From IMG/VR virus record IMGVR_UViG_3300021961_000104, positions 1 through 59,340 of that record: 59,340 nt of DNA; one strand, 5' to 3'. The DNA comes from a virus. Shown here in pieces: positions 1 to 59,340 of this stretch. A model generated the notes under the pieces. The model was given only the letters and a program-made list of their open reading frames with translations. It searched no databases and had not been told where the DNA came from. Position 1 is the stretch's first letter. The number at the start of each line of letters is the position of its first letter. Position numbers and translations under genes: made by a program.

Positions 1-159
1 ATTACATATTACTGGGTATGGTGTTGTCCCCTCCCCTCTACACGTTTTTTCTCTAGGAAAAATCATTTCACAAAACGGGCCCCACCCTTCTTTTCTAGAC
101 AATTTTCTATACCTCAACGAGACCCCCTCCCCCACCCCATAGATTTATGACTTTGTCTA
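1..159. other. Non-coding left end, C/T-rich
   Basis: No convincing reading frame. The plus strand has pyrimidine-rich runs (runs of C and T near 28-40 and 121-139) and the word TCTAG recurs (about 52, 96 and 156, and again near 344). This differs from the rest of the AT-rich window and could be part of a terminal repeat, packaging site or replication origin, but nothing seen here decides between them. Confidence 0.4.
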
Positions 160-286
160 GACTATACTATACTCTACTATACTCTACTACTCTATACTAT
201 ACTAAACAATACTACACAGTACTATACGATACTATACTATACTCTACTATACTATACTATACTACAAATACTCTACGATACTATTT
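160..286. repeat. Degenerate ACTAT/ACTCT pentanucleotide tandem repeat
   Basis: The plus strand is built almost entirely from 5-base units ACTAT, ACTCT and close variants, about twenty in a row, with almost no G. The tract runs directly into the first copy of the early promoter motif. Such strand-asymmetric simple repeats can mark replication origins or terminal regions; that role is inference. A sequencing or assembly contribution to the exact copy number cannot be excluded. Confidence 0.8.
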
Positions 287-296
287 GGATAATACT
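264..296 (+). promoter_or_regulatory. Early promoter-like motif, copy A
   Basis: First of six sites with the layout ACAAAY, 17 bp, GGATAATA, with TACG embedded in the spacer four bases after the first block. Here ACAAAT is at 264-269, TACG at 274-277 and GGATAATA at 287-294. No gene starts soon after it, so it may drive a leader RNA or the first gene at 631. Promoter function is inferred from repetition and from the position of the other copies. Confidence 0.5.
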
Positions 297-465
297 AATG
301 TTACTAATCTAAACTAATACTAATGTTCTTACATGCTATCTTTCTAGTATTTATTCAAGTCACTATACTAATCTATACTCAGAAATAATATCATACCCAG
401 ATATGATAAATTCAAGTATCATCAATACTAATGATATTTTAACTCCAATACTAATACTAAAAACT

Positions 466-511
466 GTGACAATAGCCTATTACTCTATATTACTTAATAC
501 CCTTATGTCAC
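466..511. promoter_or_regulatory. 46-bp imperfect palindrome, operator-like copy 1
   Basis: The site begins GTGACA and ends TGTCAC. Its left arm reads GTGACAATAGCCTATTA; the reverse complement of its right arm reads GTGACATAAGGGTATTA, so the arms match over most of 17 bases. A near-copy lies at 8726-8769 across the start codon of the HTH protein gene, and both are preceded by AAACT. The simplest reading is a pair of operators for that HTH protein; a recombination or replication site is also possible. Confidence 0.6.
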
Positions 512-539
512 ACTTTTCTAAAACTAATTAAAAACTAAC

Positions 540-578
540 ACAAACAAAATACGTTATCGTCCGGATAATATAATAAAC
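540..578 (+). promoter_or_regulatory. Early promoter-like motif, copy B
   Basis: ACAAAC at 540-545, TACG at 550-553 and GGATAATA at 563-570, followed by TAATAAAC. It lies about 60 bases before the start of the first gene at 631, so it probably drives that gene. Its centre differs most from the other copies, while both outer blocks and the spacing are kept. Confidence 0.65.
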
Positions 579-630
579 CAATAAGCAAATATAAAATATA
601 AAATAAATAAATTAAATTAAAATTAAAATT

Positions 631-855
631 ATGCAAATTAAATCAAATCGCTTCGTCATTCGCAAATCATTAATTGGCCAAAATGCCATTATCAATGTCA
701 CTTTCAAAAATAATAAAACTTTTGAATATAATCATGATATCGCTTATGAACTCATGTCTTCAAAATTAAATGAAATGCCTTGCTTTTTAAAATATAAAAG
801 CTATACTTCATCAACTTCAATACCAAAAATATTGCAAAACGCTCAAGTTTTATAA
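631..855 (+). CDS. Hypothetical early protein, 74 aa
   Basis: First convincing gene of the plus-strand early region, behind promoter motif copy B and an A/T-rich leader. The product is basic and mixed alpha/beta in character, with a KTFEY segment near residue 30 typical of short phage proteins of unknown function. No domain, signal peptide or membrane segment is seen. Its first position suggests an early host-takeover role, which is inference only. Confidence 0.7.
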   Translation: MQIKSNRFVIRKSLIGQNAIINVTFKNNKTFEYNHDIAYELMSSKLNEMPCFLKYKSYTSSTSIPKILQNAQVL

Positions 856-886
856 TATTTTAATATTGCTTTTGAAAAATTGCTAT

Positions 887-924
887 AGACTATATTTTTC
901 TTTGTAGAAAGAGATATATAGTCT
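887..924 (+). terminator. Long AT-rich hairpin after first gene
   Basis: AGACTATAT (887-895) pairs perfectly with ATATAGTCT (916-924), and the inner segments 896-903 and 908-915 extend the stem with one mismatch and one G-U pair to a GTAG loop. This gives a stem of about 16 pairs. No U-tract follows, so it is either an attenuator or an RNA-stability/processing hairpin rather than a classic terminator. Confidence 0.5.
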
Positions 925-983
925 TAAACCACCAACTACTTTTTATCAATAAAACAATTATACACTTACAAACTTAAAAAATT

Positions 984-1073
984 ATGAGAAAATTCTATCA
1001 CTTTGTATTAATAAAATTCGAGCAATTCCAAGAATTTATGGGAAAAGCACCTAGTGAAACGACTTGGTTTTAA
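984..1073 (+). CDS. Small hypothetical protein, 29 aa
   Basis: Short open frame starting with ATG behind an A-rich leader and ending just before promoter motif copy C. The product is aromatic-rich (six Phe, one Tyr, one Trp). No family is recognised. It is included because it fills an otherwise empty slot in a tightly packed gene array; it could be a chance frame. Confidence 0.35.
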   Translation: MRKFYHFVLIKFEQFQEFMGKAPSETTWF

Positions 1074-1075
1074 TT

Positions 1076-1113
1076 ACAAACTAAAAACGATGCACTTTGG
1101 ATAATATAATAAA
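1076..1113 (+). promoter_or_regulatory. Early promoter-like motif, copy C
   Basis: ACAAAC at 1076-1081, AACG at 1086-1089 and GGATAATA at 1099-1106, then TAATAAA. The GGATAATA block begins 30 bases before the ATG of the next gene at 1129, a spacing shared with copies D, E and F (30-36 bases). Confidence 0.7.
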
Positions 1114-1128
1114 TGCAAAATTATACCT

Positions 1129-1296
1129 ATGATTAATAAAATATTCGAACTTCAAACTTCATTTCAAATAATTTATTCGCACAAATATAAATTATATGAC
1201 TTCACTATTATTGACTTGGAAAGTAAAAAAGTTTTACACCATTATCATTATCCAAATTTAAAAATTATAAATAAATTAATTCAAGAATATAAATAA
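1129..1296 (+). CDS. Hypothetical early protein, 55 aa
   Basis: Begins 30 bases after the GGATAATA block of promoter copy C. The product is rich in Ile, Lys, His and Tyr, with no recognisable motif. It shares the compact size and promoter arrangement of its neighbours and is followed after 5 bases by the next small gene, so the two are probably co-transcribed. Confidence 0.55.
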   Translation: MINKIFELQTSFQIIYSHKYKLYDFTIIDLESKKVLHHYHYPNLKIINKLIQEYK

Positions 1297-1301
1297 ACAT
1301 T

Positions 1302-1436
1302 ATGAAAAAAGTAACAATTACACTACGATCTTCACAATCCGTTAAAGAAATAAACAAAATAATGGAAGAAATGCTATGGGATAGTGAATTCAGCTATGAG
1401 TTTGAAGACGCGCTTTGGGTGATATCGAAAGATTAA
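1302..1436 (+). CDS. Hypothetical early protein, 44 aa
   Basis: Starts 5 bases after the preceding stop. The N-terminus (MKKVTITLRSS) looks like a beta strand followed by an acidic helix with several Glu and Trp residues. Function unknown. Promoter copy D begins 8 bases after its stop. Confidence 0.5.
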   Translation: MKKVTITLRSSQSVKEINKIMEEMLWDSEFSYEFEDALWVISKD

Positions 1437-1443
1437 TTCAATC

Positions 1444-1482
1444 ACAAACCAAATACGATTATCTTTGGATAATATAATAAAC
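1444..1482 (+). promoter_or_regulatory. Early promoter-like motif, copy D
   Basis: ACAAAC at 1444-1449, TACG at 1454-1457 and GGATAATA at 1467-1474, then TAATAAAC. The centre contains ATTATC and GATAAT, a 6-base inverted repeat. The central TATCTTTG also fits the Bacteroidetes -7 element TAnnTTTG, so host sigma recognition is possible as well as the phage sigma factor. Confidence 0.7.
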
Positions 1483-1502
1483 AATTAACCAAATATTATA
1501 AA

Positions 1503-1670
1503 ATGGAATTATTATTTAACCCTTCTGACATTATTTCACATGAAAAATTAAAAACTTGGAGTAAAAAAGCTTTAACAGAATATATATTATATTGCACCTA
1601 TATTAAATTTCCTGAAGATAGTTATGAAGAAGATGAACTTCCAATGAATAAATTAATTGCTAAAATATAA
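1503..1670 (+). CDS. Hypothetical early protein, 55 aa
   Basis: ATG lies 36 bases after the GGATAATA block of promoter copy D. The product has a short helical start, a Tyr-rich centre and an acidic stretch (EDSYEEDEL) near residue 42. No family is recognised. It is followed by the first of the three tRNA-like elements. Confidence 0.55.
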   Translation: MELLFNPSDIISHEKLKTWSKKALTEYILYCTYIKFPEDSYEEDELPMNKLIAKI

Positions 1671-1717
1671 TTAAAACTTTCCATGCCTGGGATTAGAAAT
1701 ACGGGTGATGCCAAATA

Positions 1718-1760
1718 GAAGTAATGGTTAATGCGAGTTCGATTCTCGCGACTTCAACTA
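1718..1760 (+). ncRNA. Minimal tRNA-like element 1 (T-arm plus acceptor remnant)
   Basis: A perfect tRNA T-arm is present: stem GCGAG/CTCGC (1733-1737 and 1745-1749) around the loop TTCGATT. The following seven bases GACTTCA, then A and CTA, occupy the place of an acceptor strand. Five of these (1751-1755) pair with GAAGT at 1718-1722, leaving a 10-base bridge AATGGTTAAT that resembles a D-loop. There is no anticodon arm. It may be a decayed tRNA or a very reduced tRNA mimic; it shares the ACTA end with the elements at 4740 and 6650. Confidence 0.45.
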
Positions 1761-1785
1761 AATTAATAAATTAAAAAATAAAATT

Positions 1786-1905
1786 ATGGCAAATATGAGT
1801 ACAGACATCATGAAAATCTCGTTAAAATTATTCAATAAATTTTGGCATGAGTTAAATTCACAACAAAAAGATACAGTTTTAGAAGCGTATTACGATTGGT
1901 GTTAA
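1786..1905 (+). CDS. Hypothetical early protein, 39 aa
   Basis: Starts 25 bases after the ACTA end of tRNA-like element 1. The helical product starts MANMSTDIMK and ends in an aromatic tail (AYYDWC). Such tiny helical proteins are common in phage early regions; no function can be assigned. Confidence 0.5.
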   Translation: MANMSTDIMKISLKLFNKFWHELNSQQKDTVLEAYYDWC

Positions 1906-1909
1906 TATT

Positions 1910-2125
1910 ATGAAAATATATCAAGTAACAAATTTGTTTTTTCCAAACAAAAAAACATATCGCTGTGATATTGACGGTGATTCTATAGTTGGTGATTATG
2001 CATCAGTATCTGAATGGCGTAATGATAGACTTGAGAATAGTGATTATTACAAAGAATTAAAAGAATTAAACACTAAAGCTACTATTGAATTTTTGTCAAA
2101 AGACAAGGGTAACAAAGGTGATTAA
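1910..2125 (+). CDS. Hypothetical early protein, 71 aa
   Basis: Starts 4 bases after the previous stop. The first half appears to be beta strands, with acidic patches (DIDGDS near residue 20), and the second half is a charged helix ending in KDKGNKGD. It may be co-transcribed with its neighbours. No known family is recognised. Confidence 0.65.
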   Translation: MKIYQVTNLFFPNKKTYRCDIDGDSIVGDYASVSEWRNDRLENSDYYKELKELNTKATIEFLSKDKGNKGD

Positions 2126-2142
2126 TAAATAATGTAAAAATT

Positions 2143-2460
2143 ATGAAAATAAAAGTGAAAAATCAATTAAATTCTTTTGTTAATATTGATGAAGATGTAA
2201 ACGTTATTTGCAAAGGATGTTTTGGAGGCGATCAAATTAACCAACATACGAAATTTGGTGGTGGTCAATTTAATATGGGCGCAGAATTTAACGGTGGTCA
2301 ATTTAACCAAAAAACAAAATTCCTCGGAAGTCAATATAATTGTGATGCAACATTTAACGGAAGAATGTATTTTACTAACAACACAGTTTGGAAAGAAGGG
2401 ATTTGGAAGCAGAATGATGATGGCACTTTTACCGAATGCAAAATAATACCTAAAAACTAA
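2143..2460 (+). CDS. Small repeat protein with four 11-residue repeats, 105 aa
   Basis: Residues about 27-70 consist of four consecutive 11-residue units of the form xGxQ(F/I/Y)NxxxxF, for example GGGQFNMGAEF and NGGQFNQKTKF. The regular Gly, Gln, Asn and Phe spacing suggests a beta-solenoid or stacked-strand fold; the period of 11 distinguishes it from true pentapeptide repeats. The C-terminal part (VWKEGIWKQNDDGTF) looks like a short beta domain. Proteins of this kind may mimic DNA or form scaffolds, but the function here is unknown. Confidence 0.7.
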   Translation: MKIKVKNQLNSFVNIDEDVNVICKGCFGGDQINQHTKFGGGQFNMGAEFNGGQFNQKTKFLGSQYNCDATFNGRMYFTNNTVWKEGIWKQNDDGTFTECKIIPKN

Positions 2461-2464
2461 AACA

Positions 2465-2611
2465 ATGAAAATAACAGTAAAACACTACGGCGAAAAAGTA
2501 ACAGTCTCAACAAAACGAAATGATCTTTCTCTTGATGAATTTATGGATTGTGTAAAGACTATTGCTACAGCAATATATAACGAACAATTAGTAGAAAATT
2601 ATTGGAAATAA
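2465..2611 (+). CDS. Hypothetical early protein, 48 aa
   Basis: Starts 4 bases after the repeat protein and its TAA overlaps the next ATG by one base (TAATG), showing translational coupling. The product resembles a short beta hairpin followed by a helix. Function unknown. Confidence 0.6.
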   Translation: MKITVKHYGEKVTVSTKRNDLSLDEFMDCVKTIATAIYNEQLVENYWK

Positions 2612-2823
2612 TGAAAACACCGATGCAAGAGTTGATTGAGCAACTCAATAGGGTAAAGCCCACAGAATTTTGTTCTATTGAAACAATTAAAGGATGGGCA
2701 GAACAAATGCTTGAGAAAGAGAAAAAGGTGGTGTGTGAGTTTGCATACAATTGCAGGAATATAATGGCAGCAGATGAATTTGCTATTAAACATTGGTACG
2801 ACAAAACTTTTAACACTAAATAG
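2611..2823 (+). CDS. Hypothetical early protein, 70 aa
   Basis: The ATG at 2611 overlaps the upstream stop, so it is preferred to an in-frame TTG nine bases earlier. The product is helical with two Cys (CEFAYNC near residue 45) and a WYDKTF tail. No family recognised. Confidence 0.65.
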   Translation: MKTPMQELIEQLNRVKPTEFCSIETIKGWAEQMLEKEKKVVCEFAYNCRNIMAADEFAIKHWYDKTFNTK

Positions 2824-2851
2824 AAATAAAAAACATTTAAAACAAAATACT

Positions 2852-3049
2852 ATGGCAAATATGAGTTATTGCAGAATGCGAAATACTGCAAATGATTTAC
2901 AAGATTGTATAAATGCAATTGAAGAAGGAGAATATACTGATGGAATAAGTAGAGAAGAAAGACGAGGTTTAAACGAAATACTTGAATTAGCTCAACACTT
3001 AATTGATAATCTTCAAGACGAAATTGGAGAAATGTCAATAGCATATTAA
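2852..3049 (+). CDS. Conserved phage protein, MSYCR type, 65 aa
   Basis: The ATG at 2852 was chosen because the product then begins MANMSYCRMRNTANDLQDC, a start familiar from small conserved proteins of many unrelated phages. The remainder is a single long charged helical region. The Cys pair in the N-terminus is a feature of this family. Its role is unknown. It directly precedes the nucleotidase gene with only 2 bases between. Confidence 0.75.
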   Translation: MANMSYCRMRNTANDLQDCINAIEEGEYTDGISREERRGLNEILELAQHLIDNLQDEIGEMSIAY

Positions 3050-3051
3050 AA

Positions 3052-3501
3052 ATGAAGAAGATAATTTATATAGACATGGACGGCGTTTTAGTCGATTTAG
3101 ATTCAGAAATAAAAAAAACTGAAACTAAAATAAACGGCAAAATGAAGTTTTGTGGTGTTGGTTTTACTAATTTATTCAAAAATCCACAGCCAATAAGTGG
3201 TGCGATTGAAGCTTTTGAAATACTTAGAAAATCACCTAAATACGATGTCTATATATTATCTTCAGCTCCATGGCAAAATCCTGCTACTTGGACATACAAA
3301 AGACTATGGGTAGAAAAATATTTAGGCAAATCTGCTTTCAAAAGACTAATATTATCACATCACAAAAATTTATGTGCCGGTGATTACTTAATTGATGACA
3401 GATTAGCGAACGGTTCTGATAAATTCAATGGTGAATTAATACAATTTGGAACAAAAAACTTTGAGAATTGGAGTGTAATATTGAAATATCTTCAACCTTA
3501 A
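3052..3501 (+). CDS. 5'(3')-deoxyribonucleotidase-like HAD phosphatase
   Basis: The N-terminus carries the HAD motif I aspartates in YIDMDGVLVD (D8 nucleophile, D10 acid/base), followed by motif II in LSSAP near residue 82 and the acidic motif DYLIDDR near residue 113. Lengths near 150-200 residues are normal for the NT5C group, which dephosphorylates deoxyribonucleoside monophosphates. A role in host DNA breakdown or dNTP balance fits the reductase, thymidylate synthase and MazG genes downstream. It is followed by promoter motif copy E. Confidence 0.85.
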   Translation: MKKIIYIDMDGVLVDLDSEIKKTETKINGKMKFCGVGFTNLFKNPQPISGAIEAFEILRKSPKYDVYILSSAPWQNPATWTYKRLWVEKYLGKSAFKRLILSHHKNLCAGDYLIDDRLANGSDKFNGELIQFGTKNFENWSVILKYLQP

Positions 3502-3502
3502 T

Positions 3503-3541
3503 ACAAATAAAATACGATTATCTATGGATAATATATTTATA
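3503..3541 (+). promoter_or_regulatory. Early promoter-like motif, copy E
   Basis: ACAAAT at 3503-3508, TACG at 3513-3516 and GGATAATA at 3526-3533. The central 23 bases are identical to copy F. GGATAATA lies 30 bases before the ATG at 3556. Confidence 0.75.
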
Positions 3542-3555
3542 AACAAACAATAACT

Positions 3556-3738
3556 ATGCAAATGAAAAAAATTAAATTTTTAACCGGAAAACGTATATCT
3601 CTTGACGGAGTTATATATAAGCCTTATTTATTAAGCGAATTACCAAATAGCTTCGGCGTGATTTGGGATGAGAATCGAGAAGATTTTGGAATTTCACAAT
3701 GGTTTAATTACAAAGGATTGACTTATGTCCGTAGTTAA
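3556..3738 (+). CDS. Hypothetical early protein, 60 aa
   Basis: First gene after promoter copy E. The product has a basic N-terminus (MQMKKIKFLTGKR) and several Tyr and Trp residues, suggesting a small beta-rich domain. It overlaps the next frame by 14 bases. Function unknown. Confidence 0.6.
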   Translation: MQMKKIKFLTGKRISLDGVIYKPYLLSELPNSFGVIWDENREDFGISQWFNYKGLTYVRS

Positions 3739-3976
3739 TATGAAAGAATTATGCCTCTATGTAGAACAGGCGAGAAAAAATCGTGCAGCGGAGCATAGAC
3801 GCAAGCACTCACATGAAAAACTGTGCGGTGGACTTACAGACTCTGAATATAACAAGATGGTAATCAGACAGAAATCTAGCTTTCCCAAAGCTAAAAAGTT
3901 CACCCATAGTAAAATGTGGCAAGATACACACAAGAAATTTGATGTAAAACAGTTAAATATTATAAAAAAATCATGA
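3725..3976 (+). CDS. Basic hypothetical protein, 83 aa
   Basis: Strongly basic product with many His, Lys and Arg residues (AEHRRKHSHEKL near residue 22), consistent with nucleic-acid binding. The start may be 3725 or the ATG at 3740, which would remove most of the overlap. Its TGA overlaps the next ATG (ATGA). No family recognised. Confidence 0.6.
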   Translation: MSVVNMKELCLYVEQARKNRAAEHRRKHSHEKLCGGLTDSEYNKMVIRQKSSFPKAKKFTHSKMWQDTHKKFDVKQLNIIKKS

Positions 3977-4110
3977 AAAAAGATATTTTAAATTACATAG
4001 ATTGGAATAATATTTGTAAGGATTATGATTTAGAAAGTGGTGATTTATCTTTAGATCATACTTTAACGTTAGAATATATATTAGAATATTTTATAAAAGC
4101 AAACAAATAA
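3973..4110 (+). CDS. Hypothetical early protein, 45 aa
   Basis: ATGA overlap with the preceding gene. Acidic helical product with several Tyr and Leu residues. Its last codons lie within promoter motif copy F. Function unknown. Confidence 0.5.
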   Translation: MKKDILNYIDWNNICKDYDLESGDLSLDHTLTLEYILEYFIKANK

Positions 4111-4141
4111 AATACGATTATCTATGGATAATATATATGTA
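4103..4141 (+). promoter_or_regulatory. Early promoter-like motif, copy F
   Basis: ACAAAT at 4103-4108, TACG at 4113-4116 and GGATAATA at 4126-4133, 35 bases before the next ATG. It partly overlaps the end of the upstream gene. This is the last copy; none is seen further downstream or on the minus strand. Confidence 0.75.
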
Positions 4142-4160
4142 ACAAATAAAAACAGAAATT

Positions 4161-4409
4161 ATGAGTAAGTTTTTTAATAAACAACTAATCGATGAATTAG
4201 TAGAAATAGCTCAACATGAAGGTTGGGAAATAATGGTAAATGATGTTTATAATCTGATTAATCTTGAATATAGTAACGAAAATAAAGAAGATAGATTTAC
4301 ATTGATGAAAACATTAATAAACGAAGTTGGTTTTGTTATTAAACAAAAGTTAATAATTAAAAATAAACATGAAAACATTAGGTTATTTTATAGTAGAAAA
4401 CGAAATTGA
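4161..4409 (+). CDS. Hypothetical early protein, 82 aa
   Basis: First gene behind promoter copy F. Mostly helical product with a basic C-terminus. Its last 40 bases overlap the next gene in another frame, a long overlap for this window, so the final codons may not be under strong selection. Function unknown. Confidence 0.6.
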   Translation: MSKFFNKQLIDELVEIAQHEGWEIMVNDVYNLINLEYSNENKEDRFTLMKTLINEVGFVIKQKLIIKNKHENIRLFYSRKRN

Positions 4410-4533
4410 AAGAAATGTATTAGAAGTAGCGCTCGATCACATGGAAGAGCATCTAATAAATATTAGCGATGAGGTAGATGTTAAAAATAGGCTCAAAGCT
4501 TGTAGAAATTTAATGAAAAAAATAATATATTAA
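4369..4533 (+). CDS. Hypothetical early protein, 54 aa
   Basis: Starts inside the preceding gene and ends 2 bases before the next ATG. The product starts with a beta-like segment (MKTLGYFIV) followed by an acidic helix and a basic tail. No known family. Confidence 0.55.
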   Translation: MKTLGYFIVENEIERNVLEVALDHMEEHLINISDEVDVKNRLKACRNLMKKIIY

Positions 4534-4535
4534 TT

Positions 4536-4733
4536 ATGAATATTAAATATTGTAAATGCGGAAAAACAGTGCATCCAATACGATTAAAATTAGGTTATAA
4601 TACTTGTGTAGATCATTCTACAGTGCAAACTTACTCTTATGTTCCAATTATCGAGCATAAAACAGGTAATACAATTCAAATCGTTAGCCAAGAAGTTAGT
4701 GCTTCAGTGCACAGAGCTTGGCGACGTAAATAA
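4536..4733 (+). CDS. Conserved phage protein with CxC motif, 65 aa
   Basis: The N-terminus YCKCGKTVHPIRLKLGY followed by TCVDH gives a Cys/His set suited to binding one zinc ion, and the segment HKTGNTIQIV is characteristic of a family seen in many marine and gut phages. It may be a small regulator or RNA/DNA-binding protein. The stop lies 6 bases before tRNA-like element 2. Confidence 0.75.
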   Translation: MNIKYCKCGKTVHPIRLKLGYNTCVDHSTVQTYSYVPIIEHKTGNTIQIVSQEVSASVHRAWRRK

Positions 4734-4739
4734 AATCAC

Positions 4740-4819
4740 GGGGGTGATTGGTTTTGACATAGCGTAAAGCCTACAAGGAAACGTTATGGAAGAGGGTTCG
4801 AATCCCTCCACCTCCACTA
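4740..4819 (+). ncRNA. tmRNA-like/tRNA-Ala-like element 2, no message domain
   Basis: Acceptor stem GGGGGTG (4740-4746) pairs fully with CACCTCC (4809-4815) with G3:U70, followed by A73 and then CTA. T-arm GAGGG/CCCTC surrounds loop TTCGAAT. The segment after the acceptor, ATTGGTTTTGAC, matches the D-region typical of tmRNA (GGUUUCGAC type) rather than a D-arm. A 7-bp stem ATAGCGT/ACGTTAT (4759-4765 and 4781-4787, one G-U) with a 15-base loop replaces the anticodon arm. G3:U70 plus A73 is the classic alanyl-tRNA synthetase identity. There is no tag reading frame. Confidence 0.75.
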
Positions 4820-4842
4820 AAACAAATAAATTATACATTATT

Positions 4843-5073
4843 ATGGCTAAATACAACGGTTGGACAAACTACGCTACATGGCGTATAAACTTAGAAATAT
4901 TAGAAGATATTGAATTTGAAAAACAAGTTTCTGCAGATTATTTAAAAGAAATAGTAGAAAATATAATATTCACTAACAAATCTGAAGGTGGATATATAGA
5001 AGATTACGCTAGAGCTTTTGTATCTGAAGTTAATTTCTATGAAATAGCTAAAAATATTAATGAAGAAAAATAA
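4843..5073 (+). CDS. Conserved phage protein, NYATWR type (DUF7249-like), 76 aa
   Basis: The ATG at 4843 is chosen because an upstream in-frame ATG at 4786 lies within tRNA-like element 2, and because the product then begins MAKYNGWTNYATWRINLE, the hallmark of a small family found in many phages. The rest is an acidic helical region. Function unknown; assignment to the DUF family is from memory of the motif. Confidence 0.75.
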   Translation: MAKYNGWTNYATWRINLEILEDIEFEKQVSADYLKEIVENIIFTNKSEGGYIEDYARAFVSEVNFYEIAKNINEEK

Positions 5074-5083
5074 ATAAATAAAA

Positions 5084-5356
5084 ATGACAAAAACAGAAAC
5101 AAAAAATCCAGAATTTTTAAAAGTAATGAATTACTTTTCAGATGTAACTTTTTTTGATAACGTAAACGGTGAAGAAGTTCATGTTCACGATTTTGCAAAA
5201 GATGATAATATAAGTTCATTTGGTTATATGTTCTGGTGGAATTTTGATGAACAAGAATGTGGTATTGAGTATATGAATACCCCGGGTTCTATTGAAAATG
5301 ATGAACCTTGTAGAACTGCGCAAGATTTTATTAACTACATTGAAGACAGTATGTAA
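5084..5356 (+). CDS. Acidic hypothetical protein, 90 aa
   Basis: Acidic product (many Asp and Glu) with an aromatic core (YMFWWNFDEQE near residue 48). Acidic early proteins of this size often act as inhibitors of host DNA-binding enzymes, but there is no direct evidence here. Two bases separate it from the next gene. Confidence 0.65.
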   Translation: MTKTETKNPEFLKVMNYFSDVTFFDNVNGEEVHVHDFAKDDNISSFGYMFWWNFDEQECGIEYMNTPGSIENDEPCRTAQDFINYIEDSM

Positions 5357-5358
5357 AT

Positions 5359-5736
5359 ATGAGAGATATTAAAATACCTAAACATCAAGAAATAGTTAAT
5401 AAAATTAATGCTATGCAAGATTTTACTTACTATAAGAAAAAAAAGCGTAAATTAAGATATGTAGTTAGTTGTAATAACCTATATAAAGGCGAAAATCCAT
5501 CAATGAAGTGGTTTAGTTCTAATGAAAAAATAGATGAAATACTTAAAGACGAAACGTTCGAAGGTATTGGAGGGTGGTTTGATAAAGAAAACAATATTTA
5601 TTATGTAGACGCTGTGAAAACGTATTTAACTTTAAGCGTTGCTATGGGTATGGCTAATATGTTTAAAGAAAAAAGTATTTATGACACAAAAGAAAATAAA
5701 GTATTAAAAGTAAAAGATTATTATAAATTAGTATGA
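5359..5736 (+). CDS. Conserved phage hypothetical, 125 aa
   Basis: Contains a basic N-terminal half (YKKKKRKLRYVV near residue 25) and a C-terminal half with GGWFDKENNIYYVDA near residue 72, a pattern seen in several phage proteins of unknown function. No catalytic motif. It overlaps the next gene by 4 bases (ATGA). Confidence 0.7.
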   Translation: MRDIKIPKHQEIVNKINAMQDFTYYKKKKRKLRYVVSCNNLYKGENPSMKWFSSNEKIDEILKDETFEGIGGWFDKENNIYYVDAVKTYLTLSVAMGMANMFKEKSIYDTKENKVLKVKDYYKLV

Positions 5737-5984
5737 ATAAATTAAGTTTATTAGAAAGATTAAGACCTGACATAAAGCAGCAATTAGATAAAGACGAATA
5801 TCTTTATCCAGCTGTTATTAAAGATTTAAAGTTTTTATTATCACAACAAATTTTCTATAGCGATCTTACAGTTGGTCAAGTTATACAGTTGTGTTTATTT
5901 TCAACAATAAAAACGTACGATAGAACCTCTTTCAATTGGAAATATGGAGATGATTTATTTGAAGAAGAAAAAGAAAATATATGA
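5733..5984 (+). CDS. Hypothetical early protein, 83 aa
   Basis: Coupled at both ends through ATGA overlaps. Helical product with an acidic C-terminus (DDLFEEEKENI). No known domain. Confidence 0.65.
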   Translation: MNKLSLLERLRPDIKQQLDKDEYLYPAVIKDLKFLLSQQIFYSDLTVGQVIQLCLFSTIKTYDRTSFNWKYGDDLFEEEKENI

Positions 5985-6187
5985 ATACAATACACCAAAA
6001 AGCAAGCGATAGAGCTTTTGCAAAGTTAACAATGCTATTGTTAGAAAAAGAAAAAATAGAACAAGACTTGAGAAAAAGAAATACTGGAGGTTTAACCTTA
6101 GAAGAGTTTAAATCTTTACATGAAGGTCACTTACAAGAAATAAAAATATGGAATTATATAGCAAATTTAATAGAAAAAAACACATAA
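5981..6187 (+). CDS. Helical hypothetical protein, 68 aa
   Basis: Charged helical product with the segment TGGLTLEEFKSLHEGHLQEI, which looks like a two-helix coil. Possibly oligomeric. Coupled to its neighbours through short overlaps and gaps (4 bases before the next ATG's TTA leader). Confidence 0.65.
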   Translation: MNTIHQKASDRAFAKLTMLLLEKEKIEQDLRKRNTGGLTLEEFKSLHEGHLQEIKIWNYIANLIEKNT

Positions 6188-6190
6188 ATT

Positions 6191-6637
6191 ATGAAAAAAA
6201 TAACAGAAGAATTAATTAACGAAAGATTAGAAGCTAAAGGCTTTGGTGAAAATATAGCTAAAGACGAAGATTTAGTGCACGAAGCTGTGCTAGGTCACTA
6301 TGGTTGTGAGTTAATTGACGAATGGGATGACAACGCGGAATACTTTATTTGCGAAGAGTCAACTGCTGATGGATATTCAGTGTACATTGCCACCTCAAAT
6401 CCACGTCAAATTAATGTTAGTGAAGACGTACATTATTACGATTCAGACCTCGGTGAAATGCTAGCCGAAGCTATAAAATGGAGTAATGGCGATACAGAAG
6501 ATCGAGTAAAAATATATGTTGAGGATCTAGGTGCACAATATGTTCAAGATGCAATGGAACAATTATTTGAAGAGCTTTCAGAAAGATTTGAAGAAGAAGT
6601 CTTAATGGATCTTAAAGAAGAAGGTTATTCTGAATAA
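6191..6637 (+). CDS. Highly acidic hypothetical protein, 148 aa
   Basis: The product is rich in Asp and Glu throughout, especially the C-terminal helix (about residues 118-148). A DNA-mimic or inhibitor role is conceivable from charge alone. No family motif is recognised. Thirteen bases after its stop begins tRNA-like element 3. Confidence 0.7.
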   Translation: MKKITEELINERLEAKGFGENIAKDEDLVHEAVLGHYGCELIDEWDDNAEYFICEESTADGYSVYIATSNPRQINVSEDVHYYDSDLGEMLAEAIKWSNGDTEDRVKIYVEDLGAQYVQDAMEQLFEELSERFEEEVLMDLKEEGYSE

Positions 6638-6649
6638 AATAGAGTAACA

Positions 6650-6733
6650 GGGTGTGACATCGGTTGATTGTACTAGGAACTCGGAGAGGAGATACGGTAC
6701 AGGGTATAGGTTCGAATCCTATCACATCCACTA
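6650..6733 (+). ncRNA. tmRNA-like/tRNA-Ala-like element 3
   Basis: Acceptor GGGTGTG (6650-6656) pairs fully with CACATCC (6723-6729), again with G3:U70 and A73, followed by CTA. T-arm ATAGG/CCTAT surrounds TTCGAAT. The D-like segment ACATCGGTTGATT includes GGTT. A central stem TGTAC/GTACA (6669-6673 and 6697-6701) holds a 23-base purine-rich loop instead of an anticodon loop. Stem sequences differ from element 2 while the fold and the alanine identity pair are preserved, which argues for selected structure. Confidence 0.75.
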
Positions 6734-6751
6734 ATTATAAAACAAAAATTA

Positions 6752-7045
6752 ATGACAGAAGAAGAAATGGACAAAATAGCTGAAATTATTGTCAATAAAA
6801 TGATAAAAAAGCAAGCGGAATATGACCAAAAGTTTAAACAAGAGTTACAAATGATTATAGATAATAATTTAGAAGACAATGATTTAATTATAGAACTTAA
6901 TACACAAAGTGCTTCTGATGTTGCTCGCCAAGAAATAGAAAGACTTAATAAAGAATTAAAAAACTCTATAGAGCAAGAAAATTACGAAAATTGTATTAAC
7001 CTTGCTAATCAAATTAACTATTTAAAAGAAAAATATAAACTATGA
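6752..7045 (+). CDS. Coiled-coil hypothetical protein, 97 aa
   Basis: Starts 18 bases after the ACTA end of tRNA-like element 3. Almost entirely helical, with heptad-like leucines and isoleucines and high Lys/Glu content. It overlaps the ligase start by 4 bases, so the two are coupled. It could be a ligase partner or a separate early protein; unknown. Confidence 0.65.
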   Translation: MTEEEMDKIAEIIVNKMIKKQAEYDQKFKQELQMIIDNNLEDNDLIIELNTQSASDVARQEIERLNKELKNSIEQENYENCINLANQINYLKEKYKL

Positions 7046-7872
7046 TAAAACCAATGTTAGCACATAAAGTTAACAATAATAAAATTGACTGGTCTGAAGA
7101 TGTTTTTATTCAGCCAAAACTAGACGGTGTCCGTTGTGTATTCACTAAAGATGGTGCTTATTCTCGTACTGGTAAAAAGTTTTATAACTTACGTCACGTA
7201 GAACTTGAACTCAAAGATTTTTTTATCAAAAATCCATTTGCAGTATTAGACGGTGAGTTATATAATCATGATCTAAAAGACGATTTCGAACAAATCATAT
7301 CGTTAGTCAGAAAACAAAAACCAACTGAAGAGGATCGCAGAAATGCACAAAATCTCATACAATATCATGTGTATGATACTATAGCCGAAGGTCCTAATTA
7401 CAAAGATAGACTCGAGTGGTTGCAATCAAATGTAATCACCGATCAAACTGTAAGATTAGTATTAACTATGAATGTAAATAATTATAATGAAGCTAATAGA
7501 TTTCATAATGATGTTTTCTTAAAACAAGGTTATGAAGGTTCTATATTACGCTTAAATCGTGCTTATGAGCAAAAACGCAGTTATAATCTTATGAAATTTA
7601 AAGATTTCAGCGATGACGAGGCTGTAATTATAGATTATGTCGCTGGTAAAGGCAAGAGACTTGGAACTCTTGGTAAATTTATTATGCGAGATGACTCTGG
7701 CATTGAATTTGGTTGTCCTCCGGGTAAAGGTTGGGACTACAGTAAATTAGAATATATATTAAATAATATTCAAGATTATATAGGTAAAAAAGCCACGTTC
7801 ACTTATTTCGAAAGAACTAAAGCTAATAGCTACAGACATCCACAATTTAAAACAATTAGAGATTATGAGTAA
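7042..7872 (+). CDS. ATP-dependent DNA ligase
   Basis: Contains motif I KLDGVR with the adenylated lysine K26, motif III-like VLDGELYNHD near residue 67, motif IV EGSILR near residue 169 and motif V MKFKDF near residue 187, followed by a small OB-type C-terminal part. At 276 residues it belongs with small phage/T7-type ligases. It seals nicks in phage DNA during replication and recombination, together with the annealase and resolvase encoded downstream. Confidence 0.92.
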   Translation: MIKPMLAHKVNNNKIDWSEDVFIQPKLDGVRCVFTKDGAYSRTGKKFYNLRHVELELKDFFIKNPFAVLDGELYNHDLKDDFEQIISLVRKQKPTEEDRRNAQNLIQYHVYDTIAEGPNYKDRLEWLQSNVITDQTVRLVLTMNVNNYNEANRFHNDVFLKQGYEGSILRLNRAYEQKRSYNLMKFKDFSDDEAVIIDYVAGKGKRLGTLGKFIMRDDSGIEFGCPPGKGWDYSKLEYILNNIQDYIGKKATFTYFERTKANSYRHPQFKTIRDYE

Positions 7873-7951
7873 ATTAATATGGAAATTATACAATGAAAAC
7901 ATGATAAGCCAAGAAGTGGCTCAAATGTTACTAGATAAATACTATGAATAA
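7865..7951 (+). CDS. Small hypothetical protein, 28 aa
   Basis: Starts inside the end of the ligase gene and its TAA overlaps the next ATG by one base. Helical product with a YYE end. The coupling at both ends suggests it is translated; function unknown. Confidence 0.45.
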   Translation: MSKLIWKLYNENMISQEVAQMLLDKYYE

Positions 7952-8454
7952 TGAATATATTTTATTTAGATAGAGATCCAGTGAAAGCTGCACAAGTACA
8001 ATATGACAAGCATGTTGTTAAAATGATCTTAGAATCAGCTCAAATGTTGTGCACAGCACATCATCACTATGCTGAATTATTAGGTTATGACAATAGTTAT
8101 ATTCCTTACAAAAAAGCACACTACAATCATCCTTCAACAATATGGACTAGAAAAAATAGTAGAAATTACTATTGGTTGTTTAATCACATGATCGCATTAG
8201 GCAATGAATACACTAAACGTTATGGTAAAAAACACTTAAGCATAACCAAATGTTTTGAGGTACTTCAAAATTGTCCCTTAGGTATGCCATTAGGTGGTTC
8301 TTTTACAGAGCCACCTCAATGTATGCCAGATCAATATAAAGTTGATGGCGATAGCGTGTCAGCATATTGGAATTATTATGAAAACGAAAAACACACTGTA
8401 AAAAACAAGAATGAGCAAAAAATTATACGACATATTAACATTAAACAATTATAA
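7951..8454 (+). CDS. Conserved phage protein, DPVKAAQ/DKHVVKM type, 167 aa
   Basis: The N-terminus LDRDPVKAAQVQYDKHVVKMILESAQML is typical of a conserved family in diverse phages and some large viruses. Several His residues cluster (CTAHHHY near residue 50, HPSTIW near residue 70), which may form a metal or nucleic-acid site. A glycosylase-type role has been suspected for similar proteins, but I cannot support it from sequence. Tightly coupled at both ends (TAATG). Confidence 0.75.
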   Translation: MNIFYLDRDPVKAAQVQYDKHVVKMILESAQMLCTAHHHYAELLGYDNSYIPYKKAHYNHPSTIWTRKNSRNYYWLFNHMIALGNEYTKRYGKKHLSITKCFEVLQNCPLGMPLGGSFTEPPQCMPDQYKVDGDSVSAYWNYYENEKHTVKNKNEQKIIRHINIKQL

Positions 8455-8639
8455 TGGTATTTCTGACAAAATCAAAAGAGAAAGAAAAAAAAGCGCGCCA
8501 CGTGAAGTTTCTGGAGAGCAAGATAACAGAACTTTACAGCGAAGTTCTAAGTGAAGTTATAGAGGGCAATAGCCCTATAAACAAAGCAAAATTAATCAAA
8601 AAATATAATAATAGATTAAAATTATTAACATGGGTGTGA
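8454..8639 (+). CDS. Basic helical hypothetical protein, 61 aa
   Basis: TAATG overlap with the upstream gene. Strongly basic helical product (KSKEKEKKARHVKF at the N-terminus). Possibly nucleic-acid binding. Overlaps the next frame by 10 bases. Confidence 0.55.
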   Translation: MVFLTKSKEKEKKARHVKFLESKITELYSEVLSEVIEGNSPINKAKLIKKYNNRLKLLTWV

Positions 8640-8752
8640 CAGAAGAATTATTTGTTAAATTAAAACAAAAACAAAATAAATTCACAAAAGACAAAATTAT
8701 ATTTTGTACTTTAGAACCAGAAACTGTGACAAAAGCCCTTAAGTATAAATAG
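8630..8752 (+). CDS. Basic hypothetical protein, 40 aa
   Basis: Short Lys-rich product starting MGVTEELF and ending in TAG. The last 27 bases lie within palindromic site copy 2, so a regulator bound there would also sit on the end of this gene. Function unknown. Confidence 0.5.
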   Translation: MGVTEELFVKLKQKQNKFTKDKIIFCTLEPETVTKALKYK

Positions 8753-8769
8753 TAATAGGCTAATGTCAC
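8726..8769. promoter_or_regulatory. 44-bp imperfect palindrome, operator-like copy 2
   Basis: Begins GTGACAAAAGCC and ends GGCTAATGTCAC. It overlaps the ATG (8763) of the HTH protein gene. Its reverse complement shares GTGACAxTAGCCTATTACT with copy 1 at 466, and both have AAACT upstream. Position over the translation start suggests autoregulation by the HTH protein. That the same site recurs at the extreme left of the early region supports a shared regulator. Confidence 0.6.
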
Positions 8770-9383
8770 ATGAAAGAAACATAGATTATTTACACAAAAG
8801 ACGTATTGTCTATCGTAGAAATCCTATAAACGATAAACCAACGCAAAGGTTTGAGTGGGGTGATTTCTATGAAGACGGTACGTATGAGTGTTACACATTG
8901 TTTCGTAGTAAAGCTAAAATCACAACATATAAATCTTTAAAATGGCATTTGTTAGTGTTATGGTATCTTAATCCACAATTAGATCAAGATGATTTTGATG
9001 ATATAGCTAGATTTTTATGCCATAAAGAAAATGGATTTATAACTTTTAATGTAATACCAGGTGTATTAAACAATATAATACATGAGGTTAGCATGTTTGA
9101 CTTAGATGAACCTCCAAAAAACAAATTAAGAAAAATTATATTTAATGATTTTTGCGGTTTATCTTTAGAAGAAAAAATGAAGATAGTTGGTCAAATGATA
9201 GGTAAATCAAAAAAAGTAAATCAAGACGATATTTACGAATGTATGATAGATCTTAATGACACAGGTCAAAAGATAACAATATCTCGTATCGCTAATTTAT
9301 TAAATTGTTCACCTAGAACAGTATACAGAACAATGGGTAATGAACTTAAGAAAGAAAAAGAATTGTTAAACAAACAAATATGA
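8763..9383 (+). CDS. Putative HTH DNA-binding regulator, 206 aa
   Basis: The C-terminal part (about residues 152-195) reads as a helix-turn-helix: a helix DDIYECMIDL, then ITISRIANLLNCSPRTVYRTM, which has the spacing of a recognition helix after the turn. The N-terminal 100 residues, rich in aromatic and charged residues, match nothing I know. Its start codon lies in palindromic site copy 2. It sits just before the sigma factor gene, so a role as early/middle transcription regulator or replication initiator is plausible. Confidence 0.65.
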   Translation: MSHERNIDYLHKRRIVYRRNPINDKPTQRFEWGDFYEDGTYECYTLFRSKAKITTYKSLKWHLLVLWYLNPQLDQDDFDDIARFLCHKENGFITFNVIPGVLNNIIHEVSMFDLDEPPKNKLRKIIFNDFCGLSLEEKMKIVGQMIGKSKKVNQDDIYECMIDLNDTGQKITISRIANLLNCSPRTVYRTMGNELKKEKELLNKQI

Positions 9384-9490
9384 GTAAAGAATTTAACGAG
9401 TGGATGGCTTATATAGGTAATATATACTATGCCAATAACGCATTAATGGAAAAAGCATTTGAAAAACTAGAAAAAAATGAAGAAATATAA
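9380..9490 (+). CDS. Small hypothetical protein, 36 aa
   Basis: ATGA overlap with the HTH gene and a 14-base overlap with the sigma factor gene. Helical product with a charged tail (KAFEKLEKNEEI). It may couple translation of the regulator and sigma factor genes. Function unknown. Confidence 0.45.
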   Translation: MSKEFNEWMAYIGNIYYANNALMEKAFEKLEKNEEI

Positions 9491-10232
9491 CGTACAAAAT
9501 TACATTAGATACAAAGAAGATGTTAAAAAATCTATGCCTAATGACAGAAAATATAATGAGTACAATAGAGACGAACTTATTATAAAGTTTTTACCACTTG
9601 TAGAAAATTTAGCCAGAAAATTCTCTACATCTCAACAAGCTTCAGGTGTTTTAACTATAAATGATTTAATTCAAATTGGATCTGAATCTTTGATAAAAGC
9701 GGTTGATAGAATTGAATGGGAAACATTAAACAAATCAGAAGACATCGAAAAAACTTTAAAATCATTTTTGTCGAAAAGAATAAAAGGCGGTATTAGAAGA
9801 CAAATAGATATGGCTAGAGGTAACATGAGAATACCAGAGCATAAACTAAATGAAATACGTAGTAACCCTAAAGACAAACAAATGGTTGAAATGTTTTTTA
9901 ATAGTATATTCTTAAGTATAGATGCTCAAACTTCTAACGACGACGAGGAAAATATGATATATCAAATTGCAGATAAATCTGAACCATATAACATACAATT
10001 TCTTAACATTTATTTAAAAAGTTTAATGGAAAAACATTTAAACAAAAATGAATATGAAGTGCTTAGACTTTCTTACGGTCTTGACTGTGATCCGCATTCT
10101 GCAATTCAAATAGCAGAAAAATTAGGTATCAATGGTACAAGTTCTTACGTTAGAGTATCTGAGCTTAAAAAACAGGCTGTAACCAAATTAATAGAAAGCG
10201 TAGATCACTCACAAGTGCTTGATTTTCTTTAA
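9477..10232 (+). CDS. Sigma-70 family RNA polymerase sigma factor
   Basis: Region 2 is visible at about residues 30-115: LVENLARKF, then DLIQIGSESLIKAVDR and a basic segment KRIKGGIRRQID that fits the -10 binding helices. Region 4 is at about 190-240, with EYEVLRLSYGL and an HTH segment. There is no region 1.1. Such phage sigma factors reprogramme host RNA polymerase, here perhaps for middle or late genes, or for the six-copy motif upstream. Length and order fit primary-like alternative sigma factors of Bacteroidetes phages. Confidence 0.85.
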   Translation: MKKYNVQNYIRYKEDVKKSMPNDRKYNEYNRDELIIKFLPLVENLARKFSTSQQASGVLTINDLIQIGSESLIKAVDRIEWETLNKSEDIEKTLKSFLSKRIKGGIRRQIDMARGNMRIPEHKLNEIRSNPKDKQMVEMFFNSIFLSIDAQTSNDDEENMIYQIADKSEPYNIQFLNIYLKSLMEKHLNKNEYEVLRLSYGLDCDPHSAIQIAEKLGINGTSSYVRVSELKKQAVTKLIESVDHSQVLDFL

Positions 10233-10254
10233 TTTACTTCAGTAAAACTGTTTT
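10233..10254 (+). terminator. Weak hairpin with T-run after sigma gene
   Basis: TTTAC (10233-10237) pairs with GTAAA (10242-10246) around a TTCA loop, followed after a few bases by TTTTT. The stem has only one G-C pair, so this would be a weak or partial terminator separating the sigma factor from the recombination genes. Confidence 0.3.
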
Positions 10255-10294
10255 TATATATGTAATTATATTAATAACCAAACCACATACCAGT

Positions 10295-10837
10295 ATGACA
10301 TTAAATGAAAAATTAGCAACAATTCAGACAAAATTTAAATCAAAGAAAAGTAGATTTAATTCATTCGGCAAATATTACTTCAGATCAGCCGAAGATATCC
10401 TTGAAGCAACAAAACCCTTTCTATTAGAGTTAGGAGTATCAATTAGAATTGACGAAGACTTAATTGAAATGAGCGGTATACCTATTATTTGTTCTACAGC
10501 TACAATAAGCGACGGTGAAGATCAAATACGCGCTACAGCTATAGTCGGTGTTGATTTAGAGCAAAAAGGCATGCAAGTACCTCAACAATTTGGATCTGCT
10601 TCAAGTTACGGGAAAAAATATGCGTTAGGTAATTTATTCCTAATAGACGACACTCAAGATTCAGATGCAACAAATACTCATGACAAAACAGCAAAAACTA
10701 AAGTTGCATTAACATCCAAAACAGATCCTGCTTTTAATAAAGCAAAGGAATATGTAAAAGCGGGTGGTAAACTTGAAACAATTAAATCAAAATATGCCTT
10801 GTCTAAAGAAATCGAGGCTGAACTAAAAACCCTATAA
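10295..10837 (+). CDS. ERF-family single-strand annealing protein
   Basis: The first 120 residues fit the ERF superfamily: YYFRSAEDILEATKPFLLELG, a beta-strand core with ICSTATISDG, and the signature GSASSYGKKYALGNLFLID near residues 100-118. The tail is basic and ends in a small helical segment. ERF proteins bind single-stranded DNA and promote annealing for recombination-dependent replication. The next gene, coupled at 10837, encodes the matching exonuclease. Confidence 0.85.
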   Translation: MTLNEKLATIQTKFKSKKSRFNSFGKYYFRSAEDILEATKPFLLELGVSIRIDEDLIEMSGIPIICSTATISDGEDQIRATAIVGVDLEQKGMQVPQQFGSASSYGKKYALGNLFLIDDTQDSDATNTHDKTAKTKVALTSKTDPAFNKAKEYVKAGGKLETIKSKYALSKEIEAELKTL

Positions 10838-11568
10838 TGGACAAAGAAAAAGTGTTAAAGAAGTTAGAAATAGATGAGCATTATTATGGAGAATTTGGTA
10901 AAAAATTCTTAAGTAACTCTGATATATCAACTTTACTAACAAACCCTTTGGCTTTAGGTAAGCAGTCGGAAAAATCTCCAGCTTTTTTAGTTGGAGGTTA
11001 TTTCCACACTGCAATTCTAGAACCTGATAAATTAAAAAACTTTAAAATAATTCAATCAACAACTAGAAACACTAAAGCGTACAAAGAGATCTCCGATGGA
11101 GAATTATGCTTATTGCAACATGAAGTAGATCAAATAGAATTAATGACAGATAAAGTTTTGTCTAATGATGTTTGTAGAGATCTTATTCGTGGTATAAATG
11201 TAGAATACGAAAAACCAGGTGTAACAGAACTAGAAGGTTTAGGATGGAAAGGTAAAGCTGATATAGTTAATCATGACGAAAGATTAATCATCGATTTAAA
11301 AACTACAGCTGACATAAATAAATTTAAGTACTCGGCTTCAAAATATAATTACGATAGTCAAGCTTATATTTATAGTAAACTTTTTGGTTATGAGTTTTTG
11401 TTTATAGTTATAGACAAAACAACACATCAAATAGGAGTATTCGATTGTTCTCCTGAATTTTATAACAAAGGCGAAGATAAAGTTAAAAGAGCATCAGAAC
11501 AATATAAACTATTTTATCAATCAGAAAACTTCGACCCTAATCAATTTTTTATTAACCAAACCCTTTAA
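10837..11568 (+). CDS. RecE-like PD-(D/E)XK exonuclease
   Basis: The core motifs are GKADIVNHDERLIIDLKTT near residues 143-161, giving the Asp and the DLK triad of the PD-(D/E)XK fold, and YDSQAYIYSKLFG (QxxxY) near residue 178. The N-terminal segment FLVGGYFHTAILEPD is typical of exodeoxyribonuclease VIII-like phage enzymes. It would resect double-stranded DNA to expose strands for the ERF annealase encoded just upstream with a one-base overlap. Confidence 0.88.
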   Translation: MDKEKVLKKLEIDEHYYGEFGKKFLSNSDISTLLTNPLALGKQSEKSPAFLVGGYFHTAILEPDKLKNFKIIQSTTRNTKAYKEISDGELCLLQHEVDQIELMTDKVLSNDVCRDLIRGINVEYEKPGVTELEGLGWKGKADIVNHDERLIIDLKTTADINKFKYSASKYNYDSQAYIYSKLFGYEFLFIVIDKTTHQIGVFDCSPEFYNKGEDKVKRASEQYKLFYQSENFDPNQFFINQTL

Positions 11569-11570
11569 AA

Positions 11571-11753
11571 ATGAAAAACCCAAAAAACCAAATCAAAACA
11601 TTTAGAACTTGTGTAGTTACAGGATTAAAAACAGATTCATCTAATTTTTATAGAAATCAAAATCACGTAAAAGCTGTAGACAATATTAGAAGAAATACTG
11701 GAGTAACTAAAAAGCAATTAATGAGAATGTTTAATCAATTAAATACATATTAA
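11571..11753 (+). CDS. Basic hypothetical protein, 60 aa
   Basis: Starts 2 bases after the exonuclease gene and ends one base before the SSB-like gene. Lys/Asn/Arg-rich, with a C-terminal helix (TKKQLMRMFNQL). Position within the recombination operon suggests DNA binding, but no motif proves it. Confidence 0.65.
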   Translation: MKNPKNQIKTFRTCVVTGLKTDSSNFYRNQNHVKAVDNIRRNTGVTKKQLMRMFNQLNTY

Positions 11754-11754
11754 T

Positions 11755-12063
11755 ATGGCAAGTATTATTAAAACTAGTATCAATTTAGATGCAATTCCCA
11801 AAGATAAGATTATCATGGGCAAAAAAGGTAAATATTTACCTTTGACGTTTACTTTAAACGATGAGGTTGATAATTACGGTAATCAAGGTCCTGTTACTGT
11901 TGAACAAACAAAAGAGGAAAGAGATGCCAAAGCACCTAAAGTTTATTTAGGTAATGTAAAAGTAGTTTGGACTAATGGCACAAACGTAGAAGCTGCGCCT
12001 AGAGAAGGTCAACCAGCGCAAGCTATGAGCAAACAATCAGTAGAGGACGATCTACCATTTTAA
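11755..12063 (+). CDS. Putative single-stranded DNA-binding protein
   Basis: The product is a short beta-rich domain (about residues 1-80, with GKKGKYLPLTFTLNDE and VYLGNVKVVW) followed by a Gln/Glu-rich linker and the C-terminal tip DDLPF. That tip closely matches the acidic Pro-Phe tail by which bacterial SSB proteins recruit partners. Its place between exonuclease and primase-helicase fits. It is not a canonical SSB in sequence, so the call rests mostly on the tail and context. Confidence 0.7.
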   Translation: MASIIKTSINLDAIPKDKIIMGKKGKYLPLTFTLNDEVDNYGNQGPVTVEQTKEERDAKAPKVYLGNVKVVWTNGTNVEAAPREGQPAQAMSKQSVEDDLPF

Positions 12064-12072
12064 TTAAATTAA

Positions 12073-13794
12073 ATGCAAGTAAACGAAACAGAGATCAATG
12101 GATTTTTGATTGATAAATTCAATCAACATGAGCTTGAAGTAGGTAAAACACAAGGGGTTTGTCCTTTGTGTTCTTCTGATAGACAACCCAAAAACCAAAA
12201 AGCAAAGTGCGCTTCTTATGATTGGGAACGGGGTCTCGGTACTTGCCACAATTGTAATAAATCATTTCAATTACATACTTATCAACGCAAAGGTGCTTCA
12301 GAAAAAATATATGTGAGACCTTTAATTGATAATGTTTCAGCTTTACAATCTAATTCTAAAGTTATTGAATGGTTTAAAACTAGAGGAATATCTCAGGAAA
12401 CTCTCAGGGACTTAAATGTCTCTGAGGGACCTGAGTTTATGCCTCAAACCGGTAAAACCGAGAATGTTATAAAGTTCAATTATATGATGGGCGATCAACT
12501 TATTAATATTAAGTATCGCGATGGTAGAAAGAACTTTAAATTATATAAAGGCGCTGAGAAAGTTTTTTACAATATAAACAATATTGTAGGTTACGATCAT
12601 TGTGTTATAGTAGAAGGAGAAATGGACGTCTTAGCTTTATACGAAGCTGGAATAAGTAATGCTATATCTGTACCAAATGGTGCTACATTAAATAGCAATA
12701 ATCTTGAATATTTAGATAACTGTATTGATTATTTTGAAGATAAACAAAAAGTAATTATTGCCGTTGACTCTGATGAAGCTGGTCAAGCTCTACAAACTGA
12801 ATTAGTTAGAAGACTTGGTGCTGAAGTTTGTTACATAGCTACTTTTCAAGATTGCAAAGATGCAAACGAATATTTATTAAAGTATGGAAAAGAACAACTG
12901 GCAAAGCGTATTACAGGGGCAAAACCTGTCCCACTTGAGAATGTTACAACGTTCAGGGATATTGAAGGAGAAATCACTGACTTCGTTAAAAATGGGTTTA
13001 AACCTGGTTTTCAAGTTGGATTGGAAAACTTTGACAATATATTTTCGACTTATACTGGTCAATTTATTACTGTCACTGGCATTCCATCGTCTGGTAAGTC
13101 GGATTTTGTCGACCAAATGTGTGTTGGATATAACAAAAACTACGGTTGGAAAACGGCATTTGCTTCTCCTGAAAATGCGCCAACGTATTTGCATGCACAT
13201 AAGCTCATGCGGAAAGTGTGGGAATATATGCCGAGTGCACAAGATATTGGTAATGACAAATGGAATCAAGTAGCAGAACATATTAACGACAATTTCTTTT
13301 TTATAGATATGGAGCGTTATACTTTAGAGTCTGTGCTTAGAAAAGGTGCTGAACTTGTAAAACGTAAAGGTATCAAATGCTTAGTTATAGATCCATTTAA
13401 TAAAGTAAGAGACGTAGATGCAAAATCTGATGACGTTAATAGATACACAATGGATTATTTACAGAAGATAGAAATGTTTTGTAAAAAATACGATGTATTA
13501 GTATTTATTGTAGCGCACCCAACTAAAATGTATAAAGATAGTAATGGTAAAATTGAAGAACCTACTATGTATAACATTAAAGGTGGCGGCGAATGGTATG
13601 ATGCTAGTTATCACGGTTTACTAGTTCATAGAGATTATGAAGCTAAAACAGTTAAAGCTAAAGTATTGAAAGTTAAATTTCAAAACCTTGGTGAAAACGG
13701 TGCTGAAGCTCATTTTAAATGGGAACCAAAGTCAGGATGTTTTGTTCCACATGAACCCATAAATATTTCTGATGAAAAAATGCCTTGGGAATAA
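12073..13794 (+). CDS. Bifunctional primase-helicase, T7 gp4 type
   Basis: A zinc-binding domain is formed by C30xxC33, C46 and C58xxC61. The TOPRIM primase core carries VIVEGEMDVLALYEAG near residue 178 and IIAVDSDEAG near residue 233. The helicase half has Walker A GIPSSGKSD near residue 336, Walker B CLVIDPFN near residue 437 and a VAHPTKM sensor near 480. At 573 residues it matches the T7-like fused primase-helicase. It should unwind and prime at the phage fork; the matching DNA polymerase is not in this window. Confidence 0.93.
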   Translation: MQVNETEINGFLIDKFNQHELEVGKTQGVCPLCSSDRQPKNQKAKCASYDWERGLGTCHNCNKSFQLHTYQRKGASEKIYVRPLIDNVSALQSNSKVIEWFKTRGISQETLRDLNVSEGPEFMPQTGKTENVIKFNYMMGDQLINIKYRDGRKNFKLYKGAEKVFYNINNIVGYDHCVIVEGEMDVLALYEAGISNAISVPNGATLNSNNLEYLDNCIDYFEDKQKVIIAVDSDEAGQALQTELVRRLGAEVCYIATFQDCKDANEYLLKYGKEQLAKRITGAKPVPLENVTTFRDIEGEITDFVKNGFKPGFQVGLENFDNIFSTYTGQFITVTGIPSSGKSDFVDQMCVGYNKNYGWKTAFASPENAPTYLHAHKLMRKVWEYMPSAQDIGNDKWNQVAEHINDNFFFIDMERYTLESVLRKGAELVKRKGIKCLVIDPFNKVRDVDAKSDDVNRYTMDYLQKIEMFCKKYDVLVFIVAHPTKMYKDSNGKIEEPTMYNIKGGGEWYDASYHGLLVHRDYEAKTVKAKVLKVKFQNLGENGAEAHFKWEPKSGCFVPHEPINISDEKMPWE

Positions 13795-14046
13795 ATGGCT
13801 GGTTGGAAGAATCCTTGGGATATGGGAGAATGTAAGCCATCAAAAGAGCAATTTGATGCTTATATATGGTGCATTAGAAATAATATAAAAATATATCCTG
13901 TAGGTATACCTGGCGGAGGCGCTTGGTTTATAGAAATAGAAAACAATAACAAAAAAAATAGGACACCTAATGTGTTTATTAAAACACAAATATGGGAAAA
14001 ACTATTTGAATACTGTAAATACTACTACGACAAATATGAGAAATAA
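13795..14046 (+). CDS. Hypothetical protein, 83 aa
   Basis: Starts directly after the helicase stop. Contains several Trp residues and a Gly-rich turn (GIPGGGAWFIEIE near residue 40). It overlaps the thymidylate synthase-like gene by 11 bases. Small beta-type protein of unknown function, probably co-translated with the replication genes. Confidence 0.7.
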   Translation: MAGWKNPWDMGECKPSKEQFDAYIWCIRNNIKIYPVGIPGGGAWFIEIENNNKKNRTPNVFIKTQIWEKLFEYCKYYYDKYEK

Positions 14047-14677
14047 ATTTATAAACGCTGATGAGGCTTATGAATTTTTAATGAATGAGATTATTATAAA
14101 TGGTTTAGATTTTGATAACACTAAAGCACTGTTTAATTGTGGATTTTATATATTAAATCCAGAAGACAATCACATTAAAAATAAACACCGTAAATGGAGT
14201 TTAAAATACGCTGAAGCTGAATGGCAATGGTATTTGTCAGGTGATCCTAATATTAATAAGTTAGGTGAAATATATGGCAAAATACCTCCAATATGGCAAC
14301 GTATGGCCGATGAAAATGGTAATGTTAATTCAAACTATGGTTATCAATGGAAACGTAATGCGCAGATAGATTATATATGTGGCAAATTAAAAGCCAATAA
14401 AAATACTAGACACGCAGCTATAAGCATATATGACGCTAAAGAATATGATAAATACAAAACAGATACTCCATGTACTTACGCAGTTCAGTTTACGATTATA
14501 AACAATGATCTTTGTATGTCTGTCTACATGCGTTCTAATGACATCTGGTATGGTTTCTGTAACGATCAGTATCAGTTTTCATCATTGCAAAAAATGATTG
14601 CAAAGAGACTGAATTTAAACATTGGTTGGTATTATCATCACGCACATAACATGCATTTATATAACGATAAACTATAA
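14036..14677 (+). CDS. Thymidylate synthase-like protein (ThyA family), short
   Basis: ATG at 14036 is preferred because it lies at the end of the upstream gene. The product shows NYGYQW near residue 102, the candidate catalytic cysteine C146 in DTPCTYAVQF, then the nucleotide-binding run YMRSNDIWYGFCND near residues 161-175 and HNMHLY at the end. These match ThyA family landmarks, but the usual LPPCH context is altered and, at 213 residues, it is shorter than the usual 264. It may make dTMP or act on a modified pyrimidine such as dUMP/dCMP hydroxymethylation. Confidence 0.8.
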   Translation: MRNKFINADEAYEFLMNEIIINGLDFDNTKALFNCGFYILNPEDNHIKNKHRKWSLKYAEAEWQWYLSGDPNINKLGEIYGKIPPIWQRMADENGNVNSNYGYQWKRNAQIDYICGKLKANKNTRHAAISIYDAKEYDKYKTDTPCTYAVQFTIINNDLCMSVYMRSNDIWYGFCNDQYQFSSLQKMIAKRLNLNIGWYYHHAHNMHLYNDKL

Positions 14678-14683
14678 AAAAAT

Positions 14684-15478
14684 ATGTATTATTTATACCA
14701 TATACCCGGTAAAAAGATTGGCGTTACACGTGATCTTAATAACAGGGTAACACAGCAACAAGGCTTTGCTGTAGATGAATATGAAGTTCTACTTACTAGC
14801 ACAGATATAGATTATATATCTGACATGGAAATAGAACTTCAACAGTCTTACGGCTACAAGAAAGATAGAACATTATACAAAAATTTATTTAAATCAAATA
14901 TGAAAATAAACCCAACAGACCAAACAAGTACATTTCCAGTTCCATTAAATAAACTAAAAGGCCATCTTATGGATAATCTAGGTTTAACATGGTCAACTCC
15001 TCAAGGATATGACTTTGAAATAACGCCAGATACGATCAAATGGATAATGTCTAACGCAACAACTTCAATGTTTAATAATAATCGTTGCTACATTTATAAT
15101 AAAGCATTCTACGAAGCTTTTAAAGATGCAATTAAAACTCCAAAAGAAAAAACTTTAGAAGATGTTTTTGTGCAATCAAATTTAACAAATTATTTCCCTT
15201 TAATTAGAGATTGGGCAGAAGATAGAGGTATATATGAGCACGGTAATTCTCACACTCAATATGTTAAGTTAATGGAAGAAGCTGGCGAACTAGCTAAAGC
15301 ATTGCTTGATGATAATATTGATGAAATAGAAGATGCTATTGGCGATATGGTTGTTGTTCTTACAAATTTAGCAGAACTTAATGACCTTAAAATTGAACGT
15401 TGTATTGAAACTGCATACAATCAAATTAAAAATCGTAAAGGAAAAATGACTAATGGAACTTTTGTAAAAAACTCATAA
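14684..15478 (+). CDS. GIY-YIG-like plus MazG fusion protein
   Basis: Residues 1-70 resemble a GIY-YIG domain: YYLYHI, then KIGVTRDLNNRV and a later Glu in DMEIELQQ. A middle part (about 80-160) is of unknown type. The C-terminal 85 residues form a MazG-like helical domain with KLMEEAGELAKAL, EIEDAIGDM and a basic tail, the EExxE/ExxD metal site of NTP pyrophosphohydrolases. MazG activity would tune nucleotide pools or (p)ppGpp; the GIY-YIG-like part suggests a nuclease, though not all catalytic residues are evident. Confidence 0.75.
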   Translation: MYYLYHIPGKKIGVTRDLNNRVTQQQGFAVDEYEVLLTSTDIDYISDMEIELQQSYGYKKDRTLYKNLFKSNMKINPTDQTSTFPVPLNKLKGHLMDNLGLTWSTPQGYDFEITPDTIKWIMSNATTSMFNNNRCYIYNKAFYEAFKDAIKTPKEKTLEDVFVQSNLTNYFPLIRDWAEDRGIYEHGNSHTQYVKLMEEAGELAKALLDDNIDEIEDAIGDMVVVLTNLAELNDLKIERCIETAYNQIKNRKGKMTNGTFVKNS

Positions 15479-15774
15479 TGAATATAGAAACTAAAGACGA
15501 AATAGTATTATCAGTACTTAAAAAAATGGACCAACGTAGTATTATAGGCCAAAAAAAATATGGAGCTACTATGATGCAAGAAATTGTTGGTGAAAAAAAA
15601 GATCTAAATAGATTTTTAATAGATGTTCAAGAGGAACTTATGGATGCATTACTTTATATAGAAGCAGCTAAACAATGTTTGCGAGACGAAATAGAAGAAT
15701 GTATGTTAAGACGTATGGACATTATAAGCCAAAACGGCAACACTGGAGAGCATTATGAGGAAAATGCTTGGTAA
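15478..15774 (+). CDS. MazG-like NTP pyrophosphatase superfamily protein, 98 aa
   Basis: The helical product carries RSIIGQKKYGATM and then DVQEELMDALLYIEAAK, in which EExxD fits the metal-binding site of the all-alpha NTP pyrophosphatase superfamily. It follows the other MazG domain gene with a one-base overlap (ATAATG), so this phage appears to have two enzymes of this class. It probably hydrolyses a nucleotide or a modified dNTP. Confidence 0.75.
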   Translation: MNIETKDEIVLSVLKKMDQRSIIGQKKYGATMMQEIVGEKKDLNRFLIDVQEELMDALLYIEAAKQCLRDEIEECMLRRMDIISQNGNTGEHYEENAW

Positions 15775-16216
15775 AAAAAGGAGTGGTAAAAAAGGTCCCG
15801 TTGTAAGTAAGAAAGTTGTTTACGACGGGATTAATTTTGCTTCAGGATTAGAAAAATATATGTACATAGCTTTACAAAAAGCTAAAATCAAATCTAAATA
15901 CGAAGGAGAAACTTTTGTATTACTTAATGGTTTTCATTTTGAAAACGAAGTTTATGAAAGACAATCTAATGGAAAAGGATCATATATAAATAGAGGGGGT
16001 AAACGTATACTACCAATTAAATATACACCAGATTTTATAGGTGATAATTTCATAATTGAAACTAAAGGTAGATCCAACGACTCTTTTCCAATGCGCTGGA
16101 AGTTATTTAAAGAATTAGTAACAAATCAATTTCCAGGATATACATTATATAAACCACAAAATCAAAAAGAATGCGACGAGACGATAAGCATAATCCTTTC
16201 GAAGAGAAAAGGATAG
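15755..16216 (+). CDS. T7 endonuclease I-like Holliday junction resolvase
   Basis: The catalytic set of the endonuclease I fold is visible: E33 in SGLEKY, D93 in TPDF, and E102 with K104 in IETKGR, followed by RWKLFK. At 153 residues it equals the T7 enzyme in size. It cleaves branched DNA made during recombination-dependent replication, before packaging. The start at 15755 gives a 20-base overlap with the MazG-like gene and a basic N-terminal tail. Confidence 0.9.
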   Translation: MRKMLGKKRSGKKGPVVSKKVVYDGINFASGLEKYMYIALQKAKIKSKYEGETFVLLNGFHFENEVYERQSNGKGSYINRGGKRILPIKYTPDFIGDNFIIETKGRSNDSFPMRWKLFKELVTNQFPGYTLYKPQNQKECDETISIILSKRKG

Positions 16217-16344
16217 CAAGACAAAAGTACGCCGAACGCCAAATTGAAAAGTTTATAAAATGGAGTTGGGAAAATAGAGGTAAAGTAAAGTACAAAGAAT
16301 TAATTGAAATGCAAAATCAATATGGTATAAAGTGTTATGGCTAA
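16171..16344 (+). CDS. Hypothetical protein, 57 aa
   Basis: Overlaps the end of the resolvase gene by 46 bases and ends inside the next gene. Highly charged helical product (RIARQKYAERQIEKFIKWSW). Codon use looks normal for the window. Function unknown. Confidence 0.55.
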   Translation: MRRDDKHNPFEEKRIARQKYAERQIEKFIKWSWENRGKVKYKELIEMQNQYGIKCYG

Positions 16345-16477
16345 AGTAAAATCAAATGAATTTGCTTTCAAGAAAAAAGCAAAGGTTAAAAGACCTGAAA
16401 TTCACGCAAAATCAAAAACAAGTAGTTTAAAACAAAGCAAAAATTATGTCAAAAAATACAGAGGACAAGGAAAGTAA
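16337..16477 (+). CDS. Conserved small basic phage protein, 46 aa
   Basis: Product of Lys/Arg/Ser type ending NYVKKYRGQGK, with RPEIHAKSKTSS in the middle. This pattern (KKYRGQG end, H-x-K-S-K-x-S centre) recurs in small proteins of many phages. It is probably a nucleic-acid binding or virion-associated peptide; the function is unknown. Confidence 0.7.
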   Translation: MAKVKSNEFAFKKKAKVKRPEIHAKSKTSSLKQSKNYVKKYRGQGK

Positions 16478-16607
16478 GCAGTGGTCGTTAGAAATAGGAC
16501 TTTATCCAGGTGTACTATTTGGAATAAGATCTTATGTTTACGAAGAAAGTACAGTATGGGTTTTATATTTACCGTTTGTAGATATAGCATTAGAAGTAGA
16601 TAATTAA
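16446..16607 (+). CDS. Conserved small phage protein, YPGVLFGIRSY type, 53 aa
   Basis: The core LEIGLYPGVLFGIRSYVYE followed by VLYLPFVDIALE is a well-recurring signature of a short phage protein that is often next to the basic KKYRGQG protein, as here. It is hydrophobic and could associate with membrane. Overlaps its neighbours at both ends. Confidence 0.7.
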   Translation: MSKNTEDKESKQWSLEIGLYPGVLFGIRSYVYEESTVWVLYLPFVDIALEVDN

Positions 16608-16774
16608 TGAAGGAAGATTTAGAAAGTAAACTTCACAGTATAGATGTTTTTACGCGTGACATATTAGATGACATGCGTAAATTATCTATATCAACTTCTA
16701 AAGCTGATATGATGGCTCATATAAATGCATGGAAAAATAATCTAAAAACAATTAAAAAAATAATAGAATTATAA
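16607..16774 (+). CDS. Helical hypothetical protein, 55 aa
   Basis: Coupled at both ends by one-base TAATG-type overlaps, the last being with nrdB. The product is a charged two-helix protein (Leu, Ile and Lys at regular spacing). Function unknown. Confidence 0.6.
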   Translation: MKEDLESKLHSIDVFTRDILDDMRKLSISTSKADMMAHINAWKNNLKTIKKIIEL

Positions 16775-17742
16775 TGGGATTATTTGATAAAAGAATACCT
16801 TATAAACCTTTTGAATATCCAGAATATTATACAGAAGGTTGGTTAAAACAAGCTCAAGCATTTTGGTTACATACTGAAATATCAATGCAAGGAGATATTA
16901 AAGATTGGAAAGAAAAATTAAATGATAAAGAAAAAAATCTTGTAGGTAATATTCTATTAGGTTTTGCACAGACTGAATGCGCAGTTTCAGATTATTGGAC
17001 ACAAAAAGTAGTTAGTTGGTTTCCTAAACACGAAATACAACAAATGGCAATGATGTTTGGTTCTCAAGAAACAGTACACGCTGTAGCTTATAGCTATTTA
17101 AACGAAACATTAGGTCTTGAAAATTATGAAGCGTTTTTACACGAACCAGCAACAGCACAAAGATTTGACAATCTAGTTGCTTATGAAGGTACAGATCAAG
17201 TTGGTATCGCTAAATCGTTAGCTGTATTTTCTGCGTTTGCAGAAGGCGTTAGTTTATACTCTGCATTTGCTGTTTTGTATTCTTTTCAATTACGTAATCT
17301 TTTAAAAGGTATAGGGCAACAAATGAAATGGTCGGTAAGAGATGAATCATTACACAGCAAAATGGGTTGTCAGTTGTTTAGACAAATGTGTAACGAAAAT
17401 AATCAATTATTGCATCTGTGCCGAGAGGATATTATAAAAGCTGCTGAAACAATGGTAAGTTTAGAAGTAAAATATATTGACAAGATGTTTGAAATGGGAG
17501 ACGTTGAAGGAATATCATCTAATGATTTAAAACATTTTATAAAGAAAAGAGCAAATGAAAAACTTGTTGAACTGGGTTACATCGACCTTGGCGGATATTT
17601 CGCGTATGACAAAAAAGCATCCGATAATCTTGATTGGTTTTATCATCTTACCGGTGGTGTTACTCATACCGATTTTTTTGCTATACGACCGACTGATTAT
17701 TCGAAAGCGGGAGAAGGCGAAGACTTTGAAGATATTTGGTAA
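16774..17742 (+). CDS. nrdB: Ribonucleotide reductase small subunit
   Basis: The class I beta fold shows a metal-ligand set E68, E99, H102, E157, E191 and H194, with Y106 at the radical-tyrosine position (E99 to Y106 spacing equals that of E. coli E115 to Y122). The first ligand is Glu rather than the usual Asp. The C-terminal tail EDFEDIW fits the peptide that docks onto NrdA. It generates the radical for making dNTPs; nrdA lies downstream. Confidence 0.93.
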   Translation: MGLFDKRIPYKPFEYPEYYTEGWLKQAQAFWLHTEISMQGDIKDWKEKLNDKEKNLVGNILLGFAQTECAVSDYWTQKVVSWFPKHEIQQMAMMFGSQETVHAVAYSYLNETLGLENYEAFLHEPATAQRFDNLVAYEGTDQVGIAKSLAVFSAFAEGVSLYSAFAVLYSFQLRNLLKGIGQQMKWSVRDESLHSKMGCQLFRQMCNENNQLLHLCREDIIKAAETMVSLEVKYIDKMFEMGDVEGISSNDLKHFIKKRANEKLVELGYIDLGGYFAYDKKASDNLDWFYHLTGGVTHTDFFAIRPTDYSKAGEGEDFEDIW

Positions 17743-17893
17743 CATTATAACAGAGGAAGAAATAAAAGATACATTATATGAAAGAACAGAAATTGATAGA
17801 AATGAGCAACAAAGTAGAAACACTAGGTCAACTAGTGACAATGCTTTTAAACGAGGTAAACAATCTCAAGATTTTGTCTTTTGGGAACAATAA
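17726..17893 (+). CDS. Hypothetical protein with TTG start, 55 aa
   Basis: Frame overlapping the end of nrdB, starting at TTG 17726. Its A/T-ending codons resemble the window's usage better than the competing frame that starts at ATG 17778. The product is charged and ends FKRGKQSQDFVFWEQ, a tail of the sort seen in small phage proteins. The alternative call is one 66-residue protein at 17778-17978; I prefer this frame with a small gene after it. Confidence 0.5.
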   Translation: MKIFGNIITEEEIKDTLYERTEIDRNEQQSRNTRSTSDNAFKRGKQSQDFVFWEQ

Positions 17894-17897
17894 CACT

Positions 17898-17978
17898 ATG
17901 AAGTTAATGCCAGGTTATGAAGAAGCTATAGAACAATTAAAAGAAAAATCAAAAGCAGAGACAGAAAATGTGGAATAA
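17898..17978 (+). CDS. Small hypothetical protein, 26 aa
   Basis: Starts 4 bases after the previous frame and overlaps nrdA by 11 bases. The product, beginning MKLMPGYEEAIEQLKEKSK, is a short acidic helix. It could instead be the C-terminal end of a 66-residue frame beginning at 17778. Confidence 0.45.
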   Translation: MKLMPGYEEAIEQLKEKSKAETENVE

Positions 17979-19689
17979 CGAATGGAAGAAAGGCGAAGAT
18001 TATCCTGTTTGGGGAGATACTGAAGTTTATAAAAAAACAATATCAGGAGGTTATTTATTTCACGACGAATCTCCGAGAGAAGCTTATGAAAGAGTAGCTA
18101 AAACAGTAGCAAGAAGATTATACAAACCAGAGTTAGCGACTAAGTTCTTTGATTACATTTGGAACGGATGGTTATGTTTAGCATCACCAGTTCTTAGTAA
18201 TACTGGTACAGATCGCGGTTTACCTATTAGTTGTTTTGGTATTGATGTTGCTGATAGTATACAAGATATTGGACAGAAAAATTTAGAGATGATGCTACTC
18301 GCTAAGCACGGCGGTGGAGTTGGTATCGGTGTTAATCAAATAAGACCCGCTGGCGCTAAAATTACAGGTAATGGAACATCAGATGGAGTCGTACCATTCT
18401 GCAAAATATATGACTCAACAATCCTTGCAACCAATCAAGGATCTGTTAGACGAGGAGCTGCAAGCGTTAATATCAACATTGAGCATGATGATTTTGAAGA
18501 GTGGCTTGAAATACGAGAACCGAAAGGAGATGTTAACAGACAATCGCTTAATCTACATCAATGCGCAGTTATTGGTGATAAGTTTATGCGAAAACTTGAA
18601 CAAGGAGATGCGGATGCTAGAAATAGATGGAGTAAACTTCTTAGAAAACGAAAATCAACTGGCGAACCGTACATATTGTTTAAAGGAAATGTTAACAAAG
18701 CAAATCCGGAAGCATACAAAAGCAATGGATTAAAAGTACATATGACAAATATATGCAGTGAAATTGCATTGCATACAGATGAGAATCATAGTTTTGTTTG
18801 TTGTTTGTCGTCATTAAATTTAGCTAAATATGAAGAGTGGAAAGACACTAACCTTATATATGACTCCATTTGGTTTCTTGATGGGATTATGGAGGAATTT
18901 ATTCAAAGAGCGAAAGGACTTAGAGGTTTTGAAAATGCCATTCGTTCTGCTGTTAAAGGACGAGCGCTTGGGTTGGGTGTTCTTGGATGGCACACCTATC
19001 TCCAAGAACTTGGTATTCCGTTTGAAGGTTTACTTGCTCAGTTTGAAACTAGGAAAATATTTTCGCAAATTAAAATCGAAAGTGAAAGAGCTTCCAGATC
19101 TCTTGCTGAAATTTATGGTGAACCTTTGTGGTGCGTTGGCACTGGTATGCGTAATACTCATTTGCGTGCTATTGCTCCCACTGTTAGTAATTCAAAGCTT
19201 AGTGGCAATATATCCCCGGGAATAGAACCTTGGGCAGCAAATGTATTCACCGAACAATCTGCTAAAGGAACTTTTATTAGGAAAAACCCGACATTATTAA
19301 AGCTTTTAAGAAAGCATAAATTAAATACAAATGAAATTTGGGACAAAATTCTTGCAGATGGTGGTAGCGTTCAAGATATATCTGAACTTGATGAAATTAC
19401 TGTTGGCACCCACGAAATCCCTGCGAAAGAAGTATTTAAGACGTTTAAGGAGGTTAACCAATTAGAGTTAGTAAAACAAGCTGGAATAAGACAGCAGTAT
19501 ATAGATCAATCAGTTAGTTTAAATTTAGCTTTTCCAAGTGAAGCTACTCCAAAGTGGATTAATCAAGTCCACATGGAAGCGTGGAAAAACGGAGTTAAAA
19601 CATTATATTATACAAGAACTGAGTCTGTATTAAGAGGAGATATTGCTGCTGCAGCAATGGATCCTGATTGTTTAAGTTGTGATGGATAA
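17968..19689 (+). CDS. nrdA: Ribonucleotide reductase large subunit
   Basis: The class I alpha subunit has the active-site Cys in ISCFGIDV (C89), the N261-C263-E265 triad in NICSEI, the partner Cys at 278-279 and a C-terminal CLSC pair (C568, C571) for reduction by thioredoxin or glutaredoxin. It lacks the N-terminal ATP-cone regulatory domain, and at 573 residues is shorter than E. coli NrdA (761), as is common in phages. It is the last gene before the bidirectional terminator. Confidence 0.94.
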   Translation: MWNNEWKKGEDYPVWGDTEVYKKTISGGYLFHDESPREAYERVAKTVARRLYKPELATKFFDYIWNGWLCLASPVLSNTGTDRGLPISCFGIDVADSIQDIGQKNLEMMLLAKHGGGVGIGVNQIRPAGAKITGNGTSDGVVPFCKIYDSTILATNQGSVRRGAASVNINIEHDDFEEWLEIREPKGDVNRQSLNLHQCAVIGDKFMRKLEQGDADARNRWSKLLRKRKSTGEPYILFKGNVNKANPEAYKSNGLKVHMTNICSEIALHTDENHSFVCCLSSLNLAKYEEWKDTNLIYDSIWFLDGIMEEFIQRAKGLRGFENAIRSAVKGRALGLGVLGWHTYLQELGIPFEGLLAQFETRKIFSQIKIESERASRSLAEIYGEPLWCVGTGMRNTHLRAIAPTVSNSKLSGNISPGIEPWAANVFTEQSAKGTFIRKNPTLLKLLRKHKLNTNEIWDKILADGGSVQDISELDEITVGTHEIPAKEVFKTFKEVNQLELVKQAGIRQQYIDQSVSLNLAFPSEATPKWINQVHMEAWKNGVKTLYYTRTESVLRGDIAAAAMDPDCLSCDG

Positions 19690-19690
19690 T

Positions 19691-19724
19691 AAAAAAGGGG
19701 TCTCGTTTGAGGCCCCTTTTTTTT
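19691..19724. terminator. Strong bidirectional rho-independent terminator
   Basis: Six A, then GGGGTCTC (19697-19704), loop GTTT, GAGGCCCC (19709-19716) and eight T. The 8-pair stem is GC-rich with one G-U pair and works in both directions because it is flanked by A and T tracts. It lies between the end of nrdA and the convergent late genes. Confidence 0.92.
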
Positions 19725-19819
19725 GGTTACAGGAACTTTAGGTATGGTACGCCTATTTGTTTTGTTCCTTTTTTTTTAATAATTATAAATTGTACAAGTA
19801 CTAATTTTATGATAAGGTT

Positions 19820-20230
19820 TTAGACCTCAGAATCAACGTATCGACCTTGACCACCTCCTTTAGCAATAAATTTTTTGCTTACGACAACATCGGGTTTATC
19901 AGAAAATATATTACTATATCCTTCATATTTAGTTTTTAATTTCCTGCGTCTTCCAGTATCATCAACGTATTTCTCTTTAACAATCGTTTTATTACCTCGA
20001 TTAACTTCAACTCTTTTATAACCAGCGTCTTCAACTTCATTCACAGGGTCATAACCTTTTTCTACATTTCTATGACGTAACTTAAATTTGTTAGGTGATT
20101 CATCGCGCACGCAGTTATTAACCATTTTAGTTCTACCACTTGCTGTTTTCTTACCGCTTGGTGATTCTTTTTTTCCTTTAGCAACATAACCTTTCCAGCA
20201 CGTCATCTTTTTATACAATGGTGATTCCAT
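19820..20230 (-). CDS. Basic virion-associated hypothetical protein, 136 aa
   Basis: Last gene of the late block. Lys-rich product with TASGRTKMVNNCV near residue 29 and a beta-like region after residue 80. The start is one base from the amidase stop. The TKMVNNCV phrase is seen in small structural proteins of related phages. Its position suggests a lysis- or virion-related role, unproven. Confidence 0.65.
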   Translation of the reverse strand: MESPLYKKMTCWKGYVAKGKKESPSGKKTASGRTKMVNNCVRDESPNKFKLRHRNVEKGYDPVNEVEDAGYKRVEVNRGNKTIVKEKYVDDTGRRRKLKTKYEGYSNIFSDKPDVVVSKKFIAKGGGQGRYVDSEV

Positions 20231-20231
20231 A

Positions 20232-20651
20232 TTAACAATTTATTAAGTATTCATATTCTTTTTGTACATCAAAACTAGGACATGCTTTAGCGGCGAATTC
20301 GTTGTGACCATGCAACGTAGCGCCTTTATAAGTGCCAAGCAGCTCGTTAAGCAAACAATCTAATGCTTCTTTTTGTTTGTCTGTTCTAGTATCTTTTGGT
20401 TTAAAATTCAAAGCATCTATACCGCCAACATATACAACACCTATTGAATTTTTATTCAACCCTTTTGTATGAGCTCCCGCAACTTCTATTGGTCTACCTG
20501 TATGAATAGAACCATCTAAATAAACTACATAATGATAACCTATATCAGACCATCCTTGAGCTTTATGCCACAGCCTAATATCCTCGACAGTAGTATGTCT
20601 ACCTTCAGGCGTAGCAGTACAATGTAATATTATTTTATTTATTGTTCTCAT
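20232..20651 (-). CDS. N-acetylmuramoyl-L-alanine amidase endolysin, T7 lysozyme type
   Basis: The zinc ligands of T7 lysozyme-type amidases are present: H10 in LHCTAT, H116 and C124, with K122 as the helper (T7 spacing H122-K128-C130 is preserved exactly). The fold segments GYHYVVYLDGSIH and GGIDALNF also fit. At 139 residues it is a normal single-domain enzyme that cleaves the peptide stem of peptidoglycan for host lysis. The small holin-like gene upstream overlaps its start by 17 bases. Confidence 0.93.
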   Translation of the reverse strand: MRTINKIILHCTATPEGRHTTVEDIRLWHKAQGWSDIGYHYVVYLDGSIHTGRPIEVAGAHTKGLNKNSIGVVYVGGIDALNFKPKDTRTDKQKEALDCLLNELLGTYKGATLHGHNEFAAKACPSFDVQKEYEYLINC

Positions 20652-20811
20652 TTTTATTTTTATTATCTTTAATTTCCTTTATTTTAGCCAACGTATAGAT
20701 TATAGAGACTAATAATAAAATTATCTTCAACGCCATTTCGACTTGAGTAAATGATACAACTAATGAAAAGCCATTTAAAACATATAATCTTATATCGTTA
20801 GCAAAGTTCAT
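20635..20811 (-). CDS. Putative small holin, 58 aa
   Basis: Too short to be found by length alone but convincing: one hydrophobic stretch (about residues 26-43, with ILLLVSIIYTLA) with a short amphipathic start and a highly charged C-terminal tail (KEIKDNKNKNENNK). It overlaps the amidase gene by 17 bases, a classic holin-endolysin arrangement. Single-TM holins are known in T7-like phages. A spanin-like or other membrane role cannot be ruled out. Confidence 0.65.
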   Translation of the reverse strand: MNFANDIRLYVLNGFSLVVSFTQVEMALKIILLLVSIIYTLAKIKEIKDNKNKNENNK

Positions 20812-20817
20812 TTAAAA

Positions 20818-20919
20818 TTATTTAAAAGTTAATTTCATCAAAAATTGGTTCCATTTAGATTTCAATAGTTGATTAAATTTAATTATATTGTTCCCTAGTT
20901 TTACAAAAAATTTTCCCAT
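20818..20919 (-). CDS. Small basic hypothetical protein, 33 aa
   Basis: Basic, aromatic product starting MGKFFVKLGN and ending MKLTFK. It fits the gap between two genes with normal spacing. Possibly a small membrane-active lysis peptide, but evidence is limited to position. Confidence 0.4.
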   Translation of the reverse strand: MGKFFVKLGNNIIKFNQLLKSKWNQFLMKLTFK

Positions 20920-20936
20920 TGTGTTTTATTTATTAG

Positions 20937-21227
20937 TTACCATTTTACTTTATCTGCCCAATACGCGGCAGACATTTTTCCTTTAGCTATATTTTTAGCG
21001 TGTCTTGCTTTAAATGATTTGCGTTTAGCTTTCATTCTATCAGATTCACCTTTTTTTGGAGCACCAGCTGTGCTAGCTCCTTGTTCACCAAATCTTATAA
21101 TCTTTTCAACTCCACCTTCACAAGCTTTAACTACATGTGACTTTGTTGGATGACTAGGAGTTCTCTGAGGTTTGTTGCATGCCATTTCTTTTTTAGCAGC
21201 CATTTGAAAAGGTGTGATCTTAAACAT
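20937..21227 (-). CDS. Conserved phage protein, DUF6321-like, 96 aa
   Basis: Carries RTPSHPTKSHVVKACEGG and later KGESDRMKAKRKSFKARH, ending AYWADKVKW. This combination is very common in marine and other phage virion modules. It is strongly basic and probably packaged or DNA-associated; the function is not known. It lies 2 bases from the giant internal protein gene. Confidence 0.8.
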   Translation of the reverse strand: MFKITPFQMAAKKEMACNKPQRTPSHPTKSHVVKACEGGVEKIIRFGEQGASTAGAPKKGESDRMKAKRKSFKARHAKNIAKGKMSAAYWADKVKW

Positions 21228-21229
21228 AA

Positions 21230-24200
21230 TTATTGTTTTTTACTCATTAATTCTAATATCTTATTAACTCTATCTTCTTCATATTTTAAAGCTCTAATTT
21301 CTTTTTTACTTAAACCAAAGTTAGTTAATGTTTTTACTTGATCTGGTTTGTTCTCGGCTTTAATTGAATCAAATTGTTTTTGTAATCTTTGTTCAGCTGT
21401 TAGTTTCTTAGGTTTAACCTCTTCTTTTGGTTTAACTTCTTTTTTAGTAGATTCTACTTCTTCTTTAGTTTCAATTTTTTCTATAGGTTTATTTTTTAAC
21501 TCTATAATTTTATTGACTCTATTTTCTTCGTATTTTAATTCTTTAATTTCAGCTTTAGTTAAACCTAATTCTTCCAACATTTGCTTTTGTTCAGCAGTGT
21601 TAGTTTGGTCCATCATTAATTTAACAGCTTCAGCAGCTTCTTCTTCTGGTGTTAAAGGCTCAACAGCATCAAAACCACCGTAATAAGGTAAACCAACGTC
21701 GTAAGTTGACCAACCTAAAATTAAAGCTATTTTTTGCCATCTTACAGAAAGTTCGCTAAATATACCTCTCATGTTGTTTGTTTTCTTAACAACTCTGTCT
21801 ACTGGCACGTTAGTTAAACCTGTAAATACTTGAGCTACTGCTAAGTAAGCTGGATTATCTAAACTCCAACCTTTTTCTTTCATTTCTTTTTTATTCCAAC
21901 TAAAAGATCTTAAACCTCCATATATTTTACCTACTTTAGATCCTAATGGCGGAGAAAAAGCAAACAAATCCTCAACAGCTTCTTCGTATTCAGGTCTTTT
22001 TTTATCATTTTCTTCCATTAAAGTTAACAAAAAGTTTTTTAAGGAAGATACAGCAGCCCCAGTTATACCAAGTCCTCTAAGTTGAGAATCAAGCATACCA
22101 TTTGCAACTTTAACAGCTTTTTCTTTACGAGTATTTTTTAGCTCTTCTTTGCTATCATCATCGTCATCATCTCCAAAACCAATAGCATCTATAGCTGATT
22201 GAAGTGTATTGAATAATAAGTTTTGAACAATACCATAGTATATTATTTTAGAAACATTAGCTTTAGCATTGCCTCTACCGTTAACAAGATCTTGTATAGC
22301 TCTTTTTTGAATACGAGCATACTGCATTGGTGTATTTGCCCATGCTAATATAACTCTACCAGCTGTTGACGCTTGTTGTTTACTAATTCTAACCGGATTG
22401 CTAGACTGTTGACTTTCTTCTGCTATTGCTCTAAAATCTTCAAAAGCACGTTGTTCAGCTAGTTTAGGATCCATACCTGATTTAACTAAACTTTTTATTC
22501 TATTTCTATAAAATGTAGAACCTCCACTAGCTATAGCAAAACTATCTGCAATTTGAGTCATAACAAATCCTTTGTTAAGGATATAAGAAATAATAGCAGT
22601 CGCTTTATTTTTAGAGTTAGCAGCAGCATCAGCAATTTCAGATTCACTTATGTTTATCTTTAAACCATTTCTACGTTCAACAAGATAATCAGAATTCATT
22701 AATGTAATAAAATCTTTCCAAAATTGTTTTTGATTAGCAAATGCTAAACCTGCTTTAAATATATTATTATCACTCCAGTTTATAAAGTTTACAGATGATA
22801 TAGTTTGTAACAAGGCACTTCTAGTATTCAAAAACATAACAGCACCAACGGAATTGTTAAGCCAATCTAATATACCTTGTGTAGTACTATCACCTCCTTT
22901 GGGTCTATTACTACCAGACTTCATTCTACGGATAGAATCCTCTATAGCTGCTCGCCAATTAGTACCATAAGCAGCTTCCATTTTATTTAAATTTTCTTCT
23001 GAAAATATAATATCAACATTTTCTCTAAACTCTTGTTGGTACTCGGCTCTTTTAACTGTATTTATATCATTAATAATATCAGAACTTATAGTACCGGCTA
23101 ACCAACTATCAGATGGTGAAGGATATGGTTTGTCTTTTTGTATAGTAAAAAGTTGCTCTGCAAATACTTTTAATTTAGGATCACTTTCAACAAATGAAGT
23201 TAAATCTTGAATATCTTTTTTACTTAAACCAGGAATTTCGACACCTTGACTTTGCCATATAAACACTCTTATAGCATGAGAATAATTAAACTTACCTATA
23301 CCAGTTTGTTTGTTAAGTGTTTTTGGTAATGTTTTAAGCTGTGTTTTTAAAGCAATAAAATCGTTCATTGCAGCTATCTTAGCTTGAGTTACAGATATTT
23401 CAGATCTATTGTATGTATCTAAAAGATTTTGTTTTAGGAACGCCATTTGTGCATCACCTTTTTTACCTTTACCTATCATTTCATACAATAAACCAGTAAA
23501 ATCTTCTGCGCCAGCGGGTATAAAGAAATTGTATTTACCTTTTCCAGCGCCAACAGTTCTAGCTTTAGCTGCTGAGTATTTTTTATAAGTTTCAATACCA
23601 GCTGTATCAAAAATCATATCATTAATAACTCTATCAAAATCTTGTCTTTTACTAGCTTTAGCTTGTTGAACTTTAGACTTAACGTCAATTTGACTCAATA
23701 CTTCTTCAACAGCTTTTACATTTCCAGTAACATCATCAGCAAAGTAAAAATCATTATAACCTTCAGAAGCTTTGTCCATAATCCATCTAGCCTTAGCTTC
23801 AGCAGCGCCATCACCAAGTCCAGTTATATTTTTAATAGGTATATTTAAACCTAAACTTTTAAGGAATTGTTGAATTGGTTTAGCGGCGTCAGCTGGTCTT
23901 GCTGTTAAAACAAAAATATCTTTAGTACCTCTTTTGTCAGCTATAATTTTAGCGACTTTAAACAATGGTCCTTCTTTGCCATCTATAACTTTGCTAAATT
24001 CAGAAAAATTCCATTCAGCTCCTTGTGCTTCTAAATCAGTGGCTTGTTCAGCGAAAGTTCCAGCCTCTAGTTTACCTTGAATATTGCTATTAATACCAGC
24101 ATAAACTTTATCTAAAAAATCTTGTGGTAAATCCTCTCCAAAGCCTATTTCTTCTGTATTTATTTCATACAACTTATCGCCAAAATCTTTTCTATAAAGC

Positions 24201-27200
24201 TCGGTACTTTCTTGCACTTGGTTCCAACTTCTTTCGACTATAAAATCTGGTAAAGATCTTTCTACTCTAGCTTTGTTTCTAGCCAATGCCGTTTCTAAAG
24301 ACGTATTAGCAACTACCATATGGACTTCATAACCTGCATCCTGCAACTGCTTAACTTTTTTCATTGTAGCAGGGTAAGAAGCTCCAGTGCCGTCAATCAC
24401 CATACCATCGCCATTAGCAGCGTATTTATCAAATTTAGCAACAGCAGCTTTTCTAGCAGCGGCACCCAATTTAGCTCTAGTAGATATTTGCTCTGTAGTA
24501 TATTCAGCTTCTTTAGCTGGCAGTCCAGCTTCAGCTTTCATAACTTCTAAAGCTATATCTTGATTAACAACTTTATAACCTTGTCTACCTAACTTAAGCC
24601 CTTTTCCAATGTTTGTTTTTCCAGCACCAGGTCCACCAACCATAAATATAGCTTTCTGTCTAACTGATTCAGGAGAAAAACCACCTTCAAAATTAGGCAT
24701 AGTATATATAACTCTACTATTAGTACGAGCTAATGTATCGTCAAAATCAAATACTCTAATTTTCTTAACTGGCGCGTTTAATTTTCTAGCATTATTTAAA
24801 GCTTTATCAGCTTTGCTTAAAGCATCGATACTAGTTTTAACTGTTACAGCTTTATCGTACTTTATAGAGTCAGGGATTAAATCACTATTACGTTTAGAAG
24901 CCATTGCTTTACCTTTAACTAAAGGTAGATAAGCTTTAATTGTTTGACTAGGATTATAATTTAGATCACTAATAGCCTTAATTATTTGTTCGTTTTGATA
25001 AGAAATAGCCTCTAACTTTTGACTTTCGTTATAAGAATTATAAACATCTAGTGGAATACCAGCGTTTACAGTTTCAGCCATAGTTTTGCCAGTGTAAGGA
25101 TTTGTAATAGTATTTAAATCTATACCAGCAGCAGCAAGTCTAACTATTGGATTGTCAAATATAGTGAAACCTTCTGGAAGAGTAGAATCTAACTTAGCCA
25201 TATCTAATAAAAAGTCATCCTTTTTAGATAATTGAGTTTGATAATAGTTATCTCTAATAGCTTGCATTATTGGTTGGGCTTTGTTATTTTTTATTGCCCA
25301 CATAATATAAGCTCCAACTACAGAAGCTGGTGGATTATGTTCTTCTCTATATTTTTCTCCTTTTCTTTGCTCTGGTTTACTACCTTTTCCAGCATATTCC
25401 ATTGTGTTGGATCTGTATAAAAAAGGAGCGGCTATTTTTATTAAACCAGAAGTGGCTTGATAGCTTTGTACAATTATAGTTCCAGCTACATCTAAAGACA
25501 TTCCATTAGCAACAGCGTCAGCAAGTTGATTAACAACATGATCTAACACATCCATGTTTACTTTAGACTGAACCTTTGCTTTATCTGTAAAAGCATTTTT
25601 GATATTTATTTTTATAGGTTTTTTACCTTTATATTCTTTAGTTGATTCTATTAATTTTATATAAACAGGATCTTTTTCACCATAATATAATCTTCCTGGT
25701 TTTGCAACCCAATTAGTTATTTCGCTACCAAGGCTACCTTCAGCAGATTTCTCTAAAAAATATCTACCATCTGTAGTTTTAACATATTTTTCAACACCAA
25801 TAGTGCCTTTTTTTCCTTTTACAAATTTACCATCAACTATTTTACCGTAAAAACTTTGTCTTCCACCACTACCCATCATTCCAGCTCTCAATGTAGCTGT
25901 ATCAAGTCCATATTTTTCGACAGCTTCTTGTATTTGATCTTGAATAGTTTTTCTATTTTGTTCATTTATAGAAGGTGAATTATAACGCAACGACTTAGCT
26001 AAATCGGTTTTAGATCTTAGTATGCTTAAACCTTTTAGTTCTTCTAAATTTTCAGGCGTTATTCTTTTACTAGCCATTGATTTAGATTTTCCAGCAGCTA
26101 TATCTTGTTTAACCTCTAAATTTAAATCAGTTTCAGATCTTACTATTTCATTAGTTACTAATCTACCATATAGATTTGCAATACCTTTTAACGCTTGAGC
26201 CTCAGATGATCTAGCGCTAAAGTCTTCAGCTTTTTTACCTTCAACTATACCAAACGTTTTTAGAAAATCAGCTTTTGTAATTCCTTTATTTAAAGCAAAC
26301 GGAGATAAACCAGCTCCTTTAGTAATTCTAGGTTTTTTAGTATAAAAAGCATTTAACAAACCCTTTGGCACTCCAGTAGAGGTACCTAAGAGCTTATCTG
26401 TTGCAGCTTCTATCACTGCGCCTTCAGGTAATATCTTTAATAATTTATCTGCGTTCTTATTGACAAATCTTTGTATAGCATTAGCATCACCTTTAGATAG
26501 GTTAGCAGTTGGATCTGTTAGTTTTTTAACTGGTATTCCAATTTCTTGAGCTATAATTTCAGGAGCTAGATCGCCTAACTTCTTAAACGTCATTTGTTCA
26601 GGATCTATACCTTTTATTTTAGAAGCAATATTTTCTTTTATTTTAGCAACAGCATCGTTAGATATTAAAGAGCTAGGTTTTATTAAAGTTGTAACTGGTT
26701 TTGTAGATACTTCAACATCTTGCTCTGTAGCTGTTTGGCGTTGCATTTTTTCAGTAACACCTTCTTGTGACTCAGATTGAATGATCTCATTATATCTAGG
26801 GTCAGCTTCATAAAACTCTTGCAACCTAGCGTCAAATAAGCTTCTGCCAGAAGCAGACTTTGAGTTTAAGTAACCCATGACACTATCGTTTCGATCTGGT
26901 GTCCATTTATCTATTAAGCTAACTAATCCTCTTTTTTCATCTAAAGCAAAAGTTCTAGCTATATCATCAATAACGTCTTCGCTTAGGTTTATATTACGCA
27001 TACGTCTTTTAGCCTCATCAACTAAAGAATACGCAGCCATAATAGTAGCATCTTTCTTTTTATTAGAATCAAGAAGATCTGGCTTCATGGCCTCAACTTC
27101 TTGATATACTCTTTTACTCTCTTTAGCAGCAGTATCAGTGACCTCGTCTTGCATCAAACTCTCAAAACTTTTAATAGCTTTAGCGCCTTTGGTTCTTTGA

Positions 27201-29980
27201 TCTATTTTAACCTCTCCTTCTACCAAAGCACCTTTAGCTCCTTCTTTAGCTACAGCTAATTGAACTTCAGACAAGCCTTTACCAGATTGAATTGTTTTGT
27301 TGTAATCTTTTAAGAAGTTAAAAATATCTTTACCTGTATCAAACGTTATGTTTAAAGGTTGTTTACCAGATCTAAATAAATTATTAAATAAATCTATTAA
27401 ACTTTCAAAAAACCCTTTTGTTTTTTCATTATAAACAATATCTCCATTAGACATGGCTTCGCTAACCAATGGTATAACTTCTTCCCACGTAGCAGCTGCA
27501 GAGTACTTAGGATCTTCTAAGTATTGTCTAAATCTATTTTCAAGATTACTATTTGTTATTGATATGTCTTTATTATTTACTATTTCAGAAAGTAAATTTT
27601 TTCCAAATATAATTGATAACTCTGGATTATCTTTAAAGGTTTGTTGGAAAAATGGATGTAATATTTCGTGTTGATCTGTTGTGAATTTAAAATCTTCTGC
27701 AGCGGCTCTATCGTTTATTAATATTATTTTTTTGTCATTTAATATAATTGATTGACCATATCCAGTTGATTCTTGAACTTCTCCGCCTTGATCTTTTATT
27801 TCTTGTACTCTTTTTTCGTAACCTTCTTGTGTATCAAAAGTTTCAAAATCAGATTCTAATTGTTCTGATATTATTTTAGCAGCTTCTCTGGCTTTTGATT
27901 GTTTTATTTTAATTAAATTTTCTTTTATTAAATTTTCATCTATGCTATTTTTAATAGCAAAAATATCATTAGACAACTTTTTATTCTTATTTACAACAGC
28001 TCCTTTTGCTGAACCATATTGTCTGCTATCAATTTCGCCATTTATATAAGCAACATTTAAATCTTTTAATATTTTATTATTTTTTTCTTTTTCAGAAACT
28101 AAATTTAAAACTTCTGCTTTTTGATTTGAATCTAAAAGTTTTGCTGAAATATAATTATTTTCTAAAAATTCTTTTAATGAATTTTCAGTTGTATTTATTT
28201 CTATATCAATAGCGTCTCTAAAAGCTTTATTTTTATTTAAAGCTCTAGCTTTTTGTAAGCCTCCAATAGTTTCAATGTGCTGATTGACAAATGCTAAAGA
28301 TTCTTTATCACTTCTCAAAGCTTTAGCTATTGTAGATGGCGCCGAAACTACCGTAGAACCAACAAGACCTTGTAAATAACTTTCAAGCCCATCTTCTGAA
28401 GCCATAGCTGATATGCCATCAAGTACGGAATTATTAAGGTTTTTACCGTCAGCTAAACTTTTATTTATTTCTTCAGTTCCTAATTGAAAAACCTCTGTTA
28501 AACCTTCTTTATTTTGAGTTAAAAGTAATGAAGCAAAAGGAGAATATTTACCTGTATACCCAGCAATTTGTTTTGAAATACCTTTAAGTCCAGCGTATTC
28601 AAGACTCATAGCCAAAACTCCTAATGTAAGTGGAGTGTTGATTTCTGTTTCATTATTTCTAACTAACTCTTCTATTGGGTTCTCTGAATCTTTATATTTA
28701 GAATTTGCTTTTGAAACATTGTAGTCTACATACATAGGAGCAACTATTTGAGGAAACAAAGAACCTCCTCTAGTTAAGGCAGCTGGTGCTGCTGTTTCAA
28801 TAAGACTTCCAACCGCATTAAATACTCCACCTATTATTTCAGGTATATCTCCTTTTTTAAAACCCGATACAATTCCACCAACGTCTGTTCTTGTTTCGCT
28901 TAATTTTTTTACTTTACCAAATTGCTCGATCATATAATCTTCAGCAAATTTACCAACTTCATTATCTGTACCTGAATATACTGCTTTTACGTTTGAACCA
29001 ATTTGTCTTTTTAGTCTACTTAATTCTTTCCAACGCTCAGGGTTTTTAGAAAATAATACCTCGCTGTTATCGTTTGGGTCAATAAAAGCTATAGCTGTTT
29101 CTGGCATTTTTCCGGTTAAAAAGTCGGCAGCATCTTGGCCGGCAGTATTTTTTATAAAATCTATTCCAGCAAGTTTAGCAGACTCCCAAGAAGTTTCTAG
29201 TCCTATAGGTATATTTTCAACAGTACCAATAAACCTTCCGGTAATATCCATAATTGGTTCCATTATTATATCAGCTATTGTTGGCTTTATTTCCGGTATA
29301 TCTTTTTTAGATAATTCAGAAATATAATCAGAAACCTTGTCTAATTCTTTATATGATACTATAGCTTTGTTTGTTTGTAAATTATCTCCTCCAAAAGCTT
29401 TTCTTATATTATTTATTTTTTGTAAATTTAAAAACTCATTTTCAGGTTTTAAAACTTCTTGTTGTGTTTTATTTAAAAAGTCATTAAAACTTTCCCCTTC
29501 TTTTTTTTCTTTTTGATATTTACCAAAAACATTATAAAGATCATTATCTATAGTTTCATCTGGAGCTAATTCCAATTGATAATAAGCTATAGTTCTTTCT
29601 GGAGTACCTGATTTATATTTTTTTAATATAGAATTTATTTGATCTTGTTTGTATTTTTTCTCTTCTTTTTCAAACTCCTTTATAGACTTTCCAAACAAGT
29701 CTTTATGCATTTTATCAAAATCACCTTCTTGATATTTCAAATCTCCATTTCCATATACTACATCTGAAAATGATGTCTCGGACGCATCCGGTTGTTTGGG
29801 TGATGCAGTTGCATCCGTTTTGTCTACAACACCCTTCGTCTTTGCTTCGTCGATAACGTCATCTACAACTTTATCTTCAACAGGTGGATTATTTTTTTTC
29901 CACTCTTGAGCTTTGTCAAATATTTCTTTATCAGATAATCCTTGATCTTGTAGAGAAGCTATATATTCTAATAATGTCAT
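21230..29980 (-). CDS. Giant polyvalent internal virion protein, 2916 aa
   Basis: A very large protein. Around residue 772 there is HEILH, an HExxH zinc-peptidase motif with WEEVIPLVSEAM as possible third ligand. At about 1743 is the HAD motif FDFDDTLA; at about 1783 starts a P-loop kinase insert MVGGPGAGKT followed by NQDIALE and VIDGTGA; motif VLTARP (about 2027) and FADD (about 2081) then complete the HAD fold. A segment near 2550 (LAWANTPMQYARIQKRAIQDL) resembles a domain of phage large polyvalent proteins. Two C-terminal repeats have KYEExRVNKIxEL. Late-gene position suggests injection with DNA. Confidence 0.85.
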   Translation of the reverse strand: MTLLEYIASLQDQGLSDKEIFDKAQEWKKNNPPVEDKVVDDVIDEAKTKGVVDKTDATASPKQPDASETSFSDVVYGNGDLKYQEGDFDKMHKDLFGKSIKEFEKEEKKYKQDQINSILKKYKSGTPERTIAYYQLELAPDETIDNDLYNVFGKYQKEKKEGESFNDFLNKTQQEVLKPENEFLNLQKINNIRKAFGGDNLQTNKAIVSYKELDKVSDYISELSKKDIPEIKPTIADIIMEPIMDITGRFIGTVENIPIGLETSWESAKLAGIDFIKNTAGQDAADFLTGKMPETAIAFIDPNDNSEVLFSKNPERWKELSRLKRQIGSNVKAVYSGTDNEVGKFAEDYMIEQFGKVKKLSETRTDVGGIVSGFKKGDIPEIIGGVFNAVGSLIETAAPAALTRGGSLFPQIVAPMYVDYNVSKANSKYKDSENPIEELVRNNETEINTPLTLGVLAMSLEYAGLKGISKQIAGYTGKYSPFASLLLTQNKEGLTEVFQLGTEEINKSLADGKNLNNSVLDGISAMASEDGLESYLQGLVGSTVVSAPSTIAKALRSDKESLAFVNQHIETIGGLQKARALNKNKAFRDAIDIEINTTENSLKEFLENNYISAKLLDSNQKAEVLNLVSEKEKNNKILKDLNVAYINGEIDSRQYGSAKGAVVNKNKKLSNDIFAIKNSIDENLIKENLIKIKQSKAREAAKIISEQLESDFETFDTQEGYEKRVQEIKDQGGEVQESTGYGQSIILNDKKIILINDRAAAEDFKFTTDQHEILHPFFQQTFKDNPELSIIFGKNLLSEIVNNKDISITNSNLENRFRQYLEDPKYSAAATWEEVIPLVSEAMSNGDIVYNEKTKGFFESLIDLFNNLFRSGKQPLNITFDTGKDIFNFLKDYNKTIQSGKGLSEVQLAVAKEGAKGALVEGEVKIDQRTKGAKAIKSFESLMQDEVTDTAAKESKRVYQEVEAMKPDLLDSNKKKDATIMAAYSLVDEAKRRMRNINLSEDVIDDIARTFALDEKRGLVSLIDKWTPDRNDSVMGYLNSKSASGRSLFDARLQEFYEADPRYNEIIQSESQEGVTEKMQRQTATEQDVEVSTKPVTTLIKPSSLISNDAVAKIKENIASKIKGIDPEQMTFKKLGDLAPEIIAQEIGIPVKKLTDPTANLSKGDANAIQRFVNKNADKLLKILPEGAVIEAATDKLLGTSTGVPKGLLNAFYTKKPRITKGAGLSPFALNKGITKADFLKTFGIVEGKKAEDFSARSSEAQALKGIANLYGRLVTNEIVRSETDLNLEVKQDIAAGKSKSMASKRITPENLEELKGLSILRSKTDLAKSLRYNSPSINEQNRKTIQDQIQEAVEKYGLDTATLRAGMMGSGGRQSFYGKIVDGKFVKGKKGTIGVEKYVKTTDGRYFLEKSAEGSLGSEITNWVAKPGRLYYGEKDPVYIKLIESTKEYKGKKPIKINIKNAFTDKAKVQSKVNMDVLDHVVNQLADAVANGMSLDVAGTIIVQSYQATSGLIKIAAPFLYRSNTMEYAGKGSKPEQRKGEKYREEHNPPASVVGAYIMWAIKNNKAQPIMQAIRDNYYQTQLSKKDDFLLDMAKLDSTLPEGFTIFDNPIVRLAAAGIDLNTITNPYTGKTMAETVNAGIPLDVYNSYNESQKLEAISYQNEQIIKAISDLNYNPSQTIKAYLPLVKGKAMASKRNSDLIPDSIKYDKAVTVKTSIDALSKADKALNNARKLNAPVKKIRVFDFDDTLARTNSRVIYTMPNFEGGFSPESVRQKAIFMVGGPGAGKTNIGKGLKLGRQGYKVVNQDIALEVMKAEAGLPAKEAEYTTEQISTRAKLGAAARKAAVAKFDKYAANGDGMVIDGTGASYPATMKKVKQLQDAGYEVHMVVANTSLETALARNKARVERSLPDFIVERSWNQVQESTELYRKDFGDKLYEINTEEIGFGEDLPQDFLDKVYAGINSNIQGKLEAGTFAEQATDLEAQGAEWNFSEFSKVIDGKEGPLFKVAKIIADKRGTKDIFVLTARPADAAKPIQQFLKSLGLNIPIKNITGLGDGAAEAKARWIMDKASEGYNDFYFADDVTGNVKAVEEVLSQIDVKSKVQQAKASKRQDFDRVINDMIFDTAGIETYKKYSAAKARTVGAGKGKYNFFIPAGAEDFTGLLYEMIGKGKKGDAQMAFLKQNLLDTYNRSEISVTQAKIAAMNDFIALKTQLKTLPKTLNKQTGIGKFNYSHAIRVFIWQSQGVEIPGLSKKDIQDLTSFVESDPKLKVFAEQLFTIQKDKPYPSPSDSWLAGTISSDIINDINTVKRAEYQQEFRENVDIIFSEENLNKMEAAYGTNWRAAIEDSIRRMKSGSNRPKGGDSTTQGILDWLNNSVGAVMFLNTRSALLQTISSVNFINWSDNNIFKAGLAFANQKQFWKDFITLMNSDYLVERRNGLKINISESEIADAAANSKNKATAIISYILNKGFVMTQIADSFAIASGGSTFYRNRIKSLVKSGMDPKLAEQRAFEDFRAIAEESQQSSNPVRISKQQASTAGRVILAWANTPMQYARIQKRAIQDLVNGRGNAKANVSKIIYYGIVQNLLFNTLQSAIDAIGFGDDDDDDSKEELKNTRKEKAVKVANGMLDSQLRGLGITGAAVSSLKNFLLTLMEENDKKRPEYEEAVEDLFAFSPPLGSKVGKIYGGLRSFSWNKKEMKEKGWSLDNPAYLAVAQVFTGLTNVPVDRVVKKTNNMRGIFSELSVRWQKIALILGWSTYDVGLPYYGGFDAVEPLTPEEEAAEAVKLMMDQTNTAEQKQMLEELGLTKAEIKELKYEENRVNKIIELKNKPIEKIETKEEVESTKKEVKPKEEVKPKKLTAEQRLQKQFDSIKAENKPDQVKTLTNFGLSKKEIRALKYEEDRVNKILELMSKKQ

Positions 29981-29990
29981 TTATTAAATT

Positions 29991-31085
29991 TTAAAGTTTA
30001 TTATCTTCGATAAATTTTTGTGCTTTAGCTTTTTTATATTCAGCCATATCAAATACAACAGCATCTTCTTTAACTGTTGGCAATTGATTTGTAACAAATT
30101 GTTTTAAGTAGTTATTAATGAAGTATTGTTTGTACTTCGTTTCAAACATCATTTTTTTCTTTTGATCTAAAGGTAAATCAGTTTCGTAATTCCAAGGAGT
30201 TGGAGAAATAATGTTCTCGACAGTTTGATCGTTTTCCTCAGCAGTTACACCGCTTGATATGTAAACATTCCAAGCAGCAACAGCTCTTTGCTCTGAACTA
30301 AGCAAACCAGCTACTTCAGCGCTAATAAAAGGATCTATTTTTCTTTGTATTTTGTCTATGTCGTATTTAAGAACATTACGACCTTTGCCATTACCAATAT
30401 CAATAACTTCGTAATCAAAAGAACCATCTGCATTCATAATCACATATTCTTCTGATATTTTAGCTCCAGCTGATAATTGTCCATTTTCGTTAACATCACT
30501 TAAAGAAAATATACCAACTTCAGTTAAAAGTCTTAACATGTCTTTGTTTATATCTGGAGTTGAAACTACTAAAGATGTTTTAGCTTCTATCAAGGCATTT
30601 AGCGAAGTGTTATTTATAATTAACGGTTGTTCAAAACCTGGTCCAAAAAAAGCTATTTGCTGAGAACCATCTGGCATTAGATTTAAATAAACATCATAAC
30701 CATCTGATTTAGAAAAACCAGGTCTACCATTTAATATACTATTAGCGACAGTAAAACTGTAATTATTGTTTGGATCAAAGTTCGGCTCGTCCGTTACACT
30801 TAATTCACCTATAAGAGTAGATAGAAAATCCAAAGAAGCTTGTGGAGCTTCTTTTAATTGCTTCAATTGATTTAACTCAACCTCACAATTATATGAAGAG
30901 CAATTACCTGAATCAATAGCCATTTTAAGTTTAGCATAAATTTTTGCCGTATCTCTATAGGCATTGTCTAATATTCTAAAATTATAATCGCTAGAATTAG
31001 AAATAAAACCTTTGTTATAAGCAATAGCGTCACTGTCATTAAATTGCTTTAGATAAAGATTTTTAAACAAGTTTTGGTTTTCCAT
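29991..31085 (-). CDS. Putative internal virion protein, 364 aa
   Basis: Lies between the giant polyvalent protein and a Gly/Ala-rich internal protein. Mostly mixed alpha/beta with many Asn and Asp residues and no catalytic motif. Starts MENQNLFKNLYLKQF. Position within a run of injected-type proteins supports a virion role, though it could be a cargo or core protein. Confidence 0.65.
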   Translation of the reverse strand: MENQNLFKNLYLKQFNDSDAIAYNKGFISNSSDYNFRILDNAYRDTAKIYAKLKMAIDSGNCSSYNCEVELNQLKQLKEAPQASLDFLSTLIGELSVTDEPNFDPNNNYSFTVANSILNGRPGFSKSDGYDVYLNLMPDGSQQIAFFGPGFEQPLIINNTSLNALIEAKTSLVVSTPDINKDMLRLLTEVGIFSLSDVNENGQLSAGAKISEEYVIMNADGSFDYEVIDIGNGKGRNVLKYDIDKIQRKIDPFISAEVAGLLSSEQRAVAAWNVYISSGVTAEENDQTVENIISPTPWNYETDLPLDQKKKMMFETKYKQYFINNYLKQFVTNQLPTVKEDAVVFDMAEYKKAKAQKFIEDNKL

Positions 31086-31103
31086 TATTTATTTAATTTT
31101 TTA

Positions 31104-31769
31104 TTAATTCCCACCGCCACTGAATAACGCTGATCCAATTTGTCCAATAGCGCTAATACCACCGAGTGTACTTGCTGTAGCGTCTGCAGATGCTTGTGCT
31201 TTAGCTTGTGTAGCTGCGCCAAGTTGAGCAGCTGCTCTATCTAATTGTTGCATCTCTCTTTGCTCTTTTTGACCAAAGACAAAAGCTTTTCCAGAAACAT
31301 CAGCCTCTTGAATTCTCTGAGCTTCAGCCATTTTTTGCTGTTGCATTTGCGCTTCTCCTTGCGCGCGTTTATCTTCGTTAGATTTTTCTTGCATTTCTAT
31401 ATTAGCACTAACGTCTTTTTTAGCTTGTAAAGCTGCTTGAGCCAAAGCAGTTGCTCCACCCGCGCCAGCACCAGTTGCTCTCATAGCGTCTAAAGTGTTA
31501 GCTAAAGATATATCAGCTTCTTCTATTTGCATTTCAGCAGCACCAGTGGCTACTGATAAATTAGTAAAAGGATTACTTATCATAGAACTAAGATCAGTTA
31601 TTCCTTCGTAAGGATTTATAATCTTTTGTCTATTCTTTTCTAGAGAATTTAATTTTGCTTCTAGTCTAGATTTTTCTTTAGCAGCTTCTGCAGCGGCTCT
31701 TCTAGCTTTGCCACCACCAAAAAGACTACCAGCTAAAGAGGCTACGCCTCCGATTATTGCACCTATCAT
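31104..31769 (-). CDS. Internal virion protein with amphipathic Gly-rich ends, 221 aa
   Basis: The N-terminus IGAIIGGVASLAGSLFGGG and the C-terminus GGISAIGQIGSALFSGGG are Gly-rich, hydrophobic stretches that can insert in membranes, while the middle is long helix with many Ala, Gln and Lys. This architecture matches T7 gp14-like ejection proteins and small cargo proteins of crAss-like phages. It may form part of the DNA-delivery channel. Confidence 0.75.
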   Translation of the reverse strand: MIGAIIGGVASLAGSLFGGGKARRAAAEAAKEKSRLEAKLNSLEKNRQKIINPYEGITDLSSMISNPFTNLSVATGAAEMQIEEADISLANTLDAMRATGAGAGGATALAQAALQAKKDVSANIEMQEKSNEDKRAQGEAQMQQQKMAEAQRIQEADVSGKAFVFGQKEQREMQQLDRAAAQLGAATQAKAQASADATASTLGGISAIGQIGSALFSGGGN

Positions 31770-31791
31770 TTTTTATTTATTTTAAATTATT

Positions 31792-33174
31792 TTAATAAGA
31801 AGATACGTTGAAATTTGTTGAAACAGCGAATAACTCTGCTGGTTGTCCAACTACACTAGTTCCACTAGCACCAATTGACATAGTTATTTCTGAGTAAAAA
31901 CCTTTTACACCAGTAGCTTCTGGTTCTCCAATACTATCATCTACTAATACTCTATTTTTATATCTCGCAGCATTCACAACATTATTAGGTCCTGAACTAG
32001 ATATACTTGAAAAATATTTATTTTCTTTCTCCCAAAAACCTGCGTATTGTAATTCTTGAATACCTGGTTCTAAATAAGACCCATCTACATAAGACTTAAC
32101 AACTTTAGCTCCTTCATAGTCTGTAACAAGACTTGTCATCTCCCAATTATCAGTACCTTCATAATTAATTGTTAAAAACTCTTTAACAATATTAGGAGAT
32201 GGATTTGCTATAAATGTTATAGTAGAAGCGTTATCAATGCCATAAAAATTAGATCTATTTACACTGTCAGAATAATGTAACCAAACTTTACCATTTTTAA
32301 TACTATAAAATTTATTTCTTAAACTACCCATTTGTTCTGGTACAAATGACATGAAACTCACCCAACCAGTAGGTTGTTCATCAAACATTAATGTTGAAAA
32401 ATAATTATTAATGTTATCTTGTAAAGAAATTACATAACTTTTGTTGTTAACATCCCAAGCTCCTTTTATTTCACCAGATGATGTTATATTAACTAGATTA
32501 TCTCTAAACCAGTCAACCATACCATGAGATGATATTTCTGTAATACCATCTTGAGAGAGTCTTAATACAACTGATTTATTTTTATCTGTAAAATATTTTC
32601 TATAACCGTATACGGCAAATGACTCTGGATTTGTACCAATACCCCATTCGCCACCATAAGGAACTATTTGACCTATTACAACGTTAGAGCTAGTCACAGT
32701 GCCACCACCTTCAGCAGAATAAATAGCATCTTTGTCTATTAAAGCTCTATTCACTTTTCTTTCTTGAAAAATAGTAAGGTTTGAATCTTCTGAATATAAT
32801 TTCTGTATAGATCCAAAAGCCGGGTCAACTGATTTAGTTATATTTTCAGCTGTAGAAAATACGTTAATTGCATTAAATCCTGTGCTTGAATTATATATAC
32901 CGGAATATATTAATCCGTTTTGTTTACGCTGTAAATTAGGTTCTTCTTCAACAAGATACGCTCTAACTCCTAAATCTACAATAGTATTATTATAACCACC
33001 ATTAATCCTAGCTTCTTCAATATACCAAAAACTATCCGACTTAGTTGGATCGGGTGGACCAAAATCATCATCATAAGAACTTGACCACTCAGGAGCAACG
33101 TCTACTTCATCGCTGTTTACTACTTTTTTTAACCAAAAAGTGTTATAATATCCTACTTCTAATGTTGCAGCCAT
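31792..33174 (-). CDS. Tail/cargo-type structural protein, 460 aa
   Basis: Beta-rich protein with repeated short hydrophobic strands, many Asn and Ser. The segment YGYRKYFTDKNKSVVLRLSQDGITEIS is characteristic of structural proteins in crAss-like phages and flavophages, where it lies next to the muzzle/stabilisation protein, as here. Probably a tail or neck component. The assignment is by recognition and context. Confidence 0.65.
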   Translation of the reverse strand: MAATLEVGYYNTFWLKKVVNSDEVDVAPEWSSSYDDDFGPPDPTKSDSFWYIEEARINGGYNNTIVDLGVRAYLVEEEPNLQRKQNGLIYSGIYNSSTGFNAINVFSTAENITKSVDPAFGSIQKLYSEDSNLTIFQERKVNRALIDKDAIYSAEGGGTVTSSNVVIGQIVPYGGEWGIGTNPESFAVYGYRKYFTDKNKSVVLRLSQDGITEISSHGMVDWFRDNLVNITSSGEIKGAWDVNNKSYVISLQDNINNYFSTLMFDEQPTGWVSFMSFVPEQMGSLRNKFYSIKNGKVWLHYSDSVNRSNFYGIDNASTITFIANPSPNIVKEFLTINYEGTDNWEMTSLVTDYEGAKVVKSYVDGSYLEPGIQELQYAGFWEKENKYFSSISSSGPNNVVNAARYKNRVLVDDSIGEPEATGVKGFYSEITMSIGASGTSVVGQPAELFAVSTNFNVSSY

Positions 33175-33203
33175 AATTTATTATCACTTATTTATTTTAA
33201 ACA

Positions 33204-36200
33204 TTACGGACATGTTGTTGGTTGTGTTGGATCGCAACTAAAAATATTATCTACTATTGGCGAGTTTAATCCATTATTAGCAAATCCATCTTCAACCATA
33301 GTGTTTACAACATATCTAACAATATTTCTAGCAATTAAATCTACTCCATCAAGATCCCATGGATCTGTAACTTCTGGTATATCTGGATATAACGTATATT
33401 GCACGTAAACTTGTCCCTTTAAATTCTCTTGAAAACCCTCATACATGAAAGTATCAAGTCCAGCACCATGGCAATTTCCTTCTGTTTCTCTAAATATATT
33501 TTTAATTAATTGTGTTATTTCAAAAGAACCTTGTAGATTTAATTCTGATTCATCAAAAGTTAAAGTAGCTCTAGTTGTATTAGCATCCTCGGTAACAAAT
33601 ATTTCATCACCTAAATCTGATCCGCATAGATTATTATTACTTTTGAAAAATTGCCATTTTATATCTTGTTTAAGTGGTAAGGTGCTTAAATCAAATTGAT
33701 TTTCATTTCCATTAACATCAGAAGGATTAGGCGTTACAATTTCAATACCTAACTTAAATTGAGTAGTATTATAATTAGTTAAAGCACCTATTAAACCACT
33801 TAAAATAGTTTTAGTTATTTGTACTCCACCTTCGTTTGAAGGATTTGAACTAGAGCACACGTACCATGTGTTTAAGCTAGGTTCATAAGCTAATCCGCCA
33901 TGTCTAGACCATTTAGTGGTACCATTGCCAAAATCTTCGTTAAGGTTATCAAACGGAGTTGAGGTAGGTTTAAACTTAGCAGTTCCACTTAAACTTGGAT
34001 TTATAAAAGGAGTTGGGTAAGTTACTTGTAACCAAACTTCTTTTTCATCTACTGTAAAACCAGTAGCATTATCAGCATCACTTAATCTATATCTTACAAG
34101 ATAATCCTGTCCCCTGTCAACTTTTGCTAAATCAACTTGTAGATACGCTGTACCGTCAGTTTGGATTGGAGAAAAAGTAAATGTTCCTGAAGAAATAGGA
34201 TCAAGACCGATTCCGTTTGGTTTAGAAGGATCTTCATAAGCTTTTTTTTGATAATAAACATTAAGTTGAAGCCCGTTTAATCGATATGGATTAAGATTTA
34301 AAGCAGTTGTTGCCCCGTTTTCAAGATCTTGAAGTTGAAATATAGGTATAATGTCAGTTGCTCCTTGTGCCTTTGGTATAAATATAGATGGAGAATTAAG
34401 ACTACCAGTTGCTGGAAAAACTCCAATATCACAAACATAATTTTGTAAAGGAATTTGTACAGTAATATCTTGAGTTAAACCAGATGGCAATGTAAATCTC
34501 ATTGTAATATCATATACATCAAAAGTAGAACTTTGTGATGTATATACAAAATCACTAATAGATTTTAAAGCATAAGTATCTGGCAGCGAAGAGGTTAATT
34601 CTAATTCAAAGAAATTATATGGAGTAACATCAGTTCCTATACCATTAACAACACTAATTATAACTCCAGTAGTACCTGATGCTATTGGATTTCCTTCTCC
34701 ATCTAATAAATTAAAAGGATCAGCAATAGCAACACCACCTGGTGCACTATATTCTATATTTTCTACAAAATTTGATGCGTCTGTTGGATTAGGACTTAAA
34801 CCCGAAATACCAACATTATCTTGTTTAATTAATTCATTAAGATCAGAAATTAAACCTCCTGTGGACGTTTCCCAGTATATATCTAATAATGATGTGACCG
34901 GTTCGGTTTCTAATATACTTAATCTAGGTAGATTTTCACCGCCCTCTTCGTATGCTGGCATTCCTATACCTAAAGATGTATTAGTTGAAATTCTTGCTAA
35001 CAAAGGATTTGATTGATTTTGATAAAACCCAGGAAAAGATGTATATGTTGTTCCAGGGTTATTATTATATAACTCTTGCTCAGAACCAATAGTAGTAGCT
35101 ATAAAATTATTTCTACCTGGATAATATTGTATAGTGAGCGGAGCTGCTGCAGAGTTATCATCATGCTCTGCTGTATTCTCAACCCTAACATAAAGTCTTG
35201 TGTTACTAGATCTATATTGTTGTTGGTCTGGACCAACTTCTGTCAAATCTCTTGGTATTTTGTTTATATTGTCTCCAATTAAAACAACATTTGCTATTTC
35301 ATCAATTTCTTCTGGTGTTATCGGAGTAGCGTATGATGGATTACCGTTTAAAAAACCAGGCAAGTAAGCATTGTAATAATCTTGCTCTGTTTGTTTGACT
35401 ACAATTCTATAAGAATACCAGCCTAATGGATTTATTGTATATACGTACTTGGCTTCAGTAGTTGAACCACCGTAACCACCAGTAAAATTATAAATATTTG
35501 CTATTTGCTCTTCAGTGGTTATCACAGTATCAGAGCCATTAAACGATGCAGATAATATTTTAGTGAAATCAACATGATAACCTCTTAAATAATTATTTAA
35601 TCCCGCGCCGTTAATTGGTGATAATTGAGCAGTAAAATCACCACCAGTTATCGTATATTCATAAGGAAAAGTTGAAGTTATTGTCGTTGTATTAACAACG
35701 TCTTGAAGCAAGAAGTTAGTTGGTTGAGCATAAGTTCCTACGTAAAACTGCGTTGGTGTTTCTTGAATAGGACTATTAAATCTTATTTGTAACGTATCAC
35801 CATACCAATTTAAAGGTCCGCCCCATCCTGATTCTTTGTACGGATGGTAAATAGTTGAAGTTGGTTCGTTAGCGTTAATGCCAGCTATAATTGTTGATAA
35901 TAAAACGGAAGAAGCTCTACCAAATTTATCGTACAATACAACGCCAACCTCGTAATTTCTATTTTGCTTTAAACTGTGGTTAGGATATTCAGCTGTAAAA
36001 TTTGAACTTGCTGGATTTTTAGAATTTACAAATATATTATAATCTAAAGAAGATGGAGCGTTGTTTCTATTAACATAATTACCGTAAACAACTCTATTAC
36101 TTATAACGTCTTGAGCTAATGCTCTAACCGGTACTTTATCTGAAACTCTGGTTGTGTCTGCATTTGGTAGTGTTTTATATGGTTTTTTAGATTGATAAGT

Positions 36201-37439
36201 ATATTTAAAATAATTCATATCCGCAGCATATTCATCTTCAAAAGTCACAGAAGATATAGGTACTGTCTGTAAAACCTTTATAGCTATAGCATCAGATTCT
36301 TTATATAATATATCAACTTCTTGTATTTTATAATCAGATAAAGGATTATTAGATGGAAATGGTATGTATAATTCTATATTATTAGCTTTATTCTCCATCC
36401 AAGACAATATAGTACTCTTGTAAGCATCCACTTCGTTTTTACCTCTATCACCGATTTCTCCAGCAACATACGCTTCTCCTAAGAAAAATCCATCTTGTTT
36501 AGGTATAAACATTACTTGAGTAAATGGAGCTATTAACGAATACTCATTGTCAGCATATTTAAATCTATAACTAAATCTTACAAATTTATCTTCTAAAAAA
36601 TCAGGATCTCCTTTCCAACTAGGATTACTAGATTCATCAGACATTGTAGTTCTTGAAAACTTTATAGTGTCATTAATTAATATTGTAGTACTAGAGTCTT
36701 GATCTACAGTGATAACTGTATTCGTTAAATCTGATTTATCAACATTAATAACAATACCTAAGAATTGTGGGTCTAAAATATTATCAATTTCAGTGGATTC
36801 GTCTACAGCATAATCTCCAACTGCTATAGTATTGTCTATACCAGATATTGTAAACGTAGTAGCGTCAAGACCCAGGAAAATTACTATTCTATTTTCTTCA
36901 ACAACAGCTGAGATGGGCAAATATGGTGAGAATTTAGCAACAGAAATGTGCTCTTCTTTTGTGTAGTAACCAGGAGAACTTAATGCTGTATTAACATTTA
37001 TAACTCTAGGTTGGTTTCTATTGTCTGTAAAAAACAATAAATTTTCCAGCATACTTATACCGTATACCGGTGACAGGGTAGAAAAATTTAAAAAACTTCC
37101 AGACACTAAAGTGTTAAAACTTGTTGACCCGGGTATATATCTATATATTGCACAACTAGCGCTAATTGGCGCTATTGTAGAACCAGAATAATCAGTTGTA
37201 AAAATATACATACAATTATTAGATTCGTCCATGAATAAACCAATAGCAGTATGCCCTTCAGGAGTAATAGTTTGTATTAACTCATTGCCTTTAATATTCT
37301 CTAAAGCTCCTACATCAGAACCTTCGGATCTATTAATAGATATATTTTGAGCATCTCTATATTCTCCATTTGGAAGAATTCTTTCATCAATATCTTTGTT
37401 CATCCTAGATTGGAGGAACATATTTTTAGATTCTGCCAT
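33204..37439 (-). CDS. Muzzle/stabilisation-type tail protein, 1411 aa
   Basis: The N-terminus MFLQSRMNKDIDERILPNG followed by YRDAQNISINRSEG is a hallmark of the stabilisation (muzzle) protein of crAss-like and related phages. The rest is very long, beta-rich and repetitive, with numerous Asn, Ser and Thr. It would form the end of the tail tube. Order next to the ring proteins supports this. A fusion of more than one tail function is possible at this length. Confidence 0.75.
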   Translation of the reverse strand: MAESKNMFLQSRMNKDIDERILPNGEYRDAQNISINRSEGSDVGALENIKGNELIQTITPEGHTAIGLFMDESNNCMYIFTTDYSGSTIAPISASCAIYRYIPGSTSFNTLVSGSFLNFSTLSPVYGISMLENLLFFTDNRNQPRVINVNTALSSPGYYTKEEHISVAKFSPYLPISAVVEENRIVIFLGLDATTFTISGIDNTIAVGDYAVDESTEIDNILDPQFLGIVINVDKSDLTNTVITVDQDSSTTILINDTIKFSRTTMSDESSNPSWKGDPDFLEDKFVRFSYRFKYADNEYSLIAPFTQVMFIPKQDGFFLGEAYVAGEIGDRGKNEVDAYKSTILSWMENKANNIELYIPFPSNNPLSDYKIQEVDILYKESDAIAIKVLQTVPISSVTFEDEYAADMNYFKYTYQSKKPYKTLPNADTTRVSDKVPVRALAQDVISNRVVYGNYVNRNNAPSSLDYNIFVNSKNPASSNFTAEYPNHSLKQNRNYEVGVVLYDKFGRASSVLLSTIIAGINANEPTSTIYHPYKESGWGGPLNWYGDTLQIRFNSPIQETPTQFYVGTYAQPTNFLLQDVVNTTTITSTFPYEYTITGGDFTAQLSPINGAGLNNYLRGYHVDFTKILSASFNGSDTVITTEEQIANIYNFTGGYGGSTTEAKYVYTINPLGWYSYRIVVKQTEQDYYNAYLPGFLNGNPSYATPITPEEIDEIANVVLIGDNINKIPRDLTEVGPDQQQYRSSNTRLYVRVENTAEHDDNSAAAPLTIQYYPGRNNFIATTIGSEQELYNNNPGTTYTSFPGFYQNQSNPLLARISTNTSLGIGMPAYEEGGENLPRLSILETEPVTSLLDIYWETSTGGLISDLNELIKQDNVGISGLSPNPTDASNFVENIEYSAPGGVAIADPFNLLDGEGNPIASGTTGVIISVVNGIGTDVTPYNFFELELTSSLPDTYALKSISDFVYTSQSSTFDVYDITMRFTLPSGLTQDITVQIPLQNYVCDIGVFPATGSLNSPSIFIPKAQGATDIIPIFQLQDLENGATTALNLNPYRLNGLQLNVYYQKKAYEDPSKPNGIGLDPISSGTFTFSPIQTDGTAYLQVDLAKVDRGQDYLVRYRLSDADNATGFTVDEKEVWLQVTYPTPFINPSLSGTAKFKPTSTPFDNLNEDFGNGTTKWSRHGGLAYEPSLNTWYVCSSSNPSNEGGVQITKTILSGLIGALTNYNTTQFKLGIEIVTPNPSDVNGNENQFDLSTLPLKQDIKWQFFKSNNNLCGSDLGDEIFVTEDANTTRATLTFDESELNLQGSFEITQLIKNIFRETEGNCHGAGLDTFMYEGFQENLKGQVYVQYTLYPDIPEVTDPWDLDGVDLIARNIVRYVVNTMVEDGFANNGLNSPIVDNIFSCDPTQPTTCP

Positions 37440-37445
37440 TTAATT

Positions 37446-38657
37446 TTAGTGTTTAATCCATTTAGATTTACCTCTCATTACTTGAGTAATTTCCTCAATC
37501 TTAATATTAGATAATCTTATTTTAGCGTTTCTTAATTTAGATGATTTTTCTCTTCTAAGTCTCTGAACCAAATACTCAGGTTGATTAGCCCTAGTAGATA
37601 TGATAGCATGTAGTATATGAGCATATAGAGCTTCTTCTGCTAACTTTGGAACCTTAGTGTCAGTGTCATACGCTAAACCATCAGAAATGTACTCTAAAAT
37701 GATTAATTGATTAACCATTCCACCTGCAAAAGACATTTTACCCTCGCGTTCGTTTAAATTAAACCAACCGTTCATTTGAGAGTATTGTGGGTCAGCTCCG
37801 TAGATTTCACCCCAATTAACATAACCTATCCATTCACCGTTGTTGTTATAATTTATATTAAAATCATCAACAACTTGCTGCTGTACGTTATTCTCATGCC
37901 ATCTTTCTTGTGTTATAGAAGTACCTTCTATATCTTCTCCGAAGTTATCTTGAGTTGGAACGCCTTTTGAATCCTGTACTTGTGTGTAGTAAGGACTCAT
38001 AGTTAAATTGTTTGTTGGGTATATAACGTGTTTTACACCAGCGTTATCTATCCAAGATGTTTTAACATAGTTAACATAATCTTGTGGTAACACTAATGTC
38101 AAACTAGGAGGTATAGTTAATTCAGCTGACTTTATGCTTTTTAAAGTATCATAACTAAATTCTTGTAAAGCTCTTTTAGCGTGAAATAGTACATCTGATT
38201 TCTTAACTGTTTGTATTAATTTACCATCTCCAACATATCCAACCATGAAGTTTTCTATAGCGTCATTAAGAGATATATAAGAATAACTACCATAGTTATT
38301 TTCTACAGTTTGACCATAAGCTTTTTCAGCGTCTGTATTACCATATTGACCACCGTCTAGCACTTTTAACTGTACAACAATGTACATACCGTTAGCTGGA
38401 GCAAGTCCAGATGGAAATACTATTGAATTGTTATTAACGCTAAAACTAGATGTATATTCTAACCAATCACCAGGAATACCAGTGCTACTTAAGTATAATT
38501 TAAAATTATTTAAAGCGTAATTTACATTATTAGGATCCCAACTTCCAAATACTAAACTAGTGTCAAACGTTGTTTTAAATGACAAAGTAGAACCATCTCC
38601 TCTAAAACCTTGAGTTCCTTGGTAATATTGCTGATTAGTTTCTGTTATTAAACTCAT
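37446..38657 (-). CDS. Ring/tail-tube type connector protein, 403 aa
   Basis: Starts MSLITETNQQYYQGTQG, with FRGDGSTLSFKTTFD next, a pattern seen in crAss-like ring proteins near the portal. The middle holds hydrophobic beta segments; the C-terminus is basic helical. With the muzzle protein just downstream, a tail-tube or connector role is likely. Confidence 0.65.
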   Translation of the reverse strand: MSLITETNQQYYQGTQGFRGDGSTLSFKTTFDTSLVFGSWDPNNVNYALNNFKLYLSSTGIPGDWLEYTSSFSVNNNSIVFPSGLAPANGMYIVVQLKVLDGGQYGNTDAEKAYGQTVENNYGSYSYISLNDAIENFMVGYVGDGKLIQTVKKSDVLFHAKRALQEFSYDTLKSIKSAELTIPPSLTLVLPQDYVNYVKTSWIDNAGVKHVIYPTNNLTMSPYYTQVQDSKGVPTQDNFGEDIEGTSITQERWHENNVQQQVVDDFNINYNNNGEWIGYVNWGEIYGADPQYSQMNGWFNLNEREGKMSFAGGMVNQLIILEYISDGLAYDTDTKVPKLAEEALYAHILHAIISTRANQPEYLVQRLRREKSSKLRNAKIRLSNIKIEEITQVMRGKSKWIKH

Positions 38658-38660
38658 TTG

Positions 38661-39431
38661 TTATGATTTTTCGTTTATTTTTGTCATTTGAGCTTCTTGT
38701 TCTGCGGCTTGTATAATAGTAGGATCACTTATAATAATACCGCAATATTTTAATATCTGTATAATTAGATTTGTTTGTTCTTCTTGAATTAATTCAAAGT
38801 CAATAGATGTGTTTGTGTCATATAAATATTGACCTTGAGAACCAACAATATAACCCCAGAATGGATTAGAAGGTTTAATAATTCCATTAACAAAAATACT
38901 ATTAGGTGTTGGTGTTATGTCTATGTATGGTGTGGTTAAATTATTTAAACCGGTGGCAGATGTTATTGAGTATAAAGGATAGTTATTTGATGGAGCTGTT
39001 AATCTAGATTTTGATATCGTCTTTAGTTCTTTGAAAGAAACTCTTTGAGCCTCTATATCTGTTAAAGTAGCGCCACCAGTTGAAGATATATAATCACAAT
39101 ATACACTTCCAACTTTATAAATAGCTCTATCTCCAACTCCTAAAGTTTGATTCCATTTATTACCAGTAACAGTCCAAACGCCTTCGTTAGTAATAAAAGG
39201 TATTAGTTTGTTTTCTAAGTTATAAAATGAATTAAAAAACTCAGTATCGTTTTGAGAATTTTGTTGATTTTTACGATTAAACTGATCTCCATCGGCAAAG
39301 TAAGATTCGAATATTTCAAGTTGAACTTGAGTCGCAATTTTATTAAACTCGTTTGGAGTTATATAACCTCTTTGCTCTTTATTTAAAATAAGTAAAACCG
39401 TCTTATATACTTCGTTTACGTTTACCGCCAT
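38661..39431 (-). CDS. Head-tail connector/ring protein, 256 aa
   Basis: The N-terminal part NKEQRGYITPNEFNKIATQVQ matches a conserved region of small connector proteins in crAss-like phages. It lies between the terminator and the tail-tube protein. The helical N-terminus and beta C-terminus are consistent with a ring subunit. Confidence rests on the motif and on gene order. Confidence 0.65.
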   Translation of the reverse strand: MAVNVNEVYKTVLLILNKEQRGYITPNEFNKIATQVQLEIFESYFADGDQFNRKNQQNSQNDTEFFNSFYNLENKLIPFITNEGVWTVTGNKWNQTLGVGDRAIYKVGSVYCDYISSTGGATLTDIEAQRVSFKELKTISKSRLTAPSNNYPLYSITSATGLNNLTTPYIDITPTPNSIFVNGIIKPSNPFWGYIVGSQGQYLYDTNTSIDFELIQEEQTNLIIQILKYCGIIISDPTIIQAAEQEAQMTKINEKS

Positions 39432-39451
39432 TGTGTTATTTTATTTATACT

Positions 39452-39474
39452 AAAAAGGCGGCCGAAACCGCCTT
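39452..39474 (-). terminator. Rho-independent terminator in the late block
   Basis: On the minus strand AAGGCGG, loop TTTCGG and CCGCCTT are followed by a short T-run. It lies between the stop of the 285-aa gene and the start of the connector gene, so it would reduce read-through from the capsid genes into the tail genes. Confidence 0.85.
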
Positions 39475-39493
39475 ATAATAGTATTACTTGTTT

Positions 39494-40351
39494 TTATAGT
39501 TTTTTATCTATAGATTTATAGATTTCAACACCTTCGTCTGTTTTCAAAAACGCTGCAAAAGCAGAGTAAGGATTTTCATCAAAAGGTACGTTCATTAATT
39601 TTCTACCATTAGCTCCCCAGGTAAATGTTCTTTGATCTGGTGATAAAATTATAATTTTAGCTTCTGCAGCTCTAATAGCTATATTTCTAAGTTGAACGTT
39701 ATCATCATTAGCTAAATCTATGAAAAGTTTTGGATTATTTCTAGCAAATAACATTAGATCTCTTTTTAATTCTTTTGAACTCATAGAACTAACTTTAGAA
39801 CCTAATTCAACTCTTAAAATAGCTTCAGCAAAATCAATATCCATTTCTCTAGCTAAATTCAATGCATCGATTTGTAAGTCTAAAATACTTAACTCATCTT
39901 GAGCTACCATAACTGGATTATATTCTGTATAAACTTTTCCTTTAGCTGGATGATATAATGATAATAATTTTTGTAAATTTTGTTTTTCTTTAGGTACAAA
40001 TAAAACTCCATCTTTAAATATAACGTGACCAAGAGTAACTTCTCCTTTTTGATAAGTTTTAAGTGGAGAAGATTGGTTTGTAGCATATCTTATTTCATGC
40101 TGCTCTCCAGTCTCTTCATCAAACCACAGCAACGCGTGTTTTGTAGTGTGTTTGCAATTTATAGTATACGTTAATGGAGATTTTTTTCCTTTTAAAAAAT
40201 ATGTTCTATCTTTAATTTCCCATTCAGGTTTTTTTTCAACTGTCTCTTTTTTCGCTACAGTTGGAATATCTACTGTATTTACATTTACAGTTTGTTCTTG
40301 GTGCGGAACTTCAATAACGTTATCCGCAGTTTTTTTAGCTTTGTTTGCCAT
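39494..40351 (-). CDS. Structural/head accessory hypothetical protein, 285 aa
   Basis: Lies just after the capsid gene, bounded by two hairpins. The N-terminal 50 residues are low complexity and basic, followed by a beta segment (WEIKDRTYFLKG) and a helical C-terminal half with LNLAREMDIDFAEAILRVE. This may be a head-completion, decoration or connector adaptor protein. No known family is certain. Confidence 0.65.
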   Translation of the reverse strand: MANKAKKTADNVIEVPHQEQTVNVNTVDIPTVAKKETVEKKPEWEIKDRTYFLKGKKSPLTYTINCKHTTKHALLWFDEETGEQHEIRYATNQSSPLKTYQKGEVTLGHVIFKDGVLFVPKEKQNLQKLLSLYHPAKGKVYTEYNPVMVAQDELSILDLQIDALNLAREMDIDFAEAILRVELGSKVSSMSSKELKRDLMLFARNNPKLFIDLANDDNVQLRNIAIRAAEAKIIILSPDQRTFTWGANGRKLMNVPFDENPYSAFAAFLKTDEGVEIYKSIDKKL

Positions 40352-40386
40352 GATATAATAAAATTAAATAGTTATAAAAGTAATAA

Positions 40387-40413
40387 TTACCCCCGTCATT
40401 ACAACGAGGGTAA
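40387..40413 (-). terminator. Hairpin after the capsid gene
   Basis: TTACCCCCGT (40387-40396) and ACGAGGGTAA (40404-40413) pair in nine of ten positions around a 7-base loop. Only a weak T-rich stretch follows on the minus strand. It may act as a partial terminator or as an RNA stabiliser that keeps capsid message abundant. Confidence 0.55.
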
Positions 40414-40431
40414 GAATTACATTACTTGTGA

Positions 40432-41907
40432 TTATGCTCCTTGGAATAATACAAAGTTATTAGCACCTTGTACACAAAGACATCTTTCAGAAAGGAAGTT
40501 TACCTCCATAGCGTCTAGATCAGATGTGTAAGCGCCTCCGGCAGAACCAGTCAACCATTGTTTCATTCTACGATCGTCAGCTTGTGAAGCTCTATAACGA
40601 ACATGTAAGAATGGACGACGGATATTTGTTCCTAGGATTTGATCGTAAACAGTTGAAGTTCCAGCTGGTACCAAAACACCTTCGATGCTAGCTGTCAACG
40701 TGTCATAAGCGCCTCGAGTAGAAGCATCGTTCAAATATTTCCAATCTGTCTTATAGAAATCGTAAGAACCTCTACGGAAACCACTAAATCCAAGATTTAA
40801 CGCCATTTCAGCAGAATTCTCAAATACACCATAAGAACTACCACCTTGGTAAAGTCCAGAAGCAGGTCCACCAACACTAGCTAACATATCATCAAAATCC
40901 AAAGAAGTTTGACGATTCAAGAAAAGCATGTTTTCTTCAATAGCTCCTTGAGTGTCTAAGTTTTTCAAGATTTCATCGAAAGCAGCTAGACCAGTAGCAG
41001 CAGTAAAACCAGTGTTTACATTACCACGATCTTTAATAGCAGCAAACAAACCTTGAGTCCCTTTGTAACCAGCTTGATAAGCAGCGTCACCAGAAACACC
41101 AACAGTAGAATCAGCTAACTCACCTTCTACAACAGCCATTTCTAAGTAATCTTCAAAACGTAAACGAGTTTCAGATTCAGCTTTTAAATACCAAAGGTAA
41201 CCAGAAGTACCGTCTTCAGTAGCAACTTCAACCCAACCAATTTGAGCCATATCAGATCCATTAACAACGTACTTGTCTCTAATAATGATTGGTGAATTAG
41301 AATATTGAGTAAAAGAAGGAGTAATACTTCTTCTTCCGGTAGTATCTGCTAAACCAGTAGAATTTATAACGCTAACACCTTTGCTATATTCAGAACCATA
41401 AACAAAGATTTTAAGACCAGTAGCCGCAACGGCAGAAAGATCAGCAGCGCCGTAAGGAGCTACTACAACTGTAGCTAAACTACCAGCTTGACTAGATGCT
41501 GTTACAACTGCTTTAATATCAGTGTTATTTGTATTATCTAAAATAACAATAGTGTCACCTTTAGAAATAACATTTTCAACAAAAGTATTAGCAGTTCCGC
41601 CTACTGTAAAAGTAAGAGTATCTACTAAGTCATTAGAAACCTCATTGTAAGCAATGTGTAGTCTATTTTGTTCAGACCAAATAACTTGATCTGATGTCAT
41701 TGGCATTTCAGCGCCAACCATGCGTAAGAAACCTGATAGAGTACGATTACCGTAACGCTCTACTTCAGCTTCGTAAATTTCTGGCAAATACTGTTGTGCA
41801 AAAGTATCTGTACCATTTACAGGATCGTTAAATTTTAGCCAGTTGCTATCATTTAACTGTTGTTTCTGACTTGGTTTAATAGAACCAAATGAAGGAGTTA
41901 AACTCAT
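40432..41907 (-). CDS. Major capsid protein
   Basis: The 491-residue product is of the size of crAss-type capsid proteins. The segment YGNRTLSGFLRMVGAEMPMTSDQVIW near residue 52 is characteristic of the family. It follows the scaffold candidate and portal genes in late transcription order, and has hairpins at its 3' end. It should have an HK97 fold and build the icosahedral head. Confidence 0.85.
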   Translation of the reverse strand: MSLTPSFGSIKPSQKQQLNDSNWLKFNDPVNGTDTFAQQYLPEIYEAEVERYGNRTLSGFLRMVGAEMPMTSDQVIWSEQNRLHIAYNEVSNDLVDTLTFTVGGTANTFVENVISKGDTIVILDNTNNTDIKAVVTASSQAGSLATVVVAPYGAADLSAVAATGLKIFVYGSEYSKGVSVINSTGLADTTGRRSITPSFTQYSNSPIIIRDKYVVNGSDMAQIGWVEVATEDGTSGYLWYLKAESETRLRFEDYLEMAVVEGELADSTVGVSGDAAYQAGYKGTQGLFAAIKDRGNVNTGFTAATGLAAFDEILKNLDTQGAIEENMLFLNRQTSLDFDDMLASVGGPASGLYQGGSSYGVFENSAEMALNLGFSGFRRGSYDFYKTDWKYLNDASTRGAYDTLTASIEGVLVPAGTSTVYDQILGTNIRRPFLHVRYRASQADDRRMKQWLTGSAGGAYTSDLDAMEVNFLSERCLCVQGANNFVLFQGA

Positions 41908-41922
41908 GATTTTTTAATTTTT

Positions 41923-43116
41923 TTAGTTAAATTTTTTTATTTTAAGTTTTGATGAATCAGCACCAGATATAGCTCTAACCTTAAATCCATTTATAAATAC
42001 ATCACCTTGTTGAGATCTAGCTTTAGTATCACTAAGGTTTTTTGAGTTATTTACAACTTCTTTAACAGCATCAGCTTTACCTTGTTCGTAAAAATGAGAT
42101 GCGATTCTATCGACATTTTCAGCAGCATACATAGCTTTATGATAACCTTTCATATCTTTAACATTGCCTGCTTCATCAAGGAACTTCCCGATAAGGTTGT
42201 TAATGTTTGATTGGTTTTCAGCAACTTTATCACCGTTTTGAATATTATACTTATAACTTTTTTCACCTATTTTAAAATCGAAACCTTCGAAATTTTGAGT
42301 AAAAAGTTTTTTAGTACTTTCTTTAAATTGTGAATGTTGTTGGTCAGCTAACTCCTGCTGTTTATTATATCGGTTGAAAAAGTCCATAGCTTTTTGAGTG
42401 TCCGGGTTTACGTTTGATCTCAACTTGATTTCATCGTAATATTTACTCTTCGTGTCTTCTAAAAAGTTTTTTGCTTTAGCAACCTCTTCTTTAAACGCAA
42501 GTTTTTTCTTGCGAATATCTCTTTCCTCATCTATATCTTCGTCGATAATAAAATCTTCAAGAAGAAGATCTATATCGTCGCTTTCTAAATAAGGTTTATT
42601 TTTTTTGTAATATTCTTTTAATAATGAAACCTCGTTTAAATTAGAATAATCAGTATTTAATCTAACGTAATCTTCTACAGTTCCACCTGTTTCTTCCATA
42701 AAAGAAACTAGTTTTTCAATATTTTCAGGTAATTGTTTACCTAAAATTTTTTCATCTCTTAAAGCCTCTTTAACCTCTGCCTCTACTCTATTTACTTCTT
42801 GTGTAACTTCTTTGATTGGGTTAAATTCTTTATCATCTTCAACGCTCCCTTGGTTTCCTTGTCCCATTTCTTGCAATTCCACTTCGGGTTGTTCTGGGCG
42901 TAACACGCTGCTCTCTGAGCTTGATTCTTGAACGGCATTATCTTCTGCTTTTAATTCTTCTTTAGGTATTACAACTTTTGTAACATCTGGTGGTAACTGA
43001 ACTAAAGGTTCTTTAATATTAACTTTAGTTACTTGTTCTTCTTTTTTTACTAATTGTTTTGGTTTTGGCTTTGATTTTAATTTAAAATCACCCTCTTGTT
43101 TTACTTGTTCTGACAT
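41923..43116 (-). CDS. Candidate scaffolding protein, 397 aa
   Basis: Very high Lys/Glu content, low complexity at residues 1-110, with helices and coiled-coil stretches after that, and a basic end. Placement directly between the portal and capsid genes is the normal position for a scaffold. There is no enzyme motif. Confidence comes from composition and position, not from homology. Confidence 0.7.
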   Translation of the reverse strand: MSEQVKQEGDFKLKSKPKPKQLVKKEEQVTKVNIKEPLVQLPPDVTKVVIPKEELKAEDNAVQESSSESSVLRPEQPEVELQEMGQGNQGSVEDDKEFNPIKEVTQEVNRVEAEVKEALRDEKILGKQLPENIEKLVSFMEETGGTVEDYVRLNTDYSNLNEVSLLKEYYKKNKPYLESDDIDLLLEDFIIDEDIDEERDIRKKKLAFKEEVAKAKNFLEDTKSKYYDEIKLRSNVNPDTQKAMDFFNRYNKQQELADQQHSQFKESTKKLFTQNFEGFDFKIGEKSYKYNIQNGDKVAENQSNINNLIGKFLDEAGNVKDMKGYHKAMYAAENVDRIASHFYEQGKADAVKEVVNNSKNLSDTKARSQQGDVFINGFKVRAISGADSSKLKIKKFN

Positions 43117-43146
43117 AATATGATATAATTAAATAATTAATGGTGC

Positions 43147-45534
43147 CTACATGAAGGCTTCTATACCCATATCGGGTTGGTTTTCAAAGTCTATAGGTAA
43201 ACTATCGTTTTGCCTTTGACTTATTAATTCACTTTGCTGTGTAGCTTCCATTTTGCTACGTTTATCTTTACGATCTTCAATAGCATTTTCTTTTTGCTGT
43301 ATATTTTGAACCTCTAATTGCTTAAGTTGCATATCGTATTGAAACTGCAACTCCATCTCTTGACGCTTAATGAGAGAAGCTTGTTCCATTTTCTGTATGT
43401 CCATTTGAGTTTTAGCTTGTTCGAGTTGAACTTTAGAACCAGATATAGCTTGTTGTTTTTGTACTTCAGCCATAGCGGTTCTTTCAGCTGTTTCAGCTTG
43501 TGCAGAAGCTTGCGCTTGAATATTAGCTCTTTGATTTTCTTGATCTTGTTTGTTCTTTTGCTTACGTTTAACTTTAAGCATTTGATTAGCTAGTTTAAGA
43601 TTTTTAATTTGTCTTAAATCTATAGCATCTTCTAAATCAATACCTCCTTGAGCTATAGCGGTTTGAATATTTTGTTCTAACTGAGCCCGTTCTTCTTCAT
43701 CTGGTTCTAGTTCTAAGAATATACCAAAATCATATAGATTAAGATTTATTATTTCCTCGAGAACTTTAACATTATAACTTGAAACAGAATTTCTAAGAGA
43801 TTCAGATGTTAATGGAAAATATAAAGCATCTGCTATTCTAAGAGAAACATTTTCAGCTATTTTCAATGTAATATATTGAGCAGCTTGATTAATATGTCTT
43901 GTAGCAACATTAGATGCGTTAGCTGCCATTTTCTGCAAACCAACTAAAGAGTTTTTATCCATTGCGCTACCATCTCTAGCTTCATTAAGTCCGGTAACGT
44001 CGCGTATCATTTGTAAATAATACTGATAAGTTTGTATTAAACTTTGTATCTTAGCACCTCCACTTGAACTATTTAATTCTTGAATAGGTACTTTACCGTG
44101 ATTCAATTCACCGTCTTGAGTTAAAGATCTACCAACAATAGAACCAGTTTGGAAATACATGTTTAAAGCTTCGGCTGGATTGTAATTAGTTCCATTACCA
44201 AGATCAACTTCTGCTAAACCGTCCATATCTAAATAAACACCATCTGGTACCATCCTAGATAATACTTGTTGTAGTTTTAAATGAGTTAATTGAATCATAT
44301 CAGCAAATCCAATACACTTACTTACAATTGACTCTATTCTACCTTTGTACATTCTAGGTGCACATATAACGTAGTTCATTTTAACTTTAGTAGTATCAGC
44401 AAAAGGTCTAGACATATTTTCTGCTAATCTCCAGTCCAAAAGCATATCAGTACCTAATATCTTAGCGCCAGAATATAAAACCTCAATAGACCTTGACACT
44501 CTTTCAAAGTTATCATTTTCAGGTGGATTAAATGTATCTGGTTTTTCTAAAGCTTTTAGTAAGCCTACTTCAGTTTGTTTTATTTTAAAAACTTGATCGT
44601 GGTAAGTTTTGTATTCAAAATAAAGTACTTGAACAGTGTTTTCGTCATAGTTACCCCAACCGGTTATATACTGTCTATTGCCCGGCATTTTCTGTATTCT
44701 TTCCAAATCTTCATTTGAAATGTCTGGAAATTCTTTTTTTAATTCTGGTATAGTTATAGATTTAACTTCACCAACATAATAAATATCGTCAAAATTAGGA
44801 TCTTCAGTATATGAATAAACCATATAAGCTGGATCTACGTAATCAACAGTTATACCTTCAGCTGTATTGAAATTAGTTTTAGCAGCGCCAATACCAATAG
44901 TGGTAAAGTCCATGTGAAGTCTGCGTCTAACTAAATCGTATTTATTTTGAGCAAGTACAGTTGATATAGTTTCTTCTTGAGCTATTTCTATAGATTGCTT
45001 ATAACTCAATTGCATGTGTAATTCTAACTGTTCAGAATCCTCGGGAACTAAGTTTGGGTCCGGAGATTGATAAAGATCTATACCTAAAGTTTGTTTTAGA
45101 GTTTCTAAATACTCTTTAGCTATCATATCTTCTTGCAACTTACTAGCGTATTCAGTTCTTTTCTTTACAGAATTTGGATCTTGAGAATAAGCTTTAATAT
45201 CGTAGAATTTTTGCGACATACCATTAACTACGATGTCAACAAATTTTGATAGTATTGGTACTGGTTTCCAGTCTAAATTTAAATAAGACAAATCACCATT
45301 TATAGATAATTCATCTTTATATTTTTGAACAGGTTGTTCTCCTCTAGCGTATAATCTTAATTGGTGGAAATTATTCCAATTAGTTAAATATCTATTACCC
45401 CCAGCTCGTCCTTGGTCAAACCACTCGTACTCTATAGCTTGAGCCACTTGACTTCCATATTCCCAACTAGCCTTTTCATCATTACTGACTATCTGACTTG
45501 GAAAAGCGCTGTTACTGTTAGTGTATATATTCAT
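43147..45534 (-). CDS. Portal protein, 795 aa
   Basis: Near residue 64, YARGEQPVQKYKDEL followed by NGDLSYLNLDWKPVPI and FVDIVVNGM matches the portal proteins of crAss-like phages. The C-terminal 170 residues are Gln/Glu/Lys-rich coiled coil that would form the barrel. It lies one base from the terminase gene. It forms the dodecameric ring through which DNA is packaged. Confidence 0.88.
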   Translation of the reverse strand: MNIYTNSNSAFPSQIVSNDEKASWEYGSQVAQAIEYEWFDQGRAGGNRYLTNWNNFHQLRLYARGEQPVQKYKDELSINGDLSYLNLDWKPVPILSKFVDIVVNGMSQKFYDIKAYSQDPNSVKKRTEYASKLQEDMIAKEYLETLKQTLGIDLYQSPDPNLVPEDSEQLELHMQLSYKQSIEIAQEETISTVLAQNKYDLVRRRLHMDFTTIGIGAAKTNFNTAEGITVDYVDPAYMVYSYTEDPNFDDIYYVGEVKSITIPELKKEFPDISNEDLERIQKMPGNRQYITGWGNYDENTVQVLYFEYKTYHDQVFKIKQTEVGLLKALEKPDTFNPPENDNFERVSRSIEVLYSGAKILGTDMLLDWRLAENMSRPFADTTKVKMNYVICAPRMYKGRIESIVSKCIGFADMIQLTHLKLQQVLSRMVPDGVYLDMDGLAEVDLGNGTNYNPAEALNMYFQTGSIVGRSLTQDGELNHGKVPIQELNSSSGGAKIQSLIQTYQYYLQMIRDVTGLNEARDGSAMDKNSLVGLQKMAANASNVATRHINQAAQYITLKIAENVSLRIADALYFPLTSESLRNSVSSYNVKVLEEIINLNLYDFGIFLELEPDEEERAQLEQNIQTAIAQGGIDLEDAIDLRQIKNLKLANQMLKVKRKQKNKQDQENQRANIQAQASAQAETAERTAMAEVQKQQAISGSKVQLEQAKTQMDIQKMEQASLIKRQEMELQFQYDMQLKQLEVQNIQQKENAIEDRKDKRSKMEATQQSELISQRQNDSLPIDFENQPDMGIEAFM

Positions 45535-47745
45535 TTAACTTATTATTTTTGATGTAATACCTTTATTATCGTATTTTTTAATATTTAAATTAAAAACTTC
45601 TTTGTTAACTGGTTGCGATGGTGAATATCTATTTTTATTACAAGCCATCAAAGCTAAACCAGAACTAATAGAGGCATCGTGTTTTGTTCTGTTATTTATA
45701 TTAAACTTAGCCCAATCATTTAATGTTCTTTGAAAGTACATATCACCATAACCTATTTCTCTTAATCCCACAAAACTTTCTATATAAGTCTCTATAGCGG
45801 CAGCGTGAGCTTGTTTTATATCTTCACTAGAGTTTGGTATTCCACCAAGTTCTCTTTCTGTTACTGATAGTTTATTAAGTTTTTTATCAGGTCTGTTCAT
45901 TGAAAAAGCTCTATAACCTCTTCTTTTAAAATGATACAATAATCTAGGTTTATTATTTTCTGCTAATATTGGCATACCATAAAATACGCAAGCCATTAAA
46001 ACGTCTTCAAAGAATATTTCAGCTGTTTGTGGTCTAGCTATATATTCTAAAAAGAAATGATTAGGAGGTACGTCTTCCATAGTGAATTTAGTTAAACCAT
46101 GTAAAGATCCATTAGATCCTCTTTCATCTACAGTTCCAGATATATCATAAGGGTCACATCCAAAAGCACCACAATGCTCGTTTCCAGGATATTTTAAACC
46201 ATTTCTTACAATTACTTTATTTTGCATATTCAATGGAGGAACCCATGTGATTAAAAATCTACCATTTTTATTTGGCACAAATTCTACTTTAGTATCTGGT
46301 ACTGCATTTTGCCATTGAAAACTACCTCTAGTGATTGATATTGAATTTTTAAGATCTTCATTAAAATCTATCTGTTGATATATTTTAGTTAAATTAAATA
46401 AAGATTCTTTTGATTCATCTCTAAAAGCGTGTTGAGTAGTTCTTGGAAACTGTCTATAGAATTCATTTAATCCATCTTGATCGTTCTTTAAACCATCTAC
46501 TTCGTTCTCCCAGTATTCTATTACACCTTGTTTTATTAAATTACCAAAAACATCTATCACTGGTTCTTTCGGAGTATTGAATACAGGAAATCCATAAGAA
46601 TCAATGTATCCCTCGTAGTTCCATTCCATAGGTATGAACAAACTATATAATCCTGAGCGAGTCTGTCCATTGGCGTTTCTCTGTGTGACATCTGAGTCAT
46701 CGTATAATTTTTTAAAATTATCACCTCCTTTGTCTAATGCGTTAGAAGTAGATCCCATCATACATTTACCTATAACTCTCGACCCAAGTCTTAAACAAGT
46801 TTTAGTAATCCTCCAGTTGTTTAATATATTAGTTGGTCTTTCCCATTTACCACTTTCGTCGTGAACTAATAATTTAAGTTTTTCACCATCATAAGAGTTA
46901 TCACCTGTGTTTTTCCAATCTATAGTTGTATCTAGACCAGTTATATCTTGTAATTTTTCATTAGTATCAAGTTTACGTCTTGTAAATTTAGATGCTGGAA
47001 CTCTATAAGCTAATTCTGTTTTAGGACGGTCCATACCGTCTTGTATTGGTTTAAAGAAAAAAGGGTAGTTTACCGATATTGGAACTACCTTGTCTGTAAA
47101 CATTTTTTTAGCATCTGGTCCAGATTTAGATAATATTCCAAATCTAGCATCACTTGATATTGTAGCTAGATTAACTGTTTCTCCAGACGCCATGAAAGAG
47201 AATCCTGAACGTCTGTTTTTAAGATAACATATTCCGTAACATCTTTCATCTGCTTTACACGCTTCCCAGAATATGTAGAACAATCTATTTGACTCTCTGA
47301 AGTCTGGTTGACCGACGTCGATTTTTGACCACTGCAAGTACATATAATGAGTACCAGTGATGTAAGTAGCCAAACCTTTATTATAGAACCAAAATCCTTG
47401 TTCTCTTTTATTAAATTCATTATCGATGTAATCATACCATCTCTCTTTAAAGTCTTTGGGATATTCCTCCCAGTCAAAAACAGTTTTTATTTTATCTAGT
47501 TCTTTGGGATATTCAGTGTGCTCCCATTTATCGTTTTTAAATTTATGTATGTTAGTTTCTTTTGGTAATGCTATTTTTAAATTTTCTATTTCATAAACAT
47601 CACCAATTTCACCGGTCTTACTTATAACAACAACATCGTGTTCTTCGTTATAACCATACTCCCATTTTTTATACCTATTCATTCTGTCTAGAACTTTAGG
47701 TTTTATATGGTCTTTTATAATTCTATATAGAGTTTGCTCGTACAT
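45535..47745 (-). CDS. Terminase large subunit, 736 aa
   Basis: The ATPase half shows the Walker A-type CYLKNRRSGFSFMAS near residue 176 and the Walker B LLVHDESGKWE near residue 292. The nuclease half shows GCDPYDISG near residue 528 and acidic residues further on. Length and the N-terminal 90-residue extension are as in crAss-like terminases. It packages DNA into the prohead, with the portal encoded directly downstream. Confidence 0.9.
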   Translation of the reverse strand: MYEQTLYRIIKDHIKPKVLDRMNRYKKWEYGYNEEHDVVVISKTGEIGDVYEIENLKIALPKETNIHKFKNDKWEHTEYPKELDKIKTVFDWEEYPKDFKERWYDYIDNEFNKREQGFWFYNKGLATYITGTHYMYLQWSKIDVGQPDFRESNRLFYIFWEACKADERCYGICYLKNRRSGFSFMASGETVNLATISSDARFGILSKSGPDAKKMFTDKVVPISVNYPFFFKPIQDGMDRPKTELAYRVPASKFTRRKLDTNEKLQDITGLDTTIDWKNTGDNSYDGEKLKLLVHDESGKWERPTNILNNWRITKTCLRLGSRVIGKCMMGSTSNALDKGGDNFKKLYDDSDVTQRNANGQTRSGLYSLFIPMEWNYEGYIDSYGFPVFNTPKEPVIDVFGNLIKQGVIEYWENEVDGLKNDQDGLNEFYRQFPRTTQHAFRDESKESLFNLTKIYQQIDFNEDLKNSISITRGSFQWQNAVPDTKVEFVPNKNGRFLITWVPPLNMQNKVIVRNGLKYPGNEHCGAFGCDPYDISGTVDERGSNGSLHGLTKFTMEDVPPNHFFLEYIARPQTAEIFFEDVLMACVFYGMPILAENNKPRLLYHFKRRGYRAFSMNRPDKKLNKLSVTERELGGIPNSSEDIKQAHAAAIETYIESFVGLREIGYGDMYFQRTLNDWAKFNINNRTKHDASISSGLALMACNKNRYSPSQPVNKEVFNLNIKKYDNKGITSKIIS

Positions 47746-48020
47746 TACTTAGATCTTCCTTCAGCAAAACCTTTAAAAGACTTTGGTTCTACTGCCTCTA
47801 CAGGTGTTTCGTTTAACAAACTCTCTTCAGCTTCTATTCTATTTAATATTTCAAAAGCATCAAATATAGCTAATTTTTTTGTAGCTGCTGCATTTTTTAA
47901 TCTATCTGCTGTAATATCATCGCCAGAATCAACAATAGCTTCTTTGGCTACTTTGATAAGTTCCTCAACTGCTACTTGCCCAGCTTGGATTATATTCAAC
48001 TTCGTTTCCTTGGTATTCAT
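47745..48020 (-). CDS. Small hypothetical protein before terminase, 91 aa
   Basis: Acidic helical product ending FKGFAEGRSK. It ends one base into the terminase gene, and its start overlaps the preceding gene by 56 bases. It could be a small terminase subunit by position and size, but no DNA-binding motif is visible. Start could be further inside the frame. Confidence 0.6.
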   Translation of the reverse strand: MNTKETKLNIIQAGQVAVEELIKVAKEAIVDSGDDITADRLKNAAATKKLAIFDAFEILNRIEAEESLLNETPVEAVEPKSFKGFAEGRSK

Positions 48021-48570
48021 ATTTAATTACAATATCATTAGATTTCATACAGTATAGTCTTTTGTCATCGACTAAAAATTCCCATTCACTATGTGGCGTA
48101 AAACCAACAAGATCTCCAGGATTAATTCCTAGCGCTTCTAAAGAACTATTACCGTATTTTAATATGCCAATAAGGCTTTCTTCTTTATCGAGCGTTAGAT
48201 CGCTTCTATTAGTTATTGGAGATATAAAACATCTATCGTTTATAGTATTCCAAATATTATTATGTTTGTATAAATATATTTGATCTAGCGTACATAAATG
48301 TAAATCATCTTTTAAATAAGATCTACTTTTCTTTTTAACACCTTTCATATCATAGAATGTTCTAAATACGTTCTGATGAACAACTACAATATCACCAATT
48401 GATATTTTACAATTAAAAGCTAGTGGCACTTGAACAACTTCAGCTATCCTATTGACAAACTTCCAGTTTTCTATCTTAGTGTTAACCACTAAATCTTTGC
48501 CACCAACTTTAATTGTATTATTATATTTTTCTCCAACTGGCTTTACAATAAAGTCATACAAACTTTTCAT
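47965..48570 (-). CDS. GroES-like (gp31-type) protein, 201 aa
   Basis: The C-terminal 70 residues contain LGINPGDLVGFTPHSEWEFL and DDKRLYCMKSNDIV, which follow the GroES pattern (a GD-hydrophobic strand, then a short beta arch, then an LxxxDI end). An earlier part near residue 55 repeats this theme with ISIGDIVVVHQN. Such proteins act as co-chaperonins for capsid folding in T4 (gp31). This would be the second co-chaperonin gene of the window. The call is by pattern only. Confidence 0.6.
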   Translation of the reverse strand: MKSLYDFIVKPVGEKYNNTIKVGGKDLVVNTKIENWKFVNRIAEVVQVPLAFNCKISIGDIVVVHQNVFRTFYDMKGVKKKSRSYLKDDLHLCTLDQIYLYKHNNIWNTINDRCFISPITNRSDLTLDKEESLIGILKYGNSSLEALGINPGDLVGFTPHSEWEFLVDDKRLYCMKSNDIVIKYEYQGNEVEYNPSWASSS

Positions 48571-48797
48571 TAGTATTCTAAATCATACTCAACAGATATT
48601 GCCATGTTAGAATTAAACTTCTTCCATGGCATTACCTCGTTGTTTTTCTTTATATATATACTATAAGAGTTATCAGATTCTTCTAAAAGTATATGAGAAA
48701 TCTCGTGACCTCCATATACTTGTTGACCTATAGAATAATGCATAGCATCGTTCTTATAGTCAGAACCTATACTTATTTTTCTTATAATTGAAGACAT
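48570..48797 (-). CDS. Conserved phage hypothetical, 75 aa
   Basis: Starts MSSIIRKISIGSDYKNDAMHYSIGQ and includes EVMPWKKFNSNMAISVEYD, a small beta-rich protein of the type common in marine phages near virion genes. Overlaps both neighbours by one base. Function unknown. Confidence 0.7.
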   Translation of the reverse strand: MSSIIRKISIGSDYKNDAMHYSIGQQVYGGHEISHILLEESDNSYSIYIKKNNEVMPWKKFNSNMAISVEYDLEY

Positions 48798-49057
48798 TAC
48801 TCTACTACTTCTAAGTTCTTTTCGGTTTCAATAACAGTGTATTCGCCTGTAGCAATATCTATATTGATAGGACCGTATTCTTTTTCTAGTTCAACTTTAA
48901 CTAATTCTAGTTCGTTGTTAACTTCTTTCAAACCTTGAAGTAGGTTTTGTTTTTGAGCTTCTAAATAACCAACATCTGTCAATGCTCTTGATAGTTTGTT
49001 TTGAAGATCTTTAATGTTGTCTAATTGCTCTTGTGTAATTTTGTTTACTTTTTTCAT
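48797..49057 (-). CDS. Coiled-coil phage protein, 86 aa
   Basis: The first 60 residues are heptad-type helix (LQNKLSRALTDVGYLEAQKQ), then a short strand motif INIDIATGEYTVIE at the end. This pattern recurs in phages beside holin and structural genes. It may bridge virion parts; no enzyme activity is suggested. Confidence 0.7.
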   Translation of the reverse strand: MKKVNKITQEQLDNIKDLQNKLSRALTDVGYLEAQKQNLLQGLKEVNNELELVKVELEKEYGPINIDIATGEYTVIETEKNLEVVE

Positions 49058-49077
49058 TTGATTTTATTTAATTGTTA

Positions 49078-49482
49078 TTATTTACTATTATTATCACTTA
49101 TTGATTTACCTTTTTCCCAACTTCTACCAACAAAGTAGGCTCCATATACTGTAACTAGTAATGTTTGGAATATTGGTACGTATTCTTCAGCTATTTTAAA
49201 TTCACCTATGTTACCGTCAGAGAAAGCACAAATAGTAAAAACAACCGTAAGATATATTAATATCATAGGTCGAATATTTTTTGCTAAGAAAGAATCAGAT
49301 TTCATATCTGCTTCCCATCTCGCGGTTACCTGAATTTGAGCTTCGCTGTCAGCTTTTTCAAGTATTTCTTGAATTAGTCTTTGAGCCTCTAGCTTTTCTT
49401 CTTTAGTAGTGGTTAACTTATCGATGACGTCACCAACCTCTTTGATGACGCCACCTGTAAGCCATTCAATAACTTTTTTCAT
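49078..49482 (-). CDS. Holin of the 3-TM/GTA type, 134 aa
   Basis: RWEADMKSDSFLAKNIRPM near residue 54 leads into a hydrophobic segment MILIYLTVVFTICAF, and then YVPIFQTLLVTVYGAYFVG forms a second span, followed by a charged tail. This order and the RWEADMKSDS motif are typical of the gene-transfer-agent-type holin family. The N-terminal region includes a basic helix. It would permeabilise the membrane so that the amidase can act. Confidence 0.8.
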   Translation of the reverse strand: MKKVIEWLTGGVIKEVGDVIDKLTTTKEEKLEAQRLIQEILEKADSEAQIQVTARWEADMKSDSFLAKNIRPMILIYLTVVFTICAFSDGNIGEFKIAEEYVPIFQTLLVTVYGAYFVGRSWEKGKSISDNNSK

Positions 49483-49490
49483 TTTAAAAA

Positions 49491-50042
49491 TTAACTTTTA
49501 CCTCTATTAGTAGCGCATCCTCCGCCTTTACAACCCATTTTTCTTTTTTGGGGATTTGTTCCAACACTACCACCTAAACCTAAACCAATTTTCAAATTTT
49601 TACTTTTAGCTCCAATTGACATTCCTTGCATCGTTGGTTCTTCATACTTTGGTGGTTTTTCTTTTATTAAATCTGTAGAAGGTTTTATAGTTCCAGGCAC
49701 TGGTCCAACTCTAAGATCTTTTATAGTTTCTTTTCTAGTCTCTAAACCTTGTCTTTTAGCAAAACTTGCTTTAGCCTCAGGAGTTGCTGCTAGCCATTTA
49801 TCATATTCTGGTGTACCAGGTTGAACAAGGTCATAATTTCTTCTCTTACCGGTAACTGGAGTTTCAAATTCAAATGTTATATCTTTACCTTGTCTTTTTA
49901 TACCCGCAACTTTTTCCCTTCCTCTCTCTTCTGTCCATTCTCCACTTCTAGCGTCTTCAGGAGGAGTTTGAGAAAAAGGAGTAAAAGAACCTTTATCGTA
50001 ACCAGCGCGCATCATTACGCCTTTTTTCATTGAATAACCCAT
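49491..50042 (-). CDS. Virion-like protein of MAFKM/QTPPED group, 183 aa
   Basis: Begins MGYSMKKGVMMRAGYDKG and then QTPPEDARSGEW, which recurs nearly unchanged in the next upstream gene (QTPPEDTRSGER). The rest is basic with Gly-rich C-terminal CKGGGCATNRG. The shared N-terminal region points to a common virion-targeting or packaging signal among these proteins. No enzyme motif. Confidence 0.65.
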   Translation of the reverse strand: MGYSMKKGVMMRAGYDKGSFTPFSQTPPEDARSGEWTEERGREKVAGIKRQGKDITFEFETPVTGKRRNYDLVQPGTPEYDKWLAATPEAKASFAKRQGLETRKETIKDLRVGPVPGTIKPSTDLIKEKPPKYEEPTMQGMSIGAKSKNLKIGLGLGGSVGTNPQKRKMGCKGGGCATNRGKS

Positions 50043-50065
50043 TATTATTGTTTTTAAAGTTTTAA

Positions 50066-50704
50066 TTATCGCTTCGGTTTGCTTTTATTTAGCATGTCTT
50101 GTCTTCTCTGTTCTCGGGCAATTTCTAAATCAGCATTTTTCTTATCGCGAGTTGCTCGCATTTGCTCAAGTTTAGCTTTTTTATCTAATTCATATTGTGA
50201 TGGTGGTTTTATTGGCGGTAATTTTTTTGTCGCGATAGTACCTCCTGTAAGTTTACCATCTTGATATGTAGCTCCTCCAGTTTCTTTAATAAGTTTTTTA
50301 ACTTCTTTTACAGAAAGATCAGCTTTTCTACCCGTGTAAGTTAAATCATTACTACTATCAAGACCTACAAGTTTACCACCACCTTTTCCAAAGATATTTA
50401 TATTAAGTGATTTTTCGCCAAACTGCCCTTTGTTAATTTTAACACTAGATTTACGAGATCCTGTTGTGTAAGCTGTACCTTCAAAACCTTCCTTAGCAGC
50501 TTTTACGATTCCTTTAGCTAATTCTTTTCTTGCTCTTGGACTTACTCTTTCTGTAGATCCTTCAATTTGAACTACTCTCTCACCACTTCTAGTGTCTTCA
50601 GGAGGAGTTTGTTTGTTTGGTGTAGAATCTTGTTTAAAACTCATAGGTACACCGTTACCTGTCTTAGCGTAATCACCACGCCCTGGATTCATTTTAAATG
50701 CCAT
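50066..50704 (-). CDS. MAFKMNPGRG-group protein, 212 aa
   Basis: The first 25 residues begin MAFKMNPGRGDYAKTGNGVPM and match the next gene upstream. After QTPPEDTRSGE comes a Lys/Arg-rich body and a helical basic tail (KKAKLEQMRATRDKK). It is likely a virion or core protein. The N-terminal identity among these genes suggests duplication or a shared targeting tag. Confidence 0.65.
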   Translation of the reverse strand: MAFKMNPGRGDYAKTGNGVPMSFKQDSTPNKQTPPEDTRSGERVVQIEGSTERVSPRARKELAKGIVKAAKEGFEGTAYTTGSRKSSVKINKGQFGEKSLNINIFGKGGGKLVGLDSSNDLTYTGRKADLSVKEVKKLIKETGGATYQDGKLTGGTIATKKLPPIKPPSQYELDKKAKLEQMRATRDKKNADLEIAREQRRQDMLNKSKPKR

Positions 50705-50733
50705 AATTATTTTTTAATTGTTTTAGCTATTGT

Positions 50734-51177
50734 TTAATTACTGCGTAATCTTCTAATAGTATCAGCAGCTTTTTTAATTATAGCGCCTTGTTTTTTACGC
50801 TCTTTAGTTAAATATCCTCCGCCATCTGCTCTGACGGCTTGACCTCCTTTAGCAAATTCTTCTGGGGTTGGTGTAAGTTTAATATCGGCAAGAGACTCTC
50901 CTTTGCTTTTAGCACGAGATAGTGCCATCTCCACCTTGCGCTGGGCAGCTTCCGTTGATTTTGTACCAGCGCCTTTACCAGCAGCAGCAGGAACTAATAC
51001 ACTAGCTTTTTCAACATTTGTTAGTCTATTAATTTCCCCAGATTTTGGGTCGATAACATCTTCTTCCCACTCTTGCTTTTCACCTACAGGAGGGAAATTT
51101 TCTTGACGAAAACTCATAGGTATACCTTTACCTGTTTTAGCGTAATTACCACGTCCTGGATTCATTTTAAATGCCAT
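50734..51177 (-). CDS. MAFKMNPGRG-group protein, 147 aa
   Basis: Shares MAFKMNPGRGNYAKTGKG and PMSFRQ with the next downstream gene; bodies differ after about residue 25, so only the N-terminus has been conserved. The rest is basic and helical with a Gly-Gly turn. Probably a small virion-associated protein. Confidence 0.65.
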   Translation of the reverse strand: MAFKMNPGRGNYAKTGKGIPMSFRQENFPPVGEKQEWEEDVIDPKSGEINRLTNVEKASVLVPAAAGKGAGTKSTEAAQRKVEMALSRAKSKGESLADIKLTPTPEEFAKGGQAVRADGGGYLTKERKKQGAIIKKAADTIRRLRSN

Positions 51178-51195
51178 GTCTTTGTTTTTAATTGT

Positions 51196-51552
51196 TTAAT
51201 ATAGTCTTGTGAATTTAATTGTACCGTTATAACTACCCGTTATTTCTGCTTTTAAAGTATCTTTAGAAATCATTTCATATACACCTTGTATATTCCAATT
51301 ATTTCTTTTATTAGTTAATTCTGTTTTAACAATACCGTTTTTATAGTTTAATACTTTTTCATCAAGAGTTCTACCTGATTCTAAGTTAAAATTTAAAAAC
51401 TGAAATTCATCTTCTTCGTTATAAAGTATAACTAATTCATAAATTGAATCATCCGTTATCCAGTGACCGTTAAAATCTGAATAATTAAAGTCTACTTGTG
51501 CCATTGTGTTTAATACGGTAAACGTAAAAAACGTTAAAAATAAATTTTTCAT
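51196..51552 (-). CDS. Secreted lipocalin-like hypothetical protein, 118 aa
   Basis: The first 19 residues MKNLFLTFFTFTVLNTMAQ form a Sec signal peptide with AQ at the probable cleavage point, typical of Flavobacteriia. The mature part is a series of beta strands (FNGHWITDDSIYELVILY and later). It may be a periplasmic phage protein, for example superinfection exclusion, or a host-derived gene. Confidence 0.7.
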   Translation of the reverse strand: MKNLFLTFFTFTVLNTMAQVDFNYSDFNGHWITDDSIYELVILYNEEDEFQFLNFNLESGRTLDEKVLNYKNGIVKTELTNKRNNWNIQGVYEMISKDTLKAEITGSYNGTIKFTRLY

Positions 51553-51587
51553 TTGATTGTATTAGATTAAATTATATATATTTATTA

Positions 51588-51938
51588 TTACGAGTAATTT
51601 AATTTATTTGCCCTCCATGCTTCTTTTTCCCATGGTAGTGTTTTATCACCTTCTTTCATACTGGCTCTTGGGTATTTTTTCCCTTTCCAGTAAACGTATT
51701 TATCATCGTAATCTAAGTCATTTCTATATTTACCAGAACTGTCTTTGATACACCCCATTTGTTCTAGGTGTATTTTTTCATGACGAATAGCATCTTCTCT
51801 AACTTCTGGAGATAATTTTTTGTCAACTAATATAGATCCATTATTATGAGCTTCACCCATAACATCACCATCTAAGTCAACTTGGTAAATTGGCGTATTA
51901 TCCATAGACAACTTACCCATTCTCATTTTAAATGCCAT
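51588..51938 (-). CDS. Small HExxH metallopeptidase-like virion protein, 116 aa
   Basis: The central motif RHEKIHLEQM is an HExxH zinc site, and PWEKEAW near residue 102 offers a third Glu ligand. The protein begins MAFKM like its neighbours. The SxxVREDAIRHE context is typical of short phage minimal metallopeptidases. It may process virion proteins or cut host cell-wall peptides; being in the MAFKM group suggests it is carried in the virion. Confidence 0.7.
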   Translation of the reverse strand: MAFKMRMGKLSMDNTPIYQVDLDGDVMGEAHNNGSILVDKKLSPEVREDAIRHEKIHLEQMGCIKDSSGKYRNDLDYDDKYVYWKGKKYPRASMKEGDKTLPWEKEAWRANKLNYS

Positions 51939-51947
51939 TTGTTTTTA

Positions 51948-52388
51948 TTAAAAATAACCTTGATTAACAAGAGTGTCGAATCCACTTGAAGATAATGTCC
52001 CCTTAGAAACAGCATCTAGAGCTTGTTCTTTTGTCATTTTTTTAGATGTAGATTTAGATCTATTTCTAATTTCTTTAGTTTTATCTTCAAATTCTTGTCT
52101 TTCTTTACTAAAAGCTTCATTTCCTAAATGATCCCAATATGTATATCCAGGTTTATTTTTTCTCTTATCTCTTCTATCAGCTCTATCTTCTTGCCATCTA
52201 GCTCTTGATTCTGGAGTTATTGAACTTTTAGCTATATCAACCATATCTTTTTGAAACTTGTCAAATACATCTCTATTAGATACATATACTTTAGAATCAG
52301 CACCTTGAGAATAAGCTCCTTTTAACGGTGTGGATGGAAGATTATAACCTTTACCAGCCCAATGCTTAGATATATTAGACTTACTCAT
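51948..52388 (-). CDS. Charged hypothetical virion-region protein, 146 aa
   Basis: Many Lys, Arg and Asp residues; segments such as RADRRDKRKNKPGYTYWDH near residue 70 and a C-terminal helix (KEQALDAVSKG). TAATG-type overlap with the upstream gene. No domain recognised. Likely packaged or structural, by position. Confidence 0.6.
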   Translation of the reverse strand: MSKSNISKHWAGKGYNLPSTPLKGAYSQGADSKVYVSNRDVFDKFQKDMVDIAKSSITPESRARWQEDRADRRDKRKNKPGYTYWDHLGNEAFSKERQEFEDKTKEIRNRSKSTSKKMTKEQALDAVSKGTLSSSGFDTLVNQGYF

Positions 52389-52597
52389 TACTTACGTCCT
52401 TTAGCGCGTTGAGTAATTGGACCGGCGATATAGTTAGTTGGATATTTAAGAACTTCCATACCATTTTTACCAGAACTAGAACCATCACCCATTGGGAAAC
52501 CATCCATATTTAATGGACCATCCCAAAGAGCATTAGCTCCTGTCATACCATTTTTTTCTATACCTTTTACAGCTGCGGTTTTTTCTTTGTTTATCAT
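52388..52597 (-). CDS. Small hypothetical virion-region protein, 69 aa
   Basis: Gly/Met/Asn-rich product with GPLNMDGFPMGDGSSSGK in the centre and GPITQRAKGRK at the end. Overlaps the upstream gene by 4 bases and the downstream by one. Low-complexity small virion protein; function unknown. Confidence 0.6.
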   Translation of the reverse strand: MINKEKTAAVKGIEKNGMTGANALWDGPLNMDGFPMGDGSSSGKNGMEVLKYPTNYIAGPITQRAKGRK

Positions 52598-53193
52598 GAT
52601 TTTTTATTTAATCTTTTTTTACCTCTTTCTTCTTTAATAAAAGATCTCATATCTTTTCTAGACATATATCCTTTTTCAAACTGTTGTTTAGCCCAATCGC
52701 GTTCATTCATAAACTCGTACTTAGCACCAAGTCTTTTGGATCTTTCACTACCAGGTTCAGCACTTTCGTATTTAGCTTCAATTCTATCTTTTCTACTTGT
52801 ATTAGTTTGAGCAAATGGACTTGATCCATACAAACCGTTCATACCTGTTGTATCGACATCTGAAATTTGACCCATAGGTGCTGCTGGTTGAGGTGGCATC
52901 AATTGTGGATTATACAAGGCTTTCATATTTTCTTGAGCAGTTGGTGAGAATACGTTTTGTCCAACATCACCCATACCGGCTTTTTGATGTTGCACACCGT
53001 TTACTACAGATGCATTGTAAGCTTGTTGAGCATTATATCTTTGCATGTGTTGGGCTGTAGCTTGTGCATTTCTTTGATCTTGAGTCAAACCCATCATACC
53101 ACTCATCATACCAGGATTTACAAACTTAGCTGGACTAGAGTGCGAAGATTTACACATGCACGCTGCTGAACCACATTTTGAACATTTACCCAT
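52594..53193 (-). CDS. Virion-region protein with Cys cluster, 199 aa
   Basis: The first 20 residues contain CSKCGSAACMCKSSH, a CxxC plus CxC cluster suited to zinc. The middle is Met/Gln/Ala-rich and low complexity; the C-terminal 70 residues are charged helix (EERGKKRLNKKS). Proteins of this type are common in flavophage virion regions. The start is one base from the winged-helix gene. Confidence 0.65.
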   Translation of the reverse strand: MGKCSKCGSAACMCKSSHSSPAKFVNPGMMSGMMGLTQDQRNAQATAQHMQRYNAQQAYNASVVNGVQHQKAGMGDVGQNVFSPTAQENMKALYNPQLMPPQPAAPMGQISDVDTTGMNGLYGSSPFAQTNTSRKDRIEAKYESAEPGSERSKRLGAKYEFMNERDWAKQQFEKGYMSRKDMRSFIKEERGKKRLNKKS

Positions 53194-53194
53194 T

Positions 53195-53641
53195 TTATCT
53201 ATCTTTATCTTTATTTACATTTTTTATTGAAGTTATAAGAACTTTATCCATATATGTTCTACCCTTCATTATATTGTTTCTATGAATACTGGTAGGTAAA
53301 TCCTCTTCACCTAACATAATCCTATACATTTGCTTTATTAAAAGCTTACACCTAAAAGATGTTTTGTATATATGATATTTTTGTGTTGTTCTGTTTCTAT
53401 GTCTCCATACAACTATCCAACCTTCTTTTAACAAACGATTCCAGCGGCGGTTATCCCAACTATAGGAATAACTGCCAGCCTCGAAATCCTTTTTTGTAAA
53501 CATATCTATGCAGTCTAAGTATATCAATAACTCTATATCTGCATCGTTAAGATTGTTGTTTCTACAAGCCCATTTACGAATTATTCGATAATGTTTAAGC
53601 AGATTCATTGTTTTTAAATCTTCTGCGTCTAGCCTTTTCAT
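53195..53641 (-). CDS. Putative winged-helix/phage conserved protein, 148 aa
   Basis: The N-terminal half reads as helices (MNLLKHYRIIRKWACRNNNL, then IELLIYLDCIDMF) and the middle WDNRRWNRLLKEGWIVVWRH looks like a wing. This is the shape of a MarR-like winged helix and the sequence is conserved in crAss-like phages. It may regulate late transcription. Overlaps groES by 4 bases. Confidence 0.65.
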   Translation of the reverse strand: MKRLDAEDLKTMNLLKHYRIIRKWACRNNNLNDADIELLIYLDCIDMFTKKDFEAGSYSYSWDNRRWNRLLKEGWIVVWRHRNRTTQKYHIYKTSFRCKLLIKQMYRIMLGEEDLPTSIHRNNIMKGRTYMDKVLITSIKNVNKDKDR

Positions 53642-53901
53642 AAAACAACAACTACATCTTGTACTTTTATAACGTGATATGTTTGCTTATCTATTTCTAT
53701 TTTATGACCAGCGTGCTTATCATACAATATAACGTCATTTTCTTTTAAACCTAGTACTTCGCTTCCAACAGAAAAAACTGTTGCTCTAATGTACCTTATA
53801 TCATCTCTATGATTCTCTGCAAGTAAAAGTCCACCTTTTGTTTTAGTTGTACCTTCTTTTGCTTTGTTTATGATTATATTATTACCTATTGCTTTCATCA
53901 A
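53638..53901 (-). CDS. groES: Co-chaperonin GroES
   Basis: The 87-residue product has the usual Cpn10 layout: the mobile loop TKTKGGLLLAEN near residues 18-30, the GSEVLGLKENDVILYDKHAG central strands and the VIKVQDVVVVL end. It caps the GroEL chamber encoded upstream with a 20-base overlap. The mobile loop IxL anchor is retained as LLL. Confidence 0.88.
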   Translation of the reverse strand: MMKAIGNNIIINKAKEGTTKTKGGLLLAENHRDDIRYIRATVFSVGSEVLGLKENDVILYDKHAGHKIEIDKQTYHVIKVQDVVVVL

Positions 53902-55435
53902 TTCTTAAATTATTGATTACACAATCGGTTGACAGTATTGTTGTGGCTACTGAAGCTGCATTTTTAAGAGCACTTTTGGTAACAAGTAAAGGATCGATAA
54001 TACCTGATTTAATCATATTTACCATTTTTCCTGTAACCACGTCGAAACCTACACCTTTTTTGGTTGGAGATTCTACGTTTTCAACCCCTGCATTATCTAA
54101 TATTGTTTTATAAGGAGCTTGAATAGCTTTTAATAAAACATCTTCACCAACAGATTTGGCTGTTAAGTTTTTAGAAGCATTTAGTAATGCAATACCGCCA
54201 CCAGAAACTATACCCTCTTTGATAGCAGCTTTAGTAGCACAGATGGCATCTTCAACCCTATCTGTTTTTTCTTTTAATTCTATTTCAGAGTTAGCACCTA
54301 CTTTTACTATAGCTATTCTAGCTGAAAGCATTGCTAATCTTTTTTCTAGTTTCACTACTTTGTTGCTATTTTTTTCAACTAGTAATTCTTTTTTTATTTC
54401 ATCAATAACTTCTAAAACTTGTTCAGAAGGTTCATTGACTTGTAATATTGTTTCTTCATGAGAAGTAACGCTTTTAACACAAGTTCCTAAATGTTCAACT
54501 TGAATTAATTCTATATCGTCACCTAAATCTTCATTTATAATTACAGCACCTGTCAATAAAGACAAATCATCTAACATTTGTTTTTTATTGATACCGTATG
54601 TAGGTGCATCAATTACATTTACTTTTATAGCACCTTTTAACTTGTTCATAGCTAGAGCTGATAAAACACCTTGTTCTAAGTCACCTATAATAAGTAAAGG
54701 TTTATTGTTTTTTATTACGTACTCTAGCACAGATTGTATCTGTCTAATGCTATCTACTGGTGATTCTAAAAGTAATATTAAAGGTTTTTCTAATTCAGCT
54801 GTCTTTGTTTGAGGATTAGTTATAAAATGTGAATTTTTTAATCCTTTTTGATATTGAACACCGTCAACAACTTCAACAACTGTTTTACCATCTGAAGCAG
54901 TTTCCATCATTACAACACCAGTGTTGTTTACAGATCTAAACGCATCAGCTATAATTAAACCTAATTCTTTATCATTATTTGTTGATATTGTAGCTATTTG
55001 ATCTATCATATTACCTTCAACAGCAATACTATTAGATTCTAAATAATTAACAACTTTATCAACAGCTTTGTTTATACCTTCTTTTAATTCTCTAGAATTT
55101 GTTTTATCAGCAACCTTGTAAGCCTCTTCTAATATAGCATGAGCTAAAACAGTTGCTGTCGTGGTTCCATCACCTGCTTCTTGAACAGTTTTTCTAGCAG
55201 CTTCTTTTAAAAGTGTGGCACCCATATTTTCAACTGGATCTCTTAATATTATAGAATCAGCAACGGTAACTCCGTCTTTTGTTATAATAGGTCTTCCAGT
55301 ATTGTCTTCTAGTATCACACATTTGCCGCTAGCTCCTAAAGTGGAGCTAACAGCTTTTGTGAGTTTTTCAATTCCTTTAAATATATTTATTCTGGCATCT
55401 TCACCAAAATTTAGATTCTTGACTATAGCGTCCAT
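53882..55435 (-). CDS. groEL: Chaperonin GroEL
   Basis: All GroEL landmarks are present: ITKDGVTVAD near residue 51, the ATP motif AGDGTTTATVLA at residues 87-98, and VSGGGIALL near residue 405. At 517 residues it lacks the Gly-Met-rich C-terminal tail of bacterial GroEL (548 in E. coli), as is known for phage copies. It folds phage proteins, most likely the capsid and giant virion proteins. Together with groES it forms a complete phage-encoded chaperonin. Confidence 0.95.
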   Translation of the reverse strand: MDAIVKNLNFGEDARINIFKGIEKLTKAVSSTLGASGKCVILEDNTGRPIITKDGVTVADSIILRDPVENMGATLLKEAARKTVQEAGDGTTTATVLAHAILEEAYKVADKTNSRELKEGINKAVDKVVNYLESNSIAVEGNMIDQIATISTNNDKELGLIIADAFRSVNNTGVVMMETASDGKTVVEVVDGVQYQKGLKNSHFITNPQTKTAELEKPLILLLESPVDSIRQIQSVLEYVIKNNKPLLIIGDLEQGVLSALAMNKLKGAIKVNVIDAPTYGINKKQMLDDLSLLTGAVIINEDLGDDIELIQVEHLGTCVKSVTSHEETILQVNEPSEQVLEVIDEIKKELLVEKNSNKVVKLEKRLAMLSARIAIVKVGANSEIELKEKTDRVEDAICATKAAIKEGIVSGGGIALLNASKNLTAKSVGEDVLLKAIQAPYKTILDNAGVENVESPTKKGVGFDVVTGKMVNMIKSGIIDPLLVTKSALKNAASVATTILSTDCVINNLRIDESNR

Positions 55436-55466
55436 ATTTAATTTAATTTGATTTGATTGGTTTGGT

Positions 55467-55757
55467 TTATTTAAAGGTTTTTACTACTTTTGGTCCTTTT
55501 GAAAATTCGACTTTATTTTTGTAGTGTTCTACGGTTTGATCAATTGCAGTCTCTGCTCCTTCTAGCGTTTCACGTCTTGTTACGTCGTGCCATTGAGATT
55601 CGACATGTTGATCTTGGTACTCTGTTTGATAAAAACCGTTTACTAATTGAACTATTCTCCAATTGCTTTTATTAGCAATGTGTTTCCATAGTTCTAAACG
55701 TTGTTCATCTGGTTGTGATTGACTAGACCACGAATTAGTCTGGTAAAATAGTGTCAT
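55467..55757 (-). CDS. Hypothetical protein, 96 aa
   Basis: Trp/Gln/His-rich product (SWSSQSQPDEQR near residue 8, TEYQDQHVESQWHDV near residue 45). Located between the fibre accessory genes and groEL. No known domain; similar small proteins occur near phage structural genes. Confidence 0.65.
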   Translation of the reverse strand: MTLFYQTNSWSSQSQPDEQRLELWKHIANKSNWRIVQLVNGFYQTEYQDQHVESQWHDVTRRETLEGAETAIDQTVEHYKNKVEFSKGPKVVKTFK

Positions 55758-55843
55758 TGGTTTTGGTTTTTAATGTTTATTATTGGTTTCGCTTGTAAGC
55801 GATGTTTTTATTATTACAGGTTTTATTAGTAAATTACCTTTTA

Positions 55844-56632
55844 CTAAACAACCCTTATTCTTAAATTTCCATCATTTCTTCTGTATAAACCATACAATGG
55901 TACACCAAGAATAGCAGCATCGACATCAGACTGCGCAACTATTAAATCCGGCATGATTATTTTTTCTAAGCTTAATTCAATAGAAAATCCGTCAATTTTA
56001 TGAGTACTAACACCAACTTCTCCTGCATTTAATTCGTATTTAACAGTTAAGTTTTCTTCTACAGCTGTTTCTGGTAGAACAATTTTACCCCCAGTTTCGT
56101 AAGCAATAGAGTCACCTATTTCAGTTGTAGATGTAAATTTTGGTATATAATTTATTGTTCCAGAAACAACTCCAGATCCAGGTATACCTTGTGGTCCTTG
56201 TGGTCCAGTTGCACCAGTTGGTCCGGTTGGTCCAGTCGCTCCAGCTGTTCCAGCGGTTCCAGCTGGCCCTTGAATACCTTGTGGTCCTCTTAATGGACCT
56301 ATATTAATCCAAGCTAAGCTAGCGGCCCAAACCCAACCATCTCCAGTATCGTCAGTAATGTATAAATCACCAACGGTATTACCAGAAGTTGGTAAACTAG
56401 TAGATGTAGGTACTGTGCCTAAAATATTTATAGATGTACCATCATTACCAGCAGGTCCTTGAGGTCCAGCAGGTCCAGTAGCTCCACCTTCCCCAGTTGG
56501 CACGTAAGAAGTTACAAGATTTATTAAACTTTGAACAGTGAAATTAGCTGTAACTATATCGCTCATTTCAGTTCCAATTAATAGATCTTCTACTGTTGGA
56601 TTTTTTATTGGGTAACTATTAGTGATTGCCAT
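55844..56632 (-). CDS. Collagen-like fibre protein, 262 aa
   Basis: Two Gly-X-Y blocks are visible: GATGPAGPQGPAGNDG near residue 51 and a longer run of GPQGIQGPAGTAG with GATGPTGPTGATG near 115-150. Collagen-like triple helices are common in tail fibres and tail collar proteins. Both ends are beta-rich. It probably trimerises to form a flexible rod next to the main fibre. Confidence 0.8.
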   Translation of the reverse strand: MAITNSYPIKNPTVEDLLIGTEMSDIVTANFTVQSLINLVTSYVPTGEGGATGPAGPQGPAGNDGTSINILGTVPTSTSLPTSGNTVGDLYITDDTGDGWVWAASLAWINIGPLRGPQGIQGPAGTAGTAGATGPTGPTGATGPQGPQGIPGSGVVSGTINYIPKFTSTTEIGDSIAYETGGKIVLPETAVEENLTVKYELNAGEVGVSTHKIDGFSIELSLEKIIMPDLIVAQSDVDAAILGVPLYGLYRRNDGNLRIRVV

Positions 56633-56641
56633 TTTGTATAT

Positions 56642-56986
56642 TTATTTTGGTTCAGCCACTGGCTCACCAATTGTTAGCGTAATAGACTTAGGGTTAATTA
56701 AGTCAGCAATCTGTGAAGCAATATTAGTTTCAATAGATGCAACTTGCTCGTCACCCATAGTCGCTTTTGTCCAAGCCACTACCTCTTCATTAGTAAGTTC
56801 ATCAAATGGTATGAAGTCAGTAATACCACTAGTATCTAAAACTTGAGTTCCAATATTAGTTGCGCTGACATCAGCATCTTCATCTTTACCTATTACTATC
56901 CAGTGTACGTTATACACAACATCTGTGTAATCCCCGTCTGTAGGGTAAACGTCTACAGTTTTGCAATTCCAATCGTAAGTAATCAT
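56642..56986 (-). CDS. Conserved fibre-region protein, DUF7936-like, 114 aa
   Basis: Begins MITYDWNCKTVDVYPTDGD and then TDVVYNVHWIVIG, a start common to a family near phage fibre genes. The C-terminal half is helical with an acidic centre. Likely a fibre assembly or baseplate-type small protein; function unknown. Confidence 0.75.
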   Translation of the reverse strand: MITYDWNCKTVDVYPTDGDYTDVVYNVHWIVIGKDEDADVSATNIGTQVLDTSGITDFIPFDELTNEEVVAWTKATMGDEQVASIETNIASQIADLINPKSITLTIGEPVAEPK

Positions 56987-57007
56987 AGTTTATTGTTTTT
57001 GTTGTTA

Positions 57008-57451
57008 TTATTTTGAGCAAGTCGCTACATTAGTTACTACCCCACTTGTATTAGTAGTGTAAGCTATAGAAACTGCTCCAGCTTCTGCTTTTCTATTTCC
57101 AGAACTCAATGTTATTGTTCCAGCTGCATTAGTGTAAACAGTGTCATTAACAGCAGGTAAAGCCCCAGTTCCATTGTGATAATAGCCTCCTTCTGCAAGA
57201 CCATTAAGACAAGCTGAATTTCTGGTAGGATAAGATACGCTGTCCGAAGCAAAAAGAGTAAGAGTTGGACCAGCGCTAGCTCCATAAAAATCATCCATTT
57301 TAATAGCACCAGTTGGCACTCCAGCTAAGTCTCTTAAATCAGTGTCTCCTAAGCCAGATGTAGCATTTTGCGCTTTGCCAAGTTCTAAATTAATAGACTC
57401 ACCGACAGTTGTTCCACCTATAGATAATACGCCTGATGTATTAAGAGCCAT
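57008..57451 (-). CDS. Tail-fibre accessory protein, MALNTSG type, 147 aa
   Basis: The N-terminal LSIGGTTVGESINLELG followed by LRDLAGVPTGAIKMDDFYGA is a recurrent pattern in phage tail or appendage proteins. The body is beta-rich and Gly/Thr-rich with single Cys residues near the end. Overlaps the end of the fibre gene by 11 bases, so it is expressed with it. Confidence 0.7.
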   Translation of the reverse strand: MALNTSGVLSIGGTTVGESINLELGKAQNATSGLGDTDLRDLAGVPTGAIKMDDFYGASAGPTLTLFASDSVSYPTRNSACLNGLAEGGYYHNGTGALPAVNDTVYTNAAGTITLSSGNRKAEAGAVSIAYTTNTSGVVTNVATCSK

Positions 57452-59340
57452 AACTTTCTAATTTAGCTTTTAGTTCATCAATTTGTTTTTGCTGTTCTTT
57501 CATAGCTTCAATAAGTAATCCAACCATATTGCCATAGGCAACTGCTTTCATACCATTGTCATCTGTTTCTACAACCTCTGGTAATACTTCTTCAACTTCT
57601 TGTGCTATTACACCAATACAAGTTTTTTCTTCACCTATCTTGTTGAATTCAACACCTCTTAGTTTATTTACTTTTTCAAGAGCACTATCTATTGTTTTGA
57701 TATTTTCTTTTACCCTAACATCAGAAAACGCTATAACGTTACCAGTTGCTCTAATAGTACCAGTAACATCTAATTCATAAACTGGCGTTGGGGTTAATAT
57801 ACCAAAATATCCATTAGATTGTAATATTCTTGCTCTTTCAAGACCATTAGTAGCTATAGCAACACCAAAGTAACCTGATAATACTAACGGAATAGAAGCA
57901 GAACTTCCGCATGATAATCCATAATGAGCAGTGTCAGCACCATTTAAAGTAAAACTATCTCCAACATTAAATCCAATTTTTACACCATTAGCACTTTCTG
58001 TTGTTTCAATGTTACCAGTAACTGCAAGTTTTTCAGTAGGATTTGTGATATTAATACCGACGTTGCCAGCAGAGTCAATAACTACTCTATCAACCTCAGT
58101 TCCAAGTGTACCAGTCATAAATTTAATACCACCATATTCACTAACTAAATTAAGTAAATCGCTAGCATCAAGATGTTGAATATATGATCTTCTAGTTCCT
58201 GCTTGATAAAAAGACATAAAAGGATTACCAGTTGCGCTACTATCGTCTAATACTAATAACTGACCAGTAGTGCCTGATAATTCTAGTTTTGCCGATGGAC
58301 TAGTAGTACCAATCCCAACGTTACCATTAGAAATAATACGCATATATTCACTACCATTGGTATTAAATGTCATTGCGTTTGTTGAATGCTGGTATCTTAT
58401 ACGACCAATAGCACCATTTTGCGGATCGCCAAAAGCTATTGAACCATAATTTGTATTTGGGCTTAAAATAGTTAAGCCTGTATCACCGCTACCTTCAATT
58501 ACTGCATCATTTAGACCATTTAAAGAAGTGGCTCCAATACTTCCTTTAGAAACTACAAATCTCTCACCAGCATTAAAAGTTGTTACTCCAATCCCAACGT
58601 TGCCACCATTAAAATGGGTTATACCAGAAGATCTAATTGCTACAGTTGTATCACCAGCGCCTGTGCTTGCAAATAATGCAGCGTTAATTCCTCCTGGTTC
58701 ATACGCATGGATATTTCCAGCAACTTGTAATTTTTCATTAGGACTAGTTGTACCAATACCAACATTGCCACCGTTGAAATATGAACTACCAGCTGTATTT
58801 AAAGAAATTGTAGCTAATTGGCCATTGGCATATAAAACAGTTTGAGCGTTATCTAAACTGTCTATATAAAAATTATGAGTTATACTGTCATCAGTATCTT
58901 CTCTTATAAGTAGTGCATTTGAATTTGTAGCAGAGTGAATATCTAATTTAGCCCCAGGACTAGGAGTTCCAATCCCTACGTTGCCGCTGGAGTCAATACG
59001 CATTGTTTCAGTTATAGCGCCAGCATCTGTTACTGAACCAAATGTTGTAAGTCCAGAAGCTCCGCCAATATACGACGTGGAGTTTGCCACATCTCCATTA
59101 CCAATAGTTAGATATGCAAAACCTGTAGATGATTTAATCTGTAATAGATTGTTGCTTAAATTACCGTTTGGTGCAAATGTTGCAGAACCAATTTGTAATT
59201 TGGCTCCTGGACTAGTCGTTCCAATCCCGACGTTGCCTGACGAAGAAAATGTTACATCTTGACTTCCTGAAGGGAAAAATTTAATATCACCAGAAGTACC
59301 TGGTTTTAATGTTATATTGCCTATTAAACCAGTGCCACCT
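57441..59340 (-). CDS. Tail fibre with S74 intramolecular chaperone (5' end outside window)
   Basis: The frame stays open from the right window edge to 57441, so the gene is cut by the window and no start codon can be assigned; a GTG at 59090 is internal. Seven repeats of the form GNVGIGTTSPxxKLxV recur about every 60-90 residues and should stack as beta structure. The last 110 residues form a peptidase S74 chaperone with SDVRVKENIKTIDSALEK (Ser-Asp-x-Arg-x-Lys) and IGVIAQEVEEVLPEVV, which trimerises the fibre and then cuts itself off. Host receptor binding is likely. Confidence 0.85.
   Translation of the reverse strand, partial: GGTGLIGNITLKPGTSGDIKFFPSGSQDVTFSSSGNVGIGTTSPGAKLQIGSATFAPNGNLSNNLLQIKSSTGFAYLTIGNGDVANSTSYIGGASGLTTFGSVTDAGAITETMRIDSSGNVGIGTPSPGAKLDIHSATNSNALLIREDTDDSITHNFYIDSLDNAQTVLYANGQLATISLNTAGSSYFNGGNVGIGTTSPNEKLQVAGNIHAYEPGGINAALFASTGAGDTTVAIRSSGITHFNGGNVGIGVTTFNAGERFVVSKGSIGATSLNGLNDAVIEGSGDTGLTILSPNTNYGSIAFGDPQNGAIGRIRYQHSTNAMTFNTNGSEYMRIISNGNVGIGTTSPSAKLELSGTTGQLLVLDDSSATGNPFMSFYQAGTRRSYIQHLDASDLLNLVSEYGGIKFMTGTLGTEVDRVVIDSAGNVGINITNPTEKLAVTGNIETTESANGVKIGFNVGDSFTLNGADTAHYGLSCGSSASIPLVLSGYFGVAIATNGLERARILQSNGYFGILTPTPVYELDVTGTIRATGNVIAFSDVRVKENIKTIDSALEKVNKLRGVEFNKIGEEKTCIGVIAQEVEEVLPEVVETDDNGMKAVAYGNMVGLLIEAMKEQQKQIDELKAKLESYGS

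Follow-up and report, generated by a model that had tools for sequence, protein, structure and literature searches.

Is a stretch of phage DNA that resembles the two ends of a tmRNA and has no message between them a working tmRNA gene, a relic, or a gene for an RNA of another kind? The question arises at an 80-base element in an IMG/VR virus record of 59,340 bases, the whole of which was analyzed here and is referred to as the window. A preliminary description of the element (positions 4740-4819), which gave its sequence and coordinates exactly, had proposed a tmRNA-like domain with alanine identity and no message, and had offered as explanations a decoy for alanyl-tRNA synthetase (AlaRS), SmpB or EF-Tu, or a processing signal.

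The element and its locus

The portal protein encoded in the window shares 50% identity with its counterpart in the podovirus MW202828, ~42-44% with those of Elemovirus and Maribacter phage Panino, and 33% with that of Callevirus phi38:1. Based on this relatedness, the host is presumably a flavobacterium-like member of the Bacteroidota. The phage also encodes a GroEL-like chaperonin (PF00118; 53882-55435, - strand), and groEL and a 10-kDa chaperonin are found in the relative MW202828 as well. The element lies between two small open reading frames (ORFs), and its parts are as follows, where TLD denotes the tRNA-like domain and MFE the minimum free energy fold.

4536..4733, + strand: upstream small ORF, which ends 6 nt short of the element; Pfam and PHROG gave no match
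4740..4819, + strand: tag-less (TLD-only) tmRNA gene, 80 nt; RF00023 65 bits, E = 3.9e-23; family covariation
4740..4746, + strand: 5' strand of the acceptor stem, GGGGGTG, with G3 at 4742; 7/7 pairs with 4809-4815
4750..4758, + strand: stemless D region of the tmRNA type, GGTTTTGAC; aligned to the RF00023 consensus
4759..4765, + strand: 5' strand of P2, ATAGCGT; 7-bp stem, the same position covarying in 40 distinct relatives
4766..4780, + strand: A-rich internal loop in place of the message domain, AAAG-CCT-ACA-AGG-AA; MFE
4770-4778, + strand: inner hairpin CCT-ACA-AGG; MFE, and consensus helix 3 with 3/3 pairs changed on both sides
4781..4787, + strand: 3' strand of P2, ACGTTAT; MFE and family pairing
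4792..4808, + strand: T arm GAGGG-TTCGAAT-CCCTC; 5/5 pairs
4809..4816, + strand: 3' strand of the acceptor stem, CACCTCC (U70 at 4813), and A73; sequence and pairing
4817..4819, + strand: CTA where CCA would be encoded; sequence, with CCA encoded in only 15/46 relatives
4843..5073, + strand: downstream small ORF, DUF7249-like; PF23907 at E = 6e-5, just under the cut-off

The remaining letters are ATT ahead of the D region and GGAA ahead of the T arm. The MFE fold of the 80 nt (-29 kcal/mol, z = -2.8) consists of the 7-bp acceptor stem, the 7-bp P2 with one closing C-G pair, the inner 3-bp hairpin and the 5-bp T arm, and thus agrees with the main fold first described, a 7-bp acceptor stem, a T arm, a tmRNA-type D region and a 7-bp stem in place of the anticodon arm; the inner hairpin had been missed.

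The Rfam tmRNA model RF00023 matches the element from end to end (model positions 1-374) at 65 bits (E = 3.9e-23), above its gathering score of 47 bits, with about 306 message-side positions deleted; the tRNA model does not reach its own, and no other Rfam match in a scan of the whole window does so. The RNA has the tRNA-like domain of a tmRNA, with a 7-bp acceptor stem carrying G3:U70, A73, a stemless D region and a T arm, in the normal 5'-3' order and with a short stem replacing the message. A tag reading frame with a resume codon is absent from it, as are the pseudoknots and the long P2, and the strands of its P2 are separated by only 15 nt. Since the tag and the pseudoknots were looked for and are absent, the element belongs to the tag-less (TLD-only) phage tmRNAs and is not a working tmRNA. 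ARAGORN called neither a tRNA nor a tmRNA here, and an ordinary tRNA, including tRNA-Ala, is ruled out by the lack of a D stem and of an anticodon arm with a 7-nt loop. A permuted, two-piece tmRNA is likewise ruled out, because the halves are in normal order and the tmRNA_permuted model scores 18.2 bits against a gathering score of 47. The combination of a T arm with a 7-bp acceptor stem bearing G1:C72, G2:C71, G3:U70 and A73 occurs twice in the real window and in 0 of 100 dinucleotide-shuffled windows; this shuffle test and the RF00023 E value rule out a chance fold. The element is a complete tmRNA tRNA-like domain from which the entire message region has been deleted.

A family of tag-less phage elements

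Relatives were sought with a broad pattern that comprises only the D and T loops and ignores the acceptor stem, which gave at least 105 unique raw matches. A perfect 7/7 acceptor stem is present in 60 of the 105 raw matches listed, versus 6 expected on shuffling, and the distribution is bimodal; among those listed, 59 of the 60 with a perfect stem carry G3:U70. A narrower pattern yielded 46 representatives, each separated from the others by more than 12 edits, which are clearly distinct tag-less elements located nearly all on phage contigs, whereas a stricter D-loop pattern had zero matches. It should be noted that conservation of the D and T loops is partly forced by the search pattern and that T-stem and acceptor pairing served as filters in the parsed set, while the P2 result and the RF00023 scores are independent of these choices. 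P2 is paired in 91% of cases versus 44% on shuffling (z = 15.6; 40 long representatives), and a slide of one base lowers the pairing in the same 40 to ~40%. G3:U70 and A73 are found in all 46 representatives, three off-register or chance parses without G3:U70 having been set aside, and acceptor pairs 4-6 occur in many base combinations that covary.

Compensatory substitutions, whose absence had been named at the outset as a refutation of the proposed element, are abundant: in a 20-sequence alignment 18 of the 23 consensus pairs are changed on both sides, a number equaled in 0 of 500 shuffles, and the only invariant pairs are acceptor pairs 1-3 and one pair of the T stem. The inner hairpin is conserved across the family and covaries. 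Two layouts can be distinguished, one of 65-72 nt with a simple 5-bp P2 and one of 78-85 nt with a 7-bp P2, an A-rich internal loop and the inner hairpin. As no tag-less copy was found in the nearest relatives of the window phage, the covariation is family-wide and not within its own clade. These data demonstrate that the element is neither chance nor a relic; it is a genuine RNA gene, conserved among phages, and of a type that is known but has hardly been explored.

Of 50 phage records searched, 47 exceed the Rfam cut-off, nearly all of these with a single strong element, and none of the 50 encodes SmpB. Across ~85,000 genomes of bacteria and archaea, a similar pattern matched only 10 times, and two of these matches are permuted tmRNAs. 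Unannotated copies are present in the cultured Streptomyces phages LuckySocke, BRock, Shaeky and Lululemon and in Pontimonas phage phiPsal1, and in 21 phage records, mainly relatives of Lululemon, a match spans 80% or more of the window element. Lululemon (PQ184791) carries, 10 kb apart, an unannotated tag-less copy (86069-86148) and a full tmRNA (96322-96590) with the tag ANSKFAFALAA. The Streptomyces phage copies are located in tRNA arrays; a passenger of such arrays is ruled out for the family, as 53 of 66 element loci have no other tRNA. Six copies, at five IMG/VR loci (L013, L065, L073, L081 and L083) and in phiPsal1 (L163), lie directly upstream of the major capsid gene and are mostly preceded by the head maturation protease, and other copies are found near exonuclease, primase, helicase or lysis genes. 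A search with the downstream neighbor of the window element gave one homologous locus, the junction of which has no element.

The window holds a further tRNA-like element, also missed in the preliminary description.

6650..6733, + strand: second tRNA-like element, possible diverged sister; R1 37.9 bits

It is placed between two ORFs and has a 7-bp acceptor stem with G3:U70, A73, a T arm and a minimal D arm, while in place of a normal anticodon loop there is a 5-bp stem with a 23-nt loop that contains a small hairpin. The family model R1, which includes the window element among its members, gives it 37.9 bits, versus 28 or less for other tRNA-like matches. It scores 24.8 bits with RF00005, below gathering, and also fails the tmRNA gathering score; ARAGORN made no call on it, and a pattern search for its relatives yielded only an ordinary tRNA-Tyr. 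It is possibly a diverged sister of the tag-less tmRNA. Separately, a perfect T arm (GCGAG-TTCGATT-CTCGC) followed by GACTTCAACTA is found at 1735-1762 (+ strand), in a region with no long ORFs and ahead of a small one; its acceptor 5' strand is not clear and R1 gives it an E value of 0.77.

tmRNA genes in related phages and known counterparts

Among nine relatives of the window phage that were searched, no tmRNA match was obtained in MW202828, two Elemovirus genomes, phi18:3 and an Immutovirus. Two Cellulophaga phages carry a full one-piece tmRNA.

NC_021796 26803-27164, - strand: full-length tmRNA of phi38:1; not in the feature table shown
MT732433 42950-43311: full-length tmRNA of Calle_2

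Both encode the tag AQIEANMEAVNAILNLEVAVGV, which is unusual in having no LAA ending and perhaps provides no normal degradation signal. Maribacter phage Panino (PP540027, about 27620-27889), a phage of Bacteroidota, has a permuted tmRNA with the 3' piece ahead of the 5' piece, the latter beginning GGGGGTGATTGGATTTGAC, and its acceptor stem is identical to that of the window element. The one-piece tmRNA of phi38:1 aligns with the window element almost base for base in the acceptor stem, G3:U70, A73, the stemless D region and the T arm, with a compensatory change in the acceptor stem (U6:A67 / C6:G67); the window element differs in having no tag frame and no pseudoknots and in its length (80 versus ~360 nt). 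The presence of three forms of tmRNA gene within one phage neighborhood would fit a tag-less form that arose by deletion.

Although the element had been presented as without precedent, a phage RNA of this kind was described as early as 2009 in mycobacteriophage DS6A, the tmRNA of which is TLD-only according to the passages of PMC4131195 and PMC11915505 that refer to Mao et al. 2009. The same passages state that a molecule similar to the DS6A RNA strongly inhibits E. coli tmRNA whether or not it can be charged, perhaps by titration of SmpB. The DS6A RNA and the window element are both TLD-only, a likeness drawn from the published description, and the window element comes from a different phage lineage, presumably with a Bacteroidota host. 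The message region has also been lost from the tag-less tmRNAs of jakobid mitochondria and Mallomonadaceae plastids (PMC11915505), which, likened again by description, are organellar and may serve rescue. In the SmpB crystal structure 2CZJ, an engineered TLD joins 25 nt of the 5' end and 34 nt of the 3' end by UUCG (PMC3929946). Short phage elements of 65-68 nt (for example L036, with a TTCG loop) have nearly the layout of this man-made molecule, whereas the window element belongs to the longer class with an inner hairpin. What is new here is the member from Bacteroidota, the breadth of occurrence, the strict alanine identity and the contexts, such as the position upstream of the major capsid gene.

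Ribosome rescue as the probable target

We propose that the RNA probably inhibits trans-translation by competing, in alanylated form, with host tmRNA for SmpB and stalled ribosomes; the proposal draws on the conserved sequence features and on analogy with the inhibitory RNA. The flanking ORFs are on the same strand, one ending 6 nt before the element and the other likely starting (at 4843) 23 nt past it, and no terminator-like site was found near it, which suggests processing from a polycistronic transcript. The RNA would thus probably be cut from an early transcript, like a phage tRNA, and, as it ends in CTA, CCA would need to be added after processing. Because G3:U70 and A73 are invariant, we infer charging with alanine by host AlaRS. 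The charged RNA would bind host SmpB and EF-Tu, AlaRS, EF-Tu and SmpB all being known to bind the TLD (PMC3929946); the SmpB would have to come from the host, since neither the 50 records nor the window encodes it. Host tmRNA would then face a rival both for SmpB and for ribosomes that have stalled at the end of an mRNA and, as the rival brings no resume codon, the tagging and degradation of nascent chains would be blocked during infection. High expression, as titration would need, is expected from a position directly upstream of the major capsid gene.

The sharpest rival to inhibition is template-free alanine tailing, in which the alanylated TLD and host SmpB enter stalled ribosomes, take over the nascent chain and add at least one alanine, in repeated rounds until other factors release the chain, as an RNA counterpart of RqcH tailing. 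We regard such an active rescue RNA as unlikely, and we know of no case of alanine tailing in vivo by a TLD. In vitro, SmpB and a TLD fragment make polyalanine without template mRNA (Shimizu and Ueda 2006, as cited in PMC3929946), and tag-less mitochondrial tmRNAs have been suggested to still help with incomplete mRNAs (PMC11915505); however, the similar RNA in E. coli inhibited tmRNA, in the account cited above. As that inhibition is described as independent of charging, pure titration of SmpB leaves the retention of alanine identity unexplained, and its strictness (46/46), which is easier to reconcile with an RNA that requires charging than with a pure sponge, suggests that the RNA may be charged and enter ribosomes. 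A broader and more doubtful version is that message-less, alanine-charged tmRNAs divert rescue with host SmpB in many phages, either by tailing or by holding the nascent chain without a tag.

The decoy idea fares well on the side of SmpB and trans-translation, given the published similar RNA as it is cited, while no result favors AlaRS or EF-Tu. Retention of G3:U70 and A73 throughout would fit a decoy for these two proteins, which would lower alanine charging or the supply of ternary complex; yet a minihelix would be enough for this, the family also retains P2 and the stemless D region that faces SmpB, and the abundance of the proteins would require very high RNA levels, so that we consider it quite improbable. 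An even slighter probability attaches to a processing signal only, cut by RNase P and 3' tRNA processing. The tight spacing between same-strand ORFs would suit it, but G3:U70, the tmRNA D region, P2 and the inner hairpin would be unnecessary and are nevertheless kept in diverse contexts; nothing was found in favor of a mere signal. A last candidate is a fragment of an attP site or the decaying remains of a tmRNA, whether from a host or from a phage; in its favor, ssrA is a site of phage integration, and the tmRNAs of relatives are one-piece in phi38:1 and Calle_2 and permuted in Panino. We give this almost no credence, as the element retains its two halves, linked by a stem that covaries, the window has no match to the tyrosine integrase family, and at other loci the neighboring genes encode capsid, protease, helicase and lysis functions, with no integrase among those tested. 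The 390-aa neighbors, once candidates for integrases, are mostly major capsid proteins or exonucleases.

If the doubtful tailing or holding reading were true, phage and host proteins made from cut mRNAs would escape the proteolysis mark, and the window may encode two RNAs of this sort. Previously, a single cultured phage, DS6A, was on record for a TLD-only RNA. Based on our findings, these RNAs form a conserved phage family in which covariation is clear, alanine identity never varies and SmpB is not encoded by the phages. They occur in phages that can be cultured on Streptomyces lividans as well as in phages seen only in metagenomic data. They suggest ribosome rescue as a common target in the conflict between phage and host and offer a concrete test system, in which a single base pair, G3:U70, separates the models: an SmpB sponge should not need charging, while an RNA that enters the ribosome should.
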